DNA from: a virus
Direction: 5' to 3' (one strand)
Virus record (IMG/VR): IMGVR_UViG_3300042319_000078
Span: 1-28,417 of that record
DNA: 28,417 nt
Shown here: positions 1-28,417 of the stretch, in pieces
How the letters are laid out: the number at the start of each line of letters is the position of its first letter
Numbering within the stretch: the stretch's first letter is position 1
The notes under the pieces: model-generated
Databases searched by the model: none
The model's input: only the letters and a program-made list of their open reading frames with translations
What the model was told of the DNA's origin: nothing
Position numbers and translations under genes: made by a program

Positions 1-567
1 TTCTCAAGTAGTGTAAGTGGGACAAGCATTAGAAGTAGTGCAGTAGGTTCATTTGGTTTTAACACTGCTAATAATGGTGAATTTCAAATATACGGAACTG
101 CTACAGATGGTATGTTAATAGCTGGTAGAGGAAGTACTAATGATTTAGTACTTTTAAATAAAAATGGTTCTGATGTTTTAAGAGTACCTACTGGTACAAC
201 TACTGTAAGTTTGCAAAGTTTAACTGGTAGTGGTAGTAGAGCAGTATTAGCAGACGCAAGTGGTAATTTATCTGCACCTGTTTCGGATATTTCAGTAAAA
301 GAAAATATTAAACCTATTGGGTATGGTTTAAATGAAGTACTTAAAATGAATCCTGTATGGTTTGATTTTATTGATGAATATAAAAATTATGGACAAGGTA
401 GACAAAATGGTAACATAGCACAAGAGATGGAAGCAATTATACCTGAAGCAGTATTTATAACACCATCAACAGGTAAAATGGGTATTAACTATGACCAATT
501 ACACGCAGTATATATAAAAGCCATACAAGAATTAGAAGCAAGAATTAAACAATTAGAAAATAAATAA
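1..567 (+). CDS. Tail fibre / tail spike protein, 3' part, with C-terminal peptidase S74 intramolecular chaperone domain (5'-truncated)
   Basis: The frame is open from the first base, so only the last 188 residues are visible. The upstream part is a Gly/Ser/Thr-rich beta-type sequence, as in trimeric fibre shafts. From about residue 96 the sequence SDISVKENIKPIGYGL begins a peptidase S74 (endosialidase-type) chaperone domain, followed by MNPVWFDF, an IAQEME segment, and a C-terminal helix with heptad leucines (LHAVYIKAIQELEARIKQLE). In this family the domain trimerises the fibre and then cuts itself off at a Ser at its start; S97 or S100 near SDISVKEN are the candidates. The 5' part of the same protein is probably the fragment at 27686-28417. 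Family assignment is confident; the host receptor is unknown. Confidence 0.85.
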   Translation, partial: FSSSVSGTSIRSSAVGSFGFNTANNGEFQIYGTATDGMLIAGRGSTNDLVLLNKNGSDVLRVPTGTTTVSLQSLTGSGSRAVLADASGNLSAPVSDISVKENIKPIGYGLNEVLKMNPVWFDFIDEYKNYGQGRQNGNIAQEMEAIIPEAVFITPSTGKMGINYDQLHAVYIKAIQELEARIKQLENK

Positions 568-568
568 T

Positions 569-895
569 ATGAAATATTGGTACATTAATCAAATGGTAAG
601 TTTGCCAACTGATGGCGATTTAAAGTATTTTGTTATAAATGTTTATTGGTCTCGCTTTGCAAAAGAAACAATCAACGAGGTAGAATACGAAGCAAGTGTT
701 AATGGTACTGTGTTATTCTCAAAGGATGATGTTGCTAACTTTATCCCTTACGAGGACTTAACCTATGACATCGTTTGTGGCTGGTTGGATGCTTCTATAG
801 ATGTAGAGGCTTTAGACCTTAATTTAGATGCTCAAATAGAGAATCAAGTTAACCCACCGATTGTGGTACTCCCACTCCCATTTTCTAACCCTTAG
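569..895 (+). CDS. Small protein of the fibre/tail operon, function unknown
   Basis: This 108-residue protein begins one base after the stop of the fibre gene, so it is almost surely co-transcribed. The N-terminus has alternating hydrophobic and aromatic residues (MKYWYINQMVSLP, then YFVINVYWSRFA), suggesting a beta-sandwich. The C-terminus is proline-rich (NPPIVVLPLPFSNP). It resembles small proteins found just after tail-fibre genes in many phages (pattern W-I-x-Q-M ... V-x-V-x-W), which may be virion accessory proteins. That resemblance is from memory and no function can be assigned. No signal peptide or membrane segment is visible. Confidence 0.7.
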   Translation: MKYWYINQMVSLPTDGDLKYFVINVYWSRFAKETINEVEYEASVNGTVLFSKDDVANFIPYEDLTYDIVCGWLDASIDVEALDLNLDAQIENQVNPPIVVLPLPFSNP

Positions 896-914
896 GAAAT
901 TTCAAGTATTTAAC

Positions 915-922
915 TATATTTG
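915..922 (+). promoter_or_regulatory. Possible Bacteroidota-type -7 element (TATATTTG) upstream of the lysis genes
   Basis: TATATTTG matches the TAnnTTTG -7 consensus of Bacteroidota promoters and lies 17 bases before the ATG at 940, in one of the few non-coding gaps. I see no good TTTG at the usual upstream distance, so only half of the promoter is supported. If active, it would start the lysis module. Confidence 0.4.
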
Positions 923-939
923 TATATAAAATAAAAACT

Positions 940-1083
940 ATGCTACAACTAAACGAAACACAATTAAAGGAATTAGAGGCTTACATCAATCAGATACCAA
1001 CTGCTTACGGACTTCCGTTATTGCAGTTTTTAGGTAAAATTGCACAAGAGCAAAATCCACCACAAGAAGTAAAAGAAGACTAA
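940..1083 (+). CDS. Small hypothetical protein (47 aa)
   Basis: An uninterrupted ATG frame encodes MLQLNETQLKELEAYINQ and on to a charged QEVKED terminus. It has an amphipathic helix, a short hydrophobic segment (YGLPLLQFLGKIA) and no cysteine. The stop is immediately followed by the ATG of the next gene (TAAATG), which supports translation as part of the lysis operon. It follows a -7 promoter-like element. I do not recognise the family. Confidence 0.6.
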   Translation: MLQLNETQLKELEAYINQIPTAYGLPLLQFLGKIAQEQNPPQEVKED

Positions 1084-1257
1084 ATGGTACATAATAGCAA
1101 TCAATCGGACTTATTAACTATTGTTAGCGGAACATCCGCATTTATTAGTGTTGCAAACGTGCAGCCCATAGTTTCTTTAATAGCGAGTTTGATTGCTATT
1201 ATTTCAGGTCTTTTAGCTGCAAGGTATTACATTAAGGCGACTAAAAGATTTAAATAA
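1084..1257 (+). CDS. Small membrane protein, holin candidate
   Basis: A 57-residue protein with a polar N-terminus (MVHNSNQSDLLTIVSG), a hydrophobic stretch over roughly residues 17-46 (ISVANVQPIVSLIASLIAII and following) and a basic tail (YYIKATKRFK). The last base of its TAA is the first base of the next ATG, so the genes are translationally coupled. One long or two short membrane segments, a basic C-terminus and a place in a lysis cassette fit a small holin, but holins share little sequence. The call rests on topology and context. Confidence 0.6.
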   Translation: MVHNSNQSDLLTIVSGTSAFISVANVQPIVSLIASLIAIISGLLAARYYIKATKRFK

Positions 1258-1805
1258 TGTATAAGAATATAGTAATAGCGATATTGGTTATTATTGTATT
1301 TCTTTTTATAAAGGACAAGTCCGAATACATAGGTCAACCAGCAGTCATTGTAGATACTGACACAGTTTACCAACAGAAAACTTTTACTAAGTTTATCAAA
1401 GGGAAATCTATCCCTTTTGTCGTTTTAGACACAATTTACAATATAGATGAGGTTCACGATACAATTACAATCGTAAAAGACTATAACCAAGTAAAGGTTT
1501 ATTCTGATACTATGCGCATAGATTCATTAGGGTACGCATACATACAAGATACAATCTCACATAACAAGATACAAGGCAGGGGTTTTAAGGCTGAAATAAA
1601 CGAAAAAACTATCTATGTTACTAAGACTATCACTCCAAAGCCTAAGAAAGAGGTTTATTTGGGTGTTTTAGGCGATTTAAGGGCATTTGACAATAAAGTA
1701 GGCTTGGGACTTGGTTTAGGGTATAAAACGGCTAAAAACGGATTATTTACAATAAACGCAACAACAAATCATTATTCATTGGGTTATTATATAAAACTAT
1801 TCTAA
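1257..1805 (+). CDS. N-terminally membrane-anchored protein with beta-rich C-terminus; spanin-like candidate
   Basis: This 182-residue protein starts with a clear transmembrane segment (residues 4-18, NIVIAILVIIVFLFI). A long region dense in Thr/Val/Asp, likely beta-structured and periplasmic, follows. The C-terminal 50 residues alternate hydrophobic, Gly and aromatic residues (VYLGVLGDLRAF, VGLGLGLGYKTA, HYSLGYYIKLF) and end in Phe, as outer-membrane beta-strands do. It overlaps the upstream gene by one base and is followed one base later by another membrane gene. Position and topology suggest a protein linking inner and outer membrane during lysis, but this is inference and I recognise no characterised family. 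Confidence 0.6.
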   Translation: MYKNIVIAILVIIVFLFIKDKSEYIGQPAVIVDTDTVYQQKTFTKFIKGKSIPFVVLDTIYNIDEVHDTITIVKDYNQVKVYSDTMRIDSLGYAYIQDTISHNKIQGRGFKAEINEKTIYVTKTITPKPKKEVYLGVLGDLRAFDNKVGLGLGLGYKTAKNGLFTINATTNHYSLGYYIKLF

Positions 1806-1806
1806 A

Positions 1807-2076
1807 ATGGCTTTACCTGTATCATTTAAAGACTTCGCAAAGAATCCTGTGGTTGCAACTTTATTCATTGTTCTATGTGGCATATCAGCATTGTATATTG
1901 ACGTGCGTTCCACGTTCAAAGATCAGATCACAAGTCAAGGTATTAAGGTAGAAAAGTTAGATGAGAAGGTTGATATTATGCAAGTGGCTTTAAGAAGATG
2001 TGATTCATCTTTGGCATCTGCAACGGCTAAGTTAAGTACTCTTGAAAGTTTAGGTAAAATACAATCTATTAAATAA
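1807..2076 (+). CDS. Single-pass membrane protein with coiled coil; inner-membrane spanin (Rz-like) candidate
   Basis: An 89-residue protein with a short cytoplasmic N-terminus, one transmembrane helix at about residues 13-31 (NPVVATLFIVLCGISALYI) and a periplasmic helix with heptad-like spacing (GIKVEKLDEKVDIMQVALRR, then SLASATAKLSTLESL). This is the layout of an i-spanin. The stop overlaps the next ATG (TAATG), and the next gene encodes an exported coiled-coil protein, which would suit an Rz/Rz1-type pair. Sequence similarity to known spanins is not evident, so the role is inferred from topology and neighbours. Confidence 0.6.
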   Translation: MALPVSFKDFAKNPVVATLFIVLCGISALYIDVRSTFKDQITSQGIKVEKLDEKVDIMQVALRRCDSSLASATAKLSTLESLGKIQSIK

Positions 2077-2402
2077 TGAAATACTTATTATTTATATTTT
2101 TAATGGGGTGTACTGCTTCGGCTCAAAACCAAAGCGAGGAAACAAAAGAAGACATAGAGTTCCAAAAGTTAATGAATAAGGTATCGGAAACAAACGATTT
2201 GTCAGTTCAAGTACAGGCTAAGGCGAGTAAAAAAGAAGCTGAGTTAGTACAAAAGGCAGTTGAAACAATAAAGGAATTAAAAACAGAAGTAACAACATTA
2301 AAAACCGAATTAAGTGAAGTCAAAGCAAGTTTGGATAGTGTTAGCAATGATACTGGTGTCAGTTTCAAGCTATTCGCAATACCCACAAATAAGGAAAATT
2401 AA
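2076..2402 (+). CDS. Exported coiled-coil protein, possible lipoprotein (o-spanin candidate)
   Basis: The N-terminus MKYLLFIFLMGCTASAQNQ is a signal sequence with two possible processing sites: a lipobox-like LMGC with Cys12, or signal peptidase I after TASA with Gln next, a common Bacteroidota pattern. The mature 90 residues are strongly helical and charged, with heptads (LVQKAVETIKELKTEVTTLK, then TELSEVKASLDSV). It follows the i-spanin-like gene with a TAATG overlap. The end of the gene overlaps the signal sequence of the next gene by 89 bases in another frame, recalling Rz1/Rz nesting. The spanin role is inferred; export is well supported. Confidence 0.65.
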   Translation: MKYLLFIFLMGCTASAQNQSEETKEDIEFQKLMNKVSETNDLSVQVQAKASKKEAELVQKAVETIKELKTEVTTLKTELSEVKASLDSVSNDTGVSFKLFAIPTNKEN

Positions 2403-2700
2403 ACAAGATTCGGTTGTTATAATGACCATAGAGCAAGGCAAAGAAATAAACGCTTTGTATTTGGGTTATAACAAAACAATAGATTCATTAAAAATTAAAA
2501 CAAGATATTATGATTCAGCAATTAATCAAATTAGTAAAAAGCAAGATACAATCAACCTTTACAGATATCATATCAATAATATTAAACCAGCCACAGGAAT
2601 CGACAAAGAGTTCAAAGAAGCCTTTGAGAAAGAAAAAGGGATAAATAGAATATGGACTTTAGCTTTATTTATGGCATTAGTACTAATTAAAACAGAATAA
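2314..2700 (+). CDS. Exported protein with C-terminal membrane segment; starts at GTG inside the upstream gene
   Basis: The GTG at 2314 gives a textbook signal peptide, MKSKQVWIVLAMILVSVSSYSQ, with likely cleavage before Gln22. The body is a charged helical region (about residues 35-110) and the C-terminus carries a hydrophobic segment (IWTLALFMALVLI). A signal at one end and a membrane segment at the other is reminiscent of a unimolecular spanin, though no lipobox Cys is present. A start at the ATG at 2422 would lose the signal sequence, so I prefer GTG although it overlaps the upstream frame by 89 bases. Function is inferred from topology only. Confidence 0.6.
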   Translation: MKSKQVWIVLAMILVSVSSYSQYPQIRKIKQDSVVIMTIEQGKEINALYLGYNKTIDSLKIKTRYYDSAINQISKKQDTINLYRYHINNIKPATGIDKEFKEAFEKEKGINRIWTLALFMALVLIKTE

Positions 2701-2702
2701 AA

Positions 2703-2933
2703 ATGAAATGGATAGCAAATTTATTATCGGATGAAAGAGGGTCAATAAGCACTAAAAGAGTAATAGCTTTGATGAGTGCTTTGTTTTTATGTATCACTTT
2801 GTTAGCAAATTCTTTTAGTCATGTCGAGGTTGCACCAAGCGATAAGCTGGTTGATTGCGTTATGGCTATTTGTATTGCAGCAATGGGTACAAGTACAATA
2901 GACAAATTTTCAACAAAAAAAGATGCCGAATAA
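2703..2933 (+). CDS. Two-helix membrane protein, holin candidate
   Basis: This 76-residue protein has a polar N-terminus containing SDERGSISTKR, a first transmembrane helix (VIALMSALFLCITLLANSF, residues 20-38) and a second hydrophobic segment (LVDCVMAICIAAMGTSTI, residues 49-66), ending in a charged tail. The pattern 'W-x-x-x-L-L-S-D-x-x-G-x-x-S-x-K-R', two membrane helices and a C-terminal Lys-rich tail matches small holin-like proteins common in Bacteroidota phages. It sits two bases after the preceding gene and just before the endolysin genes. Of the membrane proteins here, this is the best holin candidate. Confidence 0.65.
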   Translation: MKWIANLLSDERGSISTKRVIALMSALFLCITLLANSFSHVEVAPSDKLVDCVMAICIAAMGTSTIDKFSTKKDAE

Positions 2934-3018
2934 CGAGAAACGAGCATTATTAATAGGCTTTACCTTATGGGTATTAGCTTTAATTTATTTTATTTATGAA
3001 ACTATCAGCACACCTTGA
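2923..3018 (+). CDS. Very small membrane peptide (31 aa)
   Basis: An ATG frame overlaps the end of the holin-like gene (to 2933) and the start of the M15 peptidase gene (2996). It encodes a charged start (MPNNEKRA) and one membrane helix (LLIGFTLWVLALIYFIYE). Tight overlaps on both sides and a clean transmembrane pattern argue that it is translated, perhaps as a lysis accessory such as an antiholin. It is short enough to occur by chance. Confidence 0.45.
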   Translation: MPNNEKRALLIGFTLWVLALIYFIYETISTP

Positions 3019-3460
3019 TTTAAGCGAAGTTATTCGTAGCGAATCAGCAAAAAGAAACGGAATTAGCAATATGCCTATTGCTCAACACATTGAGAACTTT
3101 AAATTATTAGCAGAAAAGGTATTTGAGCCAGTAAGGGTTCACTTTGGAGTGCCTATTCACATATCAAGCGGTTACAGAAGTATTGAGTTAAATAAATGCA
3201 TTGGCGGTTCATTAACAAGTCAACATTGCACAGGAGAGGCTATTGATATTGATATGGATAGTTCTGCAAGTGATGTAACGAACAAAATGGTATTTGATTA
3301 CATTAAGGACAATTTAGTTTTTGACCAAATGATCTGGGAGTTTGGAACAAAAGAAAATCCTGACTGGGTTCACGTTTCGTATGAATCAACTGGCAAACAA
3401 AGAAAGCAAGTATTAAGAGCAGTAAGGGTTAATGGTAAAACAACATACCAAAACTATTAA
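2996..3460 (+). CDS. Endolysin, peptidase M15 family (D-Ala-D-Ala carboxypeptidase-like)
   Basis: A 154-residue single-domain protein of the M15 zinc peptidase family, which cleaves peptidoglycan cross-links or stems. The family hallmarks are visible: the ISSGYRS motif at residues 56-62, the LNKCIGGSLTSQHCTGEAID block with His77 and Asp84 as zinc ligands, a helper Glu115 or nearby acid, and WVHVSY with His126 as the third ligand. Length is normal for the stand-alone version. There is no signal peptide, so release needs the holin. It overlaps the small membrane peptide upstream and is followed one base later by a second lysin. Confidence 0.9.
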   Translation: MKLSAHLDLSEVIRSESAKRNGISNMPIAQHIENFKLLAEKVFEPVRVHFGVPIHISSGYRSIELNKCIGGSLTSQHCTGEAIDIDMDSSASDVTNKMVFDYIKDNLVFDQMIWEFGTKENPDWVHVSYESTGKQRKQVLRAVRVNGKTTYQNY

Positions 3461-3461
3461 T

Positions 3462-4052
3462 ATGATCTCCAAAAAAGCTATTGAACTAATTATTAAACAC
3501 GAGGTTGGAGGGAGAGCCGTTTACGAACGTAGATACCAAAAGCCTACCTTAACTGATAGCGGAGTTGTTATCGGAATAGGGTACAATTTAAGTGAGGTTA
3601 GAGATAATCAATTCTTTAGCGATTGGGATGGCTTAAATTTGAACTTTCTACACGCATTAAGGAAAGTAGTCGGAATAAAAGGAGAGGCGGTTAAAACGAT
3701 GCTTAGGGGGGAAATTTTACAAGTTAGGATTCCATACAATTTTGCCTACGATGTATTCGTTAATAAGTCAATACCTAAATACTATAAATTAACAAAGGAT
3801 ATTTATCCAGAGATAGATAGTTTAAACGAGGACACAAGGGGTGCGTTGGTTTCAATGGTTTACGATAGAGGGAATAAATTAGACGGAGATACAAGAACTG
3901 AAATGAGAGCCATAGTTGACCTTGTGGCTAAAAAAGACTACGAAGGGATAGCTGACCAAATAGAAAGAAGCAAAAGATTATGGGAGAATGGGTTGGATGG
4001 TTTGGTCAAACGGAGAGAAGAAGAAGCAGACCTGATACTCAATTCAATATAA
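3462..4052 (+). CDS. Second lysin, lysozyme/pesticin-like glycosidase candidate
   Basis: The ATG at 3462, one base after the M15 gene, gives a 196-residue protein; an upstream in-frame start at 3432 would run into the M15 gene and is less likely. The N-terminal KKAIELIIKHEVGGRAVYER followed by DSGVVIGIGYNLSEV fits phage lysozyme-type catalytic domains, with Glu13 as the likely catalytic acid and the SGVxIGIGY loop behind it. A later 'LVSMVYDRG' and 'EMRAIVDLV' segment matches lysozyme/pesticin-like helical domains. It probably cuts the glycan strands while the M15 enzyme cuts the peptides. Activity is inferred from motifs. Confidence 0.7.
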   Translation: MISKKAIELIIKHEVGGRAVYERRYQKPTLTDSGVVIGIGYNLSEVRDNQFFSDWDGLNLNFLHALRKVVGIKGEAVKTMLRGEILQVRIPYNFAYDVFVNKSIPKYYKLTKDIYPEIDSLNEDTRGALVSMVYDRGNKLDGDTRTEMRAIVDLVAKKDYEGIADQIERSKRLWENGLDGLVKRREEEADLILNSI

Positions 4053-4062
4053 AACCAAAACA

Positions 4063-5103
4063 ATGACAACAACAAAAAAAAGGGGAGGCGGAAAAACAAC
4101 AATGAGCGGTCAAATAGTTTTAGACTATTTAGCCAAATATCCTCAATGGATGCCGTCTAACACTTTAGCCTCTTTGATTATGAAGGAGCAAAGCGCACAC
4201 TTTGACAATCACGAAAACGTCCGTTACTTGATAAGATATTACAGAGGTAAGGTTGGAGATGATAAAGCATCAAGAGGAAAGAATACACAATTTATAGAAG
4301 ATTATAAGCGTACTGCTTCAAACTTTGTTCAGCCACCTACTTGGGTAGAGGAGAAGGTAATATATTGTTTGCCAATAGGAATTAAGAAGATGGGATTTAT
4401 TAGTGATTTACAAGTTCCATTTCACGACCCTAAAGCTATTGATGTTTGCTTTAAATATTTAGTTGACCAAAAGATTGATTCATTATTTATCAATGGAGAT
4501 TTAGTTGACTTTTATCAATTAAGCGACTTCCAGAAAGACCCAAGAGTAAGAAAGTTTGATGAGGAATATGAGGCTATTATTGAGATGCTTGGATTTATAA
4601 GAGCAACCTTTCCGCAAATACCTATTTACTACAACTTAGACGCTAATCACGAATTTAGGTATGAAAGGTATATGAGAACAAAAGCGCCTGAATTATTAGG
4701 GTTAAACGGCAAATTTGACATTGAGGAAATATTAATGCTAAATACTTTTAACATTATTCCGATTAAGAATATAGATCACGTTAAGTTTGGCAAATTGCCT
4801 ATCATTCACGGAGATACTACATTCAGGAGAGGAAGCGGTGTAAACCCAGCTAAAACGCTTTACGATAGAGTTAAGCAAAGCGCAATAGCTTCGCACGTTC
4901 ATCAGGTACAATCTTATACAACTAAGAATCAATTTGATGAAGAAGTCTTTACTTGCTGGACCACAGGACACCTAATGCATCCAAACGTAGAATATTGTAA
5001 GCACGTTGACAATTACTCACAAGGCTTTGCAATATTAGAAAAGGATGTTGAAGGTTACTATTCGGTTCAAAACAAAAGAATCTATAAAAATAAAATATTT
5101 TAA
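4063..5103 (+). CDS. Calcineurin-like metallophosphoesterase with N-terminal helical domain
   Basis: A 346-residue protein. The first 90 residues are basic and helical (possible HTH). The metallophosphatase core follows: SDLQVPFHD with Asp115 (Gln117 stands where many members have His), NGDLVDFY with Asp146 and Asp149, DANHE with His196 (usually GNH-D/E), IIHGD with His249, and ASHVH with His278 and His280. These are the two-metal ligands of calcineurin-like phosphoesterases. Phage members may act on nucleotides or nucleic acid ends; the substrate cannot be read from sequence. It lies between the lysins and the control region and is preceded by an AAAACA leader without a Shine-Dalgarno. Confidence 0.85.
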   Translation: MTTTKKRGGGKTTMSGQIVLDYLAKYPQWMPSNTLASLIMKEQSAHFDNHENVRYLIRYYRGKVGDDKASRGKNTQFIEDYKRTASNFVQPPTWVEEKVIYCLPIGIKKMGFISDLQVPFHDPKAIDVCFKYLVDQKIDSLFINGDLVDFYQLSDFQKDPRVRKFDEEYEAIIEMLGFIRATFPQIPIYYNLDANHEFRYERYMRTKAPELLGLNGKFDIEEILMLNTFNIIPIKNIDHVKFGKLPIIHGDTTFRRGSGVNPAKTLYDRVKQSAIASHVHQVQSYTTKNQFDEEVFTCWTTGHLMHPNVEYCKHVDNYSQGFAILEKDVEGYYSVQNKRIYKNKIF

Positions 5104-5104
5104 T

Positions 5105-5296
5105 ATGAGATACCCTAAAAACTTTGCAAAATTGACAACATTACAACAAGAACAATGGCTGGTTTCTAAGCTACAAGAAATACACCAATTAGAACAAGAA
5201 ATAAAAATCACATTAGGTAAGATCAGAGGTGGAGAGGTATTAATATTTAAAGAGATTGACAGACCAGATTTAGCTTTAATGAAAGATGAAAATTAA
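5105..5296 (+). CDS. Small helical protein, function unknown
   Basis: The ATG at 5105 lies one base after the stop of the phosphoesterase gene; an in-frame start at 5045 would overlap that gene by 59 bases and is less likely. The 63-residue product is rich in Gln/Glu/Lys with a coiled-coil-like central helix (WLVSKLQEIHQLEQEIKITL). It overlaps the next gene by 11 bases, so it belongs to the same operon. I do not recognise it. Confidence 0.6.
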   Translation: MRYPKNFAKLTTLQQEQWLVSKLQEIHQLEQEIKITLGKIRGGEVLIFKEIDRPDLALMKDEN

Positions 5297-5555
5297 AATT
5301 ATATATAAAAAATTAGGAAGGGAACAAGCCTACGGCATTGCTGAAAGTGATGGTGTTATTTATATTGATTCACGGCTAAAGGGTAAAAAATTGCTTGAGA
5401 TACTTCTACATGAGGTAGGGCATCTCCAAAATCCAGAGGATAGCGAAGAAACGATTATAGAGAAAAGTGTAACTTTATGTAATATACTTTGGAAACAAGG
5501 TTATAGACGAGTTGACAATTCTAATGACACACCATTACAAAATGGTTCTAAATAG
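5286..5555 (+). CDS. Small zinc-metalloprotease-like protein (HExxH, ImmA/IrrE-like)
   Basis: This 89-residue protein carries HEVGH at residues 42-46 on a helix (LLEILLHEVGH), with acidic residues following (NPEDSEETIIEKS) that could give the third metal ligand. Before it, 'GVIYIDSRLKGK' forms the expected strand. That order matches the minimal catalytic core of ImmA/IrrE-type peptidases, some of which cleave repressors. The protein is shorter than classical members and lacks an HTH partner nearby, so protease activity is uncertain. It is the last gene before a strong terminator. Confidence 0.7.
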   Translation: MKIKIIYKKLGREQAYGIAESDGVIYIDSRLKGKKLLEILLHEVGHLQNPEDSEETIIEKSVTLCNILWKQGYRRVDNSNDTPLQNGSK

Positions 5556-5570
5556 TTGTTGGTTCATAGT

Positions 5571-5599
5571 TCCCCATCCCTAAAAAGGTGGGGTTTTTT
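5571..5599 (+). terminator. Rho-independent terminator after the lysis/phosphoesterase operon
   Basis: A hairpin of CCCCA...TGGGG extended by CC...GG across a one-base bulge, with loop CTAAAAA, is followed by TTTTTT. It lies 16 bases after the stop of the HExxH gene and closes the late transcript. Confidence 0.85.
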
Positions 5600-5602
5600 A
5601 TA

Positions 5603-5668
5603 TATATTTGCAGTTCATATTGGAGAACTTAGGTTTAACCCCTTCTATTTTCATAGAGGGGGTTTTTT
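5603..5668 (+). ncRNA. Possible short RNA or second terminator unit (-7 element, hairpin, strong terminator)
   Basis: TATATTTG (5603-5610) matches the -7 consensus. About five bases later begins a short segment with hairpin AGTTC/GAACT (5612-5616 with 5625-5629). It is closed by a 12-bp terminator stem (5637-5648 with 5653-5664, loop TTTC, one G-U pair) followed by a T run to 5668. This could make an RNA of about 50 bases. No good -33 element is seen, so it may simply be a second terminator in series. Confidence 0.4.
5637..5668 (+). terminator. Second strong rho-independent terminator
   Basis: The left arm AACCCCTTCTAT and right arm ATAGAGGGGGTT pair over 12 positions with one G-U, loop TTTC, followed by further T residues. 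It follows the first terminator by 38 bases. Two terminators in series separate the lysis transcript from the early genes. Confidence 0.85.
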
Positions 5669-5824
5669 GTCAATCATATAAAGTTCATTTATCAATCATA
5701 AAAGGGAGTAATACTACCATTTATCCCTAATATTTGCCGTTCATCACATTTATTTAAAATAATTGCTTTGTTTGATAAAGTTATAAGGTTTTACCCTATC
5801 TTTGAATCCTAAACCAAAAACAAT
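5669..5824. promoter_or_regulatory. Intergenic control region with short direct repeats before the early genes
   Basis: The gap between genes (5556-5824, 269 bases) holds the two terminators and then this repeat-bearing stretch. TCAATCATA occurs twice (5670-5678 and 5692-5700), 22 bp apart, about two helical turns. GTTCAT occurs at 5562, 5613, 5683 and 5739. The half-palindrome AGTAATACT is at 5707-5715. A TTATCCCTA at 5721 has a passing likeness to a DnaA box. These are plausible operator or origin elements; none is proven. Confidence 0.4.
5771..5804 (+). promoter_or_regulatory. Early promoter (TTTG-N22-TATCTTTG)
   Basis: TTTG at 5771-5774 and TATCTTTG at 5797-5804 are separated by 22 bases, within the range for Bacteroidota promoters. 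The expected start is near 5809, 16 bases before the ATG at 5825. Its place after tandem terminators and before the first replication genes makes it the likely main early promoter. Confidence 0.65.
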
Positions 5825-5980
5825 ATGAAAAAAGCATTTAAAATTTACAAAGAAGGGATGACTACTGACTGGATTACTATTTTACTTCCAGTTAATGAAT
5901 TTAATGAATTTGATAAATCATTATTAGTATTTAAGTTAGAGAAATATGTTTCTTTAGGATATCAAATTAAACCAATATGA
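5825..5980 (+). CDS. Small early protein (51 aa), function unknown
   Basis: The first gene after the early promoter, with an A-rich leader (CCAAAAACAAT) and no Shine-Dalgarno, as expected for Bacteroidota. The product begins MKKAFKIYKEGMTTDWITI and mixes beta-like strands with an amphipathic C-terminal helix (LLVFKLEKYVSLGYQ). Its TGA overlaps the next ATG (ATGA). No family is recognised. First-transcribed phage genes of this size often act on host functions, but nothing in the sequence proves that. Confidence 0.6.
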   Translation: MKKAFKIYKEGMTTDWITILLPVNEFNEFDKSLLVFKLEKYVSLGYQIKPI

Positions 5981-6105
5981 ATAAGTTAAAAACACCACAA
6001 CAAAAAGCTAATGAGCAATATGCTCGTGAAAGCATTAAACCAATGTATGCATTTATCATTGTATTATTTGCATTTTTAATCACCGCAATCTTTCAAAACA
6101 TTTAG
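5977..6105 (+). CDS. Small membrane protein (42 aa)
   Basis: Starts in an ATGA overlap with the preceding gene. A charged 20-residue N-terminus (MNKLKTPQQKANEQYARESI) is followed by one transmembrane helix (MYAFIIVLFAFLITAIF) that reaches almost to the C-terminus. The next ATG follows one base after the stop. Coupling on both sides supports it as a real early gene. Function unknown. Confidence 0.6.
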   Translation: MNKLKTPQQKANEQYARESIKPMYAFIIVLFAFLITAIFQNI

Positions 6106-6106
6106 T

Positions 6107-6277
6107 ATGACACCAATTCAACTTTACATCAACACTTTAGAAACTAAAATATTAACTATGCCTAATGATGGCTATGTAAAAGAAACAGTACAAGCCTGTT
6201 TAGACTTAGCAAAAGGCATTAATGAAATCTATGAAAACACTTATTACAACGTTGGTCAGCCAACAGATCAAGACTAA
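6107..6277 (+). CDS. Small early protein (56 aa), function unknown
   Basis: An ATG frame one base after the upstream stop, encoding MTPIQLYINTLETKILTMP and on to a GQPTDQD terminus. It looks like a small helical protein with an acidic C-terminus. It overlaps the ribbon-helix-helix gene by 56 bases in another frame. The chain of tightly spaced small genes here supports it. No family assigned. Confidence 0.6.
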   Translation: MTPIQLYINTLETKILTMPNDGYVKETVQACLDLAKGINEIYENTYYNVGQPTDQD

Positions 6278-6455
6278 TTTACAAACCGAAGCCGACACTA
6301 AAGGTATCACTTTAAGTAAGTTGGTTTACAAAATCCTAAAACAATATGAGCAATCTAATCTATCAGGAGAAACAATTAAAGTTGCACAAAAGAGCAACAA
6401 TCCTATTGGAACTGCTAAAACAAGCACAGGGAAGGCAAAATCTATTCGAGGCTGA
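6222..6455 (+). CDS. Ribbon-helix-helix (CopG/Arc-like) DNA-binding protein
   Basis: The 77-residue product has a short N-terminal strand (MKTLITTLVSQQIKTNLQ), then two helices separated by a turn (ADTKGITLSKLVYKILKQYE). 'G-I-T-L-S-K-L-V' at the turn is the classic ribbon-helix-helix second-helix start. A basic, low-complexity tail follows. Translation could start at 6222 or at the ATG at 6231, which puts the strand right at the N-terminus. Such proteins repress transcription as dimers and might act on the repeats at 5669-5824. Its 3' end overlaps the next gene by 110 bases. Confidence 0.6.
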   Translation: MKSMKTLITTLVSQQIKTNLQTEADTKGITLSKLVYKILKQYEQSNLSGETIKVAQKSNNPIGTAKTSTGKAKSIRG

Positions 6456-6642
6456 TCTTGCTGAATGGAGGCGTGGACTTGATGACACAAGGACAATGAT
6501 TAGCGAGGAAGACTTACTAATTAAGATAGCAAGGATGAATGACATCCAGCGTAGAATCCTTAAAAGCTACCATTATCTAATTCTTGACCTTTATACCTTA
6601 ACTGAGGACTTTATGTTACCAATAAACCTTTTACATTTCTAA
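6346..6642 (+). CDS. Helical protein, function unknown, overlapping the upstream gene
   Basis: A 98-residue charged helical protein with a block RQNLFEADLAEWRRG at about residues 30-44 and a second helical region (EEDLLIKIARMNDIQRRIL). The ATG at 6346 makes it overlap the ribbon-helix-helix gene by 110 bases in a different frame; a TTG near 6403 or the ATG at 6496 would shorten the overlap. The RATILLELLKQAQGRQ segment looks like real coding sequence, so I keep the long form. Its final bases overlap the next ATG. Confidence 0.55.
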   Translation: MSNLIYQEKQLKLHKRATILLELLKQAQGRQNLFEADLAEWRRGLDDTRTMISEEDLLIKIARMNDIQRRILKSYHYLILDLYTLTEDFMLPINLLHF

Positions 6643-7079
6643 TGAGAGAAGTACACAAAACATATATGGCAGAACTTGAAATAGAAGTTTTGCGAGATAA
6701 GAACAAAAAGCTAAAGCAAGAGATAAATCAATTAAAGGATTTATTAGACAAACATTTAAACATAAAAACAATACGAATGGACAAAGAACAACAAAAGGAG
6801 TATGCAATCCAAATGGCTGAAAAGATATGCAATTACTACCAAATTAAGTACGGACAAATGATGTCTAAATACAGGGGTGAGGAGGTTACTTTGGCAAGGC
6901 AAATGACTATGTATTTCACTAAGGAAAAGACCGAGTTAAATGGCGAGGAAATAGCAAAATTGTTCAATAGGGATAGAACCACAGTATTACACTCAATCTC
7001 TAAGATTAAGGGTCAGCTATCAAATAAGTTCGATGACACTATAAAAAACGACATTTTCAACTTAAATGTGCTACTTTAA
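6642..7079 (+). CDS. DnaA domain-IV-like replication initiator protein
   Basis: A 145-residue protein with an N-terminal coiled coil (about residues 8-38) followed by a domain like the DNA-binding domain IV of DnaA: an ICNYYQIKYG helix, 'RGEEVTLARQMTMYF' (compare the R-P-R-Q-I-A-M-Y block), 'LNGEEIAKLFNRDRTTVLHS' and a final helix. NRDRTTVLHSISKI at residues 109-122 corresponds to the DnaA signature that reads the DnaA box. There is no AAA+ domain. It could mark a phage origin, recruit or block host DnaA, or regulate early transcription. The family call is strong; the role is inferred. Confidence 0.8.
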   Translation: MREVHKTYMAELEIEVLRDKNKKLKQEINQLKDLLDKHLNIKTIRMDKEQQKEYAIQMAEKICNYYQIKYGQMMSKYRGEEVTLARQMTMYFTKEKTELNGEEIAKLFNRDRTTVLHSISKIKGQLSNKFDDTIKNDIFNLNVLL

Positions 7080-7095
7080 TTAGGTTATTAACACT

Positions 7096-7109
7096 AAATT
7101 AGTTAATTT
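7096..7109. promoter_or_regulatory. Inverted repeat upstream of bet
   Basis: AAATTA-GT-TAATTT is a perfect 6-bp inverted repeat in the 51-base gap before the annealase gene, 22 bases upstream of its ATG. It could bind a small dimeric repressor such as the ribbon-helix-helix protein encoded nearby. AT-rich palindromes also arise by chance. Confidence 0.3.
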
Positions 7110-7130
7110 TAAACTCTAAAACCAACCAAT

Positions 7131-7850
7131 ATGAGCGAACAACAACTGGCTAAAAAGCCACAACTTTCGTACACGAAAGATCAAGTAGAGTTAGTAAAAT
7201 CACAGATTGCTCCAGAGGCAACAGTTGATGAACTAAAACTATTTCTTTATCAAGCCCAAAGGACAGGACTTGATGCATTATCAAGACAGATTTATTGCAT
7301 CCACAGGAACGTAAAAACTGCAAACGGATGGAGTAAGAAAATGACAATCCAAACAAGTATTGATGGCTTCCGAGTAATCGCTGAAAGAAGCGGAAATTAC
7401 GGAGGTCAAAGCGAACCTATCTTTGTAGAACAAGATGGTAAATTAATATCTTGTAAGGTATCAGTATTTAGGTTTAATGGCGATACAAGGTACGAGGCAG
7501 CCGTTGGAGTTGCATACTGGGATGAATATTGCCAAAGAACAAACGATGGCAAACCAATGGGTTTATGGGCGAAGATGCCACATACAATGTTAAGCAAGGT
7601 TGCAGAGGCATTAGCTTTAAGAAAGGCTTACCCACAGGATTTGAGCGGACTTTATACTGGAGATGAAATGGCTCAATCAACCGATGAAACCCCAGCCTAC
7701 ATTAAGGCGCACGATAACGCAGAGGACTTAGAATTAGCTATTGATTTGTGCATAAATACTACTGAATTAAGCCAACTTTACGCACTAAATAGCGAACTTG
7801 CAACTAAAGATGTAACTAAATTATTTACCAAGAAAAAAGAATCTTTATGA
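7131..7850 (+). CDS. bet: RecT/Bet-family single-strand annealing protein
   Basis: A 239-residue protein matching the Red-beta type of RecT family: ELKLFLYQAQRTGLDALSRQ at about residues 34-53, IQTSIDGFRVIAERSGNYGG, and KMPHTMLSKVAEALALRKAYP followed by DLSGLYTGDE. These are the conserved blocks of Bet proteins, which form rings, coat single-stranded DNA and anneal it to complementary strands. The C-terminus is variable. No partner exonuclease is obvious next to it. The SSB-like protein downstream is the natural partner. It overlaps the next gene by four bases (ATGA). Function is in replication-linked recombination. Confidence 0.92.
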   Translation: MSEQQLAKKPQLSYTKDQVELVKSQIAPEATVDELKLFLYQAQRTGLDALSRQIYCIHRNVKTANGWSKKMTIQTSIDGFRVIAERSGNYGGQSEPIFVEQDGKLISCKVSVFRFNGDTRYEAAVGVAYWDEYCQRTNDGKPMGLWAKMPHTMLSKVAEALALRKAYPQDLSGLYTGDEMAQSTDETPAYIKAHDNAEDLELAIDLCINTTELSQLYALNSELATKDVTKLFTKKKESL

Positions 7851-8092
7851 CACCATTAAGCAGATTATGGGATTTAAGAGAGGAAGTTAAGTTTTGGAAT
7901 TACAAAGTAGATACAAGCTATCCACAAAACGCAAGCGAAATGATTAATCAATTAAACGCAGCTAAGTATAAACTTAAATTACATAAACAATTACACTTTC
8001 CAGAGTTATTAGAGCAACCTAAAAGGGATTATATTCCTTATCAAATGTTAGCTGATAAATTTGAAGTATTTGAAAACTATTTAAACGATTAA
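7847..8092 (+). CDS. Hypothetical protein in the recombination operon
   Basis: Starts in an ATGA overlap with bet. The 81-residue product is helical and charged (LWDLREEVKFWNYKV, then INQLNAAKYKLKLHKQLHF) with a Tyr/Phe-rich C-terminal half. There is no signal or membrane segment and no known motif. Translational coupling to the annealase gene suggests a role in recombination or replication, but none can be named. Confidence 0.6.
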   Translation: MTPLSRLWDLREEVKFWNYKVDTSYPQNASEMINQLNAAKYKLKLHKQLHFPELLEQPKRDYIPYQMLADKFEVFENYLND

Positions 8093-8094
8093 TT

Positions 8095-8262
8095 ATGCCT
8101 TATTCAACTTGCTGCGGAGCGCATACCACAATGGAGGAAATAGACATTTGTCCTGATTGTATGGAACATTGCGATTGGGAAGAAGAAGAAGACGAGGAAG
8201 AATTAGAACAGGATAGACAAAATGAAATAGCATTAGAACAACAACAATTAAATAAACATTAA
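8095..8262 (+). CDS. Small zinc-ribbon-like protein with acidic tail (55 aa)
   Basis: The ATG is two bases after the upstream stop. The N-terminal half holds a Cys/His cluster (STCCGAHT, then ICPDCMEHC) suited to one zinc site, and the second half is a run of Glu/Asp followed by Gln-rich helix. The CC-G-A plus C-P-x-C arrangement recalls very small zinc-ribbon proteins frequent in flavobacterial phages. Function unknown; the acidic tail could mimic DNA or contact replication proteins. Confidence 0.6.
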   Translation: MPYSTCCGAHTTMEEIDICPDCMEHCDWEEEEDEEELEQDRQNEIALEQQQLNKH

Positions 8263-8272
8263 ACTAAAAACA

Positions 8273-8545
8273 ATGATTGTATTAAACATTTGCAAAGAGG
8301 ACATTAACTGGAAAGAAGCTAAGAACGGCAAAAACTACGCAAATATTGCTACCGACTTCTTAAAAGAACCAGATGACAAAGGAAACACGCACACAGTATG
8401 GAACAACCAAAGCCAAGAGGAAAGAGCAGAAAAGGCTAAGAAAAACTATTGTGGCAGAGGTAAACAAGTATCTTACAATGCGCCAACAGGTAAAAAAGAA
8501 TTTGCCGTAAACCAACAAGAAAGCGAGGACGATTTACCATTCTAA
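8273..8545 (+). CDS. SSB-like single-stranded DNA-binding protein candidate
   Basis: A 90-residue protein ending in SEDDLPF, which matches the acidic hydrophobic tip (D-D-x-P-F) that bacterial SSB uses to recruit repair and replication proteins. The body (IVLNICKEDINWKEAKNGKN, YANIATDFLKEPDDKGNTHT) has alternating hydrophobics that could form OB-fold strands but is too divergent to place by eye. It lies in the Bet operon, where a single-strand binding protein would be expected. The tail is clear; the fold is inferred. Confidence 0.6.
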   Translation: MIVLNICKEDINWKEAKNGKNYANIATDFLKEPDDKGNTHTVWNNQSQEERAEKAKKNYCGRGKQVSYNAPTGKKEFAVNQQESEDDLPF

Positions 8546-8597
8546 AACAACCCCTCGTTGGGCGATAACGTAAAGCGCAAATTTAAAACCTACAACT

Positions 8598-8789
8598 ATG
8601 AGCCAAACAACACAAATCGCAAACTACCTAAATAAAGGTAGAAAATTAACCCCTATTGACGCTTTAAACAAGTTCGGATGCTTTAGATTAGCAGCACGAA
8701 TAGCTGACCTTAGAAACGATGGTATGAACATAAAAACTACCATTATTAAGCTAAAAAATAGGAAACAAGTTGCTCAATATTCATTATGA
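8598..8789 (+). CDS. Small helix-turn-helix protein
   Basis: A 63-residue protein with helices at TTQIANYLNKG and TPIDALNKFGCFRLAARIAD, a turn, then a wing-like strand pair (MNIKTTIIKLKNRKQVAQYSL). The 'L-T-P-x-D-A-L-x-x-F-G-x-x-R-L-A-A-R-I-A-D-L-R' pattern matches small HTH proteins widespread in phages. It overlaps the methyltransferase start by four bases, so it may control that gene or work with it. The DNA site is unknown. Confidence 0.7.
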   Translation: MSQTTQIANYLNKGRKLTPIDALNKFGCFRLAARIADLRNDGMNIKTTIIKLKNRKQVAQYSL

Positions 8790-9775
8790 TACACGCATCC
8801 TTATTTAGCGGAATCGGTGGATTTGATTTAGCAGCGGAATGGATGGGATGGGAAAATCTATTTCATTGCGAATGGAATCCATTTGGTCAACAAGTATTAA
8901 AACATCATTTCCCAAATTCAATAAGTTACAATGACATTACTAAAACAGACTTCTCTATTCACAGAGGACAAGTCGACATTCTTACAGGAGGATTCCCTTG
9001 CCAACCATACTCAAGTGCTGGAAAGCGACTCGGTAAAGAAGATGAGCGACACCTCTTCCCAGAAATGCTTAGAACAATTGAGCAAATTCAACCACGTTGG
9101 GTTGTGGGCGAAAACGTTCTCGGACTTGTTAATTGGAACGGGGGATTGGTATTCGAAGAAGTGCAAACTGACTTGGAGGCTAAAGGGTACGAAGTACAAG
9201 CGTTTATACTTCCAGCTTGTGCCAAAAACGCACCGCATAGAAGAGATAGAGTATGGTTTGTTGCCTACTCCAACTTCAATGGATTGCACGAATTCAACAG
9301 TAACAATGAAATCAAATCAACTGACAGAAGGATCAATGCATTCAGTAACATTAACGAGAGCATTGATGATGGGATTATTGCCAACTCCATTAGCATCGGA
9401 AGGAACAAAACTGACAGGATCACCAACGGAAAATCAAATGTCATTAACAAAATTAGCGAGGCAAGGAATGTTACCAACTCCGAACAGTTACGATTGGAAC
9501 ACGGCAAGAAGCCAAGAAACTTTAATGAAAGCAAGAGAAAGACACAAAGCAAAGGGAGTAGTTTTGCAAGTAAGTTTGAGGCAAATGGCTGGTCAAGGTT
9601 TCCAACTTTCTCCCCTGTTTGTGGGGGAGATGATGGGATTTCCAGAGAACTGGACAACATTACCTTTTCAAAGTGGAGAAAAGAATCAATAAAAGCATAT
9701 GGAAACGCAATAGTTCCACAGGTAGCTTATGAGATTTTTAAGGCAATAGAAAAGTTTGAATTATTGAAAGATTAA
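8786..9775 (+). CDS. C5-cytosine-specific DNA methyltransferase
   Basis: A 329-residue enzyme with the C5-MTase motifs in order: motif I FSGIGGFD (residues 7-14, SAM binding), motif IV GGFPCQPYS with catalytic Cys72, motif VI GENV with Glu109, motif VIII HRRDRVWFV (151-159) and motif X YGNAIVPQV (305-313). Residues 163-270 between VIII and IX, where target recognition lies, are low in complexity and Asn/Ser-rich, unlike the rest. It methylates cytosine in phage DNA, probably against host restriction. No restriction enzyme is next to it. Most of the gene (8931-9692) is also open in the +1 frame; see the nested frame. Confidence 0.93.
   Translation: MIHASLFSGIGGFDLAAEWMGWENLFHCEWNPFGQQVLKHHFPNSISYNDITKTDFSIHRGQVDILTGGFPCQPYSSAGKRLGKEDERHLFPEMLRTIEQIQPRWVVGENVLGLVNWNGGLVFEEVQTDLEAKGYEVQAFILPACAKNAPHRRDRVWFVAYSNFNGLHEFNSNNEIKSTDRRINAFSNINESIDDGIIANSISIGRNKTDRITNGKSNVINKISEARNVTNSEQLRLEHGKKPRNFNESKRKTQSKGSSFASKFEANGWSRFPTFSPVCGGDDGISRELDNITFSKWRKESIKAYGNAIVPQVAYEIFKAIEKFELLKD
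8931..9692 (+). CDS. Nested +1-frame protein inside the methyltransferase gene (253 aa, LPTP repeats)
   Basis: An ATG frame lies wholly within the C5-MTase gene, shifted by one base, and runs 253 codons without a stop in AT-rich DNA. The product looks protein-like: an N-terminal block KKMSDTSSQKCLEQLSKF and GLWAKTFSDLLIGTGDWYS, a Trp/Lys-rich segment (CKLTWRLKGTKYKRLYFQL), three LPTP repeats (LLPTP at 110 and 149, MLPTP at 180) and a C-terminal LSPLFVGEMMGFPENW at 226-241. I recall similar LPTP-repeat proteins associated with phage methyltransferases, but that memory cannot be checked here. Trp59, Trp73, Trp82 and Trp189 occur at structured places. If translated, it is co-expressed with the MTase and may assist it. 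Function is unknown. Confidence 0.55.
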   Translation: MTLLKQTSLFTEDKSTFLQEDSLANHTQVLESDSVKKMSDTSSQKCLEQLSKFNHVGLWAKTFSDLLIGTGDWYSKKCKLTWRLKGTKYKRLYFQLVPKTHRIEEIEYGLLPTPTSMDCTNSTVTMKSNQLTEGSMHSVTLTRALMMGLLPTPLASEGTKLTGSPTENQMSLTKLARQGMLPTPNSYDWNTARSQETLMKARERHKAKGVVLQVSLRQMAGQGFQLSPLFVGEMMGFPENWTTLPFQSGEKNQ

Positions 9776-9785
9776 TGTATTTTTG
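9756..9785 (+). promoter_or_regulatory. Promoter (TTTG-N18-TATTTTTG) before the replication gene
   Basis: TTTG at 9756-9759 and TATTTTTG at 9778-9785 are 18 bases apart, one of the best Bacteroidota promoter matches in the window. It overlaps the last codons of the methyltransferase. The expected start is near 9790, exactly where a folded leader begins, about 89 bases before the ATG at 9879. Confidence 0.65.
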
Positions 9786-9789
9786 TACA

Positions 9790-9878
9790 AAGGTGTCGGA
9801 TACCTTATACTAACTTATTGGCTCAAAGCTGAAACCCTAATCCGACTGGGGTGGAAGCCGAGAGCCTTTTTTATTTTT
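9790..9878 (+). ncRNA. Structured 5' leader RNA with complementary hairpin loops, candidate cis-regulator
   Basis: Hairpin P1 pairs AAGGT (9790-9794) with ACCTT (9802-9806) around loop GTCGGAT. Hairpin P2 pairs ACCC (9834-9837) with GGGT (9849-9852) around an 11-base loop containing ATCCGAC (9840-9846). The two loops are perfectly complementary over 7 bases. GGCTC (9820-9824) can pair with GAGCC (9862-9866) to enclose P2 and is directly followed by TTTTTT, like a terminator. The ATG of the next gene comes 12 bases later. An alternative AGCC at 9856-9859 competes for the same GGCT. No known riboswitch class is recognised. Confidence 0.55.
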
Positions 9879-10523
9879 ATGGCTAAAGACCCAGCGTTTT
9901 TATTCTACCCTAATGATTACATAGGGGGAACTATGGGTATGACTTTTGAGGAAAAAGGTGCATACATTGAACTTTTGATGTTACAATTTAATAGAGGTCA
10001 TATGGATGGTCATATGATAGGTCATTGTGTAGGTCAAATATGGGAAAGAATTAAATGTAAATTTATACAAGATGAACAAGGTTTATGGTATAATGAGCGT
10101 TTAGATGTGGAAAAATCAAAAAGAAAGGCTTTTAGTGAGTCAAGAAGGAATAATATTAAAGGTAATAATCAACATATGATAGGTCATATGACCACCCATA
10201 TGGAAGATGAAAATGTAAATATAATTGAAGATAAAAATATAAATATAGATTTTGAATGGTTTTGGGTTGAATATGATAAAAAGATAGGAGATAAGCAAAA
10301 GTTAAAAAAGAAGTGGAATAAATTAACGGATGAAGAAAGGCAAAATGCAATGAATTATCTTGATCTTTACAAACAATCAGTACAAGACAAACAATTCCGT
10401 AAAAACCCTGAAACCTTTTTAAACAACAAATCTTGGAACGATGAAATTATTAACCGAAGTATTACCCCAATCCATAAACTCTCTTACGCAGAACGAGAGG
10501 CTAATGCACTTAGAAATCTATAA
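9879..10523 (+). CDS. DUF1376-type replication protein
   Basis: The start is the ATG at 9879 (MAKDPAFLFYPNDYIGGTMG), the typical opening of DUF1376 proteins; the same frame extends upstream to a TTG at 9783, but that would translate the structured leader. The N-terminal 100 residues (EEKGAYIELLMLQF, IWERIKCKF, WYNERLDVEKSKR) form a winged-helix-like domain seen in phage replication initiators. A linker with repeated HM-x-GHM units follows (GHMDGHMIGH, HMIGHMTTHM), then a C-terminal helical domain ending KLSYAEREANALRNL. It probably recruits the replicative helicase. It overlaps the next gene. Confidence 0.8.
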   Translation: MAKDPAFLFYPNDYIGGTMGMTFEEKGAYIELLMLQFNRGHMDGHMIGHCVGQIWERIKCKFIQDEQGLWYNERLDVEKSKRKAFSESRRNNIKGNNQHMIGHMTTHMEDENVNIIEDKNINIDFEWFWVEYDKKIGDKQKLKKKWNKLTDEERQNAMNYLDLYKQSVQDKQFRKNPETFLNNKSWNDEIINRSITPIHKLSYAEREANALRNL

Positions 10524-11175
10524 TAAACTTGAACCAGATGAATTAAAGGTTGTAGTTGCTTTAGATACAATGAGTGTTGGTAGATGCTCACCGATTGAGG
10601 TAAAGGAACATTTAAAGACTTGTATTGCTTTAAGCGGATGTCAAACGCCTACGATAGAGTTGTTTCACTTTTTATGCGAATTTGTAATAAAGAATTACGG
10701 AAATTATAAACTAAAAGAACTGGGAGTAGCTTTTGAACTTTACGCAATGGGAAAATTATCAGTTGACAAAGCGATTACTTTTAACCCAAAATTCTTTGGG
10801 GATGTGATGGCAGCTTATAAACCAATAGCAGTTCAGGTAAGAAACAAGACACATACCGAGCCACCGCAAGTAGATATACCAAAAATAAATGATGATGAAG
10901 TAATTGAGGCATTGTACCAAAATTGGGATAAGTCTGCAAAAAAGGACTGGAAGCTACTTAACACAATGGCTTTTGATATACTTTGGAAGCGAAAAGATTT
11001 AAACACTACTAATCTATCTAAGGATAAAGCTGAAAAGATAAAAGCTAAGGTTATAGCTTACTACAAGGTTAATGCTAAAACCGAGAAAGAATTAGAAAGA
11101 TTAATGGATGAAACTTTAATTAAAAACGAGTGCAAAAGATATTCTTTGTACCTATATTTACAAAATCAACTATGA
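10504..11175 (+). CDS. Replication-associated protein, function unknown (helicase-loader position)
   Basis: Starting at the ATG at 10504 gives 223 residues (MHLEIYNKLEPDELKVVVAL and on) and a 20-base overlap with the DUF1376 gene; an in-frame ATG at 10441 would add 21 residues but overlap by 83 bases. The N-terminal half has a conserved-looking helical block (SPIEVKEHLKTCIALSGCQT, then YKLKELGVAFELYAMGKL), and the C-terminal half is charged and helical with 'KKDWKLLNTMAFDILWKR'. Gene order after a DUF1376 protein suggests a helicase loader or initiator partner. No motif proves it. Confidence 0.6.
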   Translation: MHLEIYNKLEPDELKVVVALDTMSVGRCSPIEVKEHLKTCIALSGCQTPTIELFHFLCEFVIKNYGNYKLKELGVAFELYAMGKLSVDKAITFNPKFFGDVMAAYKPIAVQVRNKTHTEPPQVDIPKINDDEVIEALYQNWDKSAKKDWKLLNTMAFDILWKRKDLNTTNLSKDKAEKIKAKVIAYYKVNAKTEKELERLMDETLIKNECKRYSLYLYLQNQL

Positions 11176-11312
11176 AACAATTAACATTTATTTATGAATT
11201 GCTAAAGTTTACGCTGATTAGTGTTCCACTTGCTTGTATTATTTATTTAACGGCACATTTATACTTTGAATTAAAACGATTGATTAATGACAGGAATAGA
11301 CAACAACATTGA
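11172..11312 (+). CDS. Small membrane protein (46 aa)
   Basis: Starts in an ATGA overlap with the preceding gene; an in-frame ATG at 11130 would overlap it by 46 bases. MKQLTFIYELLKFTLISVPL leads into a single transmembrane helix (FTLISVPLACIIYLTAHLYF) and a basic tail (ELKRLINDRNRQQH). It overlaps the next gene by 26 bases. Function unknown. Confidence 0.55.
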   Translation: MKQLTFIYELLKFTLISVPLACIIYLTAHLYFELKRLINDRNRQQH

Positions 11313-11484
11313 GGTAAGATTAATTTATTTAGACACAAAAGAGGAAATATGGTTTAGGTCAATAGCAAAGGCAATAAGGTTTTTAGGTACTGACTATAAA
11401 ACGATTATGATTTATATGAACCCAATTAACAAAAAACGATACAAGCATAATGACCGACTTTGTGTTGTTAGATTGAAAAAGTAA
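11287..11484 (+). CDS. Small protein with NUMOD1-like pattern (65 aa)
   Basis: The sequence IYLDTKEEIWFRSIAKAIRF followed by LGTDYKTIMIYMN and a Tyr/Lys-rich end resembles the NUMOD1 helix-turn-helix repeat that helps homing endonucleases bind DNA (compare 'F-x-S-x-x-E-A-A-x-x-L-G-x-x-x-x-T-I-x-x-Y'). No nuclease domain is attached. It could be a stand-alone DNA-binding protein or a remnant of a homing element. It overlaps the preceding membrane gene. Confidence 0.5.
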   Translation: MTGIDNNIEVRLIYLDTKEEIWFRSIAKAIRFLGTDYKTIMIYMNPINKKRYKHNDRLCVVRLKK

Positions 11485-11495
11485 CCCTAATTTTG
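11465..11495 (+). promoter_or_regulatory. Promoter-like TTG-N20-TAATTTTG directly before the NinG-like gene
   Basis: TTG at 11465-11467 and TAATTTTG at 11488-11495 are separated by 20 bases. The -7 element ends four bases before the ATG at 11500, so a transcript would begin at or near the start codon (leaderless). The -7 half lies in the 15-base gap after the preceding stop codon; the TTG lies inside that gene. Confidence 0.5.
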
Positions 11496-11499
11496 CATA

Positions 11500-11859
11500 A
11501 TGCCATTGATACCTTTAAACAAGTTGTTAGAAAAGACCCAGAAGGTAGTTAATGCATACATAAGGAAACGAGATGAAGGTTTACCTTGTATTAGTTGTGG
11601 AAGCTATAATGGTAATCAAGCAGGACACTACTTTACTGTTAAAGGGTATTCGGCTTTAAGGTTTAACGAATGGAATATCCATTTACAATGTGCTGGATGC
11701 AATATGTATAAGCACGGCAATCAAGCAATGTACCGAATCGGACTTGTAGAAAGGATAGGAGAGAAAGCGGTGAAAGAGTTAGAGTTTGAGGCGGTTAATA
11801 ACAGGGTTAAGAAATGGCAAAGAACTGAATTAATAGAACTAATTGATAGATACAAGTAA
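11500..11859 (+). CDS. ninG: NinG/Rap-family recombination nuclease
   Basis: A 119-residue protein like phage NinG (Rap), a nuclease acting on recombination junctions. Visible hallmarks are LLEKTQKVVNAYIRKRD at residues 9-25, a first Cys pair (LPCISCG), AGHYFTVKGYSALRFNEWN with His44, then LQCAGCNMYKHGN holding the second Cys pair, and YRIGLVERIG. The four Cys and the His/Asn fit a zinc-bound HNH-like fold. NinG is usually about 200 residues, so this is a short member. It works naturally with Bet and the SSB-like protein. It has its own putative promoter. Confidence 0.88.
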   Translation: MPLIPLNKLLEKTQKVVNAYIRKRDEGLPCISCGSYNGNQAGHYFTVKGYSALRFNEWNIHLQCAGCNMYKHGNQAMYRIGLVERIGEKAVKELEFEAVNNRVKKWQRTELIELIDRYK

Positions 11860-12010
11860 CATATTCGCAACGTGCAAAGAGGAGCAAATAGCAGGATATT
11901 CTTGTTATTCTTTTGTTATTGATGGATGTAGCCACTATGTATTTGGCGAAACACAAGAACAGGCATTTGATTATTTAGCAGACTTAATAAATAAATATGG
12001 CGAAAGTTAG
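11843..12010 (+). CDS. Small hypothetical protein with non-ATG start (55 aa)
   Basis: The frame between ninG and the next gene has no ATG. A TTG at 11843, inside the ninG end, gives 55 residues including FATCKEEQIAGYSCYSFVID, CSHYVFGETQEQAFDYLADL and a final INKYGES. The alternation of strands and a C-terminal helix looks protein-like and fills an otherwise empty 137-base gap. Its stop overlaps the next ATG (at 11997) by 14 bases. The start choice is uncertain. Confidence 0.4.
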   Translation: MIDTSNIFATCKEEQIAGYSCYSFVIDGCSHYVFGETQEQAFDYLADLINKYGES

Positions 12011-12116
12011 TAACGGCAACAAGGTAACATTTGGTAAAAGAAAAACAGGAAAGTATAAAAAGACATCTGGTCCAAAGGATAAGCCAGTTAAACCTTATAA
12101 ACAACAAGGCAGATAA
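11997..12116 (+). CDS. Small basic protein (39 aa)
   Basis: Encodes a Lys/Gly-rich peptide (MAKVSNGNKVTFGKRKTGKY and on to a PYKQQGR end) with no hydrophobic core, probably nucleic-acid binding or disordered. The stop overlaps the next ATG (TAATG), and the start overlaps the preceding small frame. Small Lys-rich genes of this type are frequent near ninG-like genes in Bacteroidota phages, as far as I recall. Function unknown. Confidence 0.5.
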   Translation: MAKVSNGNKVTFGKRKTGKYKKTSGPKDKPVKPYKQQGR

Positions 12117-12307
12117 TGAAAGATACATACGGAAAGAAGCTATATACCTGCAAGTGTGGTACAATTACCGAAGGATATGTATGGTTCGGTAAAATTAAAG
12201 AAACCCAATTTGAATGTACGAAATGTGGCAAATGGGTTGGATATGACAATTTAGAAAAGAAAGTAGATAGTATTATTTCAATACGAACACCAACAAAAAA
12301 CCGATAA
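12116..12307 (+). CDS. Small zinc-ribbon protein (63 aa)
   Basis: Two Cys pairs, C-K-C-G near residue 12 and C-T-K-C-G near residue 34, separated by about 20 residues with aromatic residues (YVWFGKIKET), form a likely zinc ribbon; a WVGYDNLEKK helix follows. It is coupled on both sides by TAATG overlaps to its neighbours, including the ParB-like gene. It may bind DNA or another protein. No specific family is named. Confidence 0.6.
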   Translation: MKDTYGKKLYTCKCGTITEGYVWFGKIKETQFECTKCGKWVGYDNLEKKVDSIISIRTPTKNR

Positions 12308-12831
12308 TGAACATCAACGAAATCAAACCTAATCCAAATAACCCAAGAATTATCAAGGATGACAAGTTTAAAAAGCTGGTTAAGTCAATCCAAGACTTCC
12401 CACAGATGCTTGAACTTAGACCTATTGTAATAGATGAGAACAATATTGTTTTAGGTGGCAATATGCGTCTAAAGGCTTGTATTGAAGCTGGGTTAAAAGA
12501 CGTACCTGTAAAACAAGCAAAAGACCTAACACAGCAACAAAAGAATGAATTTATTATAAAAGATAATGTTGGATTTGGTGAATGGGATTGGGATGATTTA
12601 GCAAATAATTGGAATGTTGATGATGTTTTAGAATGGGGATTAGATATACCAAACTTTATTATTGAACCAAGTTTAGATGAATTAACAGGAGTAGAAAAAA
12701 ACAATCCGCCAATCATTAAAATTACATTTGATAATGTAGAACAATTGCAAGAAGCAGAAAATGATATAAGAGAATTAATTGATAGAAAATACAAAGGAGC
12801 ATATTTTTCAGTATCAGCAGGTGAATTATGA
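12307..12831 (+). CDS. ParB/sulfiredoxin-like domain protein
   Basis: A 174-residue protein whose first 70 residues fit the ParB N-terminal fold: INEIKPNPNNPRII, a helix 'FKKLVKSIQDFP', LRPIVIDENNIVLGGNMRLK (49-56 being the box that corresponds to G-x-R-R-L-x-A), then AGLKDVPVKQA. Middle segments are Trp/Asp-rich (GFGEWDWDDLANNW). The C-terminus KYKGAYFSVSAGEL is characteristic of phage members next to terminase genes. These proteins may bind or cut DNA or hydrolyse CTP; which applies here is unclear. It overlaps the Mom-like gene by four bases. Confidence 0.85.
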   Translation: MNINEIKPNPNNPRIIKDDKFKKLVKSIQDFPQMLELRPIVIDENNIVLGGNMRLKACIEAGLKDVPVKQAKDLTQQQKNEFIIKDNVGFGEWDWDDLANNWNVDDVLEWGLDIPNFIIEPSLDELTGVEKNNPPIIKITFDNVEQLQEAENDIRELIDRKYKGAYFSVSAGEL

Positions 12832-13460
12832 GATTAGAATTAGCATCAAATAAAGCAGTAAAGTTTGCTTGTTTAAACTTTCATTATGCAAAATCTATAC
12901 CTGTAAATACAATAGGATTTTCTGTATTTAATAATAAAAATGAATGGTGTGGAGTAATTTTATATGGTACAGGTGCAAATAATCATATTGCAATGACATT
13001 TGACTTAAATCAAGGTCAAGTAATTGAATTAGTTAGAATGGCTTTGAATGGCAAACAAGAAAGCACATCAAAAGCATTATCTATATCATTAAAATTGATA
13101 AAAAAAGCAGTTCCATTGGCTAAATTAATTGTTAGCTATGCAGACAAAGACCAAGAACATACAGGAGTAATATATCAAGCTACAAATTGGTTTTATATAG
13201 GTGCATCACTTGAAAACAAAAAAGATGGCAGTTTTATTATTGATAACAAAAGAATACACGGAAAAACTTTATCTGATAAATGTAAAAGGTATGGATTTAA
13301 TAAAAATATAGATAACATAAAAATTGTATATAAGACTAATAATATTATAGAATATATAACAAAAGGCAAATTAAAATATATTTATCCCTTATATAATTCA
13401 ATGTTACCTTTGTGTAATAAATTAAAAAAGGATTATCCTAAAAAAGCGGTTATAGCATAA
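12828..13460 (+). CDS. Mom-like DNA-modification protein (GNAT-type fold)
   Basis: A 210-residue protein with the pattern of phage Mom-like acetyltransferase relatives: LNFHYAKSIPVNTIGFSVF at about 16-34, GVILYGTGANNH, and SYADKDQEHTGVIYQATNW at 103-121 followed by FYIGAS. In phage Mu, Mom adds a carbamoylmethyl group to adenine and shields DNA from restriction; members of this family often sit beside ParB-like genes, as here. The gene is richer in AAT/AAA/ATA codons than its neighbours, suggesting separate acquisition. The chemistry in this phage is inferred. Confidence 0.75.
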   Translation: MRLELASNKAVKFACLNFHYAKSIPVNTIGFSVFNNKNEWCGVILYGTGANNHIAMTFDLNQGQVIELVRMALNGKQESTSKALSISLKLIKKAVPLAKLIVSYADKDQEHTGVIYQATNWFYIGASLENKKDGSFIIDNKRIHGKTLSDKCKRYGFNKNIDNIKIVYKTNNIIEYITKGKLKYIYPLYNSMLPLCNKLKKDYPKKAVIA

Positions 13461-13544
13461 AAGTAATGCATTAGTCATTCCAGACTAAATAAGGCAGGGC
13501 AGTACTGACCTTACCGCTCAAATACAACGAGAAATCAACGAAGT
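13461..13544. other. Intergenic gap with two hairpins before the terminase genes
   Basis: This 84-base gap holds a perfect hairpin TTAGTC-ATTCCA-GACTAA (13471-13488) and a second imperfect one with AAGG/CCTT arms around the palindrome CAGTACTG (about 13491-13515). It immediately precedes the small terminase gene, the usual position of packaging-recognition sites or of a late-operon leader. No -7 element is apparent. The role is open. Confidence 0.35.
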
Positions 13545-13892
13545 ATGGCAAATGAAGAAAATTTAAAGGCATTCCCAAAAGGGGTAAGCGGAAACCCTAA
13601 CGGCAGACCTAAAGGCGTTCCTAATAGCAAGACAAGGCTTTTGCGTTTATTGGAGTTGGTTACTAAGGTACGCAACCCAGTAACAGGCGAAGATGAGGAG
13701 TTTACAATAGCAGAGCAATTAGATATGCAGATCATAGCTAAGGCGAGGAAGGGCGATTTAAAAGCCTATGAGATACTATTAGACCGATTAGAAGGCAGAC
13801 CTAAACAAACAACCGACATCACCGCTGACATTAAGGGTAATGTGCAAATCACAATAGAACCAGATGCAGATTGTCAACCAATTAAAGATTAA
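13545..13892 (+). CDS. Small terminase subunit-like protein (DUF5681-type N-terminus)
   Basis: The 115-residue product begins with FPKGVSGNPNGRPKGVPNSK, the GNPNGRPKG hallmark of DUF5681 and small-terminase-like phage proteins. A helical region follows (RLLRLLELVTKV, FTIAEQLDMQIIAKARKGDL) and then YEILLDRLEGRPKQTTD. Small terminases bind the pac or cos site and feed DNA to TerL. It overlaps the TerL start by 29 bases. The call is supported by both the N-terminal motif and gene order. Confidence 0.75.
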   Translation: MANEENLKAFPKGVSGNPNGRPKGVPNSKTRLLRLLELVTKVRNPVTGEDEEFTIAEQLDMQIIAKARKGDLKAYEILLDRLEGRPKQTTDITADIKGNVQITIEPDADCQPIKD

Positions 13893-15030
13893 GGCTACTC
13901 CTGTCTTCTATGCTAATAAAAAGGCATACGAGGAAGGTTATCCTATAATATGCAATGAAGGTGGGTCAAGATCAAGTAAAAGCTATTCGGTTGTTCAGTT
14001 ACTAATTCACATAGCAATAAGCAATCCTAACATAAGGATTTCAATGGTATCGCATTCACTCCCACATATTAAGCGAGGAGTTTACAGGGATTTTAAAAAT
14101 ATACTTGAGCAATGGAACATATGGGATGAAAAGGATTTCCGATATACTGATTTTATTTATACGTTTAAGAACGGATCATACATTGAGTTATTTGGATTAG
14201 AAGACCCTGACAAAGCAAAAGGACCAGCAAGGGATATACTATTCGTAAACGAGGCAAACCTTATTAGCAAGGCTTTATTCGACCAGCTATTGATTCGTAC
14301 AACAGGACAATCATTCTTAGATTGGAATCCTGCTGACTTTATTTCTTGGGTATATGAGGTAGCTGATAACCCAAAGAACAAGCGCATACATTCCACCTAT
14401 CTAAACAATATCACTAACCTAAGCGATAGTCAAATAAGAAACATTGAGCAGTACAAAGATTTGCCTGATGACTTTATGTGGAAAGTTTATGGCTTAGGAG
14501 AACGAGGATCGGCAAAAGAAATCATTTATACTCAATGGAAACAATATGATGAAGCGCCTGATGGGGATGTGTTTTACGGATTGGATTTTGGTTACGTTCA
14601 CCCAGCTGCACTTATAAAGGTTACTCACTACGAAGGACAAAACTACTTTGAGGAAATAGTTTATCAAAGCGGACTTACTTTGAGTGATCTATCAAGATTG
14701 ATTAAAGAGAAGCTACCAGAAAGAGCAACTATCTATGCGGATGCAGCCGAACCTAAGTCTATTGAGGAACTATATAGACAAGGGTTTAACATTAAACCAG
14801 CGCAGAAAGATGTATGGGCAGGTATTGTAAAGATGAAGTCTTATCCTATAAACTTGCACTACAATAGCAAAAACCTAAGAAGGGAGTTTATGTCTTACAA
14901 ATGGAAAAAGGATAAAAACGATAATGTAATAGAAGAACCAGTAAAGGCAAATGATGACTTGATGGATGCTTGTAGATATGCCGTGTTTACACACTTAACC
15001 AAGCTAAAATTTGAGGTGTCGGTATTTTAG
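13864..15030 (+). CDS. terL: Terminase large subunit (packaging ATPase/nuclease)
   Basis: A 388-residue TerL. The ATPase domain has a P-loop variant GGSRSSKS at residues 33-40 and Walker B DILFVNE at 124-130. The C-terminal RNase H-like nuclease has GLDFGY with Asp241, YADAAEP with Asp293 and NDDLMDA with Asp365/Asp368 as metal ligands. It pumps DNA into the prohead and cuts it. The GGSRSSKS loop is typical of the phage T5/SPP1-like terminase_3 group. The length is complete though on the small side. It overlaps the small terminase gene, as packaging pairs often do. Confidence 0.95.
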   Translation: MQIVNQLKIKATPVFYANKKAYEEGYPIICNEGGSRSSKSYSVVQLLIHIAISNPNIRISMVSHSLPHIKRGVYRDFKNILEQWNIWDEKDFRYTDFIYTFKNGSYIELFGLEDPDKAKGPARDILFVNEANLISKALFDQLLIRTTGQSFLDWNPADFISWVYEVADNPKNKRIHSTYLNNITNLSDSQIRNIEQYKDLPDDFMWKVYGLGERGSAKEIIYTQWKQYDEAPDGDVFYGLDFGYVHPAALIKVTHYEGQNYFEEIVYQSGLTLSDLSRLIKEKLPERATIYADAAEPKSIEELYRQGFNIKPAQKDVWAGIVKMKSYPINLHYNSKNLRREFMSYKWKKDKNDNVIEEPVKANDDLMDACRYAVFTHLTKLKFEVSVF

Positions 15031-15041
15031 GATAAATTGTC

Positions 15042-15049
15042 TAACTTTG
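15042..15049 (+). promoter_or_regulatory. Possible -7 element (TAACTTTG) before the portal gene
   Basis: TAACTTTG fits TAnnTTTG and lies in the 35-base gap after terL, 16 bases before the portal ATG. No TTTG at the usual upstream distance is seen, so it is a half-match. Confidence 0.4.
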
Positions 15050-15065
15050 TTAAAATTCATATATA

Positions 15066-16448
15066 ATGGGATTACTTGACTTTTTTGGTAAAAGACAAAA
15101 ACTATCTACTGTACTACCTCAAATTCCTTTTAACGGACAAGTTGCGATACAACAAGGGATAATCACTTGGCAGGGTGGCGATAACATTAGTTTCGTTAAT
15201 GATGGTTATTCAGCAAATGATATAGTTTATTCTATCGTTAAATTAATTGCGGACAAAGCAAAACTTGCTCCGTTCCACGTTTACAGAGTGGTAGATGAAA
15301 CTTCTGCAAAGAAATATAAAGCGTTAATGAGCCAACCAGATAAGATTGAGAACTGGAAGGACGTTGAGAAGCTACATAAGAAAGCGTTTGAACTATATAC
15401 AGGTGATGCAAGATTAAACGAGTTATTAAAATATCCAAACGAAGAAGATACATTTGGCGATTTCGTAGAGGCTTGGTGTACTTTTAAGTTAGTTACAGGT
15501 AATTCTTTTATCTATGCAAAGATGATAGAAGGGGAATCTATTAATGCAGGAAAGCCTTATGAGTTGTACGTGCTTCCTTCTCAATATATGTACGTGTTAG
15601 CGGACATACAAAACTTTCCTCCAACTATTAGCGGTTACCAATTAAACTATGGTCCACTATGGAACTTTAGTAAAAAAGAGGTACTTCAAGATAAATATAT
15701 AAATTTACAATGGAACACTACGGGAAATCAGCTCTATGGACAATCACCATTGATGGCTGCTGCGAGAAACTTAACTCGTTCAAACGAAGCCAAAACTGCA
15801 GCTGTTGCTTCCTTCCAGAATGGTGGTCCAGCTGGAGTTCTATTTATGAATGATGAACGCTTTGACCCAATTAGCGGAACGCAACAAGCACAAGCACTTA
15901 AGAGAGCAGTAAGCGAGAAAGGTGGATCAGCTAACTTTAATTCTATTGCGGTTAGTGGTTACAAAGTAGACTGGAAACAAATCGGATTAAGTCCTGTTGA
16001 ATTAGATATTATTGAGAGTGAGAAGTGGGATATGAAAGCACTTTGCAATATTTACGGAGTACCTTCTCAATTATTAAATGATGCGGACAATAAGACTTAT
16101 AACAACCAAAGAGAAGGAGAGAAAGCATTGACAGTACGTTGCGCTATTCCTTTGTTAGTAGGTATTAGAGATAACTTAAATAGAAAATTACATAGTGATT
16201 GGGGTTACAGAAATAGCGATATTTATGTTGACTTTGACCCAACTGTTTACGGAGAATTAGAAGCTAACAAATCGGAGCAAGTAGAATGGTTAGATAAGGC
16301 GTGGTGGATTGCACCTAAGCAAAAGATGGATATTATGGGATTAGAGATTCCTGATTACGTTGACCAAGCTGAAATGGAGAAATTATATATTCCTTCAAGT
16401 TTACAAAGTCCAGATGAGTTCCAACCATTAACGCTACCAAATGAATAG
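15066..16448 (+). CDS. Portal protein (HK97 family)
   Basis: A 460-residue portal. Typical segments include SYSANDIVYSIV-like start (NDGYSANDIVYSIVKLIADK), LYVLPSQYMYVLAD, LYGQSPLMAAARNLTRSNEA, SFQNGGPAGVLFMND, and CNIYGVPSQLLNDADNKTYN, all matching phage portal proteins of the HK97 type. Twelve copies form the ring through which DNA enters and leaves and to which the tail joins. Its end overlaps the next gene by eight bases. Length and order are normal for the family. Confidence 0.93.
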   Translation: MGLLDFFGKRQKLSTVLPQIPFNGQVAIQQGIITWQGGDNISFVNDGYSANDIVYSIVKLIADKAKLAPFHVYRVVDETSAKKYKALMSQPDKIENWKDVEKLHKKAFELYTGDARLNELLKYPNEEDTFGDFVEAWCTFKLVTGNSFIYAKMIEGESINAGKPYELYVLPSQYMYVLADIQNFPPTISGYQLNYGPLWNFSKKEVLQDKYINLQWNTTGNQLYGQSPLMAAARNLTRSNEAKTAAVASFQNGGPAGVLFMNDERFDPISGTQQAQALKRAVSEKGGSANFNSIAVSGYKVDWKQIGLSPVELDIIESEKWDMKALCNIYGVPSQLLNDADNKTYNNQREGEKALTVRCAIPLLVGIRDNLNRKLHSDWGYRNSDIYVDFDPTVYGELEANKSEQVEWLDKAWWIAPKQKMDIMGLEIPDYVDQAEMEKLYIPSSLQSPDEFQPLTLPNE

Positions 16449-16815
16449 TCAAGACATTTTAGATATGTTGTTTGATTTAAAGGTTGACCTAAAAGCCGAC
16501 CTTAGCGAGGTTATTGATGAAGTTTACGGCAAGTATCACGATACTGTAAATATGTCTTACTCGGAGTTAAAGGCTTGGAGTGAAACTAAATGCTCACGTT
16601 TAGCGTCATTAGATAGAAGTCCTGTAAATAGGAACTTAAATCTATTGAGCAAGAAGAAAGCGGATTGGGGTGCAAATGAAGTTAAGTCGGCAAATAGAAC
16701 GATTAGCTTTGTTAGTAGAATGAAAAATATGGAGCAAGGTAAACCTGTAAACAAAGAGTGTCCATCTAAGAGGGATATTTCCTTAAAGAACTGGGCATAC
16801 AATCCAAATAAATAA
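16441..16815 (+). CDS. Hypothetical head-module protein
   Basis: A 124-residue protein with an acidic helical start (MLFDLKVDLKADLSEVIDEV) and a conserved-looking core (NMSYSELKAWSETKCSRLAS, LLSKKKADWGANEV) and tail ISLKNWAYNPNK. The pattern recalls small proteins found between portal and MuF genes in Bacteroidota phages and, in fragments, DUF6321-type proteins; that is memory only. It overlaps the portal gene by eight bases. Function unknown, perhaps virion-associated. Confidence 0.6.
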   Translation: MNSQDILDMLFDLKVDLKADLSEVIDEVYGKYHDTVNMSYSELKAWSETKCSRLASLDRSPVNRNLNLLSKKKADWGANEVKSANRTISFVSRMKNMEQGKPVNKECPSKRDISLKNWAYNPNK

Positions 16816-16817
16816 AT

Positions 16818-17210
16818 ATGAATAACGTACAAAAGTTCGTAGAGTTAGCTAATCAGTTAATAAGCGAAATAAAGAAAACAACAGGCATTAATCGTAGTGG
16901 TATTACACAAGCTGCTTCATTGATTGGTCAAGGCAAAGTAATAAGTTCAAGAACTTGGAATAGACCTTCGGCTGCTGAAGAAAACGCATACATTGAGGAA
17001 AACGGAATGGCTGCTTATGGTAAGTGGTTTTTAGGCATTGATGCAAACGCTGATATGGAAACTAAAGAACATTGGCATTACATTTACACAAGTGATTTTG
17101 TAAACGTAGATAGAGCAGGACTTGTTGCAATTAGACAAAGAGCAGGTCAACAAGGTCAAACAGATGTATTTAATGCAGCTGGTAAGTTACTTGAAAAATT
17201 AGATGCATAA
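16818..17210 (+). CDS. Hypothetical head-module protein
   Basis: A 130-residue protein starting two bases after the preceding gene and overlapping the MuF gene by one base (ATAATG). Segments WNRPSAAEENAYIEENGMAA, YGKWFLGIDANADMETKEHW and VNVDRAGLVAIRQRAGQQGQ look folded and conserved, and the region lies between portal and MuF where accessory head proteins occur. No known motif permits a function. Confidence 0.6.
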   Translation: MNNVQKFVELANQLISEIKKTTGINRSGITQAASLIGQGKVISSRTWNRPSAAEENAYIEENGMAAYGKWFLGIDANADMETKEHWHYIYTSDFVNVDRAGLVAIRQRAGQQGQTDVFNAAGKLLEKLDA

Positions 17211-18091
17211 TGATTTGGAGCGACTATAAAAAGTTGTATGCAAACGCATTAAAAACCTATTCGCCAAAGTTCAAGAAAGAACTACAAAGGCAGGTAGATA
17301 CTTATTGCGATACCCAAGATTTAAACGCTATTAGCGACAAGAAGATAAAAAAGACCATCCAAAACCTTCATATTGCAATGGGGGTTAAGATGGCACAAAT
17401 TTCGGAGAAGAACGTATCAAAGTCGGTTAAAGGATATTTCGGACCAGAGGAGTTCAAGAGTAAGCAGACTGATTTGTTTACTTACCTTATGTTATATTAT
17501 TTAGAACAAAAAGGATTAGATAAAGTAGCTAAGGAAATAACTCAAACAACTAAAAACCAAATTCAACAATACTTAATAAAGTCGGTTGAAGAAGGTTTGA
17601 CAATGCAAGAAACAATCAAGCTATTAAGAACTGCTGGGATAACCGACTACCGAGCAGAAGTGATAGCAAGAACAGAAACAGGTAAAGCTGCAAATTATGG
17701 TTCTATGATTGGTGTAACTGCGACAGGACTTGTAACTATGAAGGAATGGATAGCAACAAGAGATGCAAGAACAAGGAGAGTACCACCAGATTCTTTTGAC
17801 CATTTTCATATGGACGGAATAAAAGTAGCTTATGATGAAAAATTTAATGTTAAGACTAAGAATGGAGGTTTTGAGCAAATGTTACATCCTTGCGACCCAA
17901 GTGGAAGTGCTGGCGATGTTATCAACTGCCGTTGTACGTTAGGATATGAAGCCGTTAGAGGCGAAGATGGAAAGCCCAAAAGGTTACAAGATAACCCACC
18001 TATGGGAGATATGGGGTTGGTTTGGAATCTAATTAATAATGTGGCTTTAATGCAAATTTCTAATTTAATAAGAGATTTGTTAGCAGATTAA
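17210..18091 (+). CDS. MuF-like head morphogenesis protein
   Basis: A 293-residue protein with the Phage_Mu_F minor head signature: ARTETGKAANYG at 153-164, MKEWIATRDARTRR at about 177-190, an HFHMDG segment, then HPCDPSGSAGDVINCRC near residue 235. MuF proteins are internal or connector head components near the portal, and some carry fused toxin domains; this one has no extra C-terminal domain beyond a short membrane-like helix (ALMQISNLIRDLLAD). It follows the portal module as expected. Confidence 0.9.
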   Translation: MIWSDYKKLYANALKTYSPKFKKELQRQVDTYCDTQDLNAISDKKIKKTIQNLHIAMGVKMAQISEKNVSKSVKGYFGPEEFKSKQTDLFTYLMLYYLEQKGLDKVAKEITQTTKNQIQQYLIKSVEEGLTMQETIKLLRTAGITDYRAEVIARTETGKAANYGSMIGVTATGLVTMKEWIATRDARTRRVPPDSFDHFHMDGIKVAYDEKFNVKTKNGGFEQMLHPCDPSGSAGDVINCRCTLGYEAVRGEDGKPKRLQDNPPMGDMGLVWNLINNVALMQISNLIRDLLAD

Positions 18092-18109
18092 AAAAAATTA
18101 ATAACTTTG
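18076..18109 (+). promoter_or_regulatory. Promoter (TTTG-N22-TAACTTTG) at the prohead protease start
   Basis: TTTG at 18076-18079 and TAACTTTG at 18102-18109 are 22 bases apart. The -7 element ends four bases before the ATG at 18114, so the transcript would be leaderless or nearly so. It would give extra transcription of the protease and major capsid genes. Confidence 0.55.
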
Positions 18110-18113
18110 TTAT

Positions 18114-18857
18114 ATGAGTAAGATTGAAAACAAAAGCTACAATGATATGATTTTGGATATAGAGCCAGAATCAAGAACAGTAAAAGCGTGTTGGTCAAGA
18201 ATTGGAAACGTTGATTTAGACAATGATATTATCGTTGCTGAAGCGTTTACCAAGACTATCAAAGAACGTGGACCAAAAGGCAAAAATATGATTTGGTCTT
18301 TAGTAGATCACAAAGCTGATATGGCACACACTTTAGGGAAGCCTAAAGAGTTATACATAGAAGGCGATATGCTTGTTGCAGTTACCGACTTAATAGAAAC
18401 TGAATGTGGCGAAGACGCTATTAAGTTATATGAAGCTGGTTTAATCAATCAACACTCAATCGGATTTAGTACGTTAAAGTCGGATGTAAACCAAAAGACT
18501 GGTGTGCGTACAATCACTGAATTAAAACTATATGAAGGTTCAGCGGTTCTTTGGGGTGCTAATCCTGAAACTCCAACATTGGGTTTTAAGGGTGAGTTCA
18601 AAGAAACAAAAGAAAATTTATCAATAAGATTAGAAAACTTAATCAAGGCATTTAGAGGTGGTACATTCACAGATGACACCTTTGCTTTGATGGAGATTCA
18701 AATAAAACAAATACAAGCTGAATTATTGGCTTTGGAAATTACTGAAACAATCACTCAACCCGCTGAAGCAGTTGAGCCGACACCAGTGGTAGAAGAAAAG
18801 AATAACGAGGAAGTATTAAAGGCAATTAAGCAATTTAACAATCTATTTAAAAAGTAA
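18114..18857 (+). CDS. HK97-family prohead protease (U35/S78), with scaffold-like tail
   Basis: A 247-residue protein. The protease core contains the catalytic residues of the herpesvirus-assemblin-like fold: His66 in SLVDHKAD and Ser115 in NQHSIGF, followed by 'LKLYEGSAVLWGANPETP' that closes the active site. From about residue 160 a helical, charged extension (ENLSIRLENLIKAF, then EITETITQPAEAVEP) looks like a scaffold or delta domain. It matures the capsid by cutting scaffold and major capsid protein. It lies two bases before the capsid gene, the usual HK97 order. Confidence 0.93.
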   Translation: MSKIENKSYNDMILDIEPESRTVKACWSRIGNVDLDNDIIVAEAFTKTIKERGPKGKNMIWSLVDHKADMAHTLGKPKELYIEGDMLVAVTDLIETECGEDAIKLYEAGLINQHSIGFSTLKSDVNQKTGVRTITELKLYEGSAVLWGANPETPTLGFKGEFKETKENLSIRLENLIKAFRGGTFTDDTFALMEIQIKQIQAELLALEITETITQPAEAVEPTPVVEEKNNEEVLKAIKQFNNLFKK

Positions 18858-18859
18858 AA

Positions 18860-19951
18860 ATGGAAAATTTAATCAATGAAATGGCTGAGAACCTTAAAGG
18901 TTTCCAAGCTAATGCAGAAGCCCAAATCAAAGAGGTGGCTGCACAAGTAACTGTTGTAAAAGACGAGTTACAAAAGCAAATCGACGGACAATTAGCTACA
19001 CAAAAGAAAGCAGCTAAGAAAGAAGTTAAATTTATGGATGAAGTTATCATGGAGAAATTAGATGGTAATTTTGAAGCAATGGAGAAGTCTTTAAAGAATA
19101 GCGGAAAATTCCGTTTAGACTTATCTGATGTTAAGACAATGACTTTAAGTGGAAACTTAACTGGTGATTCTCAAGCAACTTATGCTCCAAACCCAGCTAT
19201 CCAACCTTCTCAAAGTTTAAACTTTAGAGATTTGATCCCTACTGTTAGAAGCGAAACTGGATTGTATGTTTACTATCGTGAGAACGCTGGTTTAACTAAC
19301 AACATCGCTGCTCAAACTGAAGGTTCTGATAAAGGCGAGAACAACTACTCTTTAACTGAGGTTAAAGTTGTAAACGACTACTTAGCTGGTTTCTCTACTT
19401 TCTCTAAGCAAATGTTGAAGTCTTTACCTTTCTTGACTCAAACATTACCGAGAATGTTACAAAGAGATTTCTTCAAGGCTGAGAACGCTGCGTTCTTCTC
19501 TACTGTATCTGCTGCTGCAACAGGTTCAACTACAACTGCTGAAACTAACGATTTGTTACAATTAGTAGATTATATCGGTAACCAAAAGGCTGCAAACTTT
19601 GTACCTTCTTATGCTTTAGTATCTCAACAACAAATGGGTCGCTTATTGAAAGCAACTATTGCTGCTGGTTACTACGCTGGTGCTGGTAGTGTTATCGTAA
19701 ACCCTAATGGTGGTATCACAATCTGGGGTGTTCCAGTTGTATCTGCATCTTGGGTTACTGATGACAAAGTTTTAATCTTTGATAACAGCTACTTAGAGAG
19801 AGTTGAAGTAGAAGGTTTAGCTATTGAGTTCTCTTATGAGAATGGAGATAACTTCCAAAAGAACTTGGTAACTGCTCGTATTGAGTGTTACGAAGACATC
19901 AACTTAATGTTGACTACATCTGCAATCTTTGCTGATATGGGTAACGTATAG
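18860..19951 (+). CDS. Major capsid protein (HK97 fold)
   Basis: A 363-residue protein. The first ~100 residues are a charged coiled coil (delta domain: LKGFQANAEAQIKEVAAQVT and following) expected to be cut off by the protease. The mature region has YAPNPAIQPSQSLNFRDLIP, a TGLYVYYREN segment, an E-loop-like SLTEVKVVNDYLAGFSTFSK, and PRMLQRDFFKAENAAFF, all typical of HK97-type capsid proteins. The codon choice differs from neighbours (AAC rather than AAT for Asn, many GCT for Ala), as in highly expressed genes. A terminator follows. Confidence 0.95.
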   Translation: MENLINEMAENLKGFQANAEAQIKEVAAQVTVVKDELQKQIDGQLATQKKAAKKEVKFMDEVIMEKLDGNFEAMEKSLKNSGKFRLDLSDVKTMTLSGNLTGDSQATYAPNPAIQPSQSLNFRDLIPTVRSETGLYVYYRENAGLTNNIAAQTEGSDKGENNYSLTEVKVVNDYLAGFSTFSKQMLKSLPFLTQTLPRMLQRDFFKAENAAFFSTVSAAATGSTTTAETNDLLQLVDYIGNQKAANFVPSYALVSQQQMGRLLKATIAAGYYAGAGSVIVNPNGGITIWGVPVVSASWVTDDKVLIFDNSYLERVEVEGLAIEFSYENGDNFQKNLVTARIECYEDINLMLTTSAIFADMGNV

Positions 19952-19972
19952 TTCTAAGGATTAGTAAATAAT

Positions 19973-20001
19973 AACCCCTGCCAATTCGGTGGGGGTTTTT
20001 T
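19973..20001 (+). terminator. Rho-independent terminator after the major capsid gene
   Basis: AACCCCTGCC (19973-19982) pairs with GGTGGGGGTT (19988-19997), 10 pairs with two G-U, loop AATTC, followed by TTTT. It lies 21 bases after the capsid stop and would boost capsid over downstream gene expression. Confidence 0.9.
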
Positions 20002-20017
20002 ATTGGAATAAATTAAG

Positions 20018-20025
20018 TAATTTTG
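20018..20025 (+). promoter_or_regulatory. Possible -7 element (TAATTTTG) restarting transcription after the capsid terminator
   Basis: TAATTTTG lies 17 bases after the terminator and 12 before the ATG at 20038, a sensible place to restart transcription of the connector and tail genes. The only upstream candidate is a T-run (19997-20000) 17 bases away, so the -33 half is weak. Confidence 0.5.
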
Positions 20026-20037
20026 TAAAAAAAGGAT

Positions 20038-20571
20038 ATGTCTTATTCTAATTATATTAATGACTTTAGTGCCGTTCCTATCGCACCAATAACAGAACCA
20101 GTTACTTTAGCAGAGGCAAAATTATACTGCCGTGTTACAACAAGTGCTGAAGATACCTTGATTACTTTGATGATTACACAAGCAAGAGAAGCAATCGAAG
20201 TCGCAACAGGATTGAGTTTAATAGCAAAGACTGCGGTTGTTTGGTTTACAAATTGGGATGGTAGCTTTAATCTTCCTTTTGGTCCAGTTAATAGTTTTAC
20301 ATCTTTAATAGATGAAAATGGAAATACTATTGATGCAGTTAATTACACTTTAGTTGGAGGTAAATTCCCACAATTACAAAGACCTCAATTTGCAAACTTA
20401 AAGGCTACTTATGTTGTAGGATATGCAACTATTCCAAGTGATTTAAAGTTAGCTATATTAGACCAAATATCTTATGACTACGAGAATAGAGGATTAGATG
20501 GCGATTCAGGTATTTGTGAGAAGTCTTGGAAAGCGTGTCAAAGATGGACAAGAATAAGCCCAATTTTATAA
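20038..20571 (+). CDS. Head-tail connector protein (HK97 gp6-like)
   Basis: A 177-residue protein starting after the capsid terminator. 'PVTLAEAKLYCRVTTSAEDT' and 'LITLMITQAREAIEVATGLS' match phage gp6-like adaptor proteins, followed by beta segments with LPFGPVNSFTSLIDENGNTI and a C-terminal helix (PSDLKLAILDQISYDYENRG). Such proteins form the ring below the portal. The C-terminus is longer and Trp/Cys-rich (CEKSWKACQRWTRISPIL). Gene order supports the call. Confidence 0.85.
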   Translation: MSYSNYINDFSAVPIAPITEPVTLAEAKLYCRVTTSAEDTLITLMITQAREAIEVATGLSLIAKTAVVWFTNWDGSFNLPFGPVNSFTSLIDENGNTIDAVNYTLVGGKFPQLQRPQFANLKATYVVGYATIPSDLKLAILDQISYDYENRGLDGDSGICEKSWKACQRWTRISPIL

Positions 20572-20572
20572 T

Positions 20573-20914
20573 ATGAAGTTAGGAAAAGCGAAAGCAAACT
20601 ACGTTGATGCCAACACGATGACTCGTGAGGTTGGAATCTATGCTCCAACAAGGACAAGTGATGGTCAAGGTGGGTTCACTACTACATTTGCCCTACAAAG
20701 CACAGTTTGGGGCGATTTAAGACCAGATAATCAAGTTCGTGAGATAGGAGAGTCAGAATTACAATTCGACCAAAGGAGCAGGCTTTATATTCGTTTTGGG
20801 GTTACTATATTAGATTCATACGAGGTTGATGTTGAAGGTTCAAGATATACAATACATTCAATTAAGAACGTAGAGAACCAAAATAGGTTCTTGGAGTTAA
20901 TAATTTACAGATAA
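20573..20914 (+). CDS. Head closure / head-tail adaptor protein (SPP1 gp16-like)
   Basis: A 113-residue beta-rich protein: REVGIYAPTRTSDGQGGFTT, TVWGDLRPDNQVREIGESEL, SRLYIRFGVTILDSYEVDVE, and 'YTIHSIKNVENQNRFLELII'. This strand order is that of phage head-tail joining proteins (SPP1 gp16 / HK97 gp7-type). It starts one base after the connector stop and ends one base into the next start. It stops DNA leaving the filled capsid. Confidence 0.85.
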   Translation: MKLGKAKANYVDANTMTREVGIYAPTRTSDGQGGFTTTFALQSTVWGDLRPDNQVREIGESELQFDQRSRLYIRFGVTILDSYEVDVEGSRYTIHSIKNVENQNRFLELIIYR

Positions 20915-21444
20915 TGGCATTTACAGTAAACTTAAATGGACTAAAAGACATTCAAGATGCTTTAAAGAATATTGATGTAAAATTAAAGCAAGATGTAGGC
21001 GATGAGATTAACGCTTCGGCTTTAAAGATATTAACAGACGCTAAAAGACTTGCACCTGTCAATTTTGGGCAATTAAGGAATCAAATAGCTTTAGTACAAG
21101 AAGGACAATTAACATTTGGCGTTGAATCAAAGGCGTCTTACTCTCCTTATGTAGAATTTGGTACTGGTCCTCAAGTAAGCGTTCCACCTGACTTTACTTC
21201 TTATGCAGCACAATTTAAAGGTCAAAAAGGCGGTAAATTCAAGGACTTTGTAGATGCTTTGACTTTGTGGGTTAAGCGTAAAGGAATTGGAGATGGCAAA
21301 AATGACAAAGGATTAGCTTATGTTATTGCAAGGAGTATATTACGAAAAGGTATGCGTCCTCAACCTTTTTTAATACCTTCGTATGAAACGGAGAAGCCGA
21401 AATTAATACAAAGACTTAAAAAATTGTTAGATGTTAAATCCTAA
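20914..21444 (+). CDS. HK97 gp10-like tail component
   Basis: A 176-residue protein with the HK97 gp10 pattern: LNGLKDIQDALKNIDVKLKQ, 'SALKILTDAKRLAPVNFGQL', 'GVESKASYSPYVEFGTGP', and a C-terminal FLIPSYETEKPKLIQRLK. It is a tail-completion or connector-interface protein. It follows the head closure gene by one-base overlap and overlaps the next gene by 14 bases. Well supported by motifs and order. Confidence 0.88.
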   Translation: MAFTVNLNGLKDIQDALKNIDVKLKQDVGDEINASALKILTDAKRLAPVNFGQLRNQIALVQEGQLTFGVESKASYSPYVEFGTGPQVSVPPDFTSYAAQFKGQKGGKFKDFVDALTLWVKRKGIGDGKNDKGLAYVIARSILRKGMRPQPFLIPSYETEKPKLIQRLKKLLDVKS

Positions 21445-21838
21445 TATAGAGATAAAGAAATGGTTTTATACCAACTTGACAAGTGCAAGTGGATTGGTCG
21501 TTTACGATGGTTTTGCTCCTGAAGGTGCTGGTGATGAGTATATTGTTATGACAGGTAGAACATCAAGCCAAGATCAAGGCAAAGCAGGTTATACAAATAG
21601 TATTAGCATCACAGTTGATATTATTACAAAAAATGCTAACTTTGGTTATAAACGTGCTGAAGCTATAAGCGATTTGATTTTAGAAGATATAAACTCGGAT
21701 ACAACAATAACCTTATCAAATGGGTTTGGTGCATCAAGTTTAAGTGTAGAAAGTATAAGGAATTTAGATGGCTTAAACCCTTTAGATAACGTTTTTAGAG
21801 TATTGATAACTTATAACATAATAATAACACAAATTTAA
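21431..21838 (+). CDS. Tail terminator / completion protein (DUF3168-like)
   Basis: A 135-residue alpha/beta protein (MLNPNIEIKKWFYTNLTSA, VVYDGFAPEGAGDEYIVMTG, SISITVDIITKNANFGYKRA, 'NVFRVLITYNIIITQI'). The two-helix, four-strand layout and the place between gp10-like and major tail protein genes fit a tail terminator that stops tube growth and joins the head. Sequence similarity is modest, so the name is partly from position. Confidence 0.7.
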   Translation: MLNPNIEIKKWFYTNLTSASGLVVYDGFAPEGAGDEYIVMTGRTSSQDQGKAGYTNSISITVDIITKNANFGYKRAEAISDLILEDINSDTTITLSNGFGASSLSVESIRNLDGLNPLDNVFRVLITYNIIITQI

Positions 21839-21849
21839 AATTAAATAAA

Positions 21850-22299
21850 ATGGCAGAAACAAAAGTAAGCGCCAGAGATTATATTCTCTTAGCTGACATA
21901 AACAATGACGGAACATTCAAGCCAGTTGCTTGTTTGACTACCAACTCATTAACATCTACTAATGACACAATAGATGCAACTTCTAAGTGTGGCAATGAGT
22001 ACACTCCAGCACCTTCTTTCTCTCAATCTTTTGAATGTGAAGGTTTTGCGATTGATGAAACAGGAACTCCAGCTAAAGATAGTTACCAACAATTATATGC
22101 TGCTCACGCTGCTAAGACTTTGTTTGCTATTAAGATGGGTAAAGCAGTTCCAGTATCAGGTGATATCACTTATGGTGGTGCTGGTTCTTTAGTGTTTATT
22201 AGCGATTTCGGTGTAACTGCTGACGATAAAGATGATGTTAAATTTACTGCAACTTTTGTAGTAAGTGTTCCTCCTATTGCACAAACTGAAACTGTATAA
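21850..22299 (+). CDS. Major tail protein (tail tube)
   Basis: A 149-residue beta-rich protein (SARDYILLADINNDGTFKPV, TTNSLTSTNDTIDATSKCGN, 'FSQSFECEGFAIDETGT', GSLVFISDFGVTADDKDDV). The mix and a start with 'DYILLAD' resemble siphovirus tail tube proteins of the TP901-1/phi13 type, and it sits just before the tail assembly chaperones. Codon use is more biased than in neighbours, as for abundant proteins. A second tube-like protein is encoded at 26987. Confidence 0.82.
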   Translation: MAETKVSARDYILLADINNDGTFKPVACLTTNSLTSTNDTIDATSKCGNEYTPAPSFSQSFECEGFAIDETGTPAKDSYQQLYAAHAAKTLFAIKMGKAVPVSGDITYGGAGSLVFISDFGVTADDKDDVKFTATFVVSVPPIAQTETV

Positions 22300-22314
22300 T
22301 AAATAAAAAAAACT

Positions 22315-22668
22315 ATGTACGAATTAAAGACTGACAACAACACAATCCACTTAAAGTGGGGTACTTGGGCTATGAAAAGGTTTTGCGAATTAGAAAATAA
22401 AAATCTAATGCAGCTAATTGAGGTTTTATCAGGAGGTATTTATGACTTAGATACAATCGTTCATATCGTTCAAGCAGCAGCAGAAAGTGGGTACAAGAGC
22501 CTTAAAAAGCCTATTGATTTTGATGAATTTGATGTGTGCGAATGGATAGATCAAGTAGGTGGTTTATCGGCAAAAGATGGACAATTAGTTGAGTTTATGA
22601 AATATATGCAAGACTCAATGACTCCTGATTTAAAGCCTGAGAACGAAACGGATGAAAAAAAAAATTAG
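22315..22668 (+). CDS. Tail assembly chaperone (G-like, frame-0 product)
   Basis: A 117-residue acidic protein (ELKTDNNTIHLKWGTWAMKR, 'LMQLIEVLSGGIYDLD', IVHIVQAAAESGYKSL, FDVCEWIDQVGGLSAKDGQL). It ends in EKKN at an A10 run. It matches siphovirus tail assembly chaperones in size, place (between tube and tape measure genes) and sequence pattern. It is made alone or, after a -1 shift, joined to the downstream frame. Confidence 0.85.
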   Translation: MYELKTDNNTIHLKWGTWAMKRFCELENKNLMQLIEVLSGGIYDLDTIVHIVQAAAESGYKSLKKPIDFDEFDVCEWIDQVGGLSAKDGQLVEFMKYMQDSMTPDLKPENETDEKKN

Positions 22669-22973
22669 GGTTTTATAGTTGGGACTCAATAATTATTCTC
22701 GCTATCGAAGTTGGCTTAACGATTAATGAGTTTTGGCAATTGACGTGGCGAGAATTTTTGTTATATAAAAAGGCTTATCAGAATAAGGAAGTAAGAGAAT
22801 GGGAAAGAACAAGGATGGTTGCTTATTTGATTTATAAAGTAAATACAAGTGAGAAAAGTCCAAAGAGTTTAAAATCATTTTTCCCATTACCGAGTGATGA
22901 GCAAGAAGAAGAAAAGCCTAAACTAACACAAGAGCAATTGGCAAGGACATTAAAGTTGTATGGAGTAAAATAA
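22315..22973 (+). CDS. Tail assembly chaperone fusion (GT-like) made by -1 frameshift
   Basis: A -1 shift on the A10 run at 22655-22664 joins the 22315 frame to an open frame that continues directly as KKKLGFYSWDSIIILAIEVG and LTINEFWQLTWREFLLYKKA, giving a 219-residue fusion ending at 22973. The 'F-W-x-L-T-W-R-E-F' part is the typical T domain of tail chaperones. No ATG lies between the shift site and this domain; the only listed start would be a TTG at 22740 that cuts off the conserved part. The tape measure gene begins five bases later. In lambda-like phages the fusion loads tube subunits onto the tape measure. Confidence 0.85.
22655..22664 (+). other. Slippery A10 run, -1 ribosomal frameshift site
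   Basis: Ten adenines at 22655-22664, just before the frame-0 stop TAG (22666-22668). Reading GAA-AAA-AAA-AAT in frame 0, the ribosome can slip back one base and continue as AAA-AAA-TTA-GGG. The run contains the A-AAA-AAA heptamer. Confidence 0.8.
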
Positions 22974-22977
22974 TAAA

Positions 22978-24537
22978 ATGGCACAAGAAACGTTAAAAAT
23001 TACGATAACCGCAGACAATCAACAAGCGGTTAAAAATATACAAGAAACAGTTACCGCAACAACAAAGTTAGGTACTGCATTTAAAACGTTGCCAAGTACA
23101 AGTAATCAAGCAACAAATGCTTTATCAAACTTGTCAAGAGTTGCACAGGATGCTCCTTATGGATTTATTGGTATTGCAAATAACTTAAACCCTTTATTAG
23201 AATCCTTCCAAAGATTAAGTAAAGATGCTGGAGGTGCTGGAGGTGCTTTGAAACAAATGGCACAAGGTTTAATGGGTCCAGCAGGTATTGGTTTGGCTTT
23301 GGGTGCGGTTTCATCTATATTAGTTGCATTTGGTCCTAAAATTGGTGATTTTATATTACAAACAACTGAAGCTGAAAAAACACAATCAAAACTTAGTGAT
23401 GCATTAGCTAAGGCTTCAGGAGAAGCATTAGCAGAAGGAGAAAGATTAACTATTTTAAATTCAATAGTACAAGACGTTACAAAAAGTACAAAAGAAAGAG
23501 AAGGAGCATTAAATCAAATTAAATCTACTTATAAAGGTAATTTAGAATTACAAAAAATTGATATTAATGATGGCGCTGCTTTAACAAATATTTTAAATAA
23601 TATTACAGAAGCATTAAAGCGTAAAGCAATGGCTCAAGCATTTGCTGGTTTAATTGCAGAAGAAGAAGCAAAAAAAGCAAGATTACAACTTAGCAGTCTT
23701 AAAGAAATGAGAGATGATGTAAGTGGTGTAACTGCTGCATATGATTTTCTAAAAGCATCATTAAAAAATGCTGGTGGTTTAATGACTATAGTTGATTATA
23801 ATACACAAATTACTAATAAAGCATTAATAAAAAATAGTGATGCAATAAAAGATATAGATACAAATTTAGGTGTTTTAAATAGTCAATATAAAAATGTAAT
23901 AAGCGACCAAATAAAATTTGGTGATAGTTCTCAAATAGCAACAAATGCTTTAAAAACTCAAAGAGCAGAAGCAGTTGGTTTATCTCAGGATATCAAAGAA
24001 ATGATATATGAGTATCAACATTCTGTACACGCAACAAGAGCGCAAAGAAGAACGGCTACACCTTTAATGGGTACATTTATAGGTGCGCCAGCAGCAAAAC
24101 AAAATGTAGATGATAAAAATCCTGCATTTATAAACGCTTACTTAGCGCAACAAACAATAAAAAGTAAAGATGCTTTAAAGGCTTACAATCAAGAATTACA
24201 ATTAGCTGGTACAATAACCGATACAATTACACCAGCTTTTGAAGCAATGTTTCAAGCTATGGCAAATGGAGAAAGCATAGGTCAAGCATTACAAGCAACA
24301 TTTCAACAAATAGTTGCTCAATTAACTGCTATGATTATTAAGGCTTTAATATTTAAAGCAGTTATGGGTGCATTAGGGTTGCCTACATTTGGAGGAGGTG
24401 GAGCTGGCGGTGGATTACTAAGTTTTACTCCAATGGGTGCTGCAACTGATGGAGGTAATTTTGTGCTAAAAGGAAATGATTTAGTATTAGCAATGCAGCG
24501 TTCAAATTCTGCTTTAAATCTAAGGAGAGGTGTATAA
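22978..24537 (+). CDS. Tape measure protein (tail length)
   Basis: A 519-residue protein in the tape measure position. It has an N-terminal start (TLKITITADNQQAVKNIQET), an early helical part, hydrophobic helices around residues 88-122 (LMGPAGIGLALGAVSSILVA) and 440-480 (IVAQLTAMIIKALIFKAVMG), and a Gly-rich segment (PTFGGGGAGGGLLSF) near the end. Using the usual rule of about 0.15 nm per residue, the tail would be near 80 nm, which is rather short. The middle is Lys/Ala-rich coiled coil. The identity is supported by order and composition. Confidence 0.88.
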   Translation: MAQETLKITITADNQQAVKNIQETVTATTKLGTAFKTLPSTSNQATNALSNLSRVAQDAPYGFIGIANNLNPLLESFQRLSKDAGGAGGALKQMAQGLMGPAGIGLALGAVSSILVAFGPKIGDFILQTTEAEKTQSKLSDALAKASGEALAEGERLTILNSIVQDVTKSTKEREGALNQIKSTYKGNLELQKIDINDGAALTNILNNITEALKRKAMAQAFAGLIAEEEAKKARLQLSSLKEMRDDVSGVTAAYDFLKASLKNAGGLMTIVDYNTQITNKALIKNSDAIKDIDTNLGVLNSQYKNVISDQIKFGDSSQIATNALKTQRAEAVGLSQDIKEMIYEYQHSVHATRAQRRTATPLMGTFIGAPAAKQNVDDKNPAFINAYLAQQTIKSKDALKAYNQELQLAGTITDTITPAFEAMFQAMANGESIGQALQATFQQIVAQLTAMIIKALIFKAVMGALGLPTFGGGGAGGGLLSFTPMGAATDGGNFVLKGNDLVLAMQRSNSALNLRRGV

Positions 24538-24539
24538 CT

Positions 24540-26477
24540 ATGGCATATAATTTAAAATATAGAATAACAAGCGCAACTCTAAGTAATACTACTTCAGTAG
24601 TTGAAATGTATATTGATGAAGCGGTTGCAAGTGTAATAGATTATGATGGAGTAAGTGTTCAGTTACAATATATCCCAAGATCAGATGATATTTACGAGCC
24701 AATTTATGCTAGTCAATTATCTGTTGTTATGGATGTAACAGATAACGTAAATAATTTACCAAACTTTGTAAGTCTAAACGATAGAAAGTATTTAGTAAAA
24801 TTAAAGATTGACGGAGTATATAAGTGGACGGGATGGGCTTTGAGTGATAATGTTCAATACTCTTTTTCAACAGGCAGAAAGGAATTATCTTTTGATGCCA
24901 TTGATGGTTTAGGGATATTAGATTATTTTCCTTATCCATTTGTTGAAACTAATATAGTTTCTAATTTTACTCCTATTAAGATATTAGATTTTTTTGTTAC
25001 TTCTCTTAATCAAATAGGATTTGAAACAGGGTTAAACATATACACAGCTTGTTCTTACTATTCATCACTAATGAGCAATAGAAGTGCAAGCACGGCAAAT
25101 GATCCATTTAATCAAGGATATTTAAGAGCTAATTATTTTTTAAATAATGATGGTACTTATCAAACTTGTTTAGAGGTATTAAGTAAGATAATTAAGTCTT
25201 TTGGTTGTAGAATATATCAAGCCAATAATAAGTGGAATATTGTAGCTATCAATGAGATGGCTTCAAATAGTTATTTTTATACAGAGTATTTAGCAAATGG
25301 TACTTACTCAACTGCTGGAGTTGCATCAATAGTTACAACAGTTGAAGCGTTTAATGGCAATACAACTGGTTTATATTTCGTAGATAACTCCCAACTAAAG
25401 ATATTTAAAAAGGGGTACAATAATTTTGTACAAGATTATAGATTAGAATATTCTCCTAATTACATTGGTAATAGCAATTTAAAAGTATTATCTGGTGGTG
25501 TACCTGTTTTATGGACTATATCTTCTGGTGTTACATTAGTAACTAGGGCAAATGAATCAAGTAATCAATTTCTTATGTCTATTGGTGCTTTATCTAATGT
25601 TTCAATATTGCCAGCAGCTATGTCTGGTTTAAAAAATGATACTATTGATATTTCAATTACTTTCTTTAATCAAGATGTAGCTAAAATAAGAGGTCAATTT
25701 AGGCTACAAATAACAGGTGCGGGAATGGGTGCGCCAAGTTACTATCTTAACGTAGATAAGATATGGCAAGACGCTACTGTTTCACCATTTGGAAATTATT
25801 ATTTAATAGATGCAGTTGATGAAAATGTTACTAATAAATTTACAATAACTACTCCTCCATTGCCTATTGGTGGAACATTATCTTATTTTATAGAGTTGTT
25901 TAACAGTCCAACTTATTCTAGTTCCATAACTGTTGGGGATTTTAATTTAACATTTAACTCTCCAGTATCAAGTATTAGAACAACATCTATATTAACTGCT
26001 GATAATCAATATACATTAGAATTAGATTTACCTTTTGGTTATCCTATTTATTTAGGAGATGGAATTGATAGAAATGTTAATAATTTAGCAATAGGCAATA
26101 TTTTGGTATTATCTGATAGTGTATATGCTGTTGCTTCAGGTTGGTATAAATTTAATCGTGTTGGTATATTTCAAGGTTTATCACAATTAATCATGAAAGA
26201 ATACATAAACGCTTATAGGAGAAACTTAGTAAACATTGATTCTAATATATTTGGTGTGGAAAATGAGGAAGGTACATTTTCAGGGGGGTCGATAATTAAG
26301 TTTGACGATACTGACCCTGCTCAAATAAACGTATCAGAAAAGTATTATATGACTGGAAACATGACTATTGACATAGTTAAGGGGGAAATACAATCAACAG
26401 TTTTAGACATATCTAATGTGGCAATAGAGAGTACAATAACAACTATTTACACAGTAGATGGAATTAATTATAATTAA
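24540..26477 (+). CDS. Tail tip / distal tail protein
   Basis: A 645-residue beta-rich protein directly after the tape measure, so probably the distal tail and tail-tip (tal-like) protein. Visible parts include VVEMYIDEAVASVIDYDGV, an 'IDGVYKWTGWALSDNV' strand region, a SFDAIDGLGILDYFPYPF segment, and NKWNIVAINEMASNSYFY, which resembles the domains of tail tip hubs in Bacteroidota phages. The C-terminus is mixed beta/helix with no obvious enzyme motif. I cannot name a receptor-binding part. Confidence 0.75.
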   Translation: MAYNLKYRITSATLSNTTSVVEMYIDEAVASVIDYDGVSVQLQYIPRSDDIYEPIYASQLSVVMDVTDNVNNLPNFVSLNDRKYLVKLKIDGVYKWTGWALSDNVQYSFSTGRKELSFDAIDGLGILDYFPYPFVETNIVSNFTPIKILDFFVTSLNQIGFETGLNIYTACSYYSSLMSNRSASTANDPFNQGYLRANYFLNNDGTYQTCLEVLSKIIKSFGCRIYQANNKWNIVAINEMASNSYFYTEYLANGTYSTAGVASIVTTVEAFNGNTTGLYFVDNSQLKIFKKGYNNFVQDYRLEYSPNYIGNSNLKVLSGGVPVLWTISSGVTLVTRANESSNQFLMSIGALSNVSILPAAMSGLKNDTIDISITFFNQDVAKIRGQFRLQITGAGMGAPSYYLNVDKIWQDATVSPFGNYYLIDAVDENVTNKFTITTPPLPIGGTLSYFIELFNSPTYSSSITVGDFNLTFNSPVSSIRTTSILTADNQYTLELDLPFGYPIYLGDGIDRNVNNLAIGNILVLSDSVYAVASGWYKFNRVGIFQGLSQLIMKEYINAYRRNLVNIDSNIFGVENEEGTFSGGSIIKFDDTDPAQINVSEKYYMTGNMTIDIVKGEIQSTVLDISNVAIESTITTIYTVDGINYN

Positions 26478-26481
26478 TGGT

Positions 26482-26489
26482 TAAATTTG
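26482..26489 (+). promoter_or_regulatory. Possible -7 element (TAAATTTG) at the HNH gene start
   Basis: TAAATTTG ends four bases before the ATG at 26494, in the 16-base gap after the tail-tip gene. No TTG lies at the usual upstream distance. The exact four-base spacing also occurs before 11500 and 18114. Confidence 0.4.
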
Positions 26490-26493
26490 TAAT

Positions 26494-26985
26494 ATGGCAG
26501 CAGTAATAATACAAGAATTTCCTAATTACTCAATAAATGAGGTTGGGGAAGTAACAAACATAAGAACTGGTAAGCGTTTAATAAATACTACAAGTAAAAA
26601 TGGTTATAGTATTGTTTGCCTATATAATCAATATGGTAGAAAAATGATATATGTTCATAGGCTTTTGGCTGAATATTTTATACCAAAAATTGAAGGAATG
26701 AATCACGTTAATCATAAAAACGGCATAAAAAGCGATTATAGATTAGAAAATTTAGAATGGTGTAATCGTTCAATAAATATAAAACACGCTTGGGATAATG
26801 GATTACAAGAGAAAACAAGAAATGTAACAAGCAAAAGAATGTCTAAATTAGTATTAGATTTAGGTACAGGTATATTTTATAATTCAGCAAAAGAGGCTGC
26901 AAATTTGCTTGGTATAAATGAAAATACTTTAAGGTCATATTTATCAAACTATTACCCAAACAAAACAAATTTAAAATACGTTTAA
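26494..26985 (+). CDS. HNH homing endonuclease (NUMOD4-HNH-NUMOD1)
   Basis: A 163-residue free-standing homing endonuclease. NUMOD4 at the N-terminus is shown by FPNYSINEVGEVTNI. The HNH core is HVNHKNGIKSDYRLENLEWC at 71-90 with His71, His74 and Asn86. A NUMOD1 DNA-binding repeat follows (NSAKEAANLLGINENTLRSY). It is AT-rich compared with neighbours and sits between two tail genes, so it is a mobile, non-essential insertion that spreads by cutting related phage genomes lacking it. Confidence 0.93.
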   Translation: MAAVIIQEFPNYSINEVGEVTNIRTGKRLINTTSKNGYSIVCLYNQYGRKMIYVHRLLAEYFIPKIEGMNHVNHKNGIKSDYRLENLEWCNRSINIKHAWDNGLQEKTRNVTSKRMSKLVLDLGTGIFYNSAKEAANLLGINENTLRSYLSNYYPNKTNLKYV

Positions 26986-27001
26986 GATGAGTGCAGTAAT
27001 A
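26500..27001. repeat. 9-bp direct repeat (GCAGTAATA) flanking the HNH gene
   Basis: GCAGTAATA occurs at 26500-26508, in codons 3-5 of the HNH gene, and again at 26993-27001, in codons 3-5 of the following tail gene. The encoded N-termini are MAAVI and MSAVI. The repeat may mark the ends of the inserted segment. Confidence 0.4.
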
Positions 27002-27679
27002 GGAAAGAATGTGATGCTTTATTACCATCGTACCGATGTAGACCCAGAGGTGGATGTCGCTTTTGCGTGTAGTACAAATTGTGCTTTTAATGTAAGCGTA
27101 GATCAAAAAGAAGTAACAAGTCAATCAAGTGCTTGGTTTAGGGAATATAAGAACGATGTAGCTACTTGGAATGTAACCTGTGATGGGTTGATTACTTTAA
27201 GTGGCTTTTCTTATTTGTTTATGTTAGATAAGCAATTAACAAGAGAACCGATAGAGATTAAATTTGTGGTGGATAATGGCGTTGATGGTTTAACAATTAT
27301 TAACGGAATTTGTAATATAACAAGTTTATCAATAAACGCACCTTATAAGGATGTAGCTACATACAACGTGAGCCTACAAGGTAGCGGAGCGTACAATACA
27401 ACAGGAACAGAGGTTGACCCAAGCGGTGTGATTATAGTAGGTGCAAACCCTGTTAAGACAAAAGGTTATACTGCAAGTGGTGGAGAAACATCTATTACAT
27501 TTGCGGACACGATTGGATATGCTTGTTTGTACGTTTCAAGAGGTGGTGTGGATGCGCAAAACATATTAACAACAGGAGTTCCAACTAGCGATGATGTTAG
27601 GTTTGTAAGTGCAACAGGAGTTCTTACTTTTGGTAGAGCATTAGCAGCTGGGGAATATATTAGAGGATTATTTCAATAA
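26987..27679 (+). CDS. Tail-tube-like structural protein (second copy type)
   Basis: A 230-residue beta-rich protein: VAFACSTNCAFNVSVDQKEV, 'SSAWFREYKNDVATWNVTCD', YLFMLDKQLTREPIEIKFVV, then 'YNVSLQGSGAYNTTG'. This is the pattern of phage tail tube domain proteins, followed by a C-terminal beta domain (TASGGETSITFADTIGYACL and on to LAAGEYIRGLFQ). A shorter tube protein is already encoded at 21850, so this one may cap the tube, form a tip collar, or decorate. It begins two bases after the HNH gene and is followed by the fibre gene. Confidence 0.75.
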   Translation: MSAVIGKNVMLYYHRTDVDPEVDVAFACSTNCAFNVSVDQKEVTSQSSAWFREYKNDVATWNVTCDGLITLSGFSYLFMLDKQLTREPIEIKFVVDNGVDGLTIINGICNITSLSINAPYKDVATYNVSLQGSGAYNTTGTEVDPSGVIIVGANPVKTKGYTASGGETSITFADTIGYACLYVSRGGVDAQNILTTGVPTSDDVRFVSATGVLTFGRALAAGEYIRGLFQ

Positions 27680-27685
27680 AATATT

Positions 27686-28417
27686 ATGAGTCAATTACAA
27701 GTAACAGGAGAAGCGAAAATAAGGGACATACAAGGTCCAGTAGTGGCTAATAGTGGTGTAGTAACTGCTTTAGATGGAGATGCTTCTCAATATGTACGAG
27801 GAGATGGTACTTTAGCGGATTTCCCAACATCAACAGGTGGAGGTAGTTCGGTTTCTTATTATCTTAACTCAAGCGTAAGTCAAGGTACGATAGGAGGGGT
27901 TGCTTATAGACAATTAGGCAAAACGCCTATTGCTGGTGCTGGAACTGATATTACGACTTCAACTAATGGATATGTAGCAAGTTACATAACTGATTCAAAT
28001 GACCCAGCTTTATTAGAAGTACCTGCTGGTAACTTTAATTGTGAGTTTTATTTTAGTGTAAACTCGGATGCTCATAATCCTTTTGTTTATGCAGAAGTTT
28101 ATAAGTATGATGGCACTACTTTTACTTTGATAGGAAGTAGTCAAAGCGTTCCAGAGTATTTAACAAACGGAACAACATTAAGTCCTTATTACTTTGCTAT
28201 TCCTGTGGCTCAAACTGTATTAGCGATAACGGATAGAATAGCGATTAGAATCTATGTAAACGTTGATGGTAGAACAGTTACTTTACATACAGAGAATAAT
28301 CATTTGTGTCAAGTTGTTACTACTTTTTCAAAGGGATTGACTTCGTTAAATAACTTAACAAGACAAGTACAATTTTTAGCAACAGGAACAAGCGGAACTG
28401 ACTTTAACATCTCAAGT
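27686..28417 (+). CDS. Tail fibre / spike protein, 5' part (truncated at window end)
   Basis: An ATG frame (MSQLQVTGEAKIRDIQGPVV and on) runs 244 codons to the last base. Early segments 'GDASQYVRGDGTLADFP' are typical of Bacteroidota phage fibre N-termini. A C1q/TNF-like jelly-roll domain follows (PAGNFNCEFYFSVNSDA, VYAEVYKYDGTTF, TDRIAIRIYVNVDGRTVTLH), then LNNLTRQVQFLATGTSGTDF, which normally leads into the fibre shaft. The window ends there. It is probably the N-terminal part of the protein whose end lies at 1-567. Confidence 0.8.
   Translation, partial: MSQLQVTGEAKIRDIQGPVVANSGVVTALDGDASQYVRGDGTLADFPTSTGGGSSVSYYLNSSVSQGTIGGVAYRQLGKTPIAGAGTDITTSTNGYVASYITDSNDPALLEVPAGNFNCEFYFSVNSDAHNPFVYAEVYKYDGTTFTLIGSSQSVPEYLTNGTTLSPYYFAIPVAQTVLAITDRIAIRIYVNVDGRTVTLHTENNHLCQVVTTFSKGLTSLNNLTRQVQFLATGTSGTDFNISS

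Follow-up and report, generated by a model that had tools for sequence, protein, structure and literature searches.

The window analyzed here is the whole of a 28.4-kb phage contig whose signals are of the Bacteroidota type, and the hosts of the phages that carry the leader described below are probably Bacteroidota. This leader is situated in the gap that separates a C5 cytosine methylase gene (8786-9775) from a replication-initiation gene (9879-10523) and follows a promoter of the Bacteroidota sigma-A type (Table 1). In Flavobacterium psychrophilum the same -7 box is located at -12 to -5 (PMC9723704), and the predicted +1 in the window is therefore 9790, the first base of hairpin H1. A preliminary description of this DNA had also proposed a promoter here with a start near 9790; both stand, and only its spacer of 18 is one base too short. 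Among the matches listed, TAnnTTTG/TTCG lies upstream of H1 in 218 of 224 distinct upstream regions versus 2.5% of control CDS 45-mers, and in relatives of class A (see below) H1 starts no more than about three bases from the predicted +1. The conserved promoter, with its predicted +1 at H1, argues computationally against a transcript start downstream of 9806.

Table 1. Features of the leader locus, in coordinates of the window.
Feature	Position	Strand	Remarks
Bacteroidota sigma-A type promoter	9755-9785	+	Read from sequence
-33 element TTTG	9755-9758	+	Spacer of 19, then -7 box
-7 box TATTTTTG	9778-9785	+	Predicted +1 at 9790
Hairpin H1, AAGGT-GTCGGAT-ACCTT	9790-9806	+	Stem arms 9790-9794 and 9802-9806; starts at predicted +1
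H1 loop GTCGGAT, kissing partner 1	9795-9801	+	7/7 Watson-Crick with H2 loop
A/T-rich linker, single-stranded, 13 nt	9807-9819	+	Overlaps conserved AACTTATTG (9812-9820)
Hairpin H2, terminator-like	9820-9866	+	MFE fold; consensus structure in R1
H2 outer stem GGCTC/GAGCC	9820-9824 / 9862-9866	+	Followed by T-run
H2 middle helix GCT/AGC	9828-9830 / 9856-9858	+	Predicted fold
H2 3x3 purine internal loop GAA/GGA	Within 9820-9866	+	Predicted fold
H2 inner stem ACCCTA/TGGGGT	9834-9839 / 9847-9852	+	Covaries in relatives
H2 loop ATCCGAC, kissing partner 2	9840-9846	+	Covariation
T-run TTTTTT (9867-9872) and T-rich stretch to ATG	9867-9878	+	
First gene after leader, replication-initiation/primosomal protein, 214 aa	9879-10523	+	PHROGs; weak DUF1376 N-terminus

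The leader RNA (9790-9872) comprises H1, a linker, H2 and a T-run that ends 6 bases upstream of the ATG at 9879; if terminated there it would be about 83 nt long. Both hairpins, their complementary seven-base loops, GGCTC/GAGCC and TTTTTT are found exactly where they had first been placed. A further suggestion, that AGCC at 9856-9859 competes for GGCT, fails because in the predicted fold AGC at 9856-9858 pairs with GCT at 9828-9830 to form the middle helix of H2; we also rejected AGCC/GGCT competition for class A, as AGCC is not conserved in relatives. The predicted folding energy of the window leader is unremarkable (z-score only -1.64). The combination of a 7-nt H2 loop, a complementary 7-mer in the loop of an upstream hairpin and a T-run occurs once in the window, and the same architecture is expected 0.05 times in block shuffles of it.

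PHROGs assigns the product of the gene after the leader to the primosomal/replication initiation proteins. This agrees with the replication gene of the preliminary description, and its DUF1376 label corresponds to a weak match (23.1 bits, below the 30.1 cutoff, N-terminal residues 9-40). Among the matches listed, what follows the leader is in nearly all cases a replication-initiator gene, with N-terminal domains of many different kinds; of ten divergent downstream genes that we scanned, most match PHROGs families for replication initiation or for DnaD-like loaders. The cis-regulatory position proposed for the leader, with an attenuator-like H2 upstream of a replication gene, is thus supported. 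We observe that related phages swap the N-terminal domains of the replication gene and keep its C-terminal parts and the leader. Since phages freely exchange the N-terminal domain of the downstream protein and retain the leader, recognition of the leader by that protein, one of the switches suggested for it, is unlikely.

Some relatives carry other genes between the leader and the replication gene, directly after the T-run, which we identified by eye from translations: HNH (L428, L442, L498), GIY-YIG (L336, L417) and methylase (L004) genes. On L265, a contig assigned to a Lutibacter MAG, a divergent element precedes a helicase-like gene (gene call by eye). Elsewhere in the window, a Mom-family DNA modification protein (PF25680, E 4e-34; 12828-13460) adjoins a ParB N-terminal-domain protein (12307-12831), and the phage with this Mom-family protein also carries the C5 cytosine methylase.

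The leader matches no known element in the collections that we searched. Rfam 15 at the gathering threshold gave no matches in the window or in seven relatives, and the best sub-threshold match at relaxed thresholds was to a snoRNA model, on the opposite strand (E 3.6), which bears out the initial impression that no published riboswitch class is present. Searches of isolated phages returned chance matches only with blastn of the leader and one distant record with the DUF1376-like protein. A class A model run against 395 genomes from a single class, chosen around a Flavobacterium genome, gave one weak match only, in a stretch where quick inspection revealed no obvious element. We found no description of the leader element in the open-licence literature.

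Homologous leaders were collected by protein searches with the downstream gene and by two scans with linker DNA patterns that contain no loop sequences, which together gave at least several hundred loci. These fall into two main scaffolds, class A with linker AACTTATTG and class B with linker GTTTAGTGGTTAAAT and a larger H1 loop, and into the smaller groups class C (L071, L201), L009, L020/L008, L057, L223, L242 and L265. The class B linker is invariant, part of it having itself been a search pattern; AACTTATT is present also in the L265 and L009 elements, which came from searches that did not rely on it. Apart from architecture, scaffolds A, B and C and the L057/L223 types have nothing in common. 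Among the matches listed, a complement of at least 7 nt lies upstream in 73 of 75 class A leaders with an H2 hairpin, the exceptions being L347, which is without the element architecture and was treated as a chance match, and L377, which has lost its H1 loop. A loop complement is likewise found in 67 of the 69 class B elements listed, and one of the exceptions, L458, is intermediate between two loop types through an A-C mismatch.

Among 50 phage records searched, those that match class A/C or class B hold one element each, with two exceptions, namely the L020 contig, which has two elements with different loops, and one record with copies at both ends. L020 is the only contig with two genuine elements (1956-2045, GTAGGAT; 3205-3295, GTACGAG), the first of them upstream of a gene that by eye is ATPase/acetyltransferase-like. 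Minus-strand duplicates and a double class A match in one record were rejected as one element seen on both strands or at repeated contig ends. In addition, L220 and L224 have a different hairpin leader about 120 nt upstream of a DUF1376-like gene, with a long outer stem GGGTAGTGCCT/AGGCATTACCC, GGGAAGT/ACTTCCC, and internal CATCTCTG and CTTTAGCAAC common to both; it may be a second structured leader type.

To compare loops across relatives, we placed them by structure and by their distance from the linker, not by complementarity. All 32 distinct class A cores among the matches listed pair perfectly loop to loop, and when four cores of other scaffolds are included, 36 of 36 have 7/7 Watson-Crick pairs in the kissing helix. 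In this set of 36 listed sequences, 6 of the 7 pairs have changed on both sides (41 double-changed cells) with no one-sided change, and none of 500 shuffles attains the covariation score of the loop helix. Class B behaves in the same way: among the matches listed, the kissing helix is fully paired in 17 of 17 with double changes in 5 of its 7 pairs, and for the whole structure 0 of 500 shuffles attain the covariation score. The H1 stem has double changes at all five pairs in relatives, and the H2 inner stem covaries as well. There is no G-U at all in the kissing helix of structure-defined elements, whereas the stems hold 53 G-U versus 7 A-C cells on the sense strand. Because the stems use G-U and hardly any A-C on that strand, it is the sense RNA that functions. 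The matches listed include at least 17 loop-pair types, represented by the loops GTCGGAT, GTAGGAT, GTTGCAG, ATTGCAG, GTCGTAT, GTCGTTT, GTCGCAT, GTACGAG, ATGCGAC, CTAGGGA, GTAGGAA, CTGCGAA, GTACGAA, CTACGAA, GAGCGAA, AGTCCAG and AGTCGAG. The loop-loop contact first proposed from a single leader has therefore passed the covariation and conservation check on its homologs. As far as sequence comparison can carry it, the evidence for the element is decisive, and the structure, the kissing helix, the function as a sense-strand RNA, the promoter and the link to a replication gene are established computationally.

Phages that are near-identical on both flanks can carry different loop pairs. For instance, L140 and L470 show 100% identity in the 102 nt upstream and 99.8% in 600 nt of the gene, and each has one of the loop pairs AGTCGAG/CTCGACT and AGTCCAG/CTGGACT; of 5 differences in about 310 nt, two are the compensating loop pair. 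In a second example, L341 and L407 (98% upstream, 99% in the gene) have loops GTTGCAG and GTCGGAT. Between L009 and the window the whole RNA differs, and promoter and gene are closely related. Of 204 close pairs of the same geometry, 20 differ in a loop, and all 20 differ in both loops; this partly restates the complementarity, as the set holds only elements with complementary loops, and to judge from these sequences the informative part is that the switch occurs between near-identical phages. The substitution density in the loops, about 1.7 times that in the rest of the leader, suggests diversifying selection on the loops, yet it is below that at third codon positions and so the rate alone is no proof of positive selection. 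Cassette exchange between co-infecting phages could equally give the switching pattern.

Downstream of the loops, the leaders look like terminators. A GC-rich hairpin followed directly by a U-tract is present in both main classes. A T-run of 4-8 ends all 134 distinct leaders among the matches listed (some relatives have only T4), and the T fraction is 0.70 after leaders versus 0.29 before 37 other window genes. H2 of class B has the canonical terminator shape and is called by a simple terminator scan. The same scan does not call H2 of the window, since class A hairpins have internal loops, despite a GC-rich outer stem and T4-T6. By inspection we found no antiterminator in class A, and no alternative fold is conserved across scaffolds. 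In class B there is a candidate only, in which GGTTA of the linker pairs with TAACC/TAGCC/GACC of the terminator 5' arm; the class B linker of L072, GTGGTTAAATAATAATAACCC, contains this GGTTA.

Based on these data, we propose that the leader is a promoter-proximal, kissing-based transcription attenuator of the replication operon and that the terminated leader acts in trans in a type-specific manner, a proposal that we regard as evenly poised when taken whole. We infer that H2 terminates transcription, that kissing alters this termination and that the leader has its effect in trans. RNA polymerase would start at 9790 and make H1 at once, then the linker and then H2, and H1-H2 kissing would decide whether H2 works as a terminator. 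After termination the short leader RNA would be released and accumulate, and through the same loops it could compete in trans with nascent leaders of its own type. The replication initiator would thereby come under negative feedback, and co-infecting phages would interfere with each other in a type-specific way. In one consistent picture, an early cis kiss delays formation of the terminator, and leader RNA supplied in trans would occupy H1 and free H2 to terminate. We have good confidence in an attenuator with functional kissing. The trans step is a close call that stands at or just short of even; it is favored by the switch of specificity between near-identical phages, by the exclusion of wobble and by the lack of a ligand core common to the scaffolds. 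Compensatory change would, however, also follow from a purely cis contact.

Classical prophage immunity was rejected as a role for such a trans-acting RNA. It is unlikely because the relatives are without integrases: a tyrosine integrase occurs in 1 of 22 records, that one without the leader, and a serine recombinase in 0 of 21, where records may be fragments, and the genome search above gave its one weak match. A more tentative idea is that these phages, which have no detectable integrase, form RNA specificity groups, in which the terminated leader, through its 7-nt kissing code, shuts the replication operon of a same-type co-infector. Rare loop types would then be favored, and the code would switch rapidly by paired change or cassette exchange.

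It is also possible, though in our view rather unlikely, that kissing acts in cis only, with H1 and H2 of one RNA setting the strength or timing of the terminator; in a variant, a protein binds the kissed complex and the linker, and loop types drift by compensatory change or recombination. The complementarity does lie inside every molecule, the H1-H2 spacing and linker are strongly conserved, as expected for cis geometry or a protein site, and 2 of 69 class B elements among the matches listed are mismatched intermediates. By itself, however, cis contact leaves unexplained why near-identical phages have different loop pairs, why G-U intermediates are absent from the kissing helix when the stems use them, and why two elements of one phage (L020) have different loops.

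In another reading, H1 at +1 and the kissed fold could guard the 5' end of the mRNA or gate ribosomes, the T-run being merely part of a T-rich Bacteroidota 5' UTR. The start of class A H1, at most a few bases from the predicted +1, and the closeness of H2 to the ATG fit this, as does the absence of Shine-Dalgarno sequences from Bacteroidota (PMC6847099). We consider it improbable given that T-runs are 4-8 long in all leaders among the matches listed versus at most 4 before other genes, that class B H2 has a terminator shape, and that protection needs no type-switching loops. A riboswitch that senses a ligand and folds by kissing, like those of the guanidine-II or purine classes, would share the position before a gene, the terminator-like platform, the kissing loops and the conserved linkers. 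The Rfam result goes against it, the loops switch freely, even between near-identical phages, where such riboswitches conserve bases, and scaffolds that share nothing beyond architecture have no conserved core resembling a ligand pocket; the ligand-sensing switch once envisaged for this leader is thus very improbable. Least credible of all is a DNA-level element (origin hairpins, or a packaging or recombination site) located in the leader by chance: inverted repeats near a replication gene would suit it, but G-U pairs with almost no A-C on the sense strand, a promoter directly at H1 and a T-run on the sense side would not.

This RNA element is widespread, has no Rfam entry, shows loop-loop covariation of unusual clarity and sits at the control point of phage DNA replication. 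Its sequences suggest a previously undescribed RNA lock-and-key controlling phage replication, and the leader may enable phages to distinguish their own RNA from that of a rival. If the trans action is true, phages would possess a self/non-self code made of RNA only, comparable to plasmid incompatibility, readable from sequence and testable with simple reporters. The matched kissing pairs found in nature, at least 17 of them, are also a useful set for studies of RNA orthogonality.

Several known systems invite comparison. The C4 antisense RNA of phages P1 and P7 is a leader-borne RNA that controls a downstream gene; our leader differs from it in fold, host and target gene, and the C4 model (RF01695) is without a match here. 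In pT181 and pIP501, attenuation upstream of the replication initiator gene is set by an RNA-RNA loop contact. These plasmids need a countertranscript and a known antiterminator, whereas here no antiterminator is conserved across scaffolds. In ColE1, the kissing loops of RNAI and RNAII are seven bases long. Kissing loops set compatibility in ColE1, and loop changes create new compatibility types (PMC9458437). The analogy with ColE1, drawn at the outset from loop length, is strengthened by the short, strictly complementary loops that vary between types. In ColE1, however, the antisense RNA is a separate molecule, complementarity is full and a primer is controlled, whereas here both loops lie in one sense RNA, and H1/H2 complementarity goes no further than the 7-8 nt of the loops, with flanks unpaired and no extended duplex.

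The P4 CI RNA terminates its own replication operon prematurely (PMC4825925). As with CI RNA and seqA-seqC, complementary segments lie in one untranslated leader before replication genes, and premature termination before those genes (PMC4825925) is a common feature, putative here and read from sequence. In contrast, CI RNA is processed from its leader and is an antisense RNA to two complementary sites, whereas here only the 7-nt loops match, and P4 is temperate, whereas no integrase was found in the leader-bearing relatives. Because there is no longer duplex, no integrase in relatives and no Rfam model, we class the element as neither P4 nor ColE1. By analogy, its type switching nevertheless resembles the incompatibility loops of ColE1 or the CI-RNA immunity of P4 more than it resembles a ligand riboswitch.
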